Shown here piece after piece: positions 1-64,000 of a stretch of 64,000 nucleotides of DNA. The position numbers were made by a program, and so were the translations under genes. The notes beneath the pieces are model-generated. The model was given only the letters and a program-made list of their open reading frames with translations. It made no database searches and was not told where the DNA came from. The DNA lies in the NCBI RefSeq assembly GCF_006094395.1, contig NZ_CP035291.1, positions 496,001 through 560,000 on the forward strand. Reading direction: 5' to 3'. This stretch comes from Staphylococcus haemolyticus (lineage in GTDB: Bacteria; Bacillota; Bacilli; Staphylococcales; Staphylococcaceae). Each line of letters starts with the position of its first letter. Positions within the stretch are counted from its first letter, which is position 1.

Positions 1-702
1 TAAGCCATAAGTAGTCTCGTTATCTGTTCTAGCTTGGTTGGATTGCCATACATTAGTAGCGATATGATGATGATATTTTTGAGTAGACATGAACAAAGCT
101 TGTGGGAAATTAGAAATATGTTCTAAACCTATTTGTTCCACATAAAAGTCACGTGCTTGCCCGATATCGTGTGTTTTAAGATGTAAATGTCCAATTTTGC
201 CATCAGCAGGCCAACCGTTCCAACCTTCTTCAGTACGTTGTGCAATTAAATCATCTGCATCTACTGCAAGTGTATCCATTTTTACAAAATTACCATCCCA
301 TTGCCAACTTTCATATGGACGATCTTGATATACTTCAATGCCGTTACCTTCTGGATCATTAAAGTATAACGCTTCACTTACAAGATGATCTCCACCACCT
401 ACAGGCACATTTAAACGACTAGCGTGGAATAAAAAGTTTGCTAAATCTGTGCGTGTAGGAAGTAAATAAGCGACATGAAATAAACCGGCTTCTCTAAACC
501 CAGGACGGCGACCATCTTCTAAATATTGTAGTGTTAATGTATGACCATTAGCACCAACATTAAAGATGACATGATTGTCGTCTTGTTCTTTAATTGAAAA
601 TCCTAGTATATTTTTATAAAAGTTTGACATTTTATTTAAGTCTTCAACGTTTAATGTAATATTAGTAACTTGTGTTGCTTCAGTAGTGTGAAATGCATTC
701 AT
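1..702 (-). CDS. catE-like VOC ring-cleaving dioxygenase, 3' end cut by window
   Basis: The gene runs off the left edge, so only the first 234 codons are visible. The product belongs to the vicinal-oxygen-chelate (glyoxalase/extradiol dioxygenase) superfamily. The N-terminal beta-alpha repeat is followed by GLFHVAYLLP, GIEVYQDRP and then GHLHLKTHD, which are typical metal-binding His/Glu segments of CatE-type catechol 2,3-dioxygenases. The start at 702 has a good Shine-Dalgarno sequence (AGGAGGC, 711-717). A second in-frame ATG at 698 does not exist; the CAT at 696-698 is in another frame. A QsrR-type operator sits in its promoter, which supports a role in opening quinone or catechol rings. 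The exact substrate is inferred. Confidence 0.85.
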   Translation of the reverse strand, partial: MNAFHTTEATQVTNITLNVEDLNKMSNFYKNILGFSIKEQDDNHVIFNVGANGHTLTLQYLEDGRRPGFREAGLFHVAYLLPTRTDLANFLFHASRLNVPVGGGDHLVSEALYFNDPEGNGIEVYQDRPYESWQWDGNFVKMDTLAVDADDLIAQRTEEGWNGWPADGKIGHLHLKTHDIGQARDFYVEQIGLEHISNFPQALFMSTQKYHHHIATNVWQSNQARTDNETTYGL

Positions 703-755
703 AATGTAGTGCCTCCTAAGATGAATAAGTCATCCTTATTTATTATTTATATTAA

Positions 756-792
756 GTATAATAAATATACTACTAATCATTAAATTAATCAA
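756..792 (-). promoter_or_regulatory. catE promoter with QsrR-like operator
   Basis: On the minus strand TTGATT (787-792) and TATATT (764-769) are spaced by 17 bp, a good sigma-A promoter for the catE-like gene. The sequence GTATA-N5-TATAC at 756-770 overlaps the -10. This is the pattern described for the quinone-sensing MarR/DUF24 repressor QsrR of S. aureus, which controls catE-type genes. The match is seen directly; binding is inferred. Confidence 0.65.
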
Positions 793-821
793 GGCAGTTG
801 CTTTAAAACTTTAAAAGCATA

Positions 822-884
822 CAAAAAAGCTTTTAGACTAATGTAATAAAGGTGTACTATAAACCTCATTCAAGTCTAAAAGCT
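822..884 (-). terminator. Intrinsic terminator of the GNAT gene
   Basis: Arms AGCTTTTAGACT (828-839) and AGTCTAAAAGCT (873-884) pair perfectly, with further pairing inside the loop (AATG/CATT and AGGT/ACCT). On the minus strand the stem is followed by six T residues (822-827), so it ends transcription of the gene at 942-1223. Confidence 0.75.
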
Positions 885-941
885 AATTCTGTAAAACATT
901 TCAGTTAACTTCAAATTGTAAGCCAACAAATATGAAATAGA

Positions 942-1223
942 TTATCCTAAATAAACATCTTGATAATCATCATTTTTCTCTAGAACGTCTTTCGCAAATG
1001 GGCAAGATGCGATGATTTTTAAGTTGTTTTCACGTGCATAATTAACGACAGCTTCAACTAATTGTTTTCCTAGACCTTGTCCACCTAATTCATCAGCGAC
1101 ACCAGTATGGTCAATATCGATTTCATTATTATCTACTTGTTTAAACGTAATGACAGCTTGAGCATTTTGTTCATCTTCGCCAACATAAAATTGTTGATTA
1201 CCTTTTTTGATTTCTTGTGCCAT
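942..1223 (-). CDS. Small GNAT-family N-acetyltransferase (YjdJ-like)
   Basis: A 93-residue protein of the short GCN5-related acetyltransferase family, which lacks the usual first strands. The acetyl-CoA binding loop is visible as ELGGQGLGKQLVEAVVNYA near residues 45-63, followed by a C-terminal segment with the conserved cysteine-proline (IASCPFAKDVLE). Members of this family are about 90-95 residues long, so it is full length. It is monocistronic, with an AGGAGT ribosome-binding site upstream of the ATG at 1223. The acetyl acceptor is unknown. Confidence 0.8.
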   Translation of the reverse strand: MAQEIKKGNQQFYVGEDEQNAQAVITFKQVDNNEIDIDHTGVADELGGQGLGKQLVEAVVNYARENNLKIIASCPFAKDVLEKNDDYQDVYLG

Positions 1224-1332
1224 AAAACGTCACTCCTTTAATAATGTCATATTAATATCTATCACTTTTGAAGAAATCTAAAACATTTTAAAATTAAATA
1301 TTAAACCTCAAATATAATAATAAACATAGATA

Positions 1333-1384
1333 TTGCATTATTACATTATTAAAGATATAGTTAAAAACGAATTTATTACGTTTT
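1333..1384 (+). promoter_or_regulatory. Promoter and candidate Zur box of zinc lipoprotein gene
   Basis: TTGCAT (1333-1338) and TATAGT (1356-1361) are 17 bp apart. Immediately downstream, around the expected start of transcription, lies an inverted repeat AAAACG-N9-CGTTTT (1364-1384). Its core CGAATTTATTACG (1368-1380) differs at two positions from the CGTAATNATTACG core of Firmicute Zur boxes. This placement fits repression by zinc. The motif is seen; the regulator is inferred. Confidence 0.5.
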
Positions 1385-1396
1385 GGAGGGTTCTGT

Positions 1397-2359
1397 GTGA
1401 AGAGGATTGGCTATCTCATTATCGTCCTGTGTATTAGTATTGCTTTATCAGCTTGTAGCACAGGGCAATATTCGGATGCGAAAAAGAAAGATGTTTCAAC
1501 CAATAATAAAATAAATATCTATACTACAGTATTTGCATTTGAAAGTTTCACCAAACAAATAGGTGGCAAATATGTCAATGTGGATACGATTTATCCTCCA
1601 GGTGCAGACACCCATTCATATGAACCAACTCAGAGAGATATGATTAATATTGCTAAAAGTGATCTGTTTATATATTCAAGTGACGACTTAGATCCAGTGG
1701 CTAAGACGATTACGCAATCAATGACCAACGATGATATGAAATTAGCAGTTGCAGCTGATTTAAATCATCATACATTGCTTGAAGAAGACCATGATCATGA
1801 AGATCACGACCAGCATCATAGTCATGAAGAGGAAAGTCACGACCCACATGTTTGGCTCGACCCAGTCCTAGACAAGCATTTTGCAGAAAAAATAAAGAAT
1901 GATTTAGTTAAAAGAGATCCTCAACACAAAGCATATTATGAACAAAATTTTAAGAAATTGAATCAGGATTTAACAGATTTAGACAATAATTTGAAAACAA
2001 TTACTAAAAATCCTAAAAGAGAAAAAGTAACTATCTCTCACGATTCATTAGGTTATTTAGCAGAGCGTTATCACTTTCAACAAGAGGGTGTCAGTGGTAT
2101 GAATAACGAAGAGCCTAGTCAAAAGGATATTCTTGCGCTTATTAAACAAATCAATCAATCGAAGCAACCTTATATCCTTTACGAACAGAATATCACTTCA
2201 AAGATAACTGATGTTATTCGTGATGAAACCAATGCAGAACCAGTAAGTTTTAATAATTTGTCTGTGCTATCTAAAGAACAAGCTAACGACAAAGATTTAA
2301 CTTTCCAATCAATCATGAAAAAGAATATTAAAGCGTTGGATAAAGCATTGAATAAATAA
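1397..2359 (+). CDS. Zinc ABC transporter substrate-binding lipoprotein (AdcA/ZnuA-like)
   Basis: A cluster A-I metal-binding lipoprotein of 320 residues. The signal peptide ends in the lipobox LSAC with Cys19-20, so it should be anchored on the outer membrane face. A histidine- and acid-rich loop (residues about 133-152) follows the first metal ligand and is typical of zinc rather than manganese binders. The conserved DPHVWLDP motif and the later His and Asp/Glu ligands are present. Translation starts at GTG 1397, six bases after GGAGGG. No permease or ATPase gene is adjacent, so it must use a transporter encoded elsewhere. Unlike long AdcA proteins it has no C-terminal ZinT-like domain. Zinc as substrate is inferred from the loop and the Zur-like box. 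Confidence 0.88.
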   Translation: MKRIGYLIIVLCISIALSACSTGQYSDAKKKDVSTNNKINIYTTVFAFESFTKQIGGKYVNVDTIYPPGADTHSYEPTQRDMINIAKSDLFIYSSDDLDPVAKTITQSMTNDDMKLAVAADLNHHTLLEEDHDHEDHDQHHSHEEESHDPHVWLDPVLDKHFAEKIKNDLVKRDPQHKAYYEQNFKKLNQDLTDLDNNLKTITKNPKREKVTISHDSLGYLAERYHFQQEGVSGMNNEEPSQKDILALIKQINQSKQPYILYEQNITSKITDVIRDETNAEPVSFNNLSVLSKEQANDKDLTFQSIMKKNIKALDKALNK

Positions 2360-2402
2360 AAAATATCCCCAATCCTTTTATTAGGAGATGGGGATATTTT
2401 TA
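2358..2402. terminator. Bidirectional terminator
   Basis: The arms AAAATATCCCC (2360-2370) and GGGGATATTTT (2390-2400) pair perfectly and are flanked by A- and T-runs. The hairpin lies between the convergent zinc lipoprotein gene and the aldehyde dehydrogenase gene and can serve both. Confidence 0.8.
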
Positions 2403-2409
2403 TACCAAT

Positions 2410-3837
2410 TTATTCATATCTAATATAGCTCACCGTTGTATTGTAGTATTCTTCGAAACCATGAATACCATCTGCTCCACCTAAACCTGATTCTCTCCAA
2501 CCAGCATGGTAACCATTAACAACTTCTTCTGCTTCGCAATTAGCGTAAACTTCACCGAATTTTAAACGTTCTGTAGCTTCCATCACTTCTTTTAAATTCT
2601 CTGAAAAGATATAAGAAGATAAACCTGCATTTGTATCGTTTGCGGCATCAATTGCTTCATCGAAATCATTATAAGTTGTAATTGCTAGAACAGGGCCAAA
2701 AATTTCCTCTTTAAAGGCACTGTCATCTTTTTTTACATTATCAAGAATTGTAGGTTCATAGAAGAAACCAGCGCGATCTAATTTATGACCGCCTAAGACT
2801 AAGTCTGCACCATTTTTAATGGCTTCTTGCACTTTGTTATCAATACTGTCCAATTGAGTTTGATTGATAATAGCACCATAGTCGGTATTGTCGTCTAATG
2901 GGTCCCCGACTTGTAAGTCGCTCATACGTTGTTTAGCCTTGCTCACAAAGTCATCATGAACATCTTCGTGAACAAAGATACGTTCTGGACAAGTACATAC
3001 CTGACCAGCATTATTTATTCGTGCTGTGACAATGTAGTCCACTGCTTTGTCTAGGTTTGCATGAGGTGTAACCAAGACAGGCGCGTTACCACCTAATTCA
3101 AGGTTCACTTTTTTTACTGCATCTGCTGCATTTTTATAAACGGCTTTACCAGCACGCATACTTCCTGTTAAAGAAATGAGTTGTACATCTTTATGTGTGG
3201 CAAGCTGTGTACCCACAGCTTCACCAGTGCCTGGTACAATTTGAATTAAACCGGCTGGAATCGTTGAAGCACGGAATAGCTCAGCCAATCTTAACGTTAA
3301 TAATGTTGTTTCTTCACTTGGTTTAATGACGATTGAGCATCCCGTTACTAGTGCTGGAATCACTTTACGCATCAAGACCATAATTGGTGCATTCCATGGG
3401 ACGATACCTGCAGTTACACCAATTGGCTTTTTAATTAATTGAATCATTTCATGAGATACACTATTTTGTAGTACTTCGCCTTTATTACGCATACTTAAAC
3501 TTGTCATATAATCAATAAATTGCACAGCTTTATCGATTTCACCTTCAGCTTGTGCTAATGTTTTACCTTGTTCTTTAACATACAATTTGGCAAGTTCATC
3601 TTTGTTTTGCTCTAATAAAGGAATTAATAATTTAACATGCTCTGCACGTGTTGGTGCTGGTACTTTTTCCCATTCAAGTTGTGCATGTTTAGATTTTTCG
3701 ATTGCCTCGTTAACTTCTTCCTCAGTTGCGAAAGTAATGGTATCAAATGCTTCTCCTGTAGCAGGATTGATGACTTCCATCGTGTCATTAGATTTACTCT
3801 CTACAAATTCATTGTTTATAAATAATTGATTGGTCAT
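2410..3837 (-). CDS. aldA: Aldehyde dehydrogenase (AldA-like)
   Basis: An NAD(P)-dependent aldehyde dehydrogenase of 475 residues, oxidising an aldehyde to the acid. The catalytic general base is in ELGGNAP, the catalytic cysteine in NNAGQVCTCPERI, and the cofactor-binding segment around IVIKPSEETT and SLTGS is intact. The CTCPER context resembles lactaldehyde/glycolaldehyde dehydrogenases, but substrate cannot be fixed. I place the start at 3837 because GGAGGTG (3844-3850) precedes this ATG; an upstream in-frame ATG at 3873 lacks a ribosome-binding site and adds 12 unrelated residues. It is divergent from the mhqR operon, which suggests a link to electrophile detoxification. Confidence 0.85.
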   Translation of the reverse strand: MTNQLFINNEFVESKSNDTMEVINPATGEAFDTITFATEEEVNEAIEKSKHAQLEWEKVPAPTRAEHVKLLIPLLEQNKDELAKLYVKEQGKTLAQAEGEIDKAVQFIDYMTSLSMRNKGEVLQNSVSHEMIQLIKKPIGVTAGIVPWNAPIMVLMRKVIPALVTGCSIVIKPSEETTLLTLRLAELFRASTIPAGLIQIVPGTGEAVGTQLATHKDVQLISLTGSMRAGKAVYKNAADAVKKVNLELGGNAPVLVTPHANLDKAVDYIVTARINNAGQVCTCPERIFVHEDVHDDFVSKAKQRMSDLQVGDPLDDNTDYGAIINQTQLDSIDNKVQEAIKNGADLVLGGHKLDRAGFFYEPTILDNVKKDDSAFKEEIFGPVLAITTYNDFDEAIDAANDTNAGLSSYIFSENLKEVMEATERLKFGEVYANCEAEEVVNGYHAGWRESGLGGADGIHGFEEYYNTTVSYIRYE

Positions 3838-3947
3838 TTGAGACACCTCCATTGTTTGTATTCCCTGTAACAACCGTTTCCATGCTTATTTCATTTTGAA
3901 AAAAGATAGAAATAAATAGATATTGAAATTATAATAGAGCTAACATA

Positions 3948-3998
3948 TTGACGATTAATAGAAACGCGTGTACAATTTATCTCGAAATCGAAATAAAT
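3948..3998 (+). promoter_or_regulatory. mhqR promoter with MhqR-type operator
   Basis: TTGACG (3948-3953) and TACAAT (3971-3976) are 17 bp apart. Directly after the -10 comes TTATCTCGAAATCGAAATAA (3977-3996), an imperfect palindrome of the form TTATnTCGAnnTCGAnATAA. It closely resembles the TATCTCGAATTCGAGATA-type operator of the MarR repressor MhqR in Bacillus. A repressor there would cover the transcription start. The same 22 bp recur at 4478-4499. Confidence 0.75.
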
Positions 3999-4014
3999 TA
4001 AAGGTGGTGAGTAA

Positions 4015-4449
4015 ATGGATCGCACAGAACATTCATTAAAAGCATTTATTGGTCTAAATAGAGCATTAGATACATTAGAAAAAATCGTGCAACAAGATGT
4101 GAAGAATTACGGACTCAATGTGACGGAATTTGCGGTGTTAGAGTTACTCTATAGTAAAGGTCCACAACCTATTCAACGTATTAGAGATAGGGTGCTCATC
4201 GCGAGTAGTAGTATTTCATACGTTGTGAGCCAATTAGAAGACAAAGGTTGGATTACACGTGATAAAGATCCATCAGATAAGCGTGTATATAACGCAACAC
4301 TTACTGACAAAGGTCAACAATTTATGGCAGATATATTTCCACAACATGCCTCAACGTTGGAACAAGCCTTCTCAGTTCTATCAGAAGAAGAATTGATAAC
4401 GATTCAACAAGCATTCAAAAAATTAAGTGCACAATCTACTGAAGTGTAA
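4015..4449 (+). CDS. mhqR: MarR-family repressor MhqR-like
   Basis: A MarR-type winged-helix regulator of 144 residues, the usual family length. The N-terminal helix is followed by the DNA-binding region with [17 protein letters not shown] as recognition helix and wing start, and [16 protein letters not shown] as the wing, the hallmark of MarR proteins. It is the first gene of the operon with two dioxygenases and an esterase, the same arrangement as the quinone-responsive mhqRED operon of S. aureus, whose product MhqR represses its own operon. The GGTGG ribosome site precedes ATG 4015. No cysteine is present in the translated protein, so sensing by quinone binding rather than thiol oxidation is likely (inference). 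Confidence 0.85.
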
Positions 4450-4477
4450 ATCGGTGCACTTTTATTTATAACGAAAA

Positions 4478-4499
4478 TTATCTCGAAATCGAAATAAAT
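4478..4499 (+). promoter_or_regulatory. Second MhqR-type operator inside the operon
   Basis: These 22 bases are identical to 3977-3998 upstream of mhqR. The site lies in the short gap between mhqR and the first dioxygenase gene and abuts its ribosome-binding site (GGAGG, 4500-4504). It may repress an internal promoter or block elongation. I do not see a convincing -35/-10 pair in the 48-bp gap, though AT-rich sequence is present. Confidence 0.7.
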
Positions 4500-4512
4500 G
4501 GAGGTTTTTAAT

Positions 4513-5481
4513 ATGGCTAAACATGATTTATTAGGTATTCATCATGTAACTGCAATTACAGATGATGCTGAACGTAACTATAAATTTTTTACCGAAGTAC
4601 TAGGTATGAGACTAGTTAAAAAAACAGTAAACCAAGATGATATTCAAACGTATCATACATTTTTTGCAGATGATGAGGGGACAGCTGGTACAGATATGAC
4701 ATTCTTTGATTTTCCTGGCATTCCTCAAGGACGTAAAGGTACCAATTCGATTACTAAACCATCGTTTCGTGTTCCAAGTGGTGAAGCATTAACATACTAT
4801 ATGAAGCGGTTTGAAGCGTTTGGTATAAAACATGATGGTATTCAAAACGTGTTAGGTAAGAAGGTATTGCCTTTTCAAGAGGAGGATGGACAAGACTATC
4901 AATTAGTATCCGATGAAGGCAACAGCGGTGTCTCACCAGGTAAACCATGGAAGAATGGGCCGGTTCCAGAGGATAAGGCAATTTATGGCTTAGGACCAAT
5001 TGAAATCACGGTCAGTTACTTCGAGGATTTCAAACAATTATTGAAAAATGTTTATGGGATGCGAACAATTATGAATGAAGAAGATGTAGCATTACTTGAA
5101 GTCGGTGAAGGTGGTAATGGTGGTCAAGTTATTTTAAGAAAGGATTCAGAGGGACCAGTTGCCGTACAAGGATATGGCGAAGTTCATCATGTATCATTTA
5201 GAGTGAAAGATCATGAGGCCATTAAACACTGGATACAGAAATATCAAGAACTAGGCATACCAAACTCCGGTTTAGTCGATCGTTTTTATTTTGAAGCATT
5301 GTATGCACGAATCGGTCATATTTTGTTAGAAATTTCAACTGATGGACCTGGTTTTATGGGTGATGAACCCTATGAAACGCTAGGCGAGAAATTATCACTT
5401 CCACCATTTTTAGAGGAACAAAGAGAAGCGATTGAAGCGCAAGTTCGTCCGTTTGATACAACTGGAAAAAGTTATAAATAG
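4513..5481 (+). CDS. Ring-cleaving dioxygenase, first copy (MhqO/MhqE-like)
   Basis: A VOC-superfamily protein of 322 residues built from two tandem glyoxalase-like modules. Metal-ligand segments are visible at GIHHVTAIT near the N terminus, EVHHVSFRV in the middle and ILLEISTDGPGF near the C terminus. The family is described as hydroquinone- or quinone-inducible extradiol dioxygenases. I place the start at 4513 because GGAGG at 4500-4504 precedes it; the ATG at 4498 overlaps that ribosome site. It shares domain layout with the next gene (IKQTVNYDDTKTYH there, VKKTVNQDDIQTYH here), so the two are tandem paralogues in one operon with mhqR and the esterase. Confidence 0.88.
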   Translation: MAKHDLLGIHHVTAITDDAERNYKFFTEVLGMRLVKKTVNQDDIQTYHTFFADDEGTAGTDMTFFDFPGIPQGRKGTNSITKPSFRVPSGEALTYYMKRFEAFGIKHDGIQNVLGKKVLPFQEEDGQDYQLVSDEGNSGVSPGKPWKNGPVPEDKAIYGLGPIEITVSYFEDFKQLLKNVYGMRTIMNEEDVALLEVGEGGNGGQVILRKDSEGPVAVQGYGEVHHVSFRVKDHEAIKHWIQKYQELGIPNSGLVDRFYFEALYARIGHILLEISTDGPGFMGDEPYETLGEKLSLPPFLEEQREAIEAQVRPFDTTGKSYK

Positions 5482-5496
5482 GGAGGTATTGAATTT

Positions 5497-6402
5497 ATGG
5501 AACCAATTACACACATTCATCATATTTCAGCGATTGTAGGAGATGCTCAAGAAACGTATGATTTCTATACAAATGTATTAAATTTATCTTTGATTAAACA
5601 AACAGTAAATTATGATGATACAAAAACATATCACTTATATTTCTCAAATGACAGAGCGCAACATGATATGGTACTTACTTTCTTTAATTGGCCAAATCAA
5701 TATAGAGGTCGTATCGGTTCAGGTCAGGTTGGACGTTTAGCGTTTAGAATACCGAAAGATAGCATGTCACATTGGGAAATGAAATTAAATGCGAATGGGA
5801 TTCAAACACGTCAAACTGATTCATTCAATCAAACAACGTTAGAATTTGAGGACATTCACGGATTAACACTAGCGATGGTTGAAAGTGATGAAGAACGTGT
5901 TAACAATGACATCATAGGATTTCATGGCGTAACAATGCTATCAGGTAATCCTCAAGCTACGGAAGCATTGTTGCAAAATGATTTAGGGTTAGAATATATT
6001 CAAGAAACAGATGACAATGTGCACTATCAAACGAGTGGTAGCGTGCATCATCAAATTATTGTGAAAAAGTTTGTAAACCCACAACCTGTACGTTGGGGTG
6101 GTGGCATCTTCCATCATATTGCATGGTCAGTACCAAATGACGAGGTACATGTACAATGGCGTGATTATCTTCATAATAAAGGTTTGCATGTAACAGATGT
6201 GAAAGAACGATTCTATTTTCATGCGGTTTACATGAAAGAACCTGGCAATTTAATATTTGAATTTGCAACTGCAGGACCTGGATTCACGATTGATGAAAGC
6301 GTCGATGATTTAGGTAGACAACTACAGTTACCGCCATTTTACGAGGAAAGAAGATATGAAATAGAAGGTCATTTAATGCCAATAAAATTAAATGAGTACT
6401 AA
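5497..6402 (+). CDS. Ring-cleaving dioxygenase, second copy (MhqE-like)
   Basis: A second two-module VOC dioxygenase, 301 residues, starting 16 bases after the first copy with GGGAGGT in front of ATG 5497. Metal-ligand segments are THIHHISAIV, GIFHHIAWSV and LIFEFATAGPGF. It is shorter than its neighbour and clearly diverged in the modules, so the two enzymes may open different quinone adducts (inference). Both have the C-terminal LQLPPFYEERR or LSLPPFLEEQR tail typical of this family. Confidence 0.87.
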   Translation: MEPITHIHHISAIVGDAQETYDFYTNVLNLSLIKQTVNYDDTKTYHLYFSNDRAQHDMVLTFFNWPNQYRGRIGSGQVGRLAFRIPKDSMSHWEMKLNANGIQTRQTDSFNQTTLEFEDIHGLTLAMVESDEERVNNDIIGFHGVTMLSGNPQATEALLQNDLGLEYIQETDDNVHYQTSGSVHHQIIVKKFVNPQPVRWGGGIFHHIAWSVPNDEVHVQWRDYLHNKGLHVTDVKERFYFHAVYMKEPGNLIFEFATAGPGFTIDESVDDLGRQLQLPPFYEERRYEIEGHLMPIKLNEY

Positions 6403-6417
6403 GGAGAGGTGAGACAA

Positions 6418-7011
6418 ATGGAACATATTTATAGACCAGGTAAGGATAACGCACCTACGTTAATTTTGTTACATGGAACTGGTGGGGATGAAACAGATCT
6501 TATTCCACTTGGAACAGCTTTAAATCCTAACTATAACTTGTTAAGTATTCGTGGAGAAGTCAATGAAAATGGTATGAATCGTTATTTCAAACGTCTTGCA
6601 GAAGACGTATACGATGAGGAAGATTTAGAATATCGAGGTCAACGGTTGCTTGGTTTTATTTATGAAGCGGCTGAACAGTATCAATTTGATTTGAAACGAA
6701 CGGCTTTAGTTGGTTTCTCTAATGGATCAAATATTGCGATTAACTTAATGTTACGTGACAAAGCACCGTTTAAAAAAGCATTACTATTTGCCCCACTTTA
6801 TCCAATAGACGCTTCAACAAGCAAAGATATGAGTGATGTAGACGTTCTATTATCAATGGGAAAAAATGATCCAATCGTATCTATTGATCAAAGTGAACAT
6901 GTCATTAACTTATTTAAACATCAGGGTGCACAGGTTACAGAAGTATGGGTCAATAGTCATGAAATTACACAAGCTGGATTACAGAAAGGTCAAGAAATAC
7001 TGAATTCATAA
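6418..7011 (+). CDS. mhqD: MhqD-like carboxylesterase/phospholipase
   Basis: An alpha/beta hydrolase of the phospholipase/carboxylesterase family, 197 residues. The oxyanion segment is LLHGTGGDE, the nucleophile is in GFSNGS, the acid is likely the Asp in MGKNDPIVS and the His is in VNSHEITQAG. It closes the mhq operon as in S. aureus mhqRED and B. subtilis mhqED. The start is ATG 6418 behind AGGAGAGGTG (6402-6411); the GTG at 6409 lies inside that ribosome site. Its stop-to-start distance from the second dioxygenase is 15 bases, so the genes are co-transcribed. The natural substrate is not known. Confidence 0.87.
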   Translation: MEHIYRPGKDNAPTLILLHGTGGDETDLIPLGTALNPNYNLLSIRGEVNENGMNRYFKRLAEDVYDEEDLEYRGQRLLGFIYEAAEQYQFDLKRTALVGFSNGSNIAINLMLRDKAPFKKALLFAPLYPIDASTSKDMSDVDVLLSMGKNDPIVSIDQSEHVINLFKHQGAQVTEVWVNSHEITQAGLQKGQEILNS

Positions 7012-7013
7012 TG

Positions 7014-7058
7014 GAAAAGGACTCAAAGATGTATGGTTCGCATCTTTGGGTCCATTTT
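7014..7058 (+). terminator. mhq operon terminator
   Basis: The arms GGACTCAAAGATG (7019-7031) and CATCTTTGGGTCC (7041-7053) pair with one mismatch, followed by ATTTTAAT. It ends the mhq operon and may also serve the convergent gene that ends at 7072. Confidence 0.75.
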
Positions 7059-7071
7059 AATGTATCCTAAT

Positions 7072-8133
7072 TTATTTAGAGAATACTAAGTGTTTAAACC
7101 CTTGGTATAAAATTGGGATAAGTAGTATGAAGCCAAATAATCCCATGATTGGGAAGACTTTTCCAATTAAAGAAATGAAACCGATAAATGTACATATAAA
7201 CGTGATGATAGCCATTATAATGATGAGTACAAAGTACCCTTTGGAAAATGGCTCTGTAAATCTGGAAGCAAATGCATACATAAGACCTACAATCGTATTA
7301 TAGATAACAAGAACCATTATAATCGACATCACTGTACCTAATAATGGTGAAATGTGACTTGCGAGTAATAGGGTCGGCAATGCGACAGATTGAATATGTT
7401 CAAATTCTGTAACAAGGCACAAATTAATCATTAATAACAGTAATGTGATAATGATGCCACCAAGTAGGCCACCCCATAAGCCAGACTGACGATGCTGCAT
7501 GCGACCGCCCATAACACTTAAAAAACTAAATGCGGCTGCGATTTGTAGGCTTGCATAATTTAACCCATCAAACCACCAACCAAGTGATAGAGATTGATGC
7601 TGTTTGTTGAAACGATTGGCCGCACTAAAATTTAAATCTCCTGTTATAAAATAATAGATAGCGATAATAGAAACAACAATGACTAAGAACGGTGTAACCA
7701 TACCTAATACCGTAATCAGACGTTCAAATTTAAGAAATAGCGTCATAAGAATGACTAACACTAGAATTAATGAACTCAACCAATAAGGTAATCCGAAACT
7801 TTCATGTATAGTTGACGCACCACCCGCAGTCATAATCATCGCTAAGGAGAATAAGAATAGAGTTAAGATAATATCAAAGATACGTGCAATGATTGGATGT
7901 AAATAATATCGAATAGACTCAGAATGGTTATGAGATTGAATGACAAAGCCAGTGTTTAATACGAAAACGCCTGCTAGCGTTATAATCAAACCGGTAACAA
8001 TAATGCCAGAGATGCTATAGATACCGTTACTTGTGAAGAACTGAAATATTTCTTGACCAGTAGCAAAACCAGCACCAACGACAACACCAACAAGTGCGAA
8101 AGCTACCATGATAGTCTCTTTAAAAAGTTGCAC
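7072..8133 (-). CDS. YkvI-family multi-spanning membrane protein
   Basis: A 353-residue integral membrane protein with about ten hydrophobic segments, related to the uncharacterised YkvI/COG3949 group of the APC/NSS-like transporter fold. The first segment carries the pattern GVVVGAGFATGQEIFQFF, which matches the glycine-rich unwound helix 1 of such transporters. The start is a GTG at 8133 preceded by GAAAGGAAA on the minus strand; an in-frame ATG at 8109 is a weaker alternative. Substrate is unknown. It is divergent from the antiporter gene. Confidence 0.75.
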   Translation of the reverse strand: MQLFKETIMVAFALVGVVVGAGFATGQEIFQFFTSNGIYSISGIIVTGLIITLAGVFVLNTGFVIQSHNHSESIRYYLHPIIARIFDIILTLFLFSLAMIMTAGGASTIHESFGLPYWLSSLILVLVILMTLFLKFERLITVLGMVTPFLVIVVSIIAIYYFITGDLNFSAANRFNKQHQSLSLGWWFDGLNYASLQIAAAFSFLSVMGGRMQHRQSGLWGGLLGGIIITLLLLMINLCLVTEFEHIQSVALPTLLLASHISPLLGTVMSIIMVLVIYNTIVGLMYAFASRFTEPFSKGYFVLIIIMAIITFICTFIGFISLIGKVFPIMGLFGFILLIPILYQGFKHLVFSK

Positions 8134-8362
8134 AATTAAAATTTCCTTTCAAATCATTTCTAAATTCATATATTTAAACGCAATTACCTATTTTAGATGA
8201 AAATATACTAGAAATAAATAGGAAAGTTTACTCGAAGTGAACATTGTATGTCCGAAAAAGGCATTAACAGGTTGTTTATAAAATAATAATGCAGGCTTAA
8301 TCAAAGTTTGATAGTATTACACAGTATTAAAAAAGTTGAATCTTATTGAGGAAGGTGTAGGT

Positions 8363-10144
8363 ATGTCATTAGATTTACCTGTCATGTTAATCATTGTCTT
8401 ATTTTTAGCATTAGGCATATTTAGTCAATGGTTAGCGACACAGATTAAATGGCCATCAATTGTAGTCATGTCGATTGTGGGCTTATTGATTGGACCGATA
8501 TTGGGACTAGTTAACCCTCAAGAAACATTGGGAGCCGAAGTGTTTAGTCCGATTGTATCTTTAGCTGTAGCTGTCATTTTATTCGAAGGAAGTAGTAATT
8601 TAGACTTTCGTGAATTAAGTGGCATTTCTAAAGCGGTCATTCGAATTATTACTGTTGGCGCAGCTATATCATGGGTGCTCGGTGCGATTGCATTACATAA
8701 AATTTTAGATTTTCCAATCTCTGTTGCGGTTGTGATGGGCGGATTATTCTTGATTACAGGCCCAACCGTCATTCAGCCACTTCTTAAGCAAGCAAAGGTG
8801 CGTAAGAGTGTTGACTCTATTTTAAGATGGGAAAGTATCATATTAGATCCAATAGGACCGATACTCGCATTAACTGCGTTTTATGTTTATCAAATATTTG
8901 AACAAGGCTTTGGCGTTCAAATTATTTTAATCTTTATTTTGAAAATGATTATAACAGCCGTAATTGGATTCGGGGCATCATTCATTTTCAATTGGTTAAT
9001 CCAACGTGATTTTATTCCGCAAAATTTGATGCCATCGATTCAGTTAGTCTTTATTTTATTAGTCTTTAGTATTTGTGACCAAATATTACAAGAATCAGGA
9101 TTATTAGCCGTTACAATTTTCGGCTTAATGATGGCACGTTATAAGAGACATGATTTAATTTACAAGGAGTCAGATCATTTCATTGAAAATGCATCATCTA
9201 TTCTTGTATCCACCGTCTTTATTTTAATCACTTCGTCATTAACGTCATCTGTATTGATGGATGTCTTGTCATGGCAATTAGTGATTTTTGCGATTGCAAT
9301 GATTGTATTGGTACGTCCAATCTCTGTTTTATTATCAACAATAGGTACAGAAATCACGAAAAGAGAACGCGCTATTGTTGCAATGATGGCACCTCGAGGA
9401 ATTGTCGTTTTAACTGTGGCACAATTCTTTGGAGGATTATTCATGGATGATAATGTGAAAATGGCAAGTTATATCACGCCAGTGACGTTTGGACTAGTGT
9501 TTATTACGGTTGTCATTTACGGCTTTAGCTTTACGCCATTGAGTAAGTTGCTAGGTCTTGCTAGTACGGAACCACCAGGTGTCATTATAGTAGGAGAGAG
9601 TGAATTTTCATTCCATCTTGGTACGAAACTACATGAACATGATATTCCTATAATGGTATTTAATTTGTTTGAGAATACGTCGGAGAAGGCAGAAGAACTT
9701 GGCTTTGAAGTGTTTAAGGGAAATTTATTATCAAGTAGTGATCGAATATATGCGGATTTAATTCGTTATAATAAATGTCTATTAATGACTAAGTCGTTTA
9801 TTTTTAATAGTTTAGCGTTTAATGAATTGGTACCAGAGTTTGGATTGAATAATGTAAGTATGATGCCAGTGTCATTTACTGATGAACAGGCACGTAATAA
9901 CTTAAATGGTCCATTACGTAATCATATTTTATTTGATGAGTCACACAGTCCAAGATGGTTTGATAATACGATAATTAATAAGAATATTGTGGAGGTACTT
10001 GCAGAGGAATACGACACAATTACTGATCACGATATGATTATCTATCATGTTGATGATAATAGTGTTGTTTCATTTAATAAAAGTACTAAACCTATACCAC
10101 AATATGATCAAGGCACATACGGCATATTAAGAGATGTGTATTGA
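8363..10144 (+). CDS. CPA1-type cation:proton antiporter
   Basis: A 593-residue protein. The first ~400 residues form a Na+/H+ exchanger domain with about 12 membrane segments, including LFEGSSNLDFREL, the TGPTVIQPLL segment, and a RWESIILDPIGP stretch resembling the NhaP ion-binding helix. The remainder is cytoplasmic and begins with a Rossmann-like strand-turn (GVIIVGESEFSFHL), as in TrkA-N regulated antiporters. The start ATG 8363 has GAGGAAGGTG (8348-8357); the upstream TTG at 8336 lacks a ribosome site. It should exchange Na+ or K+ for protons in pH or salt homeostasis. A palindrome ATCAAAGTTTGAT lies 50 bp upstream (8300-8312). Confidence 0.85.
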   Translation: MSLDLPVMLIIVLFLALGIFSQWLATQIKWPSIVVMSIVGLLIGPILGLVNPQETLGAEVFSPIVSLAVAVILFEGSSNLDFRELSGISKAVIRIITVGAAISWVLGAIALHKILDFPISVAVVMGGLFLITGPTVIQPLLKQAKVRKSVDSILRWESIILDPIGPILALTAFYVYQIFEQGFGVQIILIFILKMIITAVIGFGASFIFNWLIQRDFIPQNLMPSIQLVFILLVFSICDQILQESGLLAVTIFGLMMARYKRHDLIYKESDHFIENASSILVSTVFILITSSLTSSVLMDVLSWQLVIFAIAMIVLVRPISVLLSTIGTEITKRERAIVAMMAPRGIVVLTVAQFFGGLFMDDNVKMASYITPVTFGLVFITVVIYGFSFTPLSKLLGLASTEPPGVIIVGESEFSFHLGTKLHEHDIPIMVFNLFENTSEKAEELGFEVFKGNLLSSSDRIYADLIRYNKCLLMTKSFIFNSLAFNELVPEFGLNNVSMMPVSFTDEQARNNLNGPLRNHILFDESHSPRWFDNTIINKNIVEVLAEEYDTITDHDMIIYHVDDNSVVSFNKSTKPIPQYDQGTYGILRDVY

Positions 10145-10281
10145 AAATAGTTTAAGTTATGTTTAATTAGAGGATTGTAAAGTAGTTCTTAAAAGTAATT
10201 CTTAAATGTTTTACATTTTAGAATTACTTACCTATTTATGTGCATTACCATCTGTTATTAAGAATAAATAAAATTTAAAAA

Positions 10282-10448
10282 GGGCTGGGACAAAAAAATG
10301 TCTCAGCCTACTTTATCATTTTGTCAGTAGCTGACTGATTTGAAAATGCGCTTGAATCAAGCTTTTTTCAAACCTAGTCATCCTTGACGGGGTAGGACAA
10401 CGAAATAAATTTTGAGAAAATATTATTTCTGTCCTACTCCCTTTTTTT
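10282..10448 (+). repeat. Structured intergenic repeat, copy 1
   Basis: A GC-richer block with three nested hairpins: GGCTGGGACA/TGTCTCAGCC, TTTGAAAA/TTTTCAAA enclosing GCTTG/CAAGC, and GGGGTAGGACA/TGTCCTACTCCC followed by seven T residues. It shares long blocks (AGTAGCTGACTGA, TGAAAATGCGCTT, AATCAAGCTTTTTTCA, CTAGTCATCCTTG) with the copy at 58683-58836. Elements beginning GGGCTGGGACA are common between staphylococcal genes. Both copies here sit between convergent genes and can act as terminators. Confidence 0.8.
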
Positions 10449-10469
10449 AGGGTGTCGTAAATATTTGTA

Positions 10470-12434
10470 TTAATTTAAGTATCTATCATGCATTAATAAT
10501 TTTAAGATGCGGATTTGTTCTTGGAGTACTTTACCGTCATTGGTATCTCTAATTTTTTTACGTTGTAATTCTTCGTCTACAACACGACGTACTGATAATT
10601 CATCTGCACCATCTGATAGTACTTTATCTCTTGAATCAAAATGTTGATGTGCGACTAATTGCATGCCAAATGAATTGTAAAGTAATGTATAACCCGCAAT
10701 ACCTGTCGTTTTTTGATATGCTTTTGAGAATCCACCATCGATAACTAACATTTTACCATCTGCTTTAATAGGGTCTTCGCCATCTATTTCTTTAACAGGT
10801 GTATGTCCATTAATAATTCTTCCTTCATCTGGATTGAGACCGAAGTCTTTTAACATTTTGCGAATCATATCAACATCTTCTCGTAGATAATAATATGGAT
10901 TCTTAGGTTCTTTATGAGATGCTTTATCTTCAATAAAGTAACGTTCAAATGTTGTCATCGCTCTTTTTCCAAAAAGTGAACTATATTTACCAGTCCATAA
11001 ATACCACACTAAATCTGTTGATAGATCATCAGTGATTTCTTTGTAGTCATATGCATAACGTACATGTCTTTCAAATACGTCTAATAGGTCACGTCCTTTA
11101 TGTTGTTCACCTTCAATTTCGAATGATTCCATTTCTCCATTCTCATCAACAGGGATACAACCATGAATAAGAAGGTTGCCATTATATGGAAGGTAAAGTT
11201 TCCCTTTCTTCATCAAGAACGACATGTGACGTTTCAATTTCTCAGATTGTTGGAAAGAAAGTAGGAGTTTATTCATAACTTCTTCTTCCTCAGGTAGTAA
11301 TTTACCAGGATCTTGTGGGTCCACAGTACTGAAACATGTATCTTTTAAAGGATATGTTTTACCGTAAATCGTGATTTCATTCGTATCATAGTTGACCTTT
11401 TCCAAGACTAAACGGTCTTCCATTTCAAAGGTAGAACGACGCTTGATAATTGGCATTTCTAGTTTGAATTGAATCATCGCAATGGCTTGATGAATCTTAG
11501 TGATTTGACTTTCTTCAAGTTTAGATAGTCCAACTGGTTTATCAGGACGTTTCTTAGGTTTGAATGCAGGGTTCTCGCCATTATAATGTTCTTCGGCAAG
11601 TGTTAATAACGGGCGTAAATTAATTCCGTAAGCATCTTCGATGATGTCTAAATTATCGTATCGTGCACATATGCGAAGTAGGTTAGCTAAACAAGCTTTA
11701 GAACCTGCATATGCACCTATCCATAAGACATCGTGGTTTCCCCACTGAATATCCACAGAGTGATAATTGATTAACGTATCCATAATCTTATCTGGTTGAG
11801 GACCACGGTCGTATATATCACCAACTACATGAAGATGATCAACAACTAGACGTTGGATACTATAAGATAAACCAATAATTAAGTCGTCAGATTGTTCTAA
11901 CTCGATAATTTGATTTACTAGTGTTTCATAGTATGATTTTTTATTGTTGAATTCGTTATTTTTATAAAGTAACTCTTCAACGATATATGTATATTCTTTA
12001 GGTAACGCTTTACGTAATTTTGAGCGTGTATATTTTGATGAACAATAAGTAATTAAATCAATTAATTGTTCAATTGTAGTAATATACCAAACATTTAATT
12101 TTCCCTTCGAATCGAAGTTATTTTTCACAAGTTTTAATTTTTCTTCAGGGTAATAAACGAGGGCAGCTAAGTCATCGATTTCTTTTTGGGATAATGTCTT
12201 TGCATAAAGGTCGTTTATTTTTGAACGAACATTACCAGACCCATTACGTAATACATGTTGGAACGATTCATATTCACCATGAAGGTCACTGACAAAGTGT
12301 TCAGTACCTTTTGGTAATTCTAGAATAGACTCTAAATTGACAATTTCTGTTGCTAACTTCTCAGGACTATCAAATTGTTGTGATAATAAATCTAAATATT
12401 TCTCTCGTAATTCACTTTCAGTCGTTTGTGTCAT
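10470..12434 (-). CDS. fbp: Class III fructose-1,6-bisphosphatase
   Basis: A 654-residue gluconeogenic enzyme that hydrolyses fructose 1,6-bisphosphate to fructose 6-phosphate, of the class III family restricted mainly to Firmicutes. The calcineurin-like metallophosphatase motifs are in order: [33 protein letters not shown] and NGHTPV. Length matches Bacillus and Staphylococcus Fbp. The ribosome site AGGAGTG precedes ATG 12434. It is monocistronic. Confidence 0.95.
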
Positions 12435-12581
12435 CTAATTTCACTCCTGTTTGGAATTGATATTCATATGGGAAGATATGTCATAAAACCGCTTACATTA
12501 ATTATCTTTAAAAAACACTACTTTTTCAATGGTGATGCTTAAAATGTCAGAATTAATTCTAAAATACTACTATTTAATAAA

Positions 12582-12616
12582 AAAGCCTCAGTCACCAATG
12601 AATTCTGAGGCTTTCA
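12582..12616 (-). terminator. dedA terminator
   Basis: AAAGCCTCAG (12582-12591) pairs with CTGAGGCTTT (12605-12614). On the minus strand the stem is followed by TTTTTATT, ending the DedA gene just before fbp begins. Confidence 0.75.
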
Positions 12617-12620
12617 CGTA

Positions 12621-13235
12621 TTACTTGACGCGGTTTCTATTTTTAAAGAATATTCTATAAAGCACGTAAAGAACTGCAAGAATAATAATCACGTACATAA
12701 TGTATGAGTATGTGTGTAAACCAGCCATTAGGGCATCGAAACTACCACTTAGCATACGGCCTAATAAGATTAGGGCGAAGTTCCAAATTGTAGTGCCTAA
12801 TAATGATAATACTGCGAACGTAACGACATTCATTTTATTGATACCAGCAGGAATTGTGATTAATACACGTAATACTGGAATGAAGCGACATAATAATACT
12901 GCCCATGCTCCATAACGTTTAAACCAGTCATTTGCGCGCCTTACATCTTTACCTTTAAGTTTAAACCATTTACCATGTTTATCTACAAAACGATAAATAC
13001 TTTCTTCGTTAATTAAACGGCATAAATAATATAGGATTAATAATCCAATAAATGATGCGATTGTTGATATAAGGAATAAAATTGGTATTGATAAACCCGA
13101 CTTAACTGACATTAAACCAGCAAAGGTAAGAATGATTTCAGATGGGACAACAGGTAAAACATTCTCTAATAAGATGAGAATAAAGATTGCTGTATAACCC
13201 CACTTACTTATAAAATCAGTGATTAATTGTTCCAT
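12621..13235 (-). CDS. DedA-family membrane protein
   Basis: A 204-residue DedA/SNARE-associated (VTT domain) protein with about five hydrophobic segments. The family signature is visible as ENVLPVVPSEIILTFAG near residues 25-41 and CRFIPVLRVLITIPAG near residues 117-132. DedA proteins are lipid flippase-like membrane proteins needed for membrane homeostasis. The length is standard, and AAGGAGTT precedes ATG 13235. Confidence 0.88.
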   Translation of the reverse strand: MEQLITDFISKWGYTAIFILILLENVLPVVPSEIILTFAGLMSVKSGLSIPILFLISTIASFIGLLILYYLCRLINEESIYRFVDKHGKWFKLKGKDVRRANDWFKRYGAWAVLLCRFIPVLRVLITIPAGINKMNVVTFAVLSLLGTTIWNFALILLGRMLSGSFDALMAGLHTYSYIMYVIIILAVLYVLYRIFFKNRNRVK

Positions 13236-13283
13236 TTATATTCAAGAACTCCTTTTATTAAAAGCATTATTTGTGAAATTAAA

Positions 13284-13324
13284 AATTCATAGTAAATTTA
13301 TTATAATAAAATTTACTATGAATT
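13284..13324 (-). terminator. Terminator of the thi operon
   Basis: A perfect 16-bp inverted repeat, AATTCATAGTAAATTT (13284-13299) and AAATTTACTATGAATT (13309-13324), with a 9-base loop. On the minus strand it lies just after thiF and is followed by TTTTTAATTT. The stem is unusually AT-rich, so an additional role as a protein site cannot be excluded. Confidence 0.65.
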
Positions 13325-13348
13325 GCTTGTATAAACCTATGTGTATTT

Positions 13349-14347
13349 TTATTTTAGAGCTTTTAAATAAGAATGATACAACTTAAATGCTTCTTCATCA
13401 TCTTCGATGCCATAAACATTCATACGTCCATCTTTAAATAAGGTAATTTCATAATCGTCATCTTTAATTAATTTTGCGAAAGAAGTGGACTTTACAATTT
13501 CACCGGGAAGGTGATGTGCATGTTCAAATATGCTTGACTGATATCTAAAGAGATACGTACGTCCACATAAGCTTTCAATATGCTGTTGGTGTTTCGTTTC
13601 TAAGAGTGAGTAGTTTTGATTCGTACATACCTCACAGGCGTGATCTTTCAATATATCGACGTTCATCGCTTTATAATCGATATGCCACGTATCAATAGTG
13701 ATTAATTTTTTTGAAAAGCCTTCCCCAGATAGGTAACGAAGTACTTCTGCAACTTCATAACTTGCTACTTGCGTAATAATAGTCGGTAGTACGCCATTAA
13801 TCGCACAACTTTCGCCACTTGATGGCATTTGTTTTAATAGACATTTTAGACATGGCCCTTTGAAATCAATGCCATAAACCGTTCCTTTATTGCCGACAGC
13901 AGCACCATATACCCAAGGGATTTGATACTTGTGACACACTTCATTGATGAGATAACGAATTTTAAAATGATCCATCCCATCGATAACGATATCTGGTTTA
14001 ACTTCATCTAATATATCTTCAATATTGTTTGAAGTTATTTCTTGATAATATGTTTGTACGTCTACATGATGATTGATACGTGCAATATGTTCTTTTATTG
14101 CGTGGACTTTTGGTACCATATTTAGTGCGTCATCTTCAGTATAAAGCGCTTGTCGATGTAGATTAGACGTTTCAACAATATCCATATCAACAATTGTGAT
14201 TTGATGTGCCCCCATACGAGCAAGTAGCTCGGCAACATGACTACCTAATGCACCGGCTCCTAAGATAAGCAACTTTGCATTAGAGAGGGCATGCTGTCCT
14301 TGTTCACCAAAAGGAGAAAATCTCATTTGACGATTGTAACGTTGCAT
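13349..14347 (-). CDS. thiF: ThiF, sulfur carrier adenylyltransferase
   Basis: An E1-like enzyme of 332 residues that adenylates the C-terminal glycine of ThiS. The nucleotide-binding loop GAGALGSHVAELLARMG is at residues about 31-47, and zinc-binding cysteine pairs appear as CLKCL and CEVC. The start shares one base with the thiG stop codon (TAATG), showing translational coupling. MoeB is the close alternative, but position in the thi operon decides for ThiF. Confidence 0.9.
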   Translation of the reverse strand: MQRYNRQMRFSPFGEQGQHALSNAKLLILGAGALGSHVAELLARMGAHQITIVDMDIVETSNLHRQALYTEDDALNMVPKVHAIKEHIARINHHVDVQTYYQEITSNNIEDILDEVKPDIVIDGMDHFKIRYLINEVCHKYQIPWVYGAAVGNKGTVYGIDFKGPCLKCLLKQMPSSGESCAINGVLPTIITQVASYEVAEVLRYLSGEGFSKKLITIDTWHIDYKAMNVDILKDHACEVCTNQNYSLLETKHQQHIESLCGRTYLFRYQSSIFEHAHHLPGEIVKSTSFAKLIKDDDYEITLFKDGRMNVYGIEDDEEAFKLYHSYLKALK

Positions 14348-15114
14348 TATAAGAATCCTAAACCTTCAGTTGGGCTTGATGCTTGCGCAGTATATTTAAC
14401 TGGGATTCGTCCTGCTTCATAAGACAAGCGACCAGCATGAATACCTAATTTCATTGCTTCTGCCATCTTCACAGGATCTTTCGCACCTGATACAGCTGTA
14501 TTGAGTAGAATACCGTCAGCCCCTAATTCCATCGCATGACATGCATCTTTCGGAGAACCAATACCAGCATCAACGATAACTGGCACATTTGAGTTTTTAA
14601 TAATGTAACTTAAATTAAGTTGGTTGTTTATGCCGCGACCTGTACCGATTGGTGAAGCTAATGGCATAACAGCATGTACACCTAAATCTTCTAAACGTTT
14701 AGCTAACACAACGTCGTTAGAAATATATGGACAAACAATGTAGCCACGTTCTAGCAATACTTTGCAAGCTTCATATGTTTCAAACGGATCAGGTAATAAT
14801 GTTTCATCATCTCCGATAACTTCAACTTTAATCATGTCACAAACACCGGCATGTTTAGCGATTTCTGCGATGCGAATGGCTTCTTCAGCAGTTTTTGCGC
14901 CAGCAGTATTTGGAAAAGTGATAAAGTCTTTTAGATTAATATTTGCGAGTGGATTAGGTAAATTCTTGTCATACAAATTCATACGTCTTACTGCGAAAGT
15001 AAGTACATTTGTTTCTGAAGCTTTAATCGCTTCTGTTTGTACGTCTTCATTTTCAAACTTTCCTGTACCTAGTAATAAACGAGAATGTAATTCTAAATTT
15101 CCAATTTTAAACAT
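14347..15114 (-). CDS. thiG: ThiG, thiazole synthase
   Basis: A 255-residue TIM-barrel enzyme that forms the thiazole phosphate from deoxyxylulose phosphate, dehydroglycine and ThiS thiocarboxylate. The segment MIKVEVIGD carries the Schiff-base lysine, and [12 protein letters not shown] and VDAGIGSP are the phosphate-binding loops. I place the start at 15114, one base after the thiS stop, because the ribosome site GGAGGCGG lies in the end of thiS; an upstream in-frame codon at 15132 precedes this site. Confidence 0.93.
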
Positions 15115-15115
15115 T

Positions 15116-15316
15116 TTATCCGCCTCCAACAAATTCTAATAATTCTAATTGATCATCTTCACGTACTGTGTGTTGATGATAATCTTCTTGTTTAATTAAT
15201 GTTTTATTATGTTCAACAATGACACGTTCTGGGTCTAATTCTAAAGAGACAAGCACTTGATGAATGGATTGCTCAGTATTGAACGTGAATGCATCGCCAT
15301 TAATAATGCATTTCAT
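15116..15316 (-). CDS. thiS: ThiS, sulfur carrier protein
   Basis: A 66-residue ubiquitin-fold protein that ends in Gly-Gly-Gly, the tail that ThiF adenylates and converts to thiocarboxylate for ThiG. The start ATG 15316 has AAGGAGGT upstream and lies inside the end of thiO (17-base overlap). Length is that of the family. Confidence 0.93.
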
Positions 15317-16415
15317 GATTTAACCTCCTTGAGACATTGAAAGATTCATAGCGAGTTGGTTTGACTCCAGTTAATAGCCAGTTTGCGATGTCACGACCAA
15401 TAACAGGGGACAATAAAATACCGTTCCGATAATGGCCGGTAATGACATATAAACCATCGTCAACCCGGTCCATAATTGGTAATTCGCCGTCCGTATATGG
15501 ACGTACGCCAGACCACTGTTTAATGATATGTGCGTTTGCAAGTTCAGGTATACGTTCTGTCGCATAGTGTTTTAACCATGAGACGCCTTGTTCCGTATTA
15601 CCCACAGAATAATTATCAAATTCGCTAGTAGCACCAATTAAGTAACGATTAGGCGCTTTCGGAACTATATAGCATCCATTAGTCATGAATACTGTTTGTT
15701 TTAAATTTAAATGGTCATGTTCCATGAGAAGAACTTCGCCCTTAACGCCGACAACCACACGAGGCAATTGATATTGTTTTAATAATTGAGATGACCATGC
15801 ACCACTTGCCACTATGACTTTCTTCGCATATAAATCACCTTGAGATGAAACGATTTGATAGTAACCATTCTGCCGAATAATATCTGTTACATTTGTATTG
15901 AAGTAGCGCGAAATACGACGCTGTTGTAAGGATTTAAATAACGCTTTCGTATAATGATTTGCATTGATTTGTCCATCATTTGGAATGTAGATTGCCATTT
16001 CAGATGCAGTGACATTTCCTTCAGTTAAATCTGCTAGTTCATCCTCTGAAAGTTCAACCACATCGTTATCGAGTGCATGTAAAAATTGAAATTGTGAACG
16101 TAAATGCGCCACATCATCAATTTGATTTGCGATTTTAATCAATCCTGATGCTTGATATTGAATATCTATTCCAGTTTCATCTTGGAGTGTTTCGCATAAT
16201 TCAGGAAAACATTCACGTGACTCTAGAGCGAGACGAAATAAGTCGCTGTCTTCTGTAAATTCATTTTGTGCACCTAACATGCCTCCAGCTTTATATGAAG
16301 CATGTTTACCAGGTATATCACGGTCGACAATTGCAATGTCGAGTTGCGTATGACTGAGGTGTCTCGCAATGGACATTCCGATAATACCAGAACCAACAAT
16401 AAGTACGTCATGCAT
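15300..16415 (-). CDS. thiO: ThiO, glycine oxidase
   Basis: An FAD-dependent D-amino-acid-oxidase-fold enzyme, 371 residues, that oxidises glycine to the dehydroglycine needed by ThiG. The N-terminal dinucleotide motif VGSGIIGMSIARHL is at residues about 7-20, and the C-terminal GHYRNGILLSPVIG closes the FAD site. Use of ThiO rather than ThiH implies an oxygen-dependent thiazole route. The start overlaps the end of tenI by eight bases. Confidence 0.92.
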   Translation of the reverse strand: MHDVLIVGSGIIGMSIARHLSHTQLDIAIVDRDIPGKHASYKAGGMLGAQNEFTEDSDLFRLALESRECFPELCETLQDETGIDIQYQASGLIKIANQIDDVAHLRSQFQFLHALDNDVVELSEDELADLTEGNVTASEMAIYIPNDGQINANHYTKALFKSLQQRRISRYFNTNVTDIIRQNGYYQIVSSQGDLYAKKVIVASGAWSSQLLKQYQLPRVVVGVKGEVLLMEHDHLNLKQTVFMTNGCYIVPKAPNRYLIGATSEFDNYSVGNTEQGVSWLKHYATERIPELANAHIIKQWSGVRPYTDGELPIMDRVDDGLYVITGHYRNGILLSPVIGRDIANWLLTGVKPTRYESFNVSRRLNHEMHY

Positions 16416-17001
16416 CTTTCAACCACTCCTTTCGTAAATGTTGAATTTGTTGTAAAGATGCGCTCATAAAATAAGAAATTGCACAAATTCCTGCAAAGCC
16501 ATTTGGAAGCCGTTGTATCGTATCTTCAGTAATACCTCCTATGGCATAGACTGGAATCGGAACTTGTAACACGGCTTTGATTTCAGACATTGATCTAGGT
16601 TGCTGATTTGGCTTAGAAGCCGTGGTAAATATATGACCATAAAAGACATAATCTAATTGATGTTGATAAGCTTGTTTCACCGAGTTAATAGTATGTGTCG
16701 ACATGCTTACTTCAACATCAGGATGTTGCGCTTTATAATCAAACGCTAGTGTGTCCATTTCTCGACAGTGCAAGCGTTTAAGTGTCAAGGATTCTAATAA
16801 GTCAACATCGCTATGGATAATAATTTTGTCTTTAGGGAAACCAGCAGCGATTAATTTTTCTAAAAAGGAAAATAAATCATCACTAGACATAGGCGTACGA
16901 AATAGTAAACCATCGATGCCTTTACTAATTTCAATGAAGTGTTGTAAGTCTGCTTCTGTTAAATGTTTATAAGTTGTTATCGCAATAAAGATGTCTATCA
17001 C
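16408..17001 (-). CDS. tenI: TenI, thiazole tautomerase / ThiE-like
   Basis: A 197-residue TIM-barrel protein of the ThiE/TenI family. The segments VSMSTHTINSVKQA and YVFYGHIFTTASKP, together with the IGGIT phosphate loop, fit TenI, which aromatises the thiazole made by ThiG. As first gene of the operon it sits directly behind the TPP riboswitch. The start is GTG 17001 with TAGGGG upstream. Thiamine-phosphate synthase activity (ThiE) is a less likely alternative. Confidence 0.85.
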   Translation of the reverse strand: MIDIFIAITTYKHLTEADLQHFIEISKGIDGLLFRTPMSSDDLFSFLEKLIAAGFPKDKIIIHSDVDLLESLTLKRLHCREMDTLAFDYKAQHPDVEVSMSTHTINSVKQAYQHQLDYVFYGHIFTTASKPNQQPRSMSEIKAVLQVPIPVYAIGGITEDTIQRLPNGFAGICAISYFMSASLQQIQHLRKEWLKDA

Positions 17002-17010
17002 CCCTAATAA

Positions 17011-17047
17011 ATGAAAAAACGCTATCTCCTTCGTAGGAAATAGCGTT
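17011..17047 (-). terminator. Riboswitch-controlled terminator
   Basis: On the minus strand AACGCTATTTCCT pairs with AGGAGATAGCGTT (17018-17030 with 17035-17047; one mismatch) and is followed by T5. Its 5' arm and loop contain ATTTCCTACG, complementary to the CGTAGGAAA that ends the TPP aptamer. The two pairings exclude each other, as expected for an expression platform. Confidence 0.8.
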
Positions 17048-17073
17048 AGTCTCTATGTAACGATATGTGTAAG

Positions 17074-17166
17074 CCACTTTCCTACGCCAGTACAAACTGG
17101 ATCAGGTTCCAGGAATTATAAAGTTCTTTCTTTACTCTCAGCCTTAAACAAAGGCACTTCCAGTGG
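17074..17166 (-). promoter_or_regulatory. TPP riboswitch (THI element)
   Basis: Read on the minus strand, the element has the thiamine pyrophosphate aptamer signatures: GGCTGAGAGTAAAG, then GAACCTGATCCAG, then CTGGCGTAGGAAAG, closed by a P1 helix of CCACT with AGTGG. It controls the tenI-thiO-thiS-thiG-thiF operon, turning it off when thiamine pyrophosphate is plentiful. Confidence 0.95.
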
Positions 17167-17347
17167 ATAAATTATCTATTTAATTTTAAATAATAATAAG
17201 TCGCGTTTCATTTCAAGTTCATTCTACAATTTTTTTAAATGGAGTTCAAATTTTAATGAATATTGAGATTGCAAAGCGTAAATACGAATTTAGTGAATAA
17301 AGTAACCAACGATGTACAATTTAATAAAAGAACTTTTAAATAAGATA

Positions 17348-17376
17348 TTGAAAACGATTTCAAAAACTGGTAATAT
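17348..17376 (+). promoter_or_regulatory. Promoter with overlapping cre site
   Basis: TTGAAA (17348-17353) and TAATAT (17371-17376) are 17 bp apart. TTGAAAACGATTTCA (17348-17362) fits the CcpA consensus WTGNAANCGNWNNCA at every fixed position and covers the -35. Expression of the following transporter should therefore be repressed by preferred sugars. The remaining 17167-17510 region holds only this promoter, a small hairpin (17395-17416) and the AT-rich leader. Confidence 0.7.
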
Positions 17377-17510
17377 TATTAAAAATAAATGCTGAAACCT
17401 TATGATGGTAAGGGTTTTAAGGGAGTTATTTTTACAAATAGGGAGTCTCGTGATTATATTAGACAATATATTTAGAATCAACAAATTAAAGGAAGTAGGA
17501 AAAAGAGGAT

Positions 17511-18791
17511 ATGGTACAAAGACAAAAGAAAAGTAGTATTCGTTGGTTTTTCGCATTAGCATTTTTTATCATAGGTGTTATTGCCTACATGGATAGATCT
17601 AACATCTCATATATTGCCCCACAAATGATGGAAGATTTACATATGACAAAGCAACAATTTGGTCTGTTAGCTTCATTCTTCTCATTAGGTTACGCGTTAA
17701 TGCAAGTACCTTCTGGTATGCTAGCTGAGAAATTTGGACCTCGTAAGATGATTACAATCGCTTTAGTATGGTGGAGTGCTTTCACTATCTTTACAGGTAT
17801 GATTAAACATCACGGTTTATTATATTTAGTACGTTTCTTATTCGGTATTGGTGAAGCGCCAATGTATCCATCAAACGCTGTGTTTAATGCAAACTGGTTC
17901 TCTAAAGATGAGAAAGGTAGAGCATCTAGTATGTTACTCGCTGGTTCTTATTTTGGACCTGTATTAGCGCCTGTGATTACTATTGCTATTGTAAATGCAT
18001 TTAATTGGCAAGCTGTATTTTACATTTTCGGTGCTGTAGGTATTTTAATTGCAATATTATGGGGAATCATTGCGAAAGACTTACCAGAGCAACACCGTAT
18101 GGTTAATGACGCTGAGAAACATTTCATTATGGAGAATCGTGACCTTGTTCAAACAAGTAAATCACTACCACCTTGGAATCAATTCTTCCGTCGTGTAAGT
18201 TTCTATGCGATTGCAGGTCAATACTTTGTAGTACAATTCGTTATTTCATTATTCTTAATTTGGTTACCAACTTATTTAACTGAGCAATATCATGTTGAAT
18301 TTAAAGACATGACAATTAGTTCATTACCTTGGTTTATCATGTTTATTTTAATTTTATCTGCTGGTGCGATTTCAGATAAAATTTTACGTAGCGGACAATC
18401 AAGATTCGTTTCAAGAGGTTTAATTGCCATTGTTGGTTTCATCGTGTTCGCAGTTTCAATTTTCTTTGCAGTACATACTGAGAATTTATACGTAACGATT
18501 TTCTGGTTATCACTTGGTTTAGGTGGTATGGGTGTATCAATGGGTATGAGCTGGGCAGCAGCGAATGACATTGGTAGAAACTTTGCCGGTACAGTATCTG
18601 GTTGGATGAACTTATGGGGTAACATTGGTGCATTATTAAGTCCGTTCTTAGCTGGTGCGTTGGTTGCATCACTTGGTTGGACAATGACTTTCCAATTATT
18701 AATTATTCCAGCAGTCATCGCAGCAATTTTATGGTTGTTTGTATCACCAGACAAACCATTGATTAAAGATGAAAGTCGTGAATTAAAATAA
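17511..18791 (+). CDS. MFS transporter, anion:cation symporter type
   Basis: A 426-residue major facilitator with 12 predicted membrane segments. The N terminus (YMDRSNISYIAPQMMEDL) and the loop GMLAEKFGPRKMI match the ACS family, which contains glucarate, galactonate, hexuronate and phthalate symporters. The cre site in its promoter supports uptake of a carbon source, probably a sugar acid (inference). It stands alone, with no catabolic gene attached. Confidence 0.82.
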   Translation: MVQRQKKSSIRWFFALAFFIIGVIAYMDRSNISYIAPQMMEDLHMTKQQFGLLASFFSLGYALMQVPSGMLAEKFGPRKMITIALVWWSAFTIFTGMIKHHGLLYLVRFLFGIGEAPMYPSNAVFNANWFSKDEKGRASSMLLAGSYFGPVLAPVITIAIVNAFNWQAVFYIFGAVGILIAILWGIIAKDLPEQHRMVNDAEKHFIMENRDLVQTSKSLPPWNQFFRRVSFYAIAGQYFVVQFVISLFLIWLPTYLTEQYHVEFKDMTISSLPWFIMFILILSAGAISDKILRSGQSRFVSRGLIAIVGFIVFAVSIFFAVHTENLYVTIFWLSLGLGGMGVSMGMSWAAANDIGRNFAGTVSGWMNLWGNIGALLSPFLAGALVASLGWTMTFQLLIIPAVIAAILWLFVSPDKPLIKDESRELK

Positions 18792-18825
18792 TTTCATAGA
18801 AGCTAGGACATCATTCCTAGAATCT

Positions 18826-18870
18826 AGCCAGTAAGTGGGTTTTAATTAATTCATTTACTGGCTTATTTAA
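18826..18870 (+). terminator. Terminator of the MFS gene
   Basis: AGCCAGTAAGTG (18826-18837) pairs with CATTTACTGGCT (18852-18863) with one mismatch, followed by TATTTAATT. A smaller hairpin CTAGGA/TCCTAG lies just upstream. Confidence 0.65.
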
Positions 18871-19032
18871 TTACATTACTTGCTAAGTGCTTTGGAACTT
18901 AGATTCACTAAATGTCTATTTGGACGAATTATAATAAAATGTGTTTAAACCTTAAAGTCACATTAGTGTTTTATGTATGAGTGAAAATGGTAAAATAATA
19001 TTAAATTAATCACAAAATTGAGGGTGAAATGT

Positions 19033-19317
19033 ATGATTATTATTAATGCCAAACTTAAAGTAAGCGAAGAACATCGTGAAGCATATTTAGATTTAATGAC
19101 GAACTTAGTTAAACATGCACGTGTAGAAGAGGGTAATACATTTTATAGTCACTATGAAGATGTGACTGAACGTAATACGTTCGTAGTTGTAGAGAATTAT
19201 AAAGATCAAGATGCTGTTGGAGCACACAATCATTCAGATCATTTCAAAGTTTTTAGTGAAAATATCGGCAAATATATTACAGAAAAACCAGTCATCGATG
19301 TAGCGGAAGCCAAATAA
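19033..19317 (+). CDS. Antibiotic biosynthesis monooxygenase (ABM)-domain protein
   Basis: A 94-residue ferredoxin-like dimeric alpha-beta barrel protein of the ABM/YgiN group. The characteristic order is visible: INAKLKV, then EEGNTFYSHYEDV, then FVVVENYKDQDAVGAHNHSD. YgiN-type proteins oxidise quinols, while others of the same size act on small aromatic compounds, so the substrate is open. The start ATG 19033 follows GAGGGTG; the TTG at 19018 precedes the ribosome site. Confidence 0.82.
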   Translation: MIIINAKLKVSEEHREAYLDLMTNLVKHARVEEGNTFYSHYEDVTERNTFVVVENYKDQDAVGAHNHSDHFKVFSENIGKYITEKPVIDVAEAK

Positions 19318-19348
19318 TTAAACAACGTTCAAAATAATATACACTACT

Positions 19349-19401
19349 AAGGTAGGATTTGAAATCTATGTCACAGATATGATTTCAATCCTACCTTTTT
19401 T
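19349..19401 (+). terminator. Terminator of the ABM gene
   Basis: AAGGTAGGATTTGAAATC (19349-19366) pairs with GATTTCAATCCTACCTT (19381-19397) with a one-base bulge, followed by a T-run. Confidence 0.85.
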
Positions 19402-19484
19402 GTAAATTAGACAATGGTCATCATATAACTTAATAAAAAGTGTTATCATTGAATATGTATGTTTTATAGAAAGGAAAGATAACA

Positions 19485-21422
19485 TTGGGAAATGTTTTAA
19501 AATCACTTATCACATTTGATACAAGTAAAGTTGACCCGATGAAAGGTGTCAGACAAGGCTTGTTATTAATAATCCCAGCACTCTTAGGTTATTTCCTAGG
19601 CAATTTCGCATTAGGATTGCTCGTATCAACAGGGACATTGGCGCATATCTATGTGTTCAAAAGTTCTCCGCGTTCAATGATTAGAACAGTTATTTTATGT
19701 TCGATATCATTCGCGATATGTATGATACTGGGAACGCTAACGGTGACTGAACCGATATTATATGGCGTAACATTATTATTAGTTACAGTTATCCCTTATT
19801 ACATCTTCAGTGCATTGAAGATTGCAGGACCATCTTCAACATTCTTTCTTGTAACGTTTTGTTTACCAAGTAACTTGCCAATAGCACCAAATGAAGCGTT
19901 ATACCGTGGTTTAGCAATTCTTGTTGGTGGTGCGATTGCTACATTAGTAGTCATCTTGACAATACTTTTCCAAAAACAAAAAATCGAAAATAGAGCGATT
20001 AATTCGGACTTTAACATGATTAAAGAATTAATGCACAATTATAATGATGTTGATAAATTTAAAGAAAGTGCAAAAACAGCGGTAACGCAGTTTAAAAATT
20101 CAGATGAATTGTTAATCACTGCAACGGCTGGAGTGAACCAGAAATTGAGTCCGCGCTTCCAAAGACTGTTATTACTCCACACATCAGCACAGGGGTTATA
20201 TTCAGAGTTATTGGAACTACATGAAAAAGGTATACGCCCTATACCAAACGAACTAGTTGAAATGATGGATGTTGCGATACGAAATGCATATCGAACAACA
20301 GCCTCTCGTGAAAAGTGGATAAAAGAAGTTCATGTAGATGAAGCGTTTGATGATTTATTACAATATATCTTGAAAATCGATGAAATTACGAACTTAGATT
20401 CAAGTCAAATTGAACATGAAGCAAGTGTTCGTAAACCGTTATATAGTCAACGAATCATTCATAATTTAACGTTAGATTCGATAGTATTTCGAAATACATT
20501 AATTTATGCCGTCATTATGGCAGTAGCAATATTTATTTCGTTAGCCTTTAATATCCAAAAATCTTACTGGATACCATTAACAGCACATACAGTCTTATTA
20601 GGTATGACAACTCGACGTATGTTAAACCGTTCTGTTGCTCGTGGACTAGGTACAATCTTAGGAACACTTGTCTTATCAACTATATTGTATTTCAATCCAC
20701 ACTTAATCATTGCCGTTATCATAATGGGTATTGCAGCGATGGTCACTGAAACATTTGTAGGTTCAAACTATGCGTTCGCAGTTATATTTATCACGATCCA
20801 AGTTATATTATTAAATGGTTTAGCATCAGATAATCTTTCAATTTCAATTGCCTATACACGTATCTTTGATGTGTTGATCGGTATAGTAATTGCAGTTATC
20901 GGAATTTTACTTATTAATCGTCAAACGGCGTCTGCCATGTTACCACGAACGATTGCAGAAGTGGTTCGTAAGGAAGCGGTCATCTTCCAATACTTATTCT
21001 CAGAGAATCACTATCAAGACGATTTACGTGAAAGAGATGAAAGCCTAGCTTTATCAGTGAAAATGAGTAACATGACTCAAATCAACAATTCAGCAAGTGG
21101 TGAATTGTTCTCTAATCAAGAAGTGATTCGTTATTATTATCCAAGTATAATTGCCTTGGAAGAGATTAACTTTATGTTAATGCGTGCGATGCAAAATCAT
21201 CAACGTCAACGTATTTCAGATCAACAAATGGGAGAATACCTAGTTACTTTTGAAAATTTAGCGAAACATTTCGAACTTCAAAGCCGACTTGAAATTAATG
21301 AACTTTCCGATTTACCTCAATATAATTACATTAAATCGGCATTAATGAGACTACAAAATAATTGTGTGCATACGCGTAAAGATATAGATGATGTTGAAAA
21401 TGGTGTGGCGATTAAAGCATAG
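19485..21422 (+). CDS. FUSC-family membrane protein (aromatic acid exporter-like)
   Basis: A 645-residue protein with two membrane blocks (residues about 20-165 and 335-485), each followed by a cytoplasmic helical stretch. This is the layout of fusaric-acid-resistance and AaeB-like proteins. The start is TTG 19485 behind AAGGAAAG; the first internal methionine is 18 residues later, inside the amphipathic N terminus, so TTG is preferred. The family exports aromatic acids in proteobacteria; in staphylococci the substrate is unknown. Confidence 0.78.
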   Translation: MGNVLKSLITFDTSKVDPMKGVRQGLLLIIPALLGYFLGNFALGLLVSTGTLAHIYVFKSSPRSMIRTVILCSISFAICMILGTLTVTEPILYGVTLLLVTVIPYYIFSALKIAGPSSTFFLVTFCLPSNLPIAPNEALYRGLAILVGGAIATLVVILTILFQKQKIENRAINSDFNMIKELMHNYNDVDKFKESAKTAVTQFKNSDELLITATAGVNQKLSPRFQRLLLLHTSAQGLYSELLELHEKGIRPIPNELVEMMDVAIRNAYRTTASREKWIKEVHVDEAFDDLLQYILKIDEITNLDSSQIEHEASVRKPLYSQRIIHNLTLDSIVFRNTLIYAVIMAVAIFISLAFNIQKSYWIPLTAHTVLLGMTTRRMLNRSVARGLGTILGTLVLSTILYFNPHLIIAVIIMGIAAMVTETFVGSNYAFAVIFITIQVILLNGLASDNLSISIAYTRIFDVLIGIVIAVIGILLINRQTASAMLPRTIAEVVRKEAVIFQYLFSENHYQDDLRERDESLALSVKMSNMTQINNSASGELFSNQEVIRYYYPSIIALEEINFMLMRAMQNHQRQRISDQQMGEYLVTFENLAKHFELQSRLEINELSDLPQYNYIKSALMRLQNNCVHTRKDIDDVENGVAIKA

Positions 21423-21493
21423 TCCAATAAGTAAGTTTCACTCTGAACGATAGTGGTAAAGCAAACTATCAACTTAAAAAGGAGTTTGATAGG

Positions 21494-21913
21494 ATGCCTT
21501 GGACAATGAATGATTATCCGAATACTTGGAAGAACTTCGATGAATTAGAACGTAAGAAAGCAATTGATATTGGTAATGCTATGTTAAAAGATGGCTATAA
21601 AGAAGGCGATGTTATACCGATTGCTACACAGCAAGCTAAAGATTGGTATAAAGATGCGACGAAAGATGAGCTAGATGAATTGAAACACAAACACATTACC
21701 CAACACCAAAAAGATCAATCCGCAAACCCAAAACTAAATGACGAAAATGTACATGTCTATTTCGAAGATGATGAATGGAAAGTGAAAACAGAAGGTGCGA
21801 AACAAGCGTCTGATACGTTTGAGAAGAAAGCAGACGCCACTAAACGCGCACAAGACATCGCTGATAATCGTGGTACTAAAGTCATCGAACATAATAAAAA
21901 TGAAACATCATAA
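21494..21913 (+). CDS. DUF2188-domain protein (YdaT-like)
   Basis: A 139-residue hydrophilic protein. Residues 1-60 (MPWTMNDYPNTWKNF onward) form a small domain also found alone in other Firmicutes. Residues about 85-135 form a DUF2188 unit (VYFEDDEWKVKTEGAKQAS, then a helix, then KVIEHNK). B. subtilis YdaT is a general stress protein. A possible sigma-B promoter is GTTTCA-N13-TGGTAA at 21435-21459, but the match is partial. The ribosome site AAGGAG precedes ATG 21494. Confidence 0.75.
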   Translation: MPWTMNDYPNTWKNFDELERKKAIDIGNAMLKDGYKEGDVIPIATQQAKDWYKDATKDELDELKHKHITQHQKDQSANPKLNDENVHVYFEDDEWKVKTEGAKQASDTFEKKADATKRAQDIADNRGTKVIEHNKNETS

Positions 21914-21921
21914 TTAATAGT

Positions 21922-21973
21922 TGCAAACCTTTATGTCTGGACGCATTGTTCAATATAAAGGTTTGCATTTTTA
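21922..21973 (+). terminator. Terminator of the DUF2188 gene
   Basis: TGCAAACCTTTAT (21922-21934) and ATAAAGGTTTGCA (21955-21967) are a perfect 13-bp stem, followed by TTTTTAATT. Confidence 0.85.
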
Positions 21974-22077
21974 ATTATAAATTTAATTGTTAAAAATAAT
22001 GTGAAATCAAAGAGTATTATTTTTAGTTCATTTTGCATTTCGCTATAATATACAGTGATGATTAAGGAGGAAATACT

Positions 22078-22776
22078 ATGTATGTAGAAAGAAAACCATC
22101 ATTGTATATAGAAGAATTACGAAGTGAATTTAAAGATAACTTACATCATTTTAAAGATGGAGACGAAGCCTTTGATAGACTTATTGGCTTCGTAGAACTG
22201 GACCACTTATACTCCTCAGCCTTAAAAGAAATCAGTACAAAATTAGATATTCTAGATGACAACTTTAATCACGTTTATAAACACAACCCTATTCACCATA
22301 TGGAACGCCGTGTGAAAGAAATGAACAGCTTAATTAAAAAGTTGCACCGCAAACAACTAGATATTAGTGCAGAAAGTGCTCGTGAACATATATTAGATAT
22401 TGCAGGTATTCGCGTTGTTTGTAACTATTTAGAGGATATTTATGTCATTGAAAAGATGCTATTAAAACAAGAGGATGTCAAACTTCTAAAACGTAAAGAC
22501 TATATTAAAAATCCAAAAGACAACGGCTATCGAAGCTTACATATTGTTGTGTCTATCCCAGTATTCTTATCAAATAAAGTTGAAAAGCTTCCAGTGGAGA
22601 TTCAAATTAGAACCATTGGTATGGATATGTGGGCAAGTCTAGAGCATAAAATTCGCTATAAAAATAATGCGAGTACGGATGATTATAGTGATATGTTAAA
22701 AGACTGTGCACTTGAAATTGCAGATGTAGAATCTAAAATGCAATCGATTCATTCTGCTATTTCAGATAATAACTAA
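22078..22776 (+). CDS. relP: Small alarmone synthetase RelP
   Basis: A 232-residue single-domain (p)ppGpp synthetase without hydrolase or regulatory domains. Synthetase motifs are present: the [13 protein letters not shown] strand, [17 protein letters not shown], and [21 protein letters not shown]. The length and start resemble S. aureus RelP rather than the shorter RelQ, and its neighbourhood with a MerR gene and gntR matches that of S. aureus relP. In that species relP answers cell-envelope stress. AAGGAGG precedes ATG 22078, and TATAAT lies at 22044-22049. Confidence 0.88.
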
Positions 22777-22788
22777 AACGATTAGTTT

Positions 22789-22848
22789 AAAGTATAACTT
22801 GATGAATTGTACGTAACTTGCAACAATTCTATAAGTTATACTTTTTAA
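22789..22848 (+). terminator. relP terminator
   Basis: AAAGTATAACTT (22789-22800) pairs with AAGTTATACTTT (22833-22844), enclosing GAATTGT/ACAATTC (22804-22810 with 22822-22828), followed by T-rich sequence. Confidence 0.75.
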
Positions 22849-22917
22849 TTTGCCTCTGTTTTGATAATTTTGTGATAAAATAATAATTTAGTAATATAGC
22901 AATTTTTGAGGTTGATT

Positions 22918-23793
22918 ATGAACAGAAAACATTTCAAAACACAAATTTATCAATTGAAAAATTATCATAACGAACAAGTCGAAGTGGCATTTGCCGGGAA
23001 TCAAACTTCAAATAGGGCAATTGTCTTCTTACATGGGGCAATCATGACCTACCGCATTATGACGATGTTTGAACCGTACTTTAGAGAATATAAGATGATC
23101 TATATTAACTGTCCAAGCCGTGGTAAAAGCTCAAGTATCGATCGCAATAATCACACATTAGATGATTACTCTGAACGAATTGAAGACGTTTTGGAACAAA
23201 TTGTTTCGTCACAACATCTTGAAAAGGTCATGGTCATTGGTTACTCGATGGGTGGAATGATTGGCACACGTTTGTTGAAATTTAATACATTGCCTATATC
23301 GCACCTTGTTTATTTAAGCAGCGCAGCTAAAATTACACCAAACACAAGTATGCTAGCACGTTTGTTCTCTACAGATAGTAAACGTGATCACTTTAAATAT
23401 GAAATTACTGCAATTAAAAATTTGCCACAATATATTTTAAAAAAGACGGTCTACGCACGAAAAGAAAACGGACTAGATATCTTATCATTCGTCGCCCCAA
23501 TTAAAACAATCATTACAGACTTAATATATACAATTAAAGCTGATTATCTTCCAGATATTGAAGAAATTGAACAATTTCCTAAGTTATTATTTATCTCTGG
23601 CAAAGATGATGAAATCATTCCGTATACTGATTCACAAGCGACAATGGAGCAGTATAAACGCTATGGAGGAGAAACGAAAGAAATCGTCTATCCAGGTATC
23701 GGCCATATGGACTTTCCTTCTGTCCTTGAACAATTACCAAATGGTACGGTAGGCATTGTCGATCATATTAAAGATTGGATAGAAGACAAATAA
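22918..23793 (+). CDS. Alpha/beta hydrolase
   Basis: A 291-residue alpha/beta hydrolase. The oxyanion strand is VFLHGAIMTYR, the nucleophile serine lies in GYSMGG (residues about 107-112), the acid is likely in SGKDDEIIP, and the His is in GIGHMDFP. I place the start at ATG 22918 after GAGGTTGATT; the TTG at 22906 precedes this site. It has its own transcription unit between relP and the MerR gene. No substrate can be inferred. Confidence 0.83.
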   Translation: MNRKHFKTQIYQLKNYHNEQVEVAFAGNQTSNRAIVFLHGAIMTYRIMTMFEPYFREYKMIYINCPSRGKSSSIDRNNHTLDDYSERIEDVLEQIVSSQHLEKVMVIGYSMGGMIGTRLLKFNTLPISHLVYLSSAAKITPNTSMLARLFSTDSKRDHFKYEITAIKNLPQYILKKTVYARKENGLDILSFVAPIKTIITDLIYTIKADYLPDIEEIEQFPKLLFISGKDDEIIPYTDSQATMEQYKRYGGETKEIVYPGIGHMDFPSVLEQLPNGTVGIVDHIKDWIEDK

Positions 23794-23834
23794 GACATCC
23801 TTCAGACTTACTTTAAGCTATGTGTAAAAATGTC

Positions 23835-23865
23835 TTGCTCGTGACGTAGCGTCATGAGGTAGATT
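23835..23865 (+). promoter_or_regulatory. MerR-type promoter with 19-bp spacer
   Basis: TTGCTC (23835-23840) and TAGATT (23860-23865) are separated by exactly 19 bp. The spacer centres on TGACG-TAG-CGTCA (23842-23854). Over-long 19-bp spacers containing a dyad are the hallmark of promoters activated by MerR regulators, so the downstream merR gene is probably autoregulated. The expected start of transcription is only about 14 bases before the start codon. Confidence 0.75.
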
Positions 23866-23885
23866 CAATGTAGGAGGTGGACACT

Positions 23886-24608
23886 ATGTCACATTATAAA
23901 GTTGGAGAGCTAGCCAATCATTTAGGAGTTACAGTTCGAACACTACAATATTATGATTGTAAAGGCTTATTGACAGCTGAACGTGCATCAGAATCAAATC
24001 GTAGATATTACAATGACGATCATATACAACAATTACAGTTAATATTCTTATTGAAACAATTCGGTTGTACATTGGACGAAATTAAAACGCTATTATACGA
24101 AGATAGCGATATGCAGACGCTTAAAGCATTGTTGCAACTGCATAAGAAAAAATTAGAGACAAGCATTCACGATCAAACAAAAGCACTAAAACATTTGAAC
24201 AACGTTGACCAATATATTTCAAGTCACTCAAGCGCTCCAATAAATCATTTATCTGACGTAGATAAAGCAGTGAAACAATCGACTACATTGAAATCGTTTA
24301 AAAGTAAAGTATGGATTAGCGCAGGTATCATTGGCATTATTCAATACACAGGGTTAATCACAAGTTTAATAAGAAGTTCGAGTAAACCATTTATTGCGAT
24401 AGTGCCTATCTTAGTAACCTATGCCGTTGGATTAACAACATATTATTATAAAAATATTTCATATCTGTGTCCCAATTGCCAACATACGTTTAAGCCATCA
24501 TTGAAACAGTTCATCTTGGCACGACATACTATGCAAACACGTAAATTAGAATGCCCTAAGTGTCACGAAACACATTACTGCATCGAAGTTTCAGATGAGA
24601 AGAAATAG
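23886..24608 (+). CDS. MerR-family regulator with membrane segments and zinc ribbon
   Basis: A 240-residue protein of unusual build. Residues 1-70 are a MerR winged helix (KVGELANHLGVTVRTLQYYDCKGLL, then SNRRYY), followed by a dimerisation helix to about residue 115. Two hydrophobic segments follow (about 143-158 and 166-184), then a C-terminal CPNC...CPKC zinc-ribbon-like tail. The protein should sit in the membrane with its DNA-binding domain inside. The start at 23886 uses AGGAGGTG. In S. aureus a MerR gene also lies between relP and gntR. The inducer is unknown. Confidence 0.82.
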   Translation: MSHYKVGELANHLGVTVRTLQYYDCKGLLTAERASESNRRYYNDDHIQQLQLIFLLKQFGCTLDEIKTLLYEDSDMQTLKALLQLHKKKLETSIHDQTKALKHLNNVDQYISSHSSAPINHLSDVDKAVKQSTTLKSFKSKVWISAGIIGIIQYTGLITSLIRSSSKPFIAIVPILVTYAVGLTTYYYKNISYLCPNCQHTFKPSLKQFILARHTMQTRKLECPKCHETHYCIEVSDEKK

Positions 24609-24623
24609 AATTTCAATCATGGT

Positions 24624-24654
24624 TTTCCAGGTCCATCTGTGGCCGGGTTTTTTA
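24624..24654 (+). terminator. Probable merR terminator
   Basis: CC-A-GG-T-CCA and TGG-CC-GG pair around TCTG with two single-base bulges, followed by six T residues. Confidence 0.5.
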
Positions 24655-24664
24655 AATTTATAAA

Positions 24665-24719
24665 AAGAAAGCGTTTGCAAAAACGTAACTTATATATTAA
24701 TATACTTGTATACAAGTTG
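24665..24719 (+). promoter_or_regulatory. gnt promoter with cre site and GntR operator
   Basis: TTGCAA (24675-24680) and TAATAT (24698-24703) are 17 bp apart. AAGAAAGCGTTTGCA (24665-24679) matches the CcpA cre consensus with one mismatch and overlaps the -35. ACTTGTATACAAGT (24704-24717) is a perfect palindrome matching the core of the B. subtilis GntR operator ATACTTGTATACAAGTAT and covers the transcription start. This predicts gluconate induction and glucose repression. Confidence 0.85.
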
Positions 24720-24745
24720 TAATTAACTCAATAGGAGTGAAAGAT

Positions 24746-25426
24746 GTGAAAGAAGGTTATCCAGAACAATGGCTTGGTGGCATGTCTAAAGGAGAAGGTG
24801 TCGCAGCAGAAATACGATTGCAAATTGTGAGTGGGGAAATCGAAGTAGATACGCTACTTACTGAGAATCAAGTCGCAAAACAATTTGATGTTAGTCGTTC
24901 CCCTGTTAGAGATGCATTCAAATTATTACAAACGGATCAACTTATTCAATTAGAACGCATGGGAGCTAAAGTTTTACAGTTTGGTGATCAAGAGAAGAAA
25001 GAACTCTATGATTTACGTTTAATGTTAGAGTCATTTGCCTTCTCTAAGATCAAACACATTGATAGAGCACCTATAACTAAAGAGATGCGTAAGCACCTTG
25101 AAATGATGAAAGTAGCAGTTAAATTCGAAGATGCTGAAGCATTTACACAACATGACATTCAATTTCATGAAGCAATGATTAACGCATCAAACCATCAATA
25201 TTTACAAACATTCTGGAATCATTTGAAACCCGTAATCGAAACACTCGTATTACTATCTATGAGACATCGCATGGAACAGGATAAAGCAGATTTTGAACGT
25301 ATTCATAGCAACCATGAGGTGTTTATTGAAGCGGTAGAACAATATGACTCTACAAAATTAAGAGAAGCCTTCCATTTAAATTTCGATGATGTTGGGGAAG
25401 ATATTGAAAGTTTCTGGCTAAGATAA
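24746..25426 (+). CDS. gntR: GntR, gluconate operon repressor
   Basis: A GntR/FadR-family regulator of 226 residues. The N-terminal winged helix includes LTENQVAKQFDVSRSPVRDAF (residues about 38-58 from the start), and the all-helical FCD effector domain carries the Asp/His metal-type ligands (HDIQFHEAM). It should bind the palindrome in its own promoter and release on gluconate. I prefer GTG 24746 as start, eight bases after AGGAG; the GTG at 24737 overlaps that site. Confidence 0.88.
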   Translation: MKEGYPEQWLGGMSKGEGVAAEIRLQIVSGEIEVDTLLTENQVAKQFDVSRSPVRDAFKLLQTDQLIQLERMGAKVLQFGDQEKKELYDLRLMLESFAFSKIKHIDRAPITKEMRKHLEMMKVAVKFEDAEAFTQHDIQFHEAMINASNHQYLQTFWNHLKPVIETLVLLSMRHRMEQDKADFERIHSNHEVFIEAVEQYDSTKLREAFHLNFDDVGEDIESFWLR

Positions 25427-25447
25427 ATAGAAGAAAGAAGGAATAAT

Positions 25448-26986
25448 ATGAAGTACATGATTGGTGTTGACATAGGAACAACGAGTACGAAATCAGTATT
25501 ATACGATGAAAATGGACAATTCATCATGAAACACAACATTGGTTACCCCTTACATACTCCCAATGTAGACGTTTCTGAAGAGAACCCTGACGAATTATTC
25601 GATGCAGTACTAATGACTGTGAAATATGTTGTTAGAGAAGCAAATATAAAAAAAGAAGACATCAAACTTATTTCATTTAGTGCACAAATGCATAGTCTGA
25701 TTGCACTTGATGCAGAACATCATCGTTTGACTGAGAGCATTACTTGGGCAGACAATCGCGCGAGTAAATACGCAGAATTAATTAATAAAGAACATCAAGG
25801 TTCAGACATCTATCAACGCACAGGAACACCAATTCATCCGATGTCACCATTATCTAAGATATTCTGGATGAAGCATGAACAATCAGATATTTATAAACAA
25901 ACTGCCATGTTCGCAGATATAAAAACTTACATATTCTATCAACTATTTGAAAAATATGTCATCGATTACTCAATGGCATCAGCTACGGGCATGTTCAATC
26001 TTGAAAAACTTGACTGGGATAAAGAGGCACTTGAATTGATGGGTATCACTGAAGCACAACTACCACAACTGGTACCTACGACACATATTCTTAAAGGTAT
26101 GAAGAAACGCTATGCAACTTTAATGGGCATTGATGAGAATACACCTATTATTGTAGGTGCAAGTGATGGTGTTCTCTCTAACTTAGGAGTGAATAGTTAT
26201 AAAAAAGGCGAAGTCGCTGTCACAATCGGTACATCTGGCGCGATTCGAACAGTCATTAATAAACCTCGCACCGATTATAAAGGACGTATCTTCTGTTACG
26301 TACTAGACGAAGATCATTATGTCATTGGTGGACCAGTGAATAATGGTGGAGTTGTCTTGAGATGGTTACGAGACGAACTCCTTGCAAGTGAAGTTGAAAC
26401 TGCAAAACGTTTAGGTGTTGATCCATATGATGTACTGACTAAAATCGCAAGTCGGGTTAAGCCAGGTGCAGAAGGTCTCATCTTCCATCCATACCTTGCA
26501 GGTGAACGTGCACCATTGTGGAACGCCGATGCTCGTGGTTCATTCTTCGGTCTTACACTCTCGCATCAAAAAGAACATATGATTCGTGCTGCTTTAGAAG
26601 GTGTACTCTATAATCTTTATACAGTTTATCTTGCGCTTATAGAAGTAATGAACGAAACACCAAGCACAATCAAAGCAACAGGAGGATTTGCTAAGAGTGA
26701 AGTGTGGCGTCAAATGATGGCAGATATCTTCGACACAGATCTTATCGTGCCTGAAAGCTTTGAAAGTTCTTGTTTAGGCGCTTGTGTATTAGGTTTGAAA
26801 GCATTAGGGGAAATTGATGACTTCTCAATTATTGAAGAAATGGTCGGGACAACGAATGCACATCAACCTGATTCAGAAACCGTTCAAGTGTATCAACAGT
26901 TAGTTTCAATCTTCATTAATTTAAGTCGCTCATTAGAAGAACGTTATGCAGAAATTGCAGATTTTCAACGTAAGCACATGGAATAA
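25448..26986 (+). CDS. gntK: GntK, gluconokinase
   Basis: A FGGY-family sugar kinase of 512 residues that phosphorylates gluconate to 6-phosphogluconate. The N-terminal phosphate-binding strand is GVDIGTTSTKSVLYDENG, followed by the TGTPIHPMSPLSK segment seen in gluconokinases and by GASDGVLSNLG and GTSGAIR around the ATP site. It begins 21 bases after gntR. The B. subtilis operon also carries gntZ, which is absent here. Confidence 0.93.
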   Translation: MKYMIGVDIGTTSTKSVLYDENGQFIMKHNIGYPLHTPNVDVSEENPDELFDAVLMTVKYVVREANIKKEDIKLISFSAQMHSLIALDAEHHRLTESITWADNRASKYAELINKEHQGSDIYQRTGTPIHPMSPLSKIFWMKHEQSDIYKQTAMFADIKTYIFYQLFEKYVIDYSMASATGMFNLEKLDWDKEALELMGITEAQLPQLVPTTHILKGMKKRYATLMGIDENTPIIVGASDGVLSNLGVNSYKKGEVAVTIGTSGAIRTVINKPRTDYKGRIFCYVLDEDHYVIGGPVNNGGVVLRWLRDELLASEVETAKRLGVDPYDVLTKIASRVKPGAEGLIFHPYLAGERAPLWNADARGSFFGLTLSHQKEHMIRAALEGVLYNLYTVYLALIEVMNETPSTIKATGGFAKSEVWRQMMADIFDTDLIVPESFESSCLGACVLGLKALGEIDDFSIIEEMVGTTNAHQPDSETVQVYQQLVSIFINLSRSLEERYAEIADFQRKHME

Positions 26987-27026
26987 ATCAATTAATTAAA
27001 AAAAGAAAACATTGGGAGGATTTACT

Positions 27027-28385
27027 ATGTTTGGAGATATTTGGCCACTTATCAGTGTTGTTATCGGGATTTTATTACTATTATCATTAATTATATTCTT
27101 GAAATTGAACACATTTATTTCATTAATCATCACTTCTGTCGTGACTGCTATACTATTAGGCATGCCATTAAATAAAATAATGGAGACAATTGAAGCGGGA
27201 ATGGGAAGTACGCTTGGCCACATTGCTTTAATTTTTGGATTAGGGGCAATGCTTGGTAAATTACTTGCAGATGGTGGCGGTGCGAATCGAATTGCCGACA
27301 CATTGATTGCTAAGTTTGGACCTAAACACGTGCAATGGGCAATGTTAGTTGCAGCATTTATTGTAGGTATCGCATTATTCTTCGAAGTAGGTTTAGTGTT
27401 ATTAATTCCGTTAGTGTTTACAATTGCTAAACGTGCAAAGGTATCACCGCTTAAATTAGGTTTACCAATGGTGACAGCTTTATCAGTAACGCACGGTTTC
27501 TTACCACCACACCCTGGACCAGTCGTTATCGCTAAAGAACTAAAAGCGAATGTGGGAGAAGTATTACTATTTGGAATCATCATTGCAATTCCAGTAACGA
27601 TTATTGCTGGACCTGTATTTAATAAAATTGCACAAAAAATTATCCCTTCAGCTTACACGCGTGAAGGTGATATCTCAGCATTGGGTTCTCAAAAAGAATT
27701 TAAAGAATCTGAAATGCCAGGTTTCGGGTTAAGTTTATTTACAGCAATATTGCCAGTGATCTTAATGTTAATTTCAACTATTGTTCAATTAATGACTGGC
27801 CATGAAGAAGCTAAAAATTTATTTGAACAAATTGTTTACTTCATAGGTACGGCTGGTACTGCAATGTTAATTTCAGTTATCTTCGCGATCTTCTCAATGG
27901 GCTTGAACCGTGGCAGAAAGATGGACGACATTATGAAGTCAGTTACAAATGCCATCTATCCAATTGGTATGATGATCTTAATCATTGGTGGTGGTGGCAC
28001 ATTCAAGCAAGTATTAATTGATGGTGGCGTGGGTGATACAATCGCCAAAATGTTCGAAGGTTCTACAATGTCACCTATCTTACTTGCTTGGATAGTAGCA
28101 GCGGTATTACGTATTGCATTAGGTTCAGCTACTGTAGCTGCAATCTCTACAACAGGTATCGTTTTACCATTATTGCAACACTCAGACGTTAACGTTGCAC
28201 TCGTTGTACTTGCAATAGGAGCAGGAAGCGTAATTCTTTCTCACGTAAACGACGCAGGATTCTGGATGTTTAAAGAATACTTCGGTTTAACCGTAAAAGA
28301 AACATTCCTAACTTGGTCATTACTTGAGACAATCATATCAGTATCAGGTATCATCTTTATTTTATTCATTAGCTTGTTTGTATAA
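27027..28385 (+). CDS. gntP: GntP, gluconate permease
   Basis: A 452-residue gluconate:H+ symporter with 12 or more hydrophobic segments. Family motifs include ALSVTHGFLPPHPGPVVIAK and the glycine-rich GGGGTFKQVLIDGGVG, with VNDAGFWMFKEYFGL near the end. The start ATG 27027 follows GGGAGGA; an upstream in-frame codon at 27012 lies before that site. It completes the gntRKP operon. Confidence 0.93.
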   Translation: MFGDIWPLISVVIGILLLLSLIIFLKLNTFISLIITSVVTAILLGMPLNKIMETIEAGMGSTLGHIALIFGLGAMLGKLLADGGGANRIADTLIAKFGPKHVQWAMLVAAFIVGIALFFEVGLVLLIPLVFTIAKRAKVSPLKLGLPMVTALSVTHGFLPPHPGPVVIAKELKANVGEVLLFGIIIAIPVTIIAGPVFNKIAQKIIPSAYTREGDISALGSQKEFKESEMPGFGLSLFTAILPVILMLISTIVQLMTGHEEAKNLFEQIVYFIGTAGTAMLISVIFAIFSMGLNRGRKMDDIMKSVTNAIYPIGMMILIIGGGGTFKQVLIDGGVGDTIAKMFEGSTMSPILLAWIVAAVLRIALGSATVAAISTTGIVLPLLQHSDVNVALVVLAIGAGSVILSHVNDAGFWMFKEYFGLTVKETFLTWSLLETIISVSGIIFILFISLFV

Positions 28386-28406
28386 GAAATGAATTATGAT
28401 CTAGTA

Positions 28407-28437
28407 AAAGTTGAGACATAATGTCTCAACTTTTTAA
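28407..28437 (+). terminator. gnt operon terminator
   Basis: AAAGTTGAGACAT (28407-28419) and ATGTCTCAACTTT (28421-28433) are perfectly complementary, followed by more T residues. Confidence 0.85.
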
Positions 28438-28521
28438 TATATCTGAATTAATTAGATTAAGATATAAAATTTATCTTTATGACTACATCTACTTTAAAAT
28501 AATAATACTCTGGAGGAAAAA

Positions 28522-29313
28522 ATGAATTATATAATAGTTATTTTATTAGCGCTTTGTTTCATCTTATTTTTTAGTGTGCAAAAATTAGTACTTCCAAATT
28601 CGTATTTTACATATTCAGATCCATTTATCAGAAATGAAAGTATTAGTTTGAAAAAATATTTTTATAGAATTGTAGTAGTAATATTCTTTAATGTTTTCTT
28701 TTATTTATTATTGAATTTATTCTATACATCTGGAGAAATTACAACTATGTTATTATCAAGTAATTTCTTAGGTGTATTTTTAATTTTATGGCCATTAATT
28801 TTTAAACCTAGTCAAAATTTGGAAAGAAATTTATCTAAAAAATCTATTGCTTTATTATATAGTATGTATTTTACTTTTTTAATTTCAACAATAGTGATAT
28901 CTATACTTACAATTAACATATTGAAATTATATCTAAATGATATGAATATTATCACAGTGTTTACTTCTAATAAAGAAGGGATTCTATTTGAAATTCTAAC
29001 TATACCTTTCATCTCTGTGATAGATGCATTAGTAACAAAAAAATATACAGATTTTGAAAATGAAGACTATAATAATATTAATCGAGTTCAGTTTAATAGT
29101 AACGGTGTTCATGAATATGAAAATGTAGATGAAAATATGGAATCTGATATAGAGGATATTGAAGAAGAGAGAGAGTCTAGTACAAATTTTAATATTTATC
29201 AATATAAAAATTCTGAATACAGAATTTTGTTTATTTCAATTATGAATTTAGCGCTGGCTTTATTTGATGTTATTGAGAGAAAAAAGGATAAAGATAATTT
29301 TAAAAATGAATAG
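28522..29313 (+). CDS. Unknown four-helix membrane protein, first gene of accessory pair
   Basis: I do not recognise this 263-residue protein. Hydrophobic segments lie at about residues 3-20, 48-70, 76-94 and 107-133, and a shorter one near 155-170. A hydrophilic, strongly acidic stretch (about 178-215, including ESDIEDIEEERE) follows, then a weakly hydrophobic C-terminal helix and a basic tail. The gene is markedly more AT-rich than gntP and galU on either side, suggesting horizontal gain. GGAGG precedes ATG 28522. Its end overlaps the next gene by eight bases, so the two are expressed as a unit. Confidence 0.7.
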   Translation: MNYIIVILLALCFILFFSVQKLVLPNSYFTYSDPFIRNESISLKKYFYRIVVVIFFNVFFYLLLNLFYTSGEITTMLLSSNFLGVFLILWPLIFKPSQNLERNLSKKSIALLYSMYFTFLISTIVISILTINILKLYLNDMNIITVFTSNKEGILFEILTIPFISVIDALVTKKYTDFENEDYNNINRVQFNSNGVHEYENVDENMESDIEDIEEERESSTNFNIYQYKNSEYRILFISIMNLALALFDVIERKKDKDNFKNE

Positions 29314-29794
29314 AATAGAATATAATTTAACAAAAAAAGAAGAAACTATATTAACAGAGAAGTTTGAGTCAGTAATGTTATTAAGGCAAAGACAAGTTAA
29401 TGAAATTTTACAGAAGAAAAACAAAAATAAATATCTTATATTATATATCTATATTATTGAATACATGAATCGAGGTGGTATTTCAACCTACATTTTTGAA
29501 AAATGCTTATGTATTTTAATGCCTAAATTAATCGAGTATTTTGATTTTTCTATTGGGCCATTTCAAATGAAATATAGTTTTGTGAAGTTGTATGCACCAT
29601 ATAGTAGTTTAAATGAAATTTTTAACATAGATTATTGTATTGCAATTTTAGATAATTTTTTTGAAGAAAACAATGATTTAAACGTTTATCAAAAACTCTC
29701 ATTATATCATTCAGGAGAAATTGATAATGAGTATAGGTCTACAAAGATATATATAAACTTATATGAATGGTATAAAAAAACATATATGTTTTAA
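29306..29794 (+). CDS. Unknown protein with lysozyme-like sequence motifs, second gene of accessory pair
   Basis: A 162-residue protein from ATG 29306; an in-frame ATG at 29267 would add 13 residues. No signal peptide or membrane helix is evident. Three motifs in order recall the lysozyme/transglycosylase fold: a helix with a Glu followed by Asn-Arg (IIEYMNRGG, Glu52), SIGPFQMK at 82-89 (compare the Ser-x-Gly-x-x-Gln-Met strand of SLT enzymes), and LYHSGE about 50 residues later (compare the YNaG motif), then repeated Tyr residues. The gap between the first two motifs is longer than in classical SLT domains. The assignment is inference. It overlaps the preceding membrane-protein gene and is as AT-rich. 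Confidence 0.6.
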   Translation: MNRIEYNLTKKEETILTEKFESVMLLRQRQVNEILQKKNKNKYLILYIYIIEYMNRGGISTYIFEKCLCILMPKLIEYFDFSIGPFQMKYSFVKLYAPYSSLNEIFNIDYCIAILDNFFEENNDLNVYQKLSLYHSGEIDNEYRSTKIYINLYEWYKKTYMF

Positions 29795-29916
29795 ATTAGG
29801 CTTATCTTAATTTTATGAATTATTTGTACAACAAGCTATCACTAGGAAAGAAATCAAAAGAGTGATAAACTAACAAATGATATAAAAGACAGAATGTGCA
29901 AAGGAGTTACTTGAGT

Positions 29917-30783
29917 TTGAAACAGATAAAAAAAGCAATCATACCTGCTGCTGGTTTAGGGACGCGATTCTTACCAGCCACTAAAGCGATGCCTAAAGAA
30001 ATGCTTCCTATTCTAGATAAACCTACAATTCAATACATAGTGGAAGAGGCTTCTCGTGCAGGAATTGAAGATATTATCATCGTAACTGGTAAACATAAAC
30101 GCGCAATTGAAGATCATTTTGATAATCAAAAAGAATTAGAAATGGTTCTTGAAGAAAAAGGAAAAGATGACCTACTTGAGAAAGTACAATATTCTACGGA
30201 CTTAGCAAACATCTTCTACGTTCGACAAAAAGAACAGAAGGGATTAGGACATGCGATTCACACAGCACGTCAATTTATTGGAAATGAGCCATTTGCAGTC
30301 TTATTAGGTGATGACATTGTTGAATCAGAGACACCAGCCATTAAACAATTGATGAACGTTTACGAAGAAACAGGCCATTCAGTCATTGGCGTTCAAGAAG
30401 TACCAGAGAGCGTTACTCATAGATATGGTATTATTGATCCATTAGAAAAAGAAGGCCGTCGTTACGAGGTAAAACAATTTGTTGAGAAACCGAAACAAGG
30501 TACAGCACCTTCAAATCTAGCCATCATGGGACGTTACATCTTAACACCTGAGATATTTGACTACCTTGAAACACAAAAAGAGGGCGCTGGAAATGAAATT
30601 CAGCTCACTGATGCGATTGAACGTATGAATAGTGATATTCCAGTTTATGCATACGACTTTGATGGTGATCGTTACGATGTTGGAGAAAAATTAGGTTTCG
30701 TTAAAACAACGATTGAATATGCACTTAAAGATCCAAAGATGAAAGATGAACTCATTAAGTTTATAAAAGAATTAGGATTTTAA
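29917..30783 (+). CDS. galU: UTP-glucose-1-phosphate uridylyltransferase
   Basis: A 288-residue nucleotidyltransferase making UDP-glucose, the precursor of the glycolipid anchor of lipoteichoic acid and of teichoic acid glucosylation. The signature [20 protein letters not shown] is at residues about 9-28, with VEKPKQG and the GNEIQLTDA segments later. The start TTG 29917 gives the standard family length and lies ten bases after AAGGAG; TTG 29911 is too close to that site. Also called gtaB. Confidence 0.93.
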
Positions 30784-30801
30784 TATAATGATACAAAAGA
30801 A

Positions 30802-30848
30802 GACCCCATAAGCACTTAAGTGATCAGCTTAAATGTTTATGGGGTTCA
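30802..30848 (+). terminator. galU terminator
   Basis: GACCCCATAAgCAcTTAAG and CTTAAaTGtTTATGGGGTTC form a long stem with two mismatches around TGATCAG, followed by ATCTTT. Confidence 0.75.
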
Positions 30849-30898
30849 TCTTTGATGTGAAAAACATCGCACCTATACTTCTTTAGAGACATTTCGAC

Positions 30899-30943
30899 TT
30901 AATTAATACTTAGTTAAAGCATCAGAGAGTAAGTATTAATTAA
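30899..30943. repeat. 14-bp perfect inverted repeat
   Basis: TTAATTAATACTTA (30899-30912) and TAAGTATTAATTAA (30930-30943) are exact reverse complements with a 17-base loop. It could be a weak terminator or a protein site; it is not linked to a gene I can identify. Confidence 0.6.
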
Positions 30944-31114
30944 AAATTTTGTAATAGCTTTTTTCCTAAAAATATAGTTCATAATACACCTGACATATGG
31001 TAAAGAATTATGGGTACTTCTTTGGATTACGTAATCTTGGCTGTTTGATTCATGTTGCGTTGACTGACTTGTCACGAGCATTATGAACATATATTTCAAG
31101 AAGTATAAATTCCA

Positions 31115-31146
31115 CTCATCTCAGTTTCCGCTAAGATGAGCTTTTT
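31115..31146 (+). terminator. Orphan plus-strand terminator
   Basis: CTCATCT (31115-31121) pairs with AGATGAG (31134-31140), followed by CTTTTTT. No open gene precedes it, so it probably ends a small RNA or a decayed gene. Confidence 0.65.
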
Positions 31147-31321
31147 TGGGAAATATAATATGTAATGGTTATACTTCCCAACCTCCTCTAAAACTCTATG
31201 TATTAGATGTATATCTAATACACTTAAATTGTACAATATATTATTCAGATAGAATACCTGTCGTAATATCAAACCTTTAGCTAAAAATATCAATCTTTTT
31301 ACTTCATTTAAAATTTAGTGA

Positions 31322-31365
31322 AAAAGAAAGAGACCCACCTTACTCTCCAGTTAAGATGCGTCTCT
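31322..31365 (-). terminator. Orphan minus-strand terminator
   Basis: On the minus strand AGAGACGCATCTTA pairs with TAAGGTGGGTCTCT (one G-U pair plus a G-G mismatch) and is followed by TTCTTTTT. A TATAAT lies about 30 bases upstream on the same strand (31393-31398), which would make a transcript of only about 60-70 bases. The -35 is poor. Confidence 0.55.
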
Positions 31366-31649
31366 AACGAATTTTATCAGTTGAGAGCTTATTATACCCC
31401 TCATACATCAGATCGATCTAATGTGAGTTAATTATAAAGCAAACATAATGGCACCCGTTATCAAAAAATGGACAGAAAGTATCAATAATTGGTTGATTTC
31501 TTAAAATGCAAATTTGCTTTAAAATTCTAACTAAATATATTCAATTTAAGTTATAAAAACTTATACATACTTTTGAATTAGAGGATTGATGAAAATGTAA
31601 GTTTTGATAAAATTATAATTAATAAAATAAAAAGGTGTGGGTCTTTTCT

Positions 31650-32045
31650 ATGAAAAAGGTTATAAATGTTGTTGGCGCTATAATTTATTCAGAAGGGAAA
31701 ATCTTATGTGCACAACGTAGTGAAAACATGTCATTACCATTAATGTGGGAATTTCCAGGTGGCAAAATTGAGCCTGAAGAATCTGAAAAAGAAGCTTTAA
31801 TCAGAGAAATACAGGAAGAGATGAAATGTGATTTAGTTGTCGGTGACAAAGTGACTACAACTGAACACGAATACGAATTTGGCATTGTAAGATTAACTAC
31901 TTTTAAGTGTACATTAAATAATCAAATGCCTACGCTAACGGAACACAAAGAAATCAAGTGGTTACATGCTGGTGAGTTAAAAACACTTCAATGGGCACCA
32001 GCAGATATTCCAGCAGTAGAAATGATTTCAACTGGTGAAGAATAA
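31650..32045 (+). CDS. Nudix (deoxy)nucleoside triphosphate pyrophosphohydrolase
   Basis: A 131-residue MutT/NudG-type Nudix hydrolase. The Nudix box runs from Gly38 (GGKIEPEESEKEALIREIQEEM); the last glycine of the classical box is replaced by Lys (EEMKCD), while all catalytic glutamates are present. The ATG at 31650 is taken as start; a GTG at 31635 overlaps the only ribosome-like site (AAAGGTG), leaving some doubt. Its stop codon overlaps the ATG of the helicase gene (TAATG), so the two are coupled. Such enzymes cleave nucleoside triphosphates; here it may act on nucleotides in a defence setting (inference). Confidence 0.87.
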   Translation: MKKVINVVGAIIYSEGKILCAQRSENMSLPLMWEFPGGKIEPEESEKEALIREIQEEMKCDLVVGDKVTTTEHEYEFGIVRLTTFKCTLNNQMPTLTEHKEIKWLHAGELKTLQWAPADIPAVEMISTGEE

Positions 32046-34909
32046 TGCCTAATAATATAGTAGATAGTTTAAAGCAGTCATTGAATAAAGGTTTTATAGA
32101 TAAAAACGTTGTTCACGAAGGTAATTTGAATCCCAAAATATTAATAAATAATAAAAATCAAAACGTATTAACAACTATTTTAAATGAGTTAAACAAATGT
32201 AATACATTTTATATATCAGTAGCGTTTATTACTGAAAGTGGGTTAGCAAGTATTAAATCAGCACTCTATGATTTAAATAAAAAAGGAATTTCAGGAAAGT
32301 TAATTACTTCTAATTATTTAGGATTTAATACCCCTAAAATGTATAAAGAATTATTGAAACTAAACAATGTTGAAGTACGCTTAACAGACATTGAGGGCTT
32401 TCATGCGAAAGGATATATATTTGACCATGATAATTATTCTTCTATGATCATTGGGAGCTCTAACCTGACATCAACTGCAATGAAAGTAAATTATGAACAT
32501 AATGTTTTGTTGTCAACTCATAAAAATGGCGATTTAATACATAACGTAAGGTATCAATTTGAAGAATTATGGGATAACAGTATACCTTTAGATGAGAAAT
32601 GGATTGAAGACTATGAATTATCATTTAGTCCGAAACTCTATAAAAATTTATTTGAAATCAATAGTGAGCAAAACACATTATTAAACAAATTTAATAAAAC
32701 CAATGAAATAAAACCAAACATCATGCAAGAAGAAGCTTTGATGTCTCTAAGACAATTAAGAGCATCAGGTGAACATAAAGGGTTAGTTATATCGGCTACT
32801 GGAACTGGTAAAACTATTTTATGTGCATTGGATGTAAGGAATTATAAGCCTACTAAATTTTTATTTATTGTTCATAATGAGAGTATTTTAAAGAAAGCTC
32901 GCCAAGAATTTATAAAAGTATTTCCTCATGAAAGTCCACAAGAGTTTGGTTTATATACAGGTACTCAAAAAGAACAAAAAGCAAAATATGTTTTTGCAAC
33001 TATTCAATCTTTAAGTAGAAATGATAATTACAAAAACTTTAAAAAAGACGCATTCGATTATATAGTTTTTGATGAAGCGCATCGAACTGATGCTAAAACA
33101 TATCAAATTATTTTTAATTATTTTAATCCTGATTTTATGTTAGGTATGACAGCAACTCCAGAGAGAACAGATGATGGAAATATATTCAAATTATTTGATA
33201 ATAATATTGCATATGAAATTCGATTACCTAAAGCCTTGGAAAGCAAAATACTTTGCCCATTTCATTATTATGGAGTTACCGATTATGTACATAATGGCAT
33301 AGAAAGTGATGATTTTACTGATTTAAAAGATTTAACTTCTGAAGAAAGGGTTAGTCACATAGTTGAAAAAGCAAACTATTACGGTTTTTCAGGTGATACA
33401 TTAAGAGGGTTGATATTCGTTAGTAGAAAAGAAGAGGCTATTGAAATAGCAGAGATGTTGACAGCTAGAAATATTCCAAGCAAGTCATTGATTGGTAGTG
33501 ACACCCCGAATAAAAGGATGAAAGTAACAAATGAATTAATTAATGGGGAAATTAAATATATCGTCACAGTCAACTTATTCAATGAAGGTATAGACATTCC
33601 AGAAGTGAATCAAATTTTAATGTTAAGAGGTACACAATCTAGTATTATATTTATTCAACAGTTAGGTAGAGGATTGAGAAAAAGTTCTGAAAAAGAATAT
33701 GTTACAATCATAGATTTTATAGGTAACTATAAAAATAACTATCTTATTCCAATAGCTTTGTCAGACAATCAATCTCAAAATAAAAATGCATATCGTGAGT
33801 TTTTAAGTAACCCTAATAAAATAGAAGGTATATCTACGATTAATTTTGAAGAAATCGCTAAGAAAAAAATCTATGATTCTATAGATAATGCTAAATTAAA
33901 TAGTGTAAAAATTATTATTGATGCATATAAAACTGTTGAAGAACGAATAGGTCATATACCAATGCTTATGGACTATATTGAACAAAATTCGATTGACCCT
34001 CAGGTTATTTTATCTAAATTTAGCAGTTATCATGAATTTTTAAAGAAATATAAATATACGCAAATGGAACTCTCAGATGATGCAACAAAAAATTTATGTT
34101 TCTTAACAAGAGAAATATCACCTGGATTAAAAAATTCGGATTATTTAGTACTTGAATATATAATCAATAAAGGTCAAATAGGTGAAGAAATATATGATGA
34201 ATTGAATCATCTTAATAATGAGGATATTAAAACTTCTTTAAAAATATTAACATTAGAATATTTTGGTCAAGCAGAACATGCGAGATATGGTAGTCCAATT
34301 ATAACTAAGAATGGAAATAAATATATTTTGAGTGCTTCATTTAAAAAACATTTGGCAGATATGCAATATCAATTATATGTAGACGATTTAATTAGTTTAG
34401 CTAAATATTATAATGAGAAGTTTCAAAATTCAGGGAATGACTTAATCCTTTATAGTCAATATTCGAGATTAGATTTTCTAAAATTAGTAAACTGGAGAAA
34501 TGATGAAAAAAATATGAGTAATAACATTTATGGTTATAGAGTGTTAGATGATCATATTCCAGTATTTATTACATATAAAAAATCTGAAGATATAGAAGAT
34601 AATATTAAATATGAAGATCATTTTATAAGTCAAGATGAATTAGCTTGGGTTTCAAGAGCAAATGCATCATTAAAAAGTAATGAAATACAAGATATTATTA
34701 ACCATAAAGAGCAAAATAAAAAAGTTTATATTTTTGTAAAGAAAAGTGATGCTGAAGGAAGACTTCATTATTATTTAGGAGAAGCAGAATACATCCAAGG
34801 AACAGCTAAAGAAGAAATTCGAGATATTGGTGATAGAGTAGTAACAATGAATTTTACTATGAAGACATCAATTAGAGATGATATATATAGATATATTGTA
34901 GAAGAATAA
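32045..34909 (+). CDS. PLD-nuclease/superfamily 2 helicase with DUF3427 domain
   Basis: A 954-residue multidomain protein. Domain order: a phospholipase-D-type nuclease with a single HKD motif (HAKGYIFD, 120-127, then GSSNLT); an SF2 helicase with Walker A ATGTGKT (251-257), DEAH (343-346), TATPER and the motif VI QQLGRGLR (538-545); a helical linker; and a C-terminal DUF3427 region (about 780-954, ending in the pattern VTMNFTMKTSIRDDIY). This architecture recurs in bacterial defence islands and restriction-like loci. It is AT-rich relative to the flanking housekeeping genes and coupled to the Nudix gene. It probably loads on and cuts foreign DNA (inference). Confidence 0.85.
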   Translation: MPNNIVDSLKQSLNKGFIDKNVVHEGNLNPKILINNKNQNVLTTILNELNKCNTFYISVAFITESGLASIKSALYDLNKKGISGKLITSNYLGFNTPKMYKELLKLNNVEVRLTDIEGFHAKGYIFDHDNYSSMIIGSSNLTSTAMKVNYEHNVLLSTHKNGDLIHNVRYQFEELWDNSIPLDEKWIEDYELSFSPKLYKNLFEINSEQNTLLNKFNKTNEIKPNIMQEEALMSLRQLRASGEHKGLVISATGTGKTILCALDVRNYKPTKFLFIVHNESILKKARQEFIKVFPHESPQEFGLYTGTQKEQKAKYVFATIQSLSRNDNYKNFKKDAFDYIVFDEAHRTDAKTYQIIFNYFNPDFMLGMTATPERTDDGNIFKLFDNNIAYEIRLPKALESKILCPFHYYGVTDYVHNGIESDDFTDLKDLTSEERVSHIVEKANYYGFSGDTLRGLIFVSRKEEAIEIAEMLTARNIPSKSLIGSDTPNKRMKVTNELINGEIKYIVTVNLFNEGIDIPEVNQILMLRGTQSSIIFIQQLGRGLRKSSEKEYVTIIDFIGNYKNNYLIPIALSDNQSQNKNAYREFLSNPNKIEGISTINFEEIAKKKIYDSIDNAKLNSVKIIIDAYKTVEERIGHIPMLMDYIEQNSIDPQVILSKFSSYHEFLKKYKYTQMELSDDATKNLCFLTREISPGLKNSDYLVLEYIINKGQIGEEIYDELNHLNNEDIKTSLKILTLEYFGQAEHARYGSPIITKNGNKYILSASFKKHLADMQYQLYVDDLISLAKYYNEKFQNSGNDLILYSQYSRLDFLKLVNWRNDEKNMSNNIYGYRVLDDHIPVFITYKKSEDIEDNIKYEDHFISQDELAWVSRANASLKSNEIQDIINHKEQNKKVYIFVKKSDAEGRLHYYLGEAEYIQGTAKEEIRDIGDRVVTMNFTMKTSIRDDIYRYIVEE

Positions 34910-34919
34910 AATTAACGAT

Positions 34920-34968
34920 CACCATAGTGTAATTAGTCAGATTTTAAATTGCACTATGGTGTCTTTTA
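34920..34968 (+). terminator. Terminator of the Nudix-helicase operon
   Basis: CACCATAGTGTAATT (34920-34934) and AATTGCACTATGGTG (34947-34961) pair with one mismatch, followed by TCTTTTATT. Confidence 0.8.
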
Positions 34969-35024
34969 TTATTTTGAATATATAATAATATATGTAATAT
35001 ACATAATGATTAGAGGGATTCAAG

Positions 35025-36293
35025 ATGATAAAAGATATAAAAAATGTTTTGAATTTGATAAAAATGAAAAATAGTGAGGATGTCAGAACGAATAAAGATT
35101 GGGACCTAAGTGACAAGTATTCATCAATTATTGAAGAATTATTGCCCAAACAGCTAGAAAATTTATCTTATAATAAAGACCTTTCAACTACTGGAAGTGT
35201 TGGAAAGGGAAATTATAGTATGGTTCCATGGGTTACTACCTTTAACACTAATATAACTAAAAGCACTCAAAAAGGTTACTACATTGTTTATTTATTTCAC
35301 CCCGAAGGCAAAGAGGTATATCTCTCTTTAAATCAAGGTTGGAGCGAAATTAAAGAAAAAACTTTGGGTGTGAAAAAAGCTAAAGAAAAAGCACTTGCCC
35401 TTTCCAAGTATTTAGCGTCATATCTGGATGATAATAACTTTGAAGTAGGTAGATTTTATTATTCAAATAATAAGGATAGTAAATATGATAAATCGGATTT
35501 GCCAAGTGGATATGCTCACGGTTCAATTATTTATAAGTATTATGATTTTGAGACTGAAGTGTATACCGAGGATATGATGATTTCAGACTACAAAGAAATG
35601 ATTAAATTACTTAACGGATTAGTAAATAAAATTAATATAAATGAATATAACGCTTTATTATTAAATATTAATGAAATAGTAACAATAATAGAGACTAAAG
35701 AACTTAATGAAAGTATTAATGAAAATAAAAATATTCAAATGTCTCAAATAGATAAGCCCAAAGCTTCCACATATGCAAAAAAATATAAGACCTCTACTAA
35801 AAAACAAACTGATGACGACATTGAAAAAGCCCATAAAGAAAACAAAATAACGGGACAAATTGGAGAAAAATTAGCTTATCAATATTTTATGAATTTAATT
35901 GAAAAAAATATATCTGATAAAAATTTACAAGAACAATTTATTAATACAATTGATACATCTATGGGTGAACTGCACGGATATGGATATGACATGACTGCTT
36001 TTGATCCTCAAAATTTAGATAGTCCAGTTGAAAAATATATTGAAATTAAAGCCACTAAATCTAAAAAAGAGGATGAACCTTTTTACTTATCATTAAATGA
36101 AATATATGCCATGTATGAGAACCCTCAAAAATATTTGATATTCAGAATTATAGGATTAAATAGTAAAACACCTAAGTTTTATATTATTGATCCATATGAA
36201 AACCATGATGAATTTGAAAGTGTAGAGGATTTAATAGAGAAAGTCTTTAATGCCGAGTGTATTCAATTTAAAATATTTAATGTTAAACCATAG
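35025..36293 (+). CDS. DUF3578 (MrcB-N) plus DUF3883 nuclease-like protein
   Basis: A 422-residue protein. Residues about 15-180 match the DUF3578/MrcB-N type domain, with the signature VPWVTTF, a GYYIVYLF strand and VYLSLNQGW, a module thought to read modified bases. A lysine-rich linker follows. Residues about 277-420 are a DUF3883 domain with Asp322 (GYGYDMTAFD) and Glu340-Ile-Lys342 (YIEIKATK) in PD-(D/E)XK spacing, and FYLSLNEIYAM after it. This looks like a modification-sensing endonuclease that lacks its own motor domain; the helicase upstream could supply one (inference). AGAGGGA precedes ATG 35025. It has its own promoter region after a terminator. Confidence 0.8.
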   Translation: MIKDIKNVLNLIKMKNSEDVRTNKDWDLSDKYSSIIEELLPKQLENLSYNKDLSTTGSVGKGNYSMVPWVTTFNTNITKSTQKGYYIVYLFHPEGKEVYLSLNQGWSEIKEKTLGVKKAKEKALALSKYLASYLDDNNFEVGRFYYSNNKDSKYDKSDLPSGYAHGSIIYKYYDFETEVYTEDMMISDYKEMIKLLNGLVNKININEYNALLLNINEIVTIIETKELNESINENKNIQMSQIDKPKASTYAKKYKTSTKKQTDDDIEKAHKENKITGQIGEKLAYQYFMNLIEKNISDKNLQEQFINTIDTSMGELHGYGYDMTAFDPQNLDSPVEKYIEIKATKSKKEDEPFYLSLNEIYAMYENPQKYLIFRIIGLNSKTPKFYIIDPYENHDEFESVEDLIEKVFNAECIQFKIFNVKP

Positions 36294-36365
36294 AATATAC
36301 ATCATAGTTAAGAGGGATAACATAAAAGTATAATTACCTGAACCTAAGCGCTTTAACGCATTGTG

Positions 36366-36503
36366 AGTAGTTCTTAGATAGATAACGTAGCGAAGTTATA
36401 AGAATCCTAGCGGAAAAGAAAGTGTCTCAAGACTACAGGCTTGAGCCTTTGCCGCAGGAAAGCGAAATAACTTAAGTAAGTGAATATCTATCTAAGAACT
36501 ACT
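36366..36503. repeat. 138-bp perfect-ended hairpin element
   Basis: The ends AGTAGTTCTTAGATAGATA (36366-36384) and TATCTATCTAAGAACTACT (36485-36503) are exact 19-bp inverted repeats. Inside, helices nest in order: AAGTTAT/ATAACTT (36393-36399 with 36467-36473), GCGG/CCGC (36410-36413 with 36452-36455), AAAG/CTTT (36419-36422 with 36447-36450) and CTCAAG/CTTGAG (36426-36431 with 36440-36445). The whole folds as one long interrupted hairpin. It is GC-richer than its surroundings and contains no gene. It may be a structured RNA or a non-autonomous mobile element. Confidence 0.8.
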
Positions 36504-36610
36504 TTATAGCCCCCTAGGCAAGTATATCGACTTAAGTGAAATATAAATCCTTTTATATTCCACATACATAAATTCCTTCAATAGCTTTCATTTTCAAAAA
36601 AGTGAACTAT

Positions 36611-36661
36611 TTGTGAAAAGTATCACAAAAGACTTTAAAAATTTTTAAAAGGGTGTATGAT
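36611..36661 (+). promoter_or_regulatory. Rex/FNR-like palindrome and promoter of the 63-residue gene
   Basis: TTGTGAAAAGTATCACAA (36611-36628) fits the CRP/FNR-type TGTGA-N6-TCACA exactly and the staphylococcal Rex consensus TTGTGAAWWWWTTCACAA with a mismatch at position 12. TATGAT (36656-36661) is a plausible -10, while the -35 is poor. Redox or oxygen control of the following small gene is likely; the regulator (Rex or an ArcR/FNR-type protein) is open. Confidence 0.55.
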
Positions 36662-36698
36662 AAGAATTGTAAGGAATAAGTAATGGGAAGTGATACTG

Positions 36699-36890
36699 AT
36701 GAGAAAAGTAATTGAAGAAGTTGTTTTTTCTGATGAAGGCAGTTACGACATTTATTTGAAAACTGGTGTTAATCAAGGAATGATCGGTGATATTAAAGAT
36801 GGCTACTTGACTATCGATTCAATTCCATATATTGATGCAGAACGACTATATTACTATGGACTCGAACGTAAAACACTCGTTACAAATTAA
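36699..36890 (+). CDS. Small hypothetical protein, 63 residues
   Basis: A soluble, acidic protein with no recognisable family (MRKVIEEVVFSDEGSYDIY at its start). Alternating hydrophobic residues suggest a small beta-rich fold. ATG 36699 follows GGGAAG; the GTG at 36690 is too close to that site. It stands alone behind a Rex/FNR-like palindrome. I cannot assign a function. Confidence 0.6.
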   Translation: MRKVIEEVVFSDEGSYDIYLKTGVNQGMIGDIKDGYLTIDSIPYIDAERLYYYGLERKTLVTN

Positions 36891-36930
36891 TACAAATTGA
36901 ATGGCCTCCTATTAACATTCAAGAACCTTA

Positions 36931-36962
36931 TATGCCTTCGTTGGTGAGCAGTCGAAGGCATA
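36931..36962 (+). terminator. Hairpin after the 63-residue gene
   Basis: TATGCCTTCG (36931-36940) and CGAAGGCATA (36953-36962) pair perfectly. No T-run follows, so termination is uncertain. Confidence 0.5.
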
Positions 36963-37002
36963 CCATAAATATACCCCTAATCATTCTGGAATAATGTGTT
37001 GA

Positions 37003-37034
37003 AAGCCCGTATCTTACCATAGAGATACGGGCTT
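37003..37034. terminator. Terminator hairpin before the 88-residue gene end
   Basis: AAGCCCGTATCT (37003-37014) and AGATACGGGCTT (37023-37034) are a perfect 12-bp stem between convergent genes. T-runs are short on both sides. Confidence 0.7.
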
Positions 37035-37041
37035 CAGTGTA

Positions 37042-37308
37042 TTACAAATCTTTGAAATTCTTCTTAACTTCATTATATTGATATTCTTGATTATATAACT
37101 TAAACTTGTAGCCTTCTTGACTAGAGAATGGCATTCTTACACGTGGAATTTGGTCCAATTGTGCGATAAATTCTCTCTCTTGGCGTGTACGTTGATTCAC
37201 ACTCATCTCCATCCATTCTTCTTCACTATATAAATCGATGAAATGAAATGAGAAACTTGTTCTACTCTTTTCAGCGCGTAACGCTTGAATACGTTCTTCA
37301 AATGTCAT
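37042..37308 (-). CDS. Hypothetical protein, 88 residues
   Basis: A hydrophilic protein with many charged residues (N terminus MTFEERIQALRAEKSRTSF) and no known domain that I recognise. It has a strong ribosome site (AGGAGGA before ATG 37308) and its own terminator, which supports it as a real gene. Mixed helix and strand are predicted by eye. No function is offered. Confidence 0.7.
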   Translation of the reverse strand: MTFEERIQALRAEKSRTSFSFHFIDLYSEEEWMEMSVNQRTRQEREFIAQLDQIPRVRMPFSSQEGYKFKLYNQEYQYNEVKKNFKDL

Positions 37309-37497
37309 TGTGTATCCTCCTATCTTTCTATATGCCCAATGATTTAATTACATATATTAACTTTAATACGTTTTCATAAAGATTACAATTCATCTTAGTA
37401 TTTTCATAATAATATTTCCTGGGAATTGTCTTAAAGGTTTAATGCATTTTAAATAAGGTAATGTATTTTATGAATCTAAAGTAAAGGATGAAGTGAA

Positions 37498-38193
37498 ATG
37501 ACAGAATTAAACGGACGAGTAGCAATTATTACCGGTGCAAGTAGTGGTATCGGAGCAGCAACAGCAAAAGCACTTGAGAAGCAAGGTGTTAAAGTCGTAT
37601 TAGCAGGACGTAGTCATGATAAATTGAATACGGTAGCAAAAGATATGAATGAAGACAATATACACATTGTACCTACAGATGTGACAAACCAAGTAGAAGT
37701 AGATGCATTAGTAGCAAAAGCCATCGATGTATTTGGACACGTGGATATCTTCGTAAATTGTGCAGGTGTCATGCGTTCATCAAAAATCACAGACTATCAA
37801 GTTGAGTCATGGGATTCAATGGTTGATACGAATATTAAAGGACTTCTATACAGTCTCAATGCGATATTACCTAAGTTTGAAGCACAGGGGTCAGGACATG
37901 TAGTCAATTTAGCATCTATATCTGCGAATGAAGTATCTAAAGAAAGTGCATTATATAGTGCTACAAAATCTGCTGTACTGATGATTTTTAATGGCTTAGA
38001 AAAAGAATTAGCAAAAACAGGGATTAAAACAACAAGCATATTACCAGGAATGGTAGATACACCAATGACAGAACGCAGTAACTTTGGTGGTCGTAAGAAA
38101 CTAGATCCTGAAAATATTGCAGATGCGATTGTTTACGCATTAACACAACCTGCACATGTTAATGTGAACGAAGTGACAGTACGACCAGTGTAG
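37498..38193 (+). CDS. Short-chain dehydrogenase/reductase
   Basis: A classical SDR of 231 residues. The cofactor loop TGASSGIG is at residues 13-20, NCAG at about 88-91, and the catalytic Ser, Tyr and Lys are in LASISAN and YSATKSA. It resembles the clavaldehyde/serine-dehydrogenase-like YdfG group. It starts with ATG 37498 after AAGGATGAAG. The substrate is unknown. Confidence 0.85.
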
Positions 38194-38310
38194 TAGCTTA
38201 TAGAGAGGCTAGGACATTAAGTACTTGGATAGTGTAAAATTATTTTAAAATGGTACACTCATATTGAAGGACGATAGTGGGGATAACTAAGATTTAGAGG
38301 AGTGACAAAG

Positions 38311-39543
38311 ATGGAGAAACGTCTTTATAACTTATTAGAATTATTAGTTAGCTATAATACGGAGAGTCCACCTGGACGTAATACAGACCCTTTGCAAGAT
38401 GAGATTGAAGAATTATTAAAAGCACTTGGATTTAGTATTCAACGGGAACAACTTTATATGAATGATAGTGTCATTGTCGCGACTTTGAAGGGGAGTAACC
38501 CTTCCGCACCTAAACTTATATTAAATGGCCATGTAGATGTGGCATCAGTAGATGATGATTCAAACTGGACGTATCCGCCATTTGAATTAACCCAATTGGA
38601 TGACTGGCTTTATGGTCGTGGAGTAAGTGATATGAAAGGTGGTATGGCGTCATTATTTTATGTTCTTGAAAAGTTACATCAAGAAGGACGCCAACCTAAA
38701 GGTGATATTATTGTGCAATCGGTTGTAGGAGAAGAAGTAGGTGAAGCAGGTACGAAACTTGCTTGTGAAATTGGACCTAAAGCTGATCTAGCACTCGTGT
38801 TAGACACAAGTGAGAATATGGCGCTTGGTCAAGGTGGTGTGATTACCGGCTGGATTACCGTGAAAAGTAAAAATACCATTCATGACGGTGCGCGGAGTCA
38901 AACTATCCATGCTGGTGGTGGGCTATTTGGTGCGAGTGCCATTGAAAAAATGACAAAAATTATTCACGCACTAAACGAATTAGAACAGCACTGGGCTGTA
39001 ATGAAACATAGTCCAGGTATGCCGCCAGGTGCAAATACCATTAACCCGGCAGTGATTGAAGGTGGACGCCATCCAGCATTCATTGCAGATGAATGTCGTT
39101 TATGGATAACGGTTCATTATTTGCCAAACGAGCGATATGAAGATGTAGTTGCAGAAATAGAAGATTACTTGAATCGTGTGGCTGAGGCTGATATTTGGCT
39201 TCGAGAGAATCCATTGAAGTTTGAATGGGGCGGTGAATCAATGATTGAAGATAAAGGTGAAATCTTCCCTAGCTTCACCATACCTACTGAACATCCTGGA
39301 TTTAAACAATTACAGTCAGCACATCAAACTGTTCATGGAACGGATTTAAAGCATGGTATGAGTACGACTGTAACTGATGGTGGTTGGACAGCACACTTTG
39401 GTATACCAACTATTTTATACGGGCCTGGTAGTTTAGAAGAAGCACATAGCGTCGATGAGAAGATAGAAGCATCAGAACTACAAACCTATAGTGATGTTCT
39501 CTACCAATTCTTAAATCATTGGTACGATCACCCTGAAAAATAA
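38311..39543 (+). CDS. ArgE/DapE-family M20 deacylase
   Basis: A 410-residue M20 metallopeptidase-fold enzyme. Zinc-ligand motifs are NGHVDVAS (His, Asp), GRGVSDMKGG, and VVGEEVGEAG (catalytic Glu pair), with the last His in GSLEEAHSVDE. Such proteins remove acyl groups from amino acids such as acetylornithine or succinyl-diaminopimelate. The start ATG 38311 follows GAGGAGTG; the GTG at 38302 is inside that site. No arginine or lysine synthesis gene is adjacent, so the substrate remains open. Confidence 0.83.
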   Translation: MEKRLYNLLELLVSYNTESPPGRNTDPLQDEIEELLKALGFSIQREQLYMNDSVIVATLKGSNPSAPKLILNGHVDVASVDDDSNWTYPPFELTQLDDWLYGRGVSDMKGGMASLFYVLEKLHQEGRQPKGDIIVQSVVGEEVGEAGTKLACEIGPKADLALVLDTSENMALGQGGVITGWITVKSKNTIHDGARSQTIHAGGGLFGASAIEKMTKIIHALNELEQHWAVMKHSPGMPPGANTINPAVIEGGRHPAFIADECRLWITVHYLPNERYEDVVAEIEDYLNRVAEADIWLRENPLKFEWGGESMIEDKGEIFPSFTIPTEHPGFKQLQSAHQTVHGTDLKHGMSTTVTDGGWTAHFGIPTILYGPGSLEEAHSVDEKIEASELQTYSDVLYQFLNHWYDHPEK

Positions 39544-39561
39544 AATTGTTTACAAAAATAA

Positions 39562-39596
39562 AGGCAATGGTCATGAGCGACCAATGCCTATTTTAT
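39562..39596. terminator. Bidirectional terminator
   Basis: AGGCA-A-TGGTC and GACCA-A-TGCCT pair with one internal A-A mismatch (39562-39590), flanked by A- and T-rich ends. It lies between the convergent M20 and ppk1 genes. Confidence 0.7.
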
Positions 39597-39599
39597 ATG

Positions 39600-41765
39600 T
39601 TATTTCTTTAATGAACGACGAATACGATTCATCCAATTCGCACGACGTTTAGATACAACTGGCATACCTGATGGTTGAGCTGAACGTTTTTTAAGTTCTT
39701 GTCCATATTTAATTGCTTCTTGCATTAAATAGACTTGTGAATTTAACGGTGATAAGTTATTTTCCACATAGTGATAATGACCATGTTCATCTTGGTAGCG
39801 TCCTTTTTGATTATCAGATAATTGTAAGTCCATGAAGTCGACTAGGCGTTTTCCAATTTCTTTATCTTCAACTGGGAATAAGATTTCTACACGTTTAATC
39901 ATGTTACGTGTCATTACATCAGCTGATGATAAATAGATGCGTTCATCTCCATTGTTATGGAAGTAATAAATACGAGAGTGCTCTAGTAAACGACCTACGA
40001 TACTTACCACTTCAATATTCTCACTTATACCAGGAATACCTGGTTTTAAGCAACAGATACCACGAATAATGAGTTGAATCTTCACACCGGCTTGTGATGC
40101 TTCGAATAACTTTTCAATGATGGCTTTATCAGTAAGTGAGTTCATCTTCATCATAATCTTACCGTTGCCATGTTGAAGGTGACTGCTAATCTCTTTATCT
40201 ATGCGATCGATAAAGACATCACGAATATCAAATGGTGCTACGATTAATTTATTATATTCTGGTTTTACTGAGTACCCACTTAAATAATTGAAGAAGTTAA
40301 TGGCATCTTCTGCAATTTGTTCATTTGTAGTGATAATACCCATATCTGTATAGAGTTTCGCAGTCTTGTCGTTATAGTTACCTGTTCCTAAGTGAATGAA
40401 TGATGTTAATTCGCCACCAATACGTTTAACGACTAAAGCGATTTTACTGTGTGTCTTAAGATGTGTCATACCATATATAACGTGACAACCTGCATCTTCT
40501 AACATGCGTGCCCAGTGTACGTTGTTTTCTTCATCGAAGCGTGCTTTCAATTCTACAAGTACGGTTACTTGTTTACCTTTTTCAGCAGCTTCTTTCAAAC
40601 TCTTAATAATAGGTGAGTCTTTACTAACGCGATACAATGTCTGTTTAATCGCTATTGTATTAGGATCGTCTGCAGCTTCGCGAATAAAGTCAACAATCGG
40701 TTCGAAAGATTCGTATGGGTGATGGAAGAAGATATCACGTTTTAATGCAAGTTCATATAAATTATTATTGCCTAAAGAACGTGGAATCTGTGGTGAATAT
40801 TTTTCATAAGTTAAATAGTTTAATTTATGAGATAGGTGATCGACTAAGCCGAAAATAAATGTTAAGTCTAATGGTCCATTTAAGAAATAAACATCTTGCT
40901 TATCAACTTCCAATGTTTCGATAAGCCAGTCTAAATCATCTGGGTTTGCAGTACGACCATCAACTTCTAGACGTACAGCTGAACCACTCTTACGTTCTTT
41001 AAGGAAACGTTCGATTTCGATAAGTAAGTCTTCAGCGCCATCCTCATGTATCGTTAAATCGGCATTTCTTGTGATTCTGAATGTGAAGGTATTTAATACT
41101 TCATAACCTGTAAATAAATAATTGATAAAATATGTGATGACGTCTTCAACCATGACGACATATTGTTTAGCACCTTCATTATAAGTTAAGAATCTTGGAA
41201 TGAGTGACGGGATTTGAACGATTGCTGAGTTGATTGCATCTTCAGTATCAATATCTACGAAGATATTTAAACTTTTATTGTTAAGTTTAGGGAAAGGATG
41301 ATACGCATCAATGCCAAGTGGTGTCAACGTTGGTAAAATTGTTAACTTGAAATCTCTTTCCAATTTGCTTAACAAAGGTTCAGATAATTCGTGTGGTTCA
41401 CACATCACTATTTCATAATCTTGAAGTTCAGTCATTAATTCGTTATAACGTTCATATTGTGTATCAACATATTTTTTAGCTTTTTCTTGGATGGCATCAA
41501 CTTGTTCCTGTGGTGTCATTTGTGCTTTGTTTTCTGGTTTATCGTAGCCCATCTTAACTTGGTCTTTTAACCCTGCAACACGAACCATGAAGAACTCATC
41601 TAAGTTAGAACTAAAAATAGATATAAAGTTTAATTTTTCTAGTAGCGGATTATTTTTATCATATGCTTCTTGAAGTACGCGATAGTTGAAATCAAGCCAA
41701 CTTAGTTCGCGGTTGTTGTAGTATTGCGGTAAGCTAATATCATTTTCTCCCAATTGAGTTTGCAT
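39600..41765 (-). CDS. ppk1: Polyphosphate kinase
   Basis: A 721-residue PPK1 that polymerises the gamma-phosphate of ATP into polyphosphate, usually at the membrane. The N domain begins [20 protein letters not shown], and the autophosphorylated histidine is in [12 protein letters not shown]. The second PLD-like motif region is [19 protein letters not shown]. Length fits the family. It is followed upstream on the same strand by the ppx gene, so synthesis and degradation genes are neighbours. GAGGTGT precedes ATG 41765. Confidence 0.94.
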
Positions 41766-41861
41766 TCCAAATACACCTCGTCATTTCCTCAAATATGCGT
41801 TATTCTTTTCAATTAGTAAGTAAAAGGCATAATATCCTAACTTTAAGATAGCACACTTGTT

Positions 41862-43403
41862 TTAAGATTTTGTAAAGATAATGGAAACATTTCCTTTAAG
41901 TATCTTTTCAATATGTTTTTTCTGTCTGTTTGCTTGATATTCTTCTGCAATAGGCTCGCCTTCAGTATAATAAACAGTTAATTGATAGTCCTCGTCACCT
42001 TTTTTCTTTTTCTTCAATTCAACATCGACCACGAAGCTTGTTTGTGAAATATTTAATGCGTTGATAAATTTAATGATGCCGCCGAGTGCTTGAATTGTAT
42101 CTACTTCTTTATTGCTAAACCAATCTGTTTCTTTGCAATAGAATTTCAATAGTGATTTATTTTTGAAACTAGCGAGTAACGCTAATTTAACACGGTCTTT
42201 ATGTGTATAACCGTTAATCATAGAGTTAGCAATGATGTAGTACGTGTGTGGAGAACTTGAATCTGAATCGATAAAGCTACCTAGGTAGTAAATATAAGCG
42301 CCTTCTTCAAATAGACGTTGATCGTTATCACTAATGTCTAAATCAGCGATATCAATTAATTGTGATAATAAGGATTTAGCTAATTTAAGACGTGCTTGTG
42401 AACTAACATCTTCAATCTTATATTCGCGTGCTAAGAAATGAATGGATTCTTTACGTACATTATTTTTATCGAAGACATCAGGGTAGCGTTCACGTACTTG
42501 CTTCATGACATATCCTTCACGTAAACCGTTTCTAGAGAATGTGAACTGTTTAGCGTCTACAATTTTATACAACGTTTTAAACACTGAAACAGCTGGTAAG
42601 ATGATGTCTACACGGTCACGACTTAGTCCGTCAAGGTTGGTTAAATCATCGCGATCACTTTTACGAATGATATCAAAGACTTCATCAATATCCTTATTCG
42701 TCATTGTATAATTGTGTACACCGCCAATAGGGTATGAATGTTCGGCTTGATGGATACGGGCTACATTTCGTGCTGAACCACCGACACCTACAAGTGCAAC
42801 CTCTTGATCTTTCAACCACTCTAAAGATTCAAATTGTTGAGATAGGAATTTCTCCATATCTTTAATGGCACCTTTGTCGTTATGATCTTTGTCGTTGAAG
42901 AACTTTCTTTTAAGTGTTACGACACCAAAAGGGAAACTATGTGATTCAAATAATTCTTTATCTTTAAATAACGTTACTTCAGTTGAACCGCCACCGATGT
43001 CGACGGATACTCCGTTTTCAATTTCAGTAGTGTGAGTAATTGCGTAGTAACCATAGTAAGCTTCGTCTTCTTCGGGTACGATTTTAATATCAATACCAAC
43101 TTCATTTTTAACTTCATTGACAATTTCATCATTGTTTTTAGATTGACGGATTGCGGCAGTAGCAATCGGATGTAATTCAGTTACATTGAATTTATCAGAC
43201 ACAGATTTAAAGCTGTGTAATGCATCAATGAGTACTTTTATGCCTTCTTTACTCATTTTATTATCTTTAGTGAGATATTGGCTTAGTCGAGCAGGCGTCT
43301 TAATGTTGAGCAATTCATTAATTCCTGATTCTTTATTAAAGTTAAAAATAACTAATCTGATAGTATTTGATCCAATATCTACTAAACCTATTCGTTCTTC
43401 CAT
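41862..43403 (-). CDS. ppx: Exopolyphosphatase (Ppx/GppA)
   Basis: A 513-residue Ppx/GppA phosphatase of the ASKHA fold. The phosphate-1 motif is LVDIGSNTIRLVIF, and the phosphate-2 motif is SVDIGGGSTEVTLF; the C-terminal HD-like helical domain follows residue about 310. It removes terminal phosphate from polyphosphate or pppGpp. It lies 96 bases upstream of ppk1 on the same strand and likely shares its transcript. Confidence 0.92.
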   Translation of the reverse strand: MEERIGLVDIGSNTIRLVIFNFNKESGINELLNIKTPARLSQYLTKDNKMSKEGIKVLIDALHSFKSVSDKFNVTELHPIATAAIRQSKNNDEIVNEVKNEVGIDIKIVPEEDEAYYGYYAITHTTEIENGVSVDIGGGSTEVTLFKDKELFESHSFPFGVVTLKRKFFNDKDHNDKGAIKDMEKFLSQQFESLEWLKDQEVALVGVGGSARNVARIHQAEHSYPIGGVHNYTMTNKDIDEVFDIIRKSDRDDLTNLDGLSRDRVDIILPAVSVFKTLYKIVDAKQFTFSRNGLREGYVMKQVRERYPDVFDKNNVRKESIHFLAREYKIEDVSSQARLKLAKSLLSQLIDIADLDISDNDQRLFEEGAYIYYLGSFIDSDSSSPHTYYIIANSMINGYTHKDRVKLALLASFKNKSLLKFYCKETDWFSNKEVDTIQALGGIIKFINALNISQTSFVVDVELKKKKKGDEDYQLTVYYTEGEPIAEEYQANRQKKHIEKILKGNVSIIFTKS

Positions 43404-43545
43404 CGTGTCCTCCTAAATGACTAGAATAATGTTGATTAAAATACACTTCTATACCTTTATTTTACCGTAATATAACACTTTGAAAAAGGGAGACTGCTAT
43501 AAATATTTAGTAATAAGTAAAAATTTTGTAAGGGATTACATAAAA

Positions 43546-43578
43546 ATAAACCTCCTCGAAGATAGAGGAGGTTTATGT
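43546..43578 (-). terminator. abgT terminator
   Basis: ATAAACCTCCTC (43546-43557) and GAGGAGGTTTAT (43565-43576) are perfectly complementary; on the minus strand TTTTATG follows. Confidence 0.8.
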
Positions 43579-43615
43579 ACATATCTAGTATAAAATATTG
43601 TGAATAATGGTGATA

Positions 43616-45160
43616 TTATTTCGGAATTTTAACAGGTCCACCTGGTCCTAATGGAATACCTAGTAAGTACCAAGCGATAACGAATAATGTCCATACGACA
43701 CCTAACGCAAAGGTGTATGGCATTAAACTTGAAAGTAGGGAACCTAGTTTCATATTTTTATCATACTTTTGCGCGTAAGATAGAACGAGTGGCATATAAG
43801 GCATCATCGGAGTGATTGGGTTTGTAATTGAATCACCAACACGATAAATCATTTGAGTAAATGCAGGATGATAACCTAGTAAAATCATCATCGGTACAAA
43901 GATTGGAGCCAAAATACCCCATTTTGCTGATGCACTACCAATGATTAAATTAATCAAACCACTAAGAATAATGATGCCTATGATAAGTACGATACCATTT
44001 TGATGTTGAAGTAATTTGGCGCCATAGACTGATACAATAATACCAAGATTACTCCATTGTAAGAACGCTAATAATTGAGCTGCAAAGAATACGATTAATA
44101 TGAAAGACCCCATTGAACCAAGAGAGTCACTAATCATACTACCTAAATCTTTCGAGTTCTTGATTTGTTTACTCAAAATGCCATAGACCATACCAGGAAT
44201 TAAGAAAATAACAAGAATTACTAAACCAACCCCATTAATTAAAGGGGAGTCGTCAATAAGACTGCCTGTTTTCGCGTTTCTTAACCAACTTCCTTCTGGA
44301 ATACAACAAATGATTAGGGCAACAATCAGTAAAAGAAATGACATGTTCGCCCAGAACAATGCTTTCTTTTCAGTTGGCGTAATATGAGATGACGTTTCCT
44401 CTTCTTCATCATAATTTGCTTGACTCGCATCATATTCACCTAAACGTGGTATAACAACCTTTGTTGTAGTGAAATAGATAACAGGAAGTACTAAGATGAC
44501 ACTTGCGGCAATAAAGTACCAGTTCATAGCCACATTAATCTTGACGCTATCTGAAACAATCTTCGTCGCTGGTTCAGTAAAGGCATAGACTAATGCATCT
44601 TGCATACCAATTAAAAAGTTTGCACCAAAACCACCTAATGAAGAAGCATAGGCCATTGCAAGACCGGCGATTGGGTGATAGCCAATCTTAATAAAGATCA
44701 TTGCAGCAAGTGGGGGTAAGATGACTGTTGCTGCATCCCCAGCTAGACTTCCTAATATCCCAATTAAAATGATAGTCGGTACAATGATTTGATTTGAAGC
44801 TCGGTTAACAACTGAAATCATTAACTTATCAAAATATCCTGATTTCTCAGCAGCACCGACACCAATCATCACTGCTAATACAAGTCCTAGTGCAGGAAAT
44901 TCAGAAAAGTTCTTAACGGCATCATTCATAATCATAGCGATACCTTCAGTACTAAGAATACTCTTTATATGTATGGTTTCTCCATTCCCTGGATGTTTCA
45001 CTGATACGTCAAAAAGAGACACAATCCAAGTGATAACGGCTAAGCCAACACACATTAAGAAGAAAAGCATTGCAGGGTCTGGTAATTTATTACCAGCTTT
45101 TTCAACACCATTTAGAAATTTATTAACTAAAGATGTTCTTTCTTTTGTATTAGTGGTCAT
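43616..45160 (-). CDS. AbgT-family transporter
   Basis: A 514-residue membrane protein with about 11 helices, of the AbgT family (p-aminobenzoyl-glutamate uptake in E. coli, sulfonamide-metabolite efflux in other bacteria). Motifs include LPDPAMLFFLMC, the GSLAGDAATVILPPLAAMIF re-entrant loop, and GDSITNPITPMMPYMPL. The start ATG 45160 has AAAGGGGGG upstream; the codon at 45199 precedes this site. A family of M20/M42 peptidases often accompanies AbgT, and both types occur nearby, but not in the same operon. Confidence 0.88.
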   Translation of the reverse strand: MTTNTKERTSLVNKFLNGVEKAGNKLPDPAMLFFLMCVGLAVITWIVSLFDVSVKHPGNGETIHIKSILSTEGIAMIMNDAVKNFSEFPALGLVLAVMIGVGAAEKSGYFDKLMISVVNRASNQIIVPTIILIGILGSLAGDAATVILPPLAAMIFIKIGYHPIAGLAMAYASSLGGFGANFLIGMQDALVYAFTEPATKIVSDSVKINVAMNWYFIAASVILVLPVIYFTTTKVVIPRLGEYDASQANYDEEEETSSHITPTEKKALFWANMSFLLLIVALIICCIPEGSWLRNAKTGSLIDDSPLINGVGLVILVIFLIPGMVYGILSKQIKNSKDLGSMISDSLGSMGSFILIVFFAAQLLAFLQWSNLGIIVSVYGAKLLQHQNGIVLIIGIIILSGLINLIIGSASAKWGILAPIFVPMMILLGYHPAFTQMIYRVGDSITNPITPMMPYMPLVLSYAQKYDKNMKLGSLLSSLMPYTFALGVVWTLFVIAWYLLGIPLGPGGPVKIPK

Positions 45161-45428
45161 AAAATGCCCCCCTTTGTTAGTTAACTCAAAGTATAACAAA
45201 CTGATTTTTAAAATATAGCAATTTTCAGAAATTTAAGTATAAGAATTGGTTATTAATGTGATAAGTACAATAATAATTACTTATTAAATAAGATTGGAAT
45301 TAAATTGTGTGATGAAGCGCTATCATTATGAGCATAAGGTTTGAGGGTGTTTGAAGTGTGGAAGATAAATATTGTATAGATGAGTTAAATTTCATTAAAG
45401 AAATTTGAAAATAGGAGTGAAAGCCGTT

Positions 45429-46247
45429 ATGAAACGTTTAGAAAATAAAATTGCAGTCATCACTGGTGCAAGTACAGGTATCGGTCAAGCATCAGCAAAA
45501 GCCTTGGCTAATGAAGGTGCACATGTACTAGCCCTTGATATTTCGGATGAATTAGAAAAAACGGTTGAAGAAATAAATCATAATGGAGGTAAAGCTACTG
45601 CGTATAAAGTAGACATCTCAGATGATAAACAAGTCCAAGACTTTGCGGATAAAGCTAGAGATGAGTATGGGCGTGTAGATGTTATCTTTAATAATGCGGG
45701 TGTAGATAATAGCGCAGGCCGAATCCACGAGTATCCTGTTGAAGTATTCGATAAAATTATGGCAGTGGATATGAGAGGTACATTCTTAGTAACCAAATTC
45801 TTATTACCGTTAATGATGGAACAAGGCGGTTCTATTATTAATACGGCATCATTCTCAGGACAAGCGGCCGACTTATATCGTTCTGGATATAACGCTGCCA
45901 AAGGTGCAGTCATTAACTTTACGAAATCTATCGCTATTGAATATGGTCGTGAGAATATTCGTGCGAATGCTATTGCACCAGGAACAATTGAAACACCATT
46001 AGTAGACAATTTAGCTGGTACTTCAGAAGATGAAGCGGGTAAAACGTTCCGCGATAATCAAAAATGGGTCACTCCATTAGGTCGATTAGGTAAACCTGAA
46101 GAGGTAGGTAAACTTGTTGCATTTCTAGCATCTGACGATAGTTCATTTATTACTGGTGAAACGGTTCGAATTGATGGTGGTGTTATGGCTTATACTTGGC
46201 CAGGAGAAATGTTAAGTGATGATAGATGGAAGAATTCAGTAGAATAG
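45429..46247 (+). CDS. Short-chain dehydrogenase (glucose-dehydrogenase-like)
   Basis: A 272-residue classical SDR. The cofactor loop TGASTGIG is at residues 11-18, NNAG at about 88-91, and the catalytic Ser, Tyr and Lys lie in NTASFSG and YNAAKGA. It ends in ITGETVRIDGGVMAYTW, the usual C-terminal SDR motif. ATG 45429 lies nine bases after AGGAGTG. The substrate is unknown. It is divergent from abgT. Confidence 0.85.
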   Translation: MKRLENKIAVITGASTGIGQASAKALANEGAHVLALDISDELEKTVEEINHNGGKATAYKVDISDDKQVQDFADKARDEYGRVDVIFNNAGVDNSAGRIHEYPVEVFDKIMAVDMRGTFLVTKFLLPLMMEQGGSIINTASFSGQAADLYRSGYNAAKGAVINFTKSIAIEYGRENIRANAIAPGTIETPLVDNLAGTSEDEAGKTFRDNQKWVTPLGRLGKPEEVGKLVAFLASDDSSFITGETVRIDGGVMAYTWPGEMLSDDRWKNSVE

Positions 46248-46290
46248 CAATTAATTGTAATAGTTAAATTAAAATGAAGGTTAATATTAT

Positions 46291-46322
46291 AACCCCAGTC
46301 TATGGCAGTAGACTAGGGTTTA
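46291..46322. terminator. Terminator between convergent SDR and M42 genes
   Basis: AACCCCAGTCTA (46291-46302) pairs with TAGACTAGGGTT (46309-46320) with one mismatch. Further dyads follow at 46323-46341 and CACACTAGTGTG at 46366-46377, with no gene between 46248 and 46439. Confidence 0.7.
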
Positions 46323-46439
46323 GTGACGTCAAATGACGTTAATCTTCATTATATTAAGCACACCACACACTAGTGTGAGAATGCGATATTTTGATGATAT
46401 GACTTAAACTATCAAATTCATAATATTTTAACTAGTAAC

Positions 46440-47516
46440 TTACCATTTTATTCTCTCATAAGCATCATCATTTAGTGAACGAACGATTTCAGTTACAAGG
46501 CGTACTGAATTTTCATAATCATCTGTGTGGAGTACTGACACATTTGAATGCATATAACGTAAGGCAACGCCAATAGAAATTGTAGGTATACCTTCATTTG
46601 CAACATGGATACTTCCTGCATCTGTACCACCGCCAGCTGTTGTATCCCATTGCACAGTAATGTAATGTCTTCTTGCAACTTCTTTAATATGTTGACGTAA
46701 GCCTTGATGTGCAACATTAGATGCATCCATTAAGATTACTACAGGACCATTTCCTAAAGTCGTCTCACTTCCAAGGTTGTTCATTCCTGGTGTATCGTAT
46801 GCGACTGCAACATCCACTGCAATAGCGAGGTCAGGTTTGATTTTATTAGCAGCAACTTTAGCACCACGCAATCCAACTTCTTCTTGCACAGTTGCCCCTG
46901 CATATAAATCTACACCGATTTGTTCGTCTTTAAGTCTTTTTAAAACATCGATTGCAAGTGCACAACCGTAGCGATTATCGAATGCCTTAGCAGTTAAATA
47001 TTTGCCATTCGCTAATTCTTCAAATTCACTATAAGGTGTAATCATATTGCCAACTTCGATACCGTGATTTTCAGCATCTTCTTTACTTCGAACACCGATA
47101 TCAATGAACATATCTTTAATTTGGACAGGCTTCTTACGTTCTTCTGGATCAAGTACGTGTGGTGGTTTTGAACCGATAAGACCACGGATTTCAGTACCAT
47201 CATCTGTTGTGATAGTTACTTTTTGAGATAACATGACTTGATTCCACCAACCACCAATAGGTTGGAATTTGATAAATCCATTATTATCGATTTTAGTCAC
47301 GATAAAGCCAATTTCATCTAAGTGGCCAGCGACCATAAGTGATTTTGTTCCATTGTCACTTGCTTTTTTACCGAAGATACCACCCAAACCATCTTCTATA
47401 ATTTCATCACTTACAGGCTCTAAATATTCTTTCATCTTTGCCTTTACATTGCGTTCATAACCAGCAATGCCATTTACATCAGTCAATGATTTCAATAATT
47501 CAATTGATTCTTTCAT
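46440..47516 (-). CDS. M42-family glutamyl aminopeptidase
   Basis: A 358-residue cobalt/zinc aminopeptidase of the M42 family, which forms tetrahedral cytoplasmic complexes. Ligands are visible in AGHLDEIGF (His), KAFDNRYG (Asp), VQEEVGLRGAK (the Glu pair), AVDVAVAYDTPG and MHSNVSVLHTDD (His). The ATG at 47516 follows AGGAAG; a codon at 47552 would add 12 residues without a ribosome site. Confidence 0.88.
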   Translation of the reverse strand: MKESIELLKSLTDVNGIAGYERNVKAKMKEYLEPVSDEIIEDGLGGIFGKKASDNGTKSLMVAGHLDEIGFIVTKIDNNGFIKFQPIGGWWNQVMLSQKVTITTDDGTEIRGLIGSKPPHVLDPEERKKPVQIKDMFIDIGVRSKEDAENHGIEVGNMITPYSEFEELANGKYLTAKAFDNRYGCALAIDVLKRLKDEQIGVDLYAGATVQEEVGLRGAKVAANKIKPDLAIAVDVAVAYDTPGMNNLGSETTLGNGPVVILMDASNVAHQGLRQHIKEVARRHYITVQWDTTAGGGTDAGSIHVANEGIPTISIGVALRYMHSNVSVLHTDDYENSVRLVTEIVRSLNDDAYERIKW

Positions 47517-47677
47517 AAGCACACACTTCCTAACGTCATTATTTACTATCATTGTAGCATGTAGATTTTTGATTTTCTGAAAAAATTGTTTCTAATAAAA
47601 ATTATCTGGTAATGATATACGTAATAAGATAAAGTAAATGCTATAATTTAATTGAAAAATGACACAGTGGGAAGTAG

Positions 47678-48145
47678 ATGAGTATGATGAAAAAGTTCTT
47701 TGTATTGACGATATTAATGGTGTTAAGTGTAAGTATATTAGGAGCGTGTAGTAAGGAACGCTCTAAGACATATGAAGGTGACATGGAAGGGAAGCATGTA
47801 TTAACGACATTGTCTTATAAAAAGAATAAAGTAGTAAAACAATCAACGGTAACAACATTAAAATATAATGATTTCGGTATGTCTAAGAAAGAAGCTAAGA
47901 AGACGTTCCATGATCATCATCAATTGAAAGACCTTAAAGGTGTATCTTATAGCTTAGAAAATAATCATGAAAAATGGGTTGAAACAATCGATATAAACTA
48001 TAAAAAAGCAAACATCAAAGAAGTCGAGAAGCACTTCTCTTTAATGGCAACATCTAAAAAAGGCAAAAAGGTCAATATGGAAGGGACCGTTAGAGAATTA
48101 AAGAAATTAGGCTTTAAACAAAAAAGTAATATGACAGATGAATAA
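47678..48145 (+). CDS. YehR-like lipoprotein (DUF1307)
   Basis: A 155-residue secreted lipoprotein. The signal peptide ends in SILGAC (lipid-modified Cys at about residue 23). The mature part matches the YehR/DUF1307 family, with the paired strand motif TLSYKKNKVVKQSTVTTLKY. YehR-like proteins are of unknown function. The start could be ATG 47678 or ATG 47684. TATAAT lies at 47642-47647. Confidence 0.83.
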   Translation: MSMMKKFFVLTILMVLSVSILGACSKERSKTYEGDMEGKHVLTTLSYKKNKVVKQSTVTTLKYNDFGMSKKEAKKTFHDHHQLKDLKGVSYSLENNHEKWVETIDINYKKANIKEVEKHFSLMATSKKGKKVNMEGTVRELKKLGFKQKSNMTDE

Positions 48146-48155
48146 TGAATCATAA

Positions 48156-48202
48156 AAGCTGTAACAACGAGTAATGCTCAAGTCGTTACAGCTTGTTTTT
48201 TA
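48156..48202. terminator. Bidirectional terminator
   Basis: AAGCTGTAACAAC (48156-48168) pairs with GTCGTTACAGCTT (48182-48194) with one mismatch, followed by GTTTTTT. It lies between the convergent lipoprotein and metY genes. Confidence 0.8.
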
Positions 48203-48205
48203 TGA

Positions 48206-49492
48206 TTAAATAATGCTAAGTGCATCGTTTAAGTCGTTAATAATATCTTCAGCATTTTCAGTACCTATAGATAGACGAACCATTTCAGGAAGTACACCAG
48301 ATTGACGCTGTTCTGCTTCAGTCAATTGTTGATGTGTTGTACTTGCAGGGTGGATGACAAGTGATTTAGAGTCTCCTACATTTGCAAGTAATGAGAATAG
48401 TTGTAATTTATCTACGAAGCGGGCGATATCTTCCACTGAACCATCCACGCCAAATGTAAGAATAGCACCTTGTCCTTTAGATAGATACTTTTTAGCCAAG
48501 CTATGATATTTATTGTTTTCAAGGCCTGGATAATTTACCCAAGTGACTTTAGGATGTTGATCTAAAAATTGAGCAATTTTTAAGGCATTTTCAGAGTGAC
48601 GTTCCATACGTAGATGTAATGTTTCTAAACCAATTAAAAATTCATGAACATTATAAGGCGATACAGCTGAACCTAAATCACGTAATAATTGAACACGTGC
48701 TTTAGTGATGTATGCAGCTTCACCTACATCATTCGTATATGAAATGCCATGATAACTTGGATCAGGTTCGACTAATCCAGGGAACTTACCGTTATCCCAA
48801 TTAAACTTACCGCTATCAACTATAATGCCGCCTATTGATGTACCATGGCCCCCTATAAATTTAGTAGCTGAATGGATAGCAATATCAGCACCATGTTCAA
48901 ATGGACGACATAAATAAGGAGAAGCAAAAGTATTATCAATGACAAGTGGTAAACCATTATCGTGAGCAATTTGTGCTACCGCTTCAATATCTAATACATC
49001 TATAGCTGGATTACCGATTGTTTCAGCATAAATCGCTCTTGTTTTATCATTAATCGCTGCTTTAAAGTTGTTAGGATCACTAGGGTCAACAAAGTGAACT
49101 TTAATACCTAGTTTTGCAAAGGTGATGTTTAATAAGTTATAAGAACCGCCATATAGGTTAGACGATGCTACAATTTCTGAACCAGTTTCCACAATATTAA
49201 GTAATGCCAATGTAATAGCAGCTTGACCTGAAGAGGTAGCTAATGCACCAACACCACCTTCTAATTGTGTGATACGAGCTTCAAAGACATTCTGAGTTGG
49301 GTTCATAATTCGTGTGTAAATATTACCTGGTTTAGCCAAAGAGAATAGGTCTTGGGCATGTTGCGTATCATCAAAGACATAACTTGATGTTTGGTAAATA
49401 GGCACAGCACGTGATTTTGAGAATTCATCGATAACTTGTCCGGCATGAATTGTTTGTGTTTCAAATTTCCAATTTGGATGATTGTCTGTCAT
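48206..49492 (-). CDS. metY: O-acetylhomoserine sulfhydrylase (MetY-like)
   Basis: A 428-residue PLP enzyme of the Cys/Met metabolism family. The PLP lysine is in [16 protein letters not shown], with YGGSYNLL for phosphate binding and the N terminus [12 protein letters not shown] typical of O-acetylhomoserine aminocarboxypropyltransferases. It makes homocysteine from O-acetylhomoserine and sulfide. ATG 49492 follows GGAGGTAA. On its strand TTGATT-N16-TATAAT and a palindrome AGAATATTCT (49513-49522) precede it. No S-box or T-box leader is seen. Confidence 0.9.
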
Positions 49493-49654
49493 AAATATTA
49501 CCTCCAATCAATAGAATATTCTGATAATTTATTTTTAATTATTATACAGCACTTTAAAATGAAATCAAACTGAATTAGTAGGAATTGAAAGGTAGGGGAT
49601 AGAATTTCTGAACGATATATATAGGGTGTTCAATAAAATCAAGAAATACTAAGC

Positions 49655-49690
49655 AAGAGAAGGCACTTGATATAAGCACCTTCTCTTTTT
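49655..49690. terminator. Hairpin between glutamate-synthase-like gene and metY
   Basis: AAGAGAAGG (49655-49663) pairs with CCTTCTCTT (49679-49687). The T-run is on the plus-strand side, so its use as terminator for the minus-strand gene ending at 49766 is uncertain. Confidence 0.5.
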
Positions 49691-49765
49691 AGTCAGCTAT
49701 TACGAGTATACGAAATAGCTATAAAATATTATTTTGTCCGAACCTAACCTAAATTTGTCATCGAG

Positions 49766-51346
49766 TTAACGTATTAATTTCAATTTATAGTCAATGATAT
49801 TTTCTATTGAACCATCAATGCGTTTAATTACAATATGGTCACTTGTAATTTCATTCGGACTTTTGACACCAACTGCGGCTGCAATGTTAAATAGTCCTTC
49901 ATGTAAACTTGTAATATAGTTCGTTACTCGATATTGCTTTTCATCGACAATGAGTGCTTTTTCTTTCTTAGGATCTGTCGTCGCAACACCCACAGGACAT
50001 GTATTTAAGTGACATTGTTGACTCATAATACAACCTACACTAATCATCATGCCACGAGCAATATTAACTAAATCGGCACCTAATCCTAAAGCAATTGCTA
50101 CTTTATCTGGCGTGATTAATTTACCTGAGGCAAAGATTTTCATTTTATCTCTAATTTGATGTTGCTCTAACATACCAGATACGATAGGCAGCGCCGTAAA
50201 TAGTGGTAAACCGACACCATCTTGTAATTCTTGGAATGTCGCACCTGTACCACCTTCGCCGCCATCAATTGTGATGAAATCCGGGTAAATATTCATATCA
50301 ACCATCGATTGAACTAGCGCTTCAATTTCTTCAACTTTACTCACTACGATTTTAAAGCCGACAGGTTTTTGACCTAGTTGACGTAGTTTATCTACAAATT
50401 GTAATAAGTCTTCAGGTGAGTCTATAAAATCAAATCGGTTAGGTGAATTCACGGTTTTATAGGGTTCGATGTTTCTGATTTTGGCTATTTCTTCTGTAAC
50501 TTTATTGCCCTCCATATGTCCACCGCGGGTTTTAGCACCTTGTGCGAGTTTAATTTCAAATGCTTTTACCTCTTTATGATTGGCTGTCTTCAGAAATTGC
50601 TCGTCGCTAAAGTTGCCATCTTTATCACGGACACCGAAAAGACCTGGTCCGATTTGGAAGATAATGTCGCCACCACCTTTAAGGTGATATTCTGACAATC
50701 CACCTTCACCTGTATTCATCCATGTGCCTGCACGAGCTAACCCTTGAGATAATGCAGTGATTGCTCGACCACCAAGTGCACCGTAGCTCATTCCTGATTG
50801 ACCGACTAGACGTTTGATTTTATATGGATGTCTTAGATTGTTTCCGAGAATAATAGCGTTATCGTCTGTTAAGTAATACGGATCAATATCTGTTTGATCT
50901 CTATGTTCATCACGTTGAAATAAACGCTCGTTGTCTACTTTATAGATAAATGTTGAAATCATAGTTTGATTATCAATTTGTAATTCATTACGTTGTAAAG
51001 GAAACATTGTATTTCGTATGTAAAATCCATCCTTATACTCTCGTTGTGTTCCAAAACTAGACATTCGAGAGTTGTATTTACCTGCTAGCACAATATTTGT
51101 GTACTGGTTTCTTGAAAATGGTTTCCCCTCTGTATCATTAGCAAATAAGTATTGACGTAATTCTGGTCCAATCTTTTCTGCAAAGTAACGTACACGTCCT
51201 AGAACAGGATAATTACGTAAGACACTGTGTTGATTCTGCCCTTTATCTTTAAATAGCAACACAAGTACTAAGCCGATTATTGAAAGAATCACAATAAATA
51301 TCATGATGTTAACAATAAACTGCATAACTGTAAGTATAGAAATCAA
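49766..51346 (-). CDS. FMN-binding glutamate synthase family protein
   Basis: A 526-residue protein matching the FMN/iron-sulfur synthase domain of glutamate synthase, preceded by one N-terminal membrane helix (residues about 8-35). Motifs are GGEGGTGATFQELQDG for FMN and CHLNTCPVGVATTD for the 3Fe-4S cluster. It lacks the glutaminase domain, so it is not a complete GltB. The start is TTG 51346, eight bases after AAAGGGGGAG; the ATG at 51394 precedes that site. Its substrate is not established in this family. Confidence 0.87.
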   Translation of the reverse strand: MISILTVMQFIVNIMIFIVILSIIGLVLVLLFKDKGQNQHSVLRNYPVLGRVRYFAEKIGPELRQYLFANDTEGKPFSRNQYTNIVLAGKYNSRMSSFGTQREYKDGFYIRNTMFPLQRNELQIDNQTMISTFIYKVDNERLFQRDEHRDQTDIDPYYLTDDNAIILGNNLRHPYKIKRLVGQSGMSYGALGGRAITALSQGLARAGTWMNTGEGGLSEYHLKGGGDIIFQIGPGLFGVRDKDGNFSDEQFLKTANHKEVKAFEIKLAQGAKTRGGHMEGNKVTEEIAKIRNIEPYKTVNSPNRFDFIDSPEDLLQFVDKLRQLGQKPVGFKIVVSKVEEIEALVQSMVDMNIYPDFITIDGGEGGTGATFQELQDGVGLPLFTALPIVSGMLEQHQIRDKMKIFASGKLITPDKVAIALGLGADLVNIARGMMISVGCIMSQQCHLNTCPVGVATTDPKKEKALIVDEKQYRVTNYITSLHEGLFNIAAAVGVKSPNEITSDHIVIKRIDGSIENIIDYKLKLIR

Positions 51347-51531
51347 TTTTATTTCTCCCCCTTTGAACTTTCTACAATTAAAATCATACACCAATGTAAA
51401 TCTTTTACAATTTAAATTAGGAAGAAATTTTCAATTTCTTAATATTAATAATCTGATAGAATAACAAATGATATATGACATACATGTATTTCGATGATAA
51501 AGTATGATGTACAAGATGTAAGAGGTGACCT

Positions 51532-52314
51532 ATGGAAAAAAAGGGAAAGTCATTGAAACAAGAGGGTTTAAGAAATCAATGGGGAAGTCCTGAAGTAGTA
51601 AAAAAAGATTTCTTATTAATACCCATTTACATCGTTTTTCAAAATTTAATGCCAATTATTATTGTTTTCGGTGTTCTAGGTGTTCATGCGATGATAACGC
51701 AAGACCCGCCACCACTCTATTTATATAATTTGATGTTGAGCGTCAGTTTCGTTATAGCGCAATTTATTGTTATCGTATCATTTTTTGCATTACATAAACT
51801 CTATATTGCTGATGTGTCATTTAGACAATTTCGCATTGCTAAACGTAATTACTTACCATTAATAGTTAGTGTGAGTATCAGTGCATTATTGCTATATTAT
51901 GCTTTTAATTTTGTAGCGCAGAAACTACCTAAACCTTTAAGTTATGATGTAACTCAAGCGCAACTTCGTCTTGAAGGTCTATTCAATCATCCAATTGCAA
52001 TTGTGTTTACTTTTATTACAGTGGTTGCATTACAACCTTTAATTCAAGAATTAATTTATCGACATTTAATCATTCATGAACTCGGAAAAAAGCTGAATTT
52101 GATGGTAGTTATTGTATTGAGTATAGTGATAGAAGTAAGTGTACAGGTATATGACTTGATATCCATCATGGAAGTGATACCGTATTTAATATTATCAATT
52201 GGCTCTATCATTATTTACATAAGAAGTGGAAAGAGTTTAGCAGCATCATATCTTTATCATAGCTCTGTACATTTGGTGATATTTATTACTACAATGGTAG
52301 AGAAGTTCTTTTAA
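51532..52314 (+). CDS. CPBP-family membrane protein with degenerate active site
   Basis: A 260-residue protein with about seven helices and the CPBP (Abi/CAAX protease-like) fold. The first active-site motif EExxxR reads QELIYR here (Gln172 in place of the first Glu). The second motif FxxxH, present in its neighbour, has lost phenylalanine and histidine (VIEVSVQVY). The downstream paralogue is intact. It shares RHLIIHELGKKL word for word with it, so this looks like a tandem duplicate whose protease activity has been lost. Confidence 0.82.
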   Translation: MEKKGKSLKQEGLRNQWGSPEVVKKDFLLIPIYIVFQNLMPIIIVFGVLGVHAMITQDPPPLYLYNLMLSVSFVIAQFIVIVSFFALHKLYIADVSFRQFRIAKRNYLPLIVSVSISALLLYYAFNFVAQKLPKPLSYDVTQAQLRLEGLFNHPIAIVFTFITVVALQPLIQELIYRHLIIHELGKKLNLMVVIVLSIVIEVSVQVYDLISIMEVIPYLILSIGSIIIYIRSGKSLAASYLYHSSVHLVIFITTMVEKFF

Positions 52315-52369
52315 TTTTTGATAATAGTTGAAATTTACATATTCAAAAAGAATAGATAGGGAGAGACTT

Positions 52370-53170
52370 ATGACAAATGAATATGAACATTCGCAAGAAA
52401 CATCTAAGCATTCACAACTAAACAATGAATTTGCATCAAAACGAATTGTTAAACGTGATTTCTGGCTTATACCAGGCTACTTAATTATTAATATTGTTTT
52501 GCCATTGATATTAACAATAGTTGTAATGATTACGATTGTAGCTATTACGGGTCAAACCTCACAAGATCCTTTCATAAAACAATTAATGGGGATTAATCAA
52601 ATTTTTGTCTTATTAGGACAGTGTCTGTTATTACTATTATTTTATTTAATGCATCGCAAATCGCTTATTCCATTAGCAATTCAACGCTTTAAAGATTTGA
52701 AAAAACATATCATACTGATTATTGTTGTTCTCATTGCGATGTATTTGGCACAATTTTTATACGGAAACTTAATAGAATTGCTACCTGAAAAATATCAGTT
52801 TAATAATACTGAAAATAATAAACAAATTGAGGAACTCTTTAAGACGAGATGGATTTGGCCAATATTATTTTTAGATATAGTAATCGTTACGCCAATCGTT
52901 GAGGAATTACTCTTTAGACATCTCATTATTCATGAACTCGGTAAGAAATTAACATATGGTGCAATGTACGTTGTATCAGTATTAATCTTTGCTGGATTAC
53001 ACGTACTAAGCGCATCATCTCCATTTGAAGTTGGACCATATTTAATTATGGCTATTGGATTTGTTGTTGCGTATCACTATAGTGGTCGTAACTTAGCAAT
53101 CACCATTACGTTGCATATGATAAATAACTTAATTTCATATTTCTCTATTATTATTTCGATTATTTGGTAA
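52370..53170 (+). CDS. CPBP-family intramembrane metalloprotease
   Basis: A 266-residue multi-helix CPBP protein with intact motifs: EELLFR (Glu178, Glu179, Arg183), FAGLH (Phe207, His211) and the C-terminal HMINN. Such enzymes are related to CAAX prenyl proteases and bacteriocin-immunity proteins. The ATG at 52370 follows AGGGAGAG; it is 55 bases downstream of the degenerate paralogue and likely on the same transcript. Confidence 0.87.
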   Translation: MTNEYEHSQETSKHSQLNNEFASKRIVKRDFWLIPGYLIINIVLPLILTIVVMITIVAITGQTSQDPFIKQLMGINQIFVLLGQCLLLLLFYLMHRKSLIPLAIQRFKDLKKHIILIIVVLIAMYLAQFLYGNLIELLPEKYQFNNTENNKQIEELFKTRWIWPILFLDIVIVTPIVEELLFRHLIIHELGKKLTYGAMYVVSVLIFAGLHVLSASSPFEVGPYLIMAIGFVVAYHYSGRNLAITITLHMINNLISYFSIIISIIW

Positions 53171-53346
53171 TCGATTTACTCCGATTGAAGTGAGATACAG
53201 TGAATCAAGAAATGTTAACTTGAATTTGCTTATTTTACTTCTTTTTTTGTTATTATAGATATAAATGATGCTAGAACAGATTAAATAAAAAAGTATTTTA
53301 ATTTATTTTCCAATAAAAGTAATAGTTAAGAGGAGGTTAGTAACAG

Positions 53347-54009
53347 ATGTTATTAAACATCAAAAATTTATCATATAAAGCGGATAGACGTATGATACTC
53401 AAAAATATCAACTTTCAATTAAATGAAGGTGAGGCAGTAGCAATCATAGGTCCATCCGGTAGTGGGAAGAGTACATTTTTAAAGCAGATTAATAATCTAA
53501 TTAGCCCGACAGATGGGGAACTTTATTTCAAAGATAAGCCATTCAATGACTATCCTCCTGAAGAATTGCGTATGAAGATAAGTTATCTCATGCAACAGAG
53601 TCAACTTTTTGGTGAGACGATTGGGGATAACATGTCATTTCCAGCGTTAGCTCGTGATGCGCACTTTGATAAGGAAAAGGCACTCGATTTATTGAAGAAA
53701 GTAAACTTAGGTCAGTATGATTTAAACTCTAAGATTGAACATCTATCCGGAGGTGAACGTCAAAGGATTACGATTGCACGTCAACTTATGTATCGTCCGG
53801 ATATATTATTGCTAGATGAATCTACAAGTGCACTCGACACGCAAAATAAGCACATTATTGAACAAATGATTTTTGACATGGTTAAAGAAGGTGTCGCAGT
53901 CTTATGGATTACGCACAGTGATGACCAGAGTATGAGACATTTTCATAGAAGAATAACAATTAGTGATGGTGAGATAACGAAAGAGGAGGCGTTAAATCAG
54001 AATGAGTAA
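53347..54009 (+). CDS. ABC transporter ATPase, FetA (YbbL)-like
   Basis: A 220-residue ABC ATPase. Walker A is GPSGSGKST, the signature LSGGERQR, Walker B ILLLDE, followed by the H-loop WITHS. It is coupled by an eight-base overlap to a UPF0014 permease, the arrangement of E. coli FetAB, described as an iron exporter that protects from oxidative stress. AGAGGAGG precedes ATG 53347. Confidence 0.88.
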   Translation: MLLNIKNLSYKADRRMILKNINFQLNEGEAVAIIGPSGSGKSTFLKQINNLISPTDGELYFKDKPFNDYPPEELRMKISYLMQQSQLFGETIGDNMSFPALARDAHFDKEKALDLLKKVNLGQYDLNSKIEHLSGGERQRITIARQLMYRPDILLLDESTSALDTQNKHIIEQMIFDMVKEGVAVLWITHSDDQSMRHFHRRITISDGEITKEEALNQNE

Positions 54010-54796
54010 TACAGCCCTTTGTTTAACTGCATTATTATTATTAATTCCAATCTTTATTTCGTATAAAGAAGGGTTACATATTATTAAAGATTTAGTAGTA
54101 GCTTCCGTACGTGCAGTTGTACAGTTAATCATCTTAGGTTTTATATTGCACTATATTTTCAAAATAGATCAAGCATGGATATTAATGTTAGCAGTGCTAA
54201 TCATTATTATAAACGCATCGTGGAACACAATTAACCGTGCTTCTCCTGTTATGCATCATGTCTTTTGGATTTCATTTATTGCTATATTTATTGGAACTGC
54301 CTTACCGCTAACTGCTACTGTATTAGCTGGAGCGATTGATTTCAAAGCAAATGAAGTTATTCCGATAGGTGGTATGTTAGCTAATAATGGCCTTATCGCG
54401 ATTAATTTAGCTTACCAGAATTTAGACCGAGCATTTGTTAAAGATATTACTGATATTGAATCTAAGCTTACATTAGCGGCCACACCTAAATTGGCTTCTA
54501 AAGCATCAATTAGAGAGAGTATACGACTTGCTATCGTACCTACGATAGACTCGGTAAAAACATACGGTCTAGTTTCTATTCCTGGTATGATGACAGGCTT
54601 GATTATTGGTGGCGTACCACCATTACAAGCGATTAAATTCCAATTGTTAGTTGTGTTTATTCATACAACGGCTACAATTATGTCAGCGTTAATCGCGACA
54701 TATTTAAGCTATAATCAATTCTTTAACGTCCGTCATCAATTAGTGGCGCGTAATAGTGCACTTAACGCACCCGATGAAGAAGATGAAGATAAATAA
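54002..54796 (+). CDS. ABC transporter permease, FetB (UPF0014)-like
   Basis: A 264-residue integral membrane protein with about seven helices. The UPF0014 signature is visible as ASVRAVVQLIILG near residue 35, IPIGGMLANNGLIAINLA and IPGMMTGLIIGGVPPLQAIKFQ. It pairs with the preceding ATPase. Metal specificity is inferred from family only. Confidence 0.88.
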   Translation: MSNTALCLTALLLLIPIFISYKEGLHIIKDLVVASVRAVVQLIILGFILHYIFKIDQAWILMLAVLIIIINASWNTINRASPVMHHVFWISFIAIFIGTALPLTATVLAGAIDFKANEVIPIGGMLANNGLIAINLAYQNLDRAFVKDITDIESKLTLAATPKLASKASIRESIRLAIVPTIDSVKTYGLVSIPGMMTGLIIGGVPPLQAIKFQLLVVFIHTTATIMSALIATYLSYNQFFNVRHQLVARNSALNAPDEEDEDK

Positions 54797-54800
54797 ATTA

Positions 54801-54845
54801 AAAAGTCAGTTTTCACTTGAATCACCAAATGAAAACTGACTTTTA
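54801..54845. terminator. Bidirectional terminator
   Basis: AAAAGTCAGTTTTCA (54801-54815) and TGAAAACTGACTTTT (54830-54844) form a perfect 15-bp stem between the convergent fetB-like and histidine kinase genes. Confidence 0.9.
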
Positions 54846-54850
54846 ATCTA

Positions 54851-56317
54851 CTATGCTTTGTCCACTAATATGATATGGAAATGTACACCTTGCTTAGATG
54901 GTAATAGTGTAATTGAACCATGATGATAATTAACAGCGTCTTTTATGATAGATAAACCGATACCATGTTGAGCTTTATTTGCTTTCGACGTATACGACTG
55001 TTTAAATAATGCATCAATATTATCGTGAGGTAAACCTCGACCATCATCCATATAATCAATCATCAAGTTATTTTCAATTTTAGAAAAAGTAATCTTTATG
55101 CTAGGGTTGATCTCATTATGATCAATACTATTATTAATTAAATTGATCAGCAGTCTCTCGAAATACAATTTATTACCATAAAATGTTGACCCATCTTCAA
55201 AATGAAAGTCGCAAGTTAGGGATTGGTAACCAATAATCTGAGCAATTCGATTAACTGTTGATTGAATAGGGAAGTTCTCTTTATCATGCTTCATCTGATT
55301 GGTTTCCATATCAAAGGTTTGATTCAAGCTATCAATCAAATCACTCATAAACGTTGCTTTCTCCGAAATAAGTTGAACATAAGATTGTGACTGTTCATCT
55401 GCTTGTATTAGTTTAGAGTAACCATAAATTGTTGTAAGTGGCGATTTTAAATCATGTGAAATTTGACTAATCCATTTCGATTTATAATACGACATTTGAT
55501 TATGGTAAAACTTATCAGACAGCATTTGTTCATTCAATTTCGACAAAGATGCGTCCAGTTCCGGATATGTTCGACGATTCTTAAATCGTTTACGCTTCGA
55601 CGTCGGCTGGTGTAGTTTGCCTAGCGACAAATTACCTATCCAGTCAATGTAAAAGGATAACGGTCTTGTAAGACGTTTTGAAATTAACATGGCCGTTAAA
55701 GCAACTAAAATGACGTTAGCCATAATAAACGTGATGAAAAGTAAAATATATGTATTCTTACTATCATTGAAAGCTTCTCCAAAGTTATCATTCCACAATA
55801 TCGTTCTTTGACCTGGATTCTTCACAAATTGAAGTTCATTGTTTGAAATTGAATAGTTGTAATGATTGAAATCTAAAGATGATAAACTATCAAGTAGTTG
55901 TGATGTTTTGATTTCATCGCTATTTGTTATTTTAGGTTGTTTCATTTTATTTCTATAGATATAAACAAGATACGTGCCTTCTTTTGATACAACAGAATTC
56001 GCATTATTTATGTTATTTAATAGCGTTGGTTTTATATTTGAATTACGTTTCGATTTTGGGTAGAGAATGTCTCCATTTTTACGGACGAAGTATAAATCGA
56101 CGTTACTCTTTTTGGCTAAAGATTTAAGATTAGCATTGGGTTCTTGAGTAATGCCATAAGTCTCTAAGTAAGTAGGCTCAATCTCATTAATATCCCAATA
56201 AATATTTGGTAATACTTTAAAAAACAGTATGATAATTAATGTACATGTGATAGTGAAATTTAGAAGTACAAATATAGTCATATATTTAAGAAATTTTAAT
56301 GTAAATTTATTGATCAT
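54851..56317 (-). CDS. Two-component sensor histidine kinase
   Basis: A 488-residue membrane kinase. Two transmembrane helices (about 12-35 and 192-215) frame an extracellular sensor of about 155 residues, followed by a HAMP-like segment. The phosphoacceptor histidine is in SQISHDLKSPLTTIYGYSKL, with N-box LINLINNSIDHNE, G1 DDGRGLP and G2 HGIGLSI. The ATG at 56317 is six bases after AAGGAAG in the end of the regulator gene (11-base overlap). Signal unknown; it does not match the length of well-known S. aureus OmpR-class kinases. Confidence 0.9.
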   Translation of the reverse strand: MINKFTLKFLKYMTIFVLLNFTITCTLIIILFFKVLPNIYWDINEIEPTYLETYGITQEPNANLKSLAKKSNVDLYFVRKNGDILYPKSKRNSNIKPTLLNNINNANSVVSKEGTYLVYIYRNKMKQPKITNSDEIKTSQLLDSLSSLDFNHYNYSISNNELQFVKNPGQRTILWNDNFGEAFNDSKNTYILLFITFIMANVILVALTAMLISKRLTRPLSFYIDWIGNLSLGKLHQPTSKRKRFKNRRTYPELDASLSKLNEQMLSDKFYHNQMSYYKSKWISQISHDLKSPLTTIYGYSKLIQADEQSQSYVQLISEKATFMSDLIDSLNQTFDMETNQMKHDKENFPIQSTVNRIAQIIGYQSLTCDFHFEDGSTFYGNKLYFERLLINLINNSIDHNEINPSIKITFSKIENNLMIDYMDDGRGLPHDNIDALFKQSYTSKANKAQHGIGLSIIKDAVNYHHGSITLLPSKQGVHFHIILVDKA

Positions 56318-56987
56318 TGCCATCTTCCTTGAACATGTATCCTTTGCTGCGTACAGTTTTAATCATCTTAGGTGAATTAGGAGCCGCTTCAATCTTCTTA
56401 CGCAAAGTTCTAATATGTACCATCAAAGTGTTATCGTCGACACCTGTATCATATCCCCAAACTTTAGCGTATAGCTGATCTTTCGTAAGTACTTGGTTCT
56501 TGTTTTTAACAAGATACGTTAATAAATTATATTCGCGATTCGTAAGGTTGATTGGTTTCTCATTTACACACACTTCCATACTATTAAAGTTAATAGTTAA
56601 ATCATTATAACGATACATCGACTGACCTTTATCGTTTAAATGTAATGAAACTCTATAGTATAACTCCATAGGGTCAAAGGGTTTCTTAATATAATCAACT
56701 GCACCTTGTTCAAAGCCTTTATAGACATCTAAATGTGTTGTTTTAGCAGTCACTACTATGACAGCTGTGTCATTTAAATCAATATATTTCAGTAACTGAT
56801 AACCATCTTCAGACTTTAAATTTAAATCTAATAATATAACTTGAAAATTGAAGTTCAGTAATTCATATTTTGCATCCTCAATATTATCAACAGATTTAAT
56901 ATGTTGTATCCCTTTTGTACTTAAAGATAATTTCATCAACTCATTAATATCTTTATCATCTTCAATAATGAGCACTTCACCGTTCAT
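56307..56987 (-). CDS. OmpR-family response regulator
   Basis: A 226-residue regulator. The receiver phosphoacceptor Asp is in VILLDLNLKSEDG, the acidic pocket IIEDDKD is near the N terminus, and the switch Lys is in YIKKPFDP. The C-terminal winged helix reads LTNREYNLLTYLVKNKN and VDDNTLMVHIRTLRKKIE. The ATG at 56987 has GAGGTGG upstream. A small membrane protein and an MFS exporter are divergent from it and are candidate targets. Confidence 0.92.
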   Translation of the reverse strand: MNGEVLIIEDDKDINELMKLSLSTKGIQHIKSVDNIEDAKYELLNFNFQVILLDLNLKSEDGYQLLKYIDLNDTAVIVVTAKTTHLDVYKGFEQGAVDYIKKPFDPMELYYRVSLHLNDKGQSMYRYNDLTINFNSMEVCVNEKPINLTNREYNLLTYLVKNKNQVLTKDQLYAKVWGYDTGVDDNTLMVHIRTLRKKIEAAPNSPKMIKTVRSKGYMFKEDGNDQ

Positions 56988-57138
56988 TAAAACCACCTCA
57001 ATATCTATCTTATACAACTTTTTAACATTTAACTATTCCGGTAATTATGATTTAAGGAAAAATTAAGATTAAACTAAGTAGTATTTAATTTAAAAATTTT
57101 ACTATATAACTAAATCATTTAACGAAGGAGCAAATTAA

Positions 57139-57369
57139 ATGAAAGTTATATCCCAGCTGCTTGGAATTATGATTACATTACTTGCACTATTTAATATACT
57201 TAGATTATTAATAAGTCTAATAGAAAGTTATTTTAGTATGAATTTCGGTATTGATTTTTTGTTGCATAATAATTATGTGACTTACGGCGCAATTGCATTA
57301 CTTGTTGTTTCAGCATTTCTACAAGAACTTATCGAACATCAATACAACAATAATGAAAGTCTCTTTTAA
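57139..57369 (+). CDS. Small membrane protein, 76 residues
   Basis: Two hydrophobic helices (about 8-28 and 50-66) with an amphipathic loop between. No family recognised. AAGGAGC precedes ATG 57139. The gene is divergent from the response regulator and may be part of the same regulatory circuit, for example as a membrane-stress effector (inference). Confidence 0.72.
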   Translation: MKVISQLLGIMITLLALFNILRLLISLIESYFSMNFGIDFLLHNNYVTYGAIALLVVSAFLQELIEHQYNNNESLF

Positions 57370-57430
57370 AACATTGGGGAAGAAAAATATAAGTGAATAT
57401 TATATAATGGAACAGTTACGAAACTTGAAG

Positions 57431-57456
57431 AACAGTGCGTAGCTGTTTTTTTTTAT
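57431..57456 (+). terminator. Short terminator after the small membrane protein
   Basis: AACAG (57431-57435) pairs with CTGTT (57443-57447), followed by a long T-run (57445-57454). The stem is short, so termination may be partial. Confidence 0.55.
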
Positions 57457-57484
57457 GTAAAAAGATTAAATGAAAGGAGTATGA

Positions 57485-58663
57485 ATGATGTCTGTTATGC
57501 GGATAGCGACATTTATCATCAGTGTATTTATAGTAGGTATGGTTGAAATGATGGTCGCTGGTATCATGAATTTAATGAGTGATGACTTAGGTGTTTCAGA
57601 AGCAATAATTGGACAACTTGTCACACTTTATGCATTAACCTTTGCGATATGTGGACCTATACTTGTTAAATTAACAAATCGATATCCTGCACGTCCTGTA
57701 TTATTATGGACTTTAGTCATCTTTGTAGTAGGTAATGGAATCATCGCTGTGGCGCCTAACTTTACGATTCTAGTCATTGGACGTATATTATCTTCAGCTG
57801 CAGCTTCATTAATCATTGTTAAAGTCTTAGCGCTCACAGCAATGCTAACGATACCTAAGAACAGAGGTAAGATGATTGGCGTTGTCTATACTGGATTCAG
57901 TGGGGCAAATGTCTTTGGTGTGCCCATTGGTACGATGATTGGTGATTGGATTGGTTGGCGTTTCACATTCGTATTTATTATTGTTATTAGTCTTATTGCC
58001 GGCTTATTAATGTTGAAATATCTTCCAACTACTACGGAACTCAATCAAGCCAATAGAATGTATAATAACGTTTCCGATGATAATCAAGTCACATCTCATA
58101 TTGTTCGACCAGTTGAGATCATTAAGTTTTTAGCAATTACATTGCTTATTCTAATCGCTAATTCAGTGACGTTTGTATTTATCAATCCACTTATTTTAGA
58201 AAATGGTCACTCCATGGGCTATGTATCATTAGCACTACTCGTTAATGGCGTTGCCGGTGTTGTTGGTACATCAATGGGTGGTGTACTAGCTGATAAATTG
58301 ACTAGTAAGCGATGGTTAATTATTGCTTTCTCAGTATTTATTGTCGTGATGCTAGCCATCAATTTAATTTTATCTACAACAGTACTATTATTAGTTGGAC
58401 TCTTTATTTGGAATATCGTGCAATGGAGTACGAACCCTGCGATACAAAGTGGTATTATCGAACATGTTGAAGGTGACACAAGTCAAGTTATGAGTTGGAA
58501 TATGTCTTGTCTTAATGCAGGTATTGGTTTAGGTGGTATTATCGGTGGCCTTGTTGTTTCAAATATGAATGTTGAAGCGGTCACGTTTGTAAGTGCCTTT
58601 ATAGGTTTATTAGGACTGATTATTGTACTTACATTAAAGAACGTACATTATGCTAAAAATTAA
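57485..58663 (+). CDS. MFS exporter, DHA1/AraJ type
   Basis: A 392-residue 12-helix major facilitator of the DHA1 drug-proton antiporter group (AraJ/YdhP-like). Motif A is seen in KLTNRYPARPVLLW and motif C-like glycines in GFSGANVFGVPIGTMIGDWIGWR. AAAGGAGT precedes the double ATG 57485/57488. It is in line with the small membrane gene behind a weak terminator and next to the two-component system. Substrate unknown. Confidence 0.85.
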   Translation: MMSVMRIATFIISVFIVGMVEMMVAGIMNLMSDDLGVSEAIIGQLVTLYALTFAICGPILVKLTNRYPARPVLLWTLVIFVVGNGIIAVAPNFTILVIGRILSSAAASLIIVKVLALTAMLTIPKNRGKMIGVVYTGFSGANVFGVPIGTMIGDWIGWRFTFVFIIVISLIAGLLMLKYLPTTTELNQANRMYNNVSDDNQVTSHIVRPVEIIKFLAITLLILIANSVTFVFINPLILENGHSMGYVSLALLVNGVAGVVGTSMGGVLADKLTSKRWLIIAFSVFIVVMLAINLILSTTVLLLVGLFIWNIVQWSTNPAIQSGIIEHVEGDTSQVMSWNMSCLNAGIGLGGIIGGLVVSNMNVEAVTFVSAFIGLLGLIIVLTLKNVHYAKN

Positions 58664-58682
58664 TATCATATAACCATTTTAA

Positions 58683-58836
58683 GAGCCTGGGACATAAATA
58701 ATATGATGATGCTATTTTGCAAATTCGCAGTAGCTGACTGAACTGAAAATGCGCTTAAATCAAGCTTTTTTCAGTTCTAGTCATCCTTGCGGGGGTGGGA
58801 CGACGAATTTAAAAAGAATTCTGTCCCACTCCCTTT
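58683..58836 (+). repeat. Structured intergenic repeat, copy 2
   Basis: A second copy of the element at 10282-10448. It retains AACTGAAAA/TTTTCAGTT (58741-58749 with 58768-58776) around a GCTT/AAGC loop, and GGGTGGGAC/GTCCCACTCCC with a T-rich tail. Compared with copy 1, paired bases have changed on both sides of each stem, so pairing is kept. The first hairpin is incomplete. It again lies between convergent genes. Confidence 0.8.
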
Positions 58837-58838
58837 CT

Positions 58839-60188
58839 TTATTTATTTACATGTGGTTCTAAGTTGTTTATCGAGTAAGGTTCATAGGGCATGGTGCCTG
58901 TTCTAGCGTAATGAACTAAGTCACTTATCATACGTTTGCTTAATTCGAACTCATTGTTTGAAAGTTTAATAGAGTGACCCTGTAGTATATCCATCTTACC
59001 GAACCAGAAGACTAAATCTAAAATATGATAAGCACTTGCAAAATGAACATGTTCAGGTCGAGCCCAATCAAAGCGTAACAACCAACGATAAGAATTATTA
59101 CTCATTTGTTGAAGTAACGTGAATGTTGGCTGTTTAAAATATAATTCCGTCACGACATGTGCTTGTTGTTTTCCAGTTTGAACACGACTGAAATCGACGT
59201 GAATATGATTTAATTTCATGACATCAACGAAACGTTGAGGGCTCAGTTTTCGTGATTCATTTCGGATATAACAATCGCCTTCATCTTTCGTATAGCTTAA
59301 TACAATGGGTTTGTTGAATTCAGTTAGAGGCCTACACATCTTGCTATCTTTAATCGGTTGATATATCAATTCTAAGCCTTTAGATTTGCCACGTGCTTCC
59401 GCGTCATATGCCATTAATTGTAGAATTGCTTGATCATCTAAATCGTTTATACTTTTTCCGGAAAAGTGTTGTTGCATTAAATCATCAAAATGTTGTGCTT
59501 TCATCATGCCAGTTTTTGCTGAATCTAACTGCAATATGCCACTTAATAACATCACTTGATGATAATAGTGGTCAAGTTGTGGTTGCTGCATCAATGCTTG
59601 AATACTCATACTGCCTGCTGATTGACCCCATAATGTAACATTGTCAGGATCTCCACCAAAATACTTAATAAAATGTGCAACCCACTTTAATACCGCAATT
59701 TGATCAGACAGACCGTTATTTTTATCGTAGTGCGCGTTAAAGTAAGACCAATCTAGAAATCCCAATGCACCTAATCGATAGTTGAACGTAATCACAATGA
59801 CATCATATTGCTCAACAATATGTTCTGGAGTATATAATTCTGCTGAACCATGACCATTTATAAAGCCACCACCATAAAAGTAAATGATTACAGGTTTCTT
59901 TGCTTTGCCAGTAGATTGACGCCAAATGTTTAAATGTAGGCAATCTTCATTAGGTTGAAATTTCTGTTTCGTAGTTGAAAAGAAAGTTTCTAATTTATTG
60001 AATGGTTGTGGAGGGATTGCTCTGAATTGTGTAGCATCAACCAATGTATCATAACTATAGATAGGACTAGCGTGTTTAAAACGACGATGTCCAATAGGGG
60101 GATATGCATAAGGAATGCCTAGAAATAAATCTAAATTCTTATGTGTCAAACCTTCGAAAGAACCATATTTCGTATTAATTATTACCAT
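58839..60188 (-). CDS. Type-B carboxylesterase
   Basis: A 449-residue carboxylesterase/lipase family protein. The oxyanion hole is FYGGGFINGHG, the nucleophile serine lies in GQSAGS, an acid is in YTKDEGD and the catalytic histidine in SAYHILDLVFWFG. I take ATG 60188, seven bases after GGGTGAT; the ATG at 60206 lacks a ribosome site. Physiological substrate unknown. Confidence 0.88.
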   Translation of the reverse strand: MVIINTKYGSFEGLTHKNLDLFLGIPYAYPPIGHRRFKHASPIYSYDTLVDATQFRAIPPQPFNKLETFFSTTKQKFQPNEDCLHLNIWRQSTGKAKKPVIIYFYGGGFINGHGSAELYTPEHIVEQYDVIVITFNYRLGALGFLDWSYFNAHYDKNNGLSDQIAVLKWVAHFIKYFGGDPDNVTLWGQSAGSMSIQALMQQPQLDHYYHQVMLLSGILQLDSAKTGMMKAQHFDDLMQQHFSGKSINDLDDQAILQLMAYDAEARGKSKGLELIYQPIKDSKMCRPLTEFNKPIVLSYTKDEGDCYIRNESRKLSPQRFVDVMKLNHIHVDFSRVQTGKQQAHVVTELYFKQPTFTLLQQMSNNSYRWLLRFDWARPEHVHFASAYHILDLVFWFGKMDILQGHSIKLSNNEFELSKRMISDLVHYARTGTMPYEPYSINNLEPHVNK

Positions 60189-60276
60189 CAGATTATCACC
60201 CAACATTTATCAATTACTTTAACTATAGCATTATTTTATAAGTTGAAAGATATTGAATACTGTTCTATTCTAAAAA

Positions 60277-60312
60277 AAACCTAAGTATGAACGTAGTCAC
60301 ACTTAGGTTTAC
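60277..60312 (-). terminator. Terminator of the amino-acid permease gene
   Basis: AAACCTAAGT (60277-60286) and ACTTAGGTTT (60301-60310) pair perfectly, and on the minus strand the stem is followed by TTTTTAG. Confidence 0.8.
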
Positions 60313-60316
60313 AATA

Positions 60317-61981
60317 TTAATCATTATGTTGTTGGATTGCTTCTTTTCTTTCAGGTTCCTGTTGTTCTGCTTCCAATGTATCTTCTTTCATTTGTTTATT
60401 AATCTTCTTAGCGCGTTTGTAATATACACTCTTGAAGTGGCTTGTAATACCAATTCTATAAAAGACAAGTGCTAAAACAATTATAACTAGGAAATCGTAA
60501 GGGTAGTGTATTAGGTTAATACCTTTAAACTCTTTACTACCGATAAATGACATACAAGCTAATAAGATTAAGTAGACAATAATCCACATACTTCCACCGA
60601 TTTGTTTTTTAGTGTTTTTCCAATTCATTTTATATTCATAGAAGAAATAAATTGGTAATCCTAAAATAATAATCAATATAACTTCAGCTGTGGTTGGCCA
60701 CATCGCCCAATAAATTGCTAATGAAGCAAGTACAAAAGATAATGGCGCCATTACTTTTAACATCGTGCCTCGGAATGGTCTGTGTAATTTAGGTCCCATT
60801 TCACGTAACGACATTACCGTAGTTGGTCCTGTTAAGTATGCGACTAATGTTGCTGTTGAAATAACAGCGGCTAATACACCCCAATCACGGAATAAGGTCA
60901 CCATAACCATACTGATGATCGCATTAAATACGATGGCTACACGTGGAATATTATAAGTTGTATTAATTTTACCTAAGAACTTAGGAATATGACCATTACG
61001 TTCCATTGCATTTAATACACGACCAGTAATCGCAACAAATGATACGCCTGTACCAAATGGTGAAACAACCGCTTCGATGTATAGCAAAATAGCTAACCAG
61101 TTGATACCTAATAAGATTGCCATGTCTGCGAATGGTGAATTGAAGTTGATACCACTCCATCCATGCTCATGAATCATTGATTGTGGCATAGATGTAATAA
61201 ATGTACTTTGTAGTATGATGTACAGAATTGCGCTCAACGTTAATGAAATTGCAATTCCACGTGCAATATTCTTTTCAGGATTTTTAATTTCAGATCCCAT
61301 ATTAATGATTGTTTGGAATGCATTAAATGAGAAGATGATTCCTGATGTTGTTGTTGCTGCAAAGATTGGTGCGCTACCGTACGGCATAAATTCGCCAATA
61401 GATGAACCGTAGTTACTAGTGTCGAAACCTGAAAGCATTAACATGATGATTGTTAGTAACGGTACACCTAATTTAAAGAACGAAATTAAACTAGTGAAAG
61501 ACGTTAATAATTTAACTGACCAATAGTTTAATAAAGAAAAAATAATGATAATGACATAGACAGCGAATAATCCTGTCGTACTGATTGAACCATTATGCAT
61601 TAATGCAGAAGTTGGTTTTGCCCAATCCCATGGCCATGAACTGATGTATTGTACAGCAGATACTGCTTCAATTGGAATGATAGTAACTAATGATACCCAG
61701 TTTGCCCATGCGGCAATAAATCCTAACAATGAACCGTGTGAGTATTGAGCATAGTTACTCATACCACCAGATTGCGGAAACATTGTTCCTATTTCGATAT
61801 AGTTATAAGAAATCGTTCCTATAACTATAAACCCGATAATCCAAGATAAAATGGCTGCAGGACCAGCTGCAGAAGAAGCTTCCCATGCACCAAATAACCA
61901 ACCTGAACCAATTAAACTTCCTAGTCCTAATAATACAAGTTGGACCAGATTGATCTTACCTTCGTTATTATTTTGTCCCAT
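60317..61981 (-). CDS. APC-family amino-acid permease
   Basis: A 554-residue APC transporter with 12 helices. The first helix GLGSLIGSGWLFGAWEAS carries the G-S/A-G substrate motif, and FPQSGGMSNYAQY is the conserved loop that follows. A charged, glutamine-rich cytoplasmic tail follows residue about 520. AAAGGAGT precedes ATG 61981. The amino acid transported cannot be told. Confidence 0.88.
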   Translation of the reverse strand: MGQNNNEGKINLVQLVLLGLGSLIGSGWLFGAWEASSAAGPAAILSWIIGFIVIGTISYNYIEIGTMFPQSGGMSNYAQYSHGSLLGFIAAWANWVSLVTIIPIEAVSAVQYISSWPWDWAKPTSALMHNGSISTTGLFAVYVIIIIFSLLNYWSVKLLTSFTSLISFFKLGVPLLTIIMLMLSGFDTSNYGSSIGEFMPYGSAPIFAATTTSGIIFSFNAFQTIINMGSEIKNPEKNIARGIAISLTLSAILYIILQSTFITSMPQSMIHEHGWSGINFNSPFADMAILLGINWLAILLYIEAVVSPFGTGVSFVAITGRVLNAMERNGHIPKFLGKINTTYNIPRVAIVFNAIISMVMVTLFRDWGVLAAVISTATLVAYLTGPTTVMSLREMGPKLHRPFRGTMLKVMAPLSFVLASLAIYWAMWPTTAEVILIIILGLPIYFFYEYKMNWKNTKKQIGGSMWIIVYLILLACMSFIGSKEFKGINLIHYPYDFLVIIVLALVFYRIGITSHFKSVYYKRAKKINKQMKEDTLEAEQQEPERKEAIQQHND

Positions 61982-62166
61982 AAATACTCCTTTATGTTGT
62001 TTTAATAATCATCAAAAATGATACGTTATAATTATACGCTTATCATTTCATTAGTCAATTCATGATTTTGTAAATTTACAAATGATTGTGTAATTAATAG
62101 TTATTTATTGACTTAAATAATATAATGATTGTATTGTTATCAAACTAATGATATGAGGTGACTAAG

Positions 62167-62766
62167 GTGCCAGAGAAACAATCCGATAAACAGGTATTAG
62201 CTTTTTTAGAAAAAGAAAGTCAATGGAAGGAATCTTATCAATATTTAAGAAATTTAATATTTGATGAGTCAGAATTAGAAGAAGCATATAAATGGATGCA
62301 TCCAACATATACCATTAATGATAAAAATGTTATAACGATTCATGGTTTTAAACATTATGTAGCGTTACTATTTCATAAAGGTGCAATTATAGAAGATAAA
62401 TATGAAACGCTAATTCAACAAACAGAGCGAGTTCAAGCAGCAAGACAGATACGCTTTAAAACACTGGAAGAAATTAAAGAACGTCGAGATGAAATTTTAT
62501 ATTATATTAATGAAGCCATTGAAGTTGAAAAGGATGGCAAGAAAGTTGAAATGAAGAAGACAGAGGACTATGAAATACCTGAAGAATTACAGCAAGCATT
62601 CAATGATAATCCTAATTTAGAAGAGGCATTTTACAAATTAACGCCTGGTAGACAGCATCAATACATATATCACATTTCACAAGCTAAGCGTAGTCAAACA
62701 AGACAAAGCAGAGTTGAAAAATATATTGATCATATTCTTGATGGTAAAGGGATGCACGATAAATAG
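62167..62766 (+). CDS. YdeI/OmdA-family protein with DUF1801-type N domain
   Basis: A 199-residue protein from GTG 62167, six bases after GAGGTG; the GTG at 62158 overlaps that site. The N-terminal half (about 1-115) is a DUF1801-like iron-frataxin-fold domain with YKWMHPTYTIN and ITIHGFKHYVALLF. The C-terminal third matches YdeI/OmdA (IPEELQQAFNDNP and YIYHISQAKRSQTRQSRVEKY). The family is induced by cationic peptide stress in Bacillus; function is unknown. Confidence 0.82.
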   Translation: MPEKQSDKQVLAFLEKESQWKESYQYLRNLIFDESELEEAYKWMHPTYTINDKNVITIHGFKHYVALLFHKGAIIEDKYETLIQQTERVQAARQIRFKTLEEIKERRDEILYYINEAIEVEKDGKKVEMKKTEDYEIPEELQQAFNDNPNLEEAFYKLTPGRQHQYIYHISQAKRSQTRQSRVEKYIDHILDGKGMHDK

Positions 62767-62780
62767 ATTTAGAATGAAAG

Positions 62781-62826
62781 AAGCATTTAATCAACATCGC
62801 TAAAGATGAAGATTAAATGCTTTTTA
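62781..62826 (+). terminator. Terminator of the YdeI-family gene
   Basis: AAGCATTTAATC (62781-62792) and GATTAAATGCTT (62811-62822) are perfectly complementary, followed by TTTAAAT. Confidence 0.8.
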
Positions 62827-62861
62827 AATGATGTTAACAATAGTTCAAATTAGATAGTCAA

Positions 62862-63905
62862 TTAACCATTTAATTTAACTAAAATTTTAGCTTGAGATTT
62901 ATCGTTTACTAATTGTTCGAATCCAGATTCAACAATGTTTTCTAATTCGATTTCATCTGTTACTACGCTCTTAACATCTAAACTACCGTTCGCAATTAAA
63001 TCAATTGTTTGTTGGAATGTAGTAGGAGAGTATGCAATTGTAGAAGTTAATTGAACACCTGAGTTAGTTAATAACATTGGATCGAAATCTACTGCATGAG
63101 CAAAGATTGATACGATGACAACTGTACCTCTTGGACGCGTAACTTGTACAGATTGAGATAATGTTACACCAACACCAGCAACTTCAAATGTAACATCTAC
63201 ACCATTTTCTGTATGTTCGTTAATAAAGTCTACAGGATTTGTATTACCAGAGTTAACTACATGCGTAGCGCCGACTTCTTTAGCTTTAGCTAAACGTTCT
63301 TCAGATAAATCAAATACGAAGATTTTACTTGCACCAGCTGCTTTAGCTGCAACAATTGTTAATAAACCAATTGGGCCAGCACCAAATACTGCTACTGTAT
63401 CACCAAATAATAATTTACCTTCTTTAACTGCTTGAACCGCAACTGCAGTAGGTTCTACTAAAGCACCTTCTTTATCAGATACACTTTCAGGTAATGCATA
63501 TACATTTTCTTCTGGCGCATTTGTAAATTCGGCAAAGCCACCATCAGAGCCTAAACCGATAAATGAATAGCCATCATATAAATCAACGCTTTCATCTTTC
63601 TCGTGTTTAGATACAGTTGGGTTAACAACTACGCGGTCACCTTTTTTATATTTAGTAACGTCTTTACCAACTTCTTCAACAACACCAGCAAACTCATGTC
63701 CTAAAGTAACAGGTGCTTTTTGTTCAAGTAGTGGATCAGGTTTATCTGTAGAGATGAAGACTGGTCCTTCTAAGTATTCATGTAAATCAGTTCCGCAAAT
63801 ACCTGCCCATGAAACTTTTACTTTAACTTCATTGTCTTTTAATTGCTTAGGTTCACGATCTTCCACGCGAACATCTTTTTGACCATACCATACTGCTGCT
63901 TTCAT
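62862..63905 (-). CDS. (R,R)-butanediol dehydrogenase-like zinc alcohol dehydrogenase
   Basis: A 347-residue medium-chain alcohol dehydrogenase. Catalytic zinc ligands are Cys37 (GICGTD), His70 and Glu71 (LGHEFAG); the NAD-binding motif GAGPIGLLT lies at residues about 175-183. The lobe that holds structural-zinc cysteines in other members has none (PTVSKHEKDESVDLYDGYSF), as I recall also for Bacillus butanediol dehydrogenase. It likely interconverts acetoin and butanediol. AAGGGATG precedes ATG 63905. Confidence 0.87.
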   Translation of the reverse strand: MKAAVWYGQKDVRVEDREPKQLKDNEVKVKVSWAGICGTDLHEYLEGPVFISTDKPDPLLEQKAPVTLGHEFAGVVEEVGKDVTKYKKGDRVVVNPTVSKHEKDESVDLYDGYSFIGLGSDGGFAEFTNAPEENVYALPESVSDKEGALVEPTAVAVQAVKEGKLLFGDTVAVFGAGPIGLLTIVAAKAAGASKIFVFDLSEERLAKAKEVGATHVVNSGNTNPVDFINEHTENGVDVTFEVAGVGVTLSQSVQVTRPRGTVVIVSIFAHAVDFDPMLLTNSGVQLTSTIAYSPTTFQQTIDLIANGSLDVKSVVTDEIELENIVESGFEQLVNDKSQAKILVKLNG

Positions 63906-64000
63906 TTTTACAACATCCCTTCAATAAATACTTATTACACCTATAGACTAATACTATTAATTTTGGAATGCAATTTTGAATTCAGCTTCAAATTATTTAC

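Follow-up and report, generated by a model that had tools for sequence, protein, structure and literature searches.

In the usual view, a Type IV restriction enzyme works without a partner, since the mark that it reads is absent from the host. The best described enzyme of the kind considered here is SauUSI of Staphylococcus aureus, which, according to passages of PMC7913695 (where it is given the accession 7CLG), reads S5mCNGS, translocates along DNA at the expense of ATP and shreds the DNA between sites; a single SauUSI polypeptide suffices for activity, as stated in a section of PMC3874153. Two Nudix hydrolases, E. coli NudG (Orf135; chain 2RRK) and mycobacterial MutT2 (5ZRC), appear in excerpts of the literature as enzymes that clean the nucleotide pool, with no mention of a restriction partner, and both act on 5-methyl-dCTP. 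NudG is listed among the 5-methyl-dCTP pyrophosphatases in part of PMC5389931, and a kcat/Km of 3e5 on this substrate is given in a passage of PMC3744803. The PADLOC family PDC-S07 appears in the portions of the earlier literature consulted as a label, without identity or mechanism: in Streptococcus suis, PDC-S07 and RM type IV, both as PADLOC labels, were consistently co-localised (23/23; section of PMC12813430), and PDC-S07 figures in a table for S. thermophilus (part of PMC11514479).

The word 'Nudix' is absent from the main text of PMC12813430, and neither 'nudix' nor 'mutT' occurs in that of the SauUSI structure paper (PMC7913695). We recognised no functional link between SauUSI and a Nudix protein in the passages of PMC7159879, and none among the matches listed when the literature was searched for SauUSI, DUF3427 or Type IV restriction together with Nudix or 5-methyl-dCTP, a search whose scope did not extend to the original 2011 SauUSI paper. 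The kind of enzyme, the PDC-S07 label and the S. suis co-localisation were thus already known; the present analysis adds the identity of PDC-S07 as a Nudix protein and a count of the pairing across the class Bacilli.

The locus that we analysed lies in a stretch of 64,000 nucleotides of Staphylococcus haemolyticus (contig NZ_CP035291.1, positions 496,001 to 560,000), referred to below as the window. An earlier note, made from the sequence alone, had described a Nudix gene, a helicase gene and a nuclease-like gene there as one candidate defence system. All three open reading frames are present (Table 1), and the translational coupling claimed for the first two corresponds to a one-base overlap between the Nudix stop and the helicase start. 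Pfam recovered the claimed domains (NUDIX_4/NUDIX; PLDc_2-ResIII-Helicase_C-DUF3427; MrcB_N, or DUF3578, plus NOV_C, or DUF3883), and the Nudix box and the residues that had been singled out (His120, Lys256 and Asp322) are all in place. We read the locus differently, as a SauUSI-type enzyme with a dedicated Nudix guardian of the nucleotide pool, next to which an unrelated third gene arrived later, and we give this reading a probability of about one half.

Table 1. Features of the Nudix-SauUSI locus and its downstream region (positions within the window)
Feature	Position	Strand	Description
Nudix hydrolase gene	31650..32045	+	131 aa; NudG/MutT2-like; PADLOC PDC-S07
SauUSI-type Type IV restriction enzyme gene	32045..34909	+	954 aa; PLD nuclease, SF2 helicase-like ATPase, DUF3427
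Probable terminator (hairpin with T-rich stretch) between the helicase gene and the third gene	34917..34975	+	RNA fold
Third gene, single-chain MrcB_N(DUF3578/ADAM)-NOV_C(DUF3883) protein	35025..36293	+	422 aa; candidate modification-dependent nuclease
Segment of probable recent exchange with S. borealis 51-48 (G008)	34910..36891		identity comparison

Judged by its sequence, the product of the helicase gene is a Type IV restriction enzyme of the SauUSI type, that is, a known defence enzyme. It aligned end to end with the solved SauUSI chain 7CLG (1201 bits, residues 5-952) and matched the PADLOC model mREase_IV (PDLC03658) at 1257 bits, matches that place its defence role on firmer ground than the 'candidate' of the earlier note. 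The same PADLOC model is present in 65 of 169 S. haemolyticus isolates according to a section of PMC13417997, and the gene is therefore already known in kind. With S. aureus SauUSI it shares the PLD nuclease (PLDc_2, 3.5e-13, with the HxK residues H120 and K122), the SF2 ATPase (ResIII, 1.1e-40, and Helicase_C, with Walker A and B, seen as K256 and a DEAH at 343) and the C-terminal DUF3427 recognition domain (PF11907, 2e-69, residues 686-951). Within the HxK(x4)E motif, the window enzyme has Asp127 where SauUSI has Glu126, a conservative change, and its activity is predicted. By homology, it would bind 5-methyl- or hydroxymethylcytosine through DUF3427, as S. aureus SauUSI does, move along DNA at the expense of ATP and use its PLD domains to shred the DNA.

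The protein encoded immediately upstream matched Pfam NUDIX_4 (1.1e-16) and, over the full length, PADLOC PDC-S07 (182.5 bits, profile positions 3-130 of 135). Its closest solved chains were 5X1X (S. aureus), 3GWY, 2RRK and 5ZRC, the nearest relatives after 5X1X being a putative CTP pyrophosphohydrolase, NudG and MutT2. Against the NudG equivalog (NCBIfam PRK10546) it scored 103.3 bits, below the curated cut-off of 156, and it is therefore not classed as NudG, only perhaps similar to it in action. The window Nudix nonetheless has the Nudix box and the PAD motif in common with NudG and MutT2, its nearest characterised relatives, and this motif was found in 57 of 57 aligned Nudix proteins; we take its Asp to occupy the position of Asn119 in MutT. 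The window genome had no match to the C5-cytosine DNA methylase family, in a search whose control matched 10 of 14 known genomes. We predict that the window Nudix is a modified-dCTP pyrophosphohydrolase which, unlike NudG and MutT2, partners a SauUSI.

The Nudix gene is a frequent partner of SauUSI-type enzymes. Among 84 Staphylococcus genomes, SauUSI occurred in 33, five of them with an interrupted gene (including G023 and the degenerate G055), and the Nudix (match at E 1e-25 or better) in 36, namely these 33 plus G005, G028 and G033. In all 33 loci the Nudix lay directly upstream of SauUSI on the same strand, and it was absent from 48 of the 51 genomes without SauUSI. All 28 uninterrupted SauUSI genes were accompanied by a stop-free Nudix, as were four of the five interrupted ones. 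Across the family (108 genomes), a SauUSI-type gene was found in 42 genomes (E 1e-60) and the Nudix in 47; the two adjoined in 42/42 loci, and the Nudix occurred in 5 of the 66 genomes without such a gene. Two other genera (g2 and g3) have a divergent enzyme of ~1050 aa, with the Nudix adjoining but convergent (5/5).

Some single loci are recorded here for their own sake. The Nudix of G028 sits beside an McrB-N-HNH gene, and in two loci where the Nudix is kept without SauUSI (L086 and L087, from G005 and G033) no restriction gene was recognised by eye nearby. C5-cytosine DNA methylase genes lay near the Nudix in one locus each of two genomes (L116, 8074-9024, and L125, 1793-3061; genomes G133 and G084), neither of which had a SauUSI match at 1e-60.

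We searched 398 Bacilli genomes with a Lactobacillus SauUSI and with the window Nudix; 154 matched the former at 1e-80 and 124 the latter at 1e-25. The 95 genomes whose best SauUSI match reached at least 375 bits were taken as the SauUSI tier, and in 83 of these 95 loci a Nudix gene was found within 700 bp of the enzyme (41 upstream on the same strand, 40 downstream and convergent, 2 downstream on the same strand). For the 12 remaining loci, the Nudix was located on the same contig at 0.8-2.9 kb in six (G164, G378, G372, G298, G289, G259) and elsewhere in the genome in four (G132, G129, G123, G276), leaving two genomes without it (G348 and G411). The Nudix was thus present in 93/95 tier genomes as compared with 31/303 others (Fisher p about 1e-60, phylogeny ignored), and at least two of these 31 (G290 and G494) have a lower-scoring enzyme beside it. 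Sets of upper-tier loci whose selection, based on score and length, preceded the class-wide search for the Nudix showed a nearby Nudix in 28/30 (the top 30 by score), 9/10, 8/8 (within 150 bp in seven, at 946 bp in one) and 9/12 cases, the last set with one further weak match 2.9 kb away.

Adjacent pairs spanned at least 20 Bacilli families, as counted by family codes and including that of the window. Two families had no adjacent Nudix, f3 (0/5 loci) and f4 (0/6 loci): f4 genomes keep the Nudix elsewhere, unlinked to the enzyme, and of eight f3 genomes checked, seven had no Nudix match at 1e-5 and one a weak match. A quick tree was built from 100 SauUSI-type proteins, of which 82 have an adjacent Nudix and 18 do not; some of its forks are unsure. 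On this tree, the adjacent pairs required at least 5 changes of arrangement, 4 of them switches between upstream and downstream, and the presence or absence of an adjacent Nudix required 9 changes.

Matches below 375 bits were mainly PLD-helicases of about 810 aa, plus some long enzymes. Among six lower-scoring enzymes that were fetched (L207-L212), the Nudix was adjacent in L208 and L211 and lay beside the remnant of a split enzyme in L212; none was near the enzyme in L207, L209 or L210, the last on a short contig. Because these three lack a nearby Nudix and L207-L210 all carry DUF3427, the link is common rather than a rule for all DUF3427 enzymes. Twelve genomes of family f7 with lower-range enzyme matches likewise gave no Nudix at 1e-25. 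The Nudix-helicase link, a minor point in the earlier note, is the widely conserved part of the locus, although the pairing is not universal. In L202, as in L212, inserted genes seem to interrupt the SauUSI-type gene, and the Nudix lies close to one of its ends.

The pairing was also examined in the records of a plasmid collection, the one source used for organisms outside the Bacilli; 19 of these records matched SauUSI. In four of the seven records opened, the gene directly upstream was annotated as a (deoxy)nucleoside triphosphate pyrophosphohydrolase: L. plantarum, L. curvatus, L. fermentum (where the enzyme matches came in several pieces) and Hymenobacter, which belongs to another phylum. 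No Nudix was found near the enzyme matches of Fusobacterium, Pseudoalteromonas and Spiroplasma, of which the latter two were partial.

We propose that the Nudix protects the host from the products of its own restriction enzyme. Shredding of methylated DNA would release 5-methyl-dCMP, which cell kinases may turn into 5-methyl-dCTP by salvage, and the polymerase would then write SauUSI targets into the host chromosome; by hydrolysing 5-methyl-dCTP, and perhaps hydroxymethyl-dCTP too, the Nudix would prevent self-restriction. The homology, the linkage of the two genes and its two main arrangements are observations; we infer the salvage route, the self-damage and the protective purpose, as well as removal of 5-methyl-dCTP (or its hydroxymethyl form) from the substrate of the relatives, the PAD motif, the genomic neighbours, the lack of a host C5 methylase match and the pattern of losses. 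These losses are unequal in the way expected of a protective gene: the enzyme occurs without the Nudix in 2/95 genomes, and the Nudix without a tier enzyme in 31/303, an argument weakened by the lower-scoring enzymes that exist without a Nudix.

The strongest competitor, which we consider unlikely, sees in the Nudix a common MutT-type enzyme that clears 8-oxo-dGTP or CTP and accompanies SauUSI only through movement of the two genes as a cassette. Such a reading would be in keeping with the broad substrate range of Nudix families, with the name of the S. aureus relative 5X1X (mutator MutT protein), and with the unlinked Nudix of family f4 and the DUF3427 enzymes that have none. Against it, the pair has stayed adjacent through at least 4 switches of side; the window Nudix is also closer in sequence to NudG and MutT2 than to MutT, and its absence from nearly all Staphylococcus genomes without SauUSI is unlike the behaviour of a housekeeping gene. 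Less probable again is that the Nudix is an antiviral effector, destroying phage-made hydroxymethyl-dCTP or other modified dNTPs as a second line beside SauUSI. Against this, by reasoning, the two proteins would oppose each other: with the modified precursor gone, SauUSI would have no mark to read. In addition, just 3 of the 51 Staphylococcus genomes without the enzyme carry the Nudix. In its favour, a modified-dCTP hydrolase could act in this way, and the family is among PADLOC's defence candidates. We regard as improbable a third option, in which the Nudix controls SauUSI otherwise, through hydrolysis of a regulatory nucleotide, for instance, or by binding the enzyme directly: the one-base overlap in the window suggests coupled synthesis and the adjacency is conserved, but in roughly every second Bacilli pair the genes converge, an arrangement that does not suggest co-translation, and the single SauUSI polypeptide is sufficient for activity, as noted above.

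The guardian reading leaves the third gene apart, as a candidate for an independently acquired single-chain Type IV nuclease with an McrB-like reader and a PD-(D/E)XK cutter. The earlier description of its product as a modified-base reader joined to a nuclease finds support in both sequence and predicted fold. When the window protein was aligned with 35 of the 120 relatives found, E281, D322, E340 and K342 were invariant in all 36 rows, in agreement with the E...D...ExK core of PD-(D/E)XK nucleases. All strong Foldseek matches of the predicted fold were to McrB-N; a profile comparison gave a weak match to McrB (E 0.0012), and a sequence search of the PDB gave no match. Pfam, taken up to E 0.1, returned MrcB_N and NOV_C only, with no AAA+ GTPase and no HNH. 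The N-terminal domain has the reader fold (McrB-N, DUF3578) of McrBC, but the McrB chain carries an AAA+ GTPase, whereas none was found in the third protein, in which the reader is fused to a putative PD-(D/E)XK domain. MrcB_N-HNH proteins, which are ScoMcrA-like, similarly fuse the same kind of reader to a nuclease, with HNH in place of the NOV_C/DUF3883 of the third protein.

According to the earlier note, the three genes form a module, an idea that a lack of linkage in other genomes would count against. We searched for such co-occurrence and found the three genes together in 2 of 84 genus genomes, a result that tells against membership of the third gene. The sensing of modified DNA on behalf of the helicase is also not needed from the third protein, because SauUSI itself carries a DUF3427 reader and a PLD nuclease. 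A system of all three genes, with the third protein sensing modified DNA on behalf of helicase and Nudix, is therefore highly improbable and was rejected: the genes lie side by side in S. borealis as well as in the window, yet only two of the six full-length relatives in the genus adjoin SauUSI, two relatives were found on plasmids of S. aureus, a hairpin stands between the units, and the recent history of the third gene is its own.

This hairpin folds at -21.2 kcal/mol (z -5.2; RNA fold of 34905-34985), and is not among the sites listed by a simple terminator scan, its loop exceeding the limit of the scan. Its strength fits the separate transcription unit that the claim of a 'separately promoted' third gene implied, while promoter-like matches barely exceed chance (57 vs 42.3 +/- 7.5 expected). 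The statement that all three genes are more AT-rich than their surroundings is true of the helicase gene (26.9% GC) and the third gene (27.1%) but not of the Nudix (35.1%, as compared with 33.7% for the window).

As for the place of the locus, galU lies upstream of Nudix-SauUSI (1.5 kb flank) in six further genus loci (G008, G047, G020, G032, G060, G061) and nearby in G080 and G055, with no galU in the flank of the remaining genus loci. Because this order is common to several relatives, we rejected a recent insertion of Nudix-SauUSI after galU, and the phrase 'inserted after galU' is misleading. The stretch carrying the third gene is missing from G032, G047 and G020. In the nearest named relative found, Staphylococcus borealis 51-48, the neighbouring genes are 85-91% identical to those of the window (galU and SauUSI each 90.9%, Nudix 87.3%, later genes 85-89%), as compared with 96.5% for the spacer before the third gene, 98.6% for the third gene and 97.4% for the small ORF downstream; the spacer between the latter two is only 87% identical. 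By this comparison, the segment 34910-36891 was probably exchanged recently with S. borealis 51-48.

Two further features of the region were observed. A perfect 19-nt inverted repeat (36366-36384 / 36485-36503, 100 nt apart) directly follows the third gene; it recurs in S. borealis and, in diverged form, elsewhere in G020, and resembles a small mobile element. Between a permease gene and galU are two very AT-rich plus-strand ORFs (28522-29313 and 29264-29794; 20-24% GC over most of their length) without a Pfam or PADLOC match, in a stretch (28390-29830) that does not align to G008, G032, G020 or G047.

A wider pattern is hinted at by the PLD-helicases of about 810 aa, which served as a control for the Nudix link: the Nudix was found in 1 of 10 stretches fetched, and none of three such proteins scanned had DUF3427. 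Inspection of ORFs showed that in 9 of 10 loci (L173-L181) a small overlapping gene precedes the helicase, and 8 aligned products of the nine share a motif that we take to be of the MazG type. Five MazG-like proteins had no match in NCBIfam, the Pfam MazG-like match of one of the two sister-group proteins scanned (9.4e-5) did not pass the cut-off, and a PDB search gave only matches at E 0.31 and 0.44, so that 'MazG' is a reading of the motif. Two loci (L047, 9459-13004; L128, 7892-9972) have a Schlafen-type GIY-YIG helicase with another MazG-like gene as its neighbour; in one of them the helicase adjoins a relative of the third gene (G064), in the other an L. plantarum SauUSI.

We advance only tentatively the general reading that modification-dependent nucleases carry an immunity gene acting on nucleotides, which would keep the modified base out of host DNA; SauUSI-type enzymes would mostly use a Nudix for this purpose, and the sister PLD-helicases and the Schlafen-type helicase would use MazG-like genes. 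If the host does take up the mark by salvage, the picture of Type IV enzymes as needing no partner is incomplete. The conserved Nudix would then be the missing immunity part of a main barrier to gene transfer in staphylococci, and a function would be suggested for PDC-S07. If the MazG-like genes also clean nucleotides, nucleases and nucleotide hydrolases pair repeatedly, and three types of nuclease, served by cleaners of two unrelated folds, would turn the pairing into a general rule, in which restriction has a metabolic antidote.
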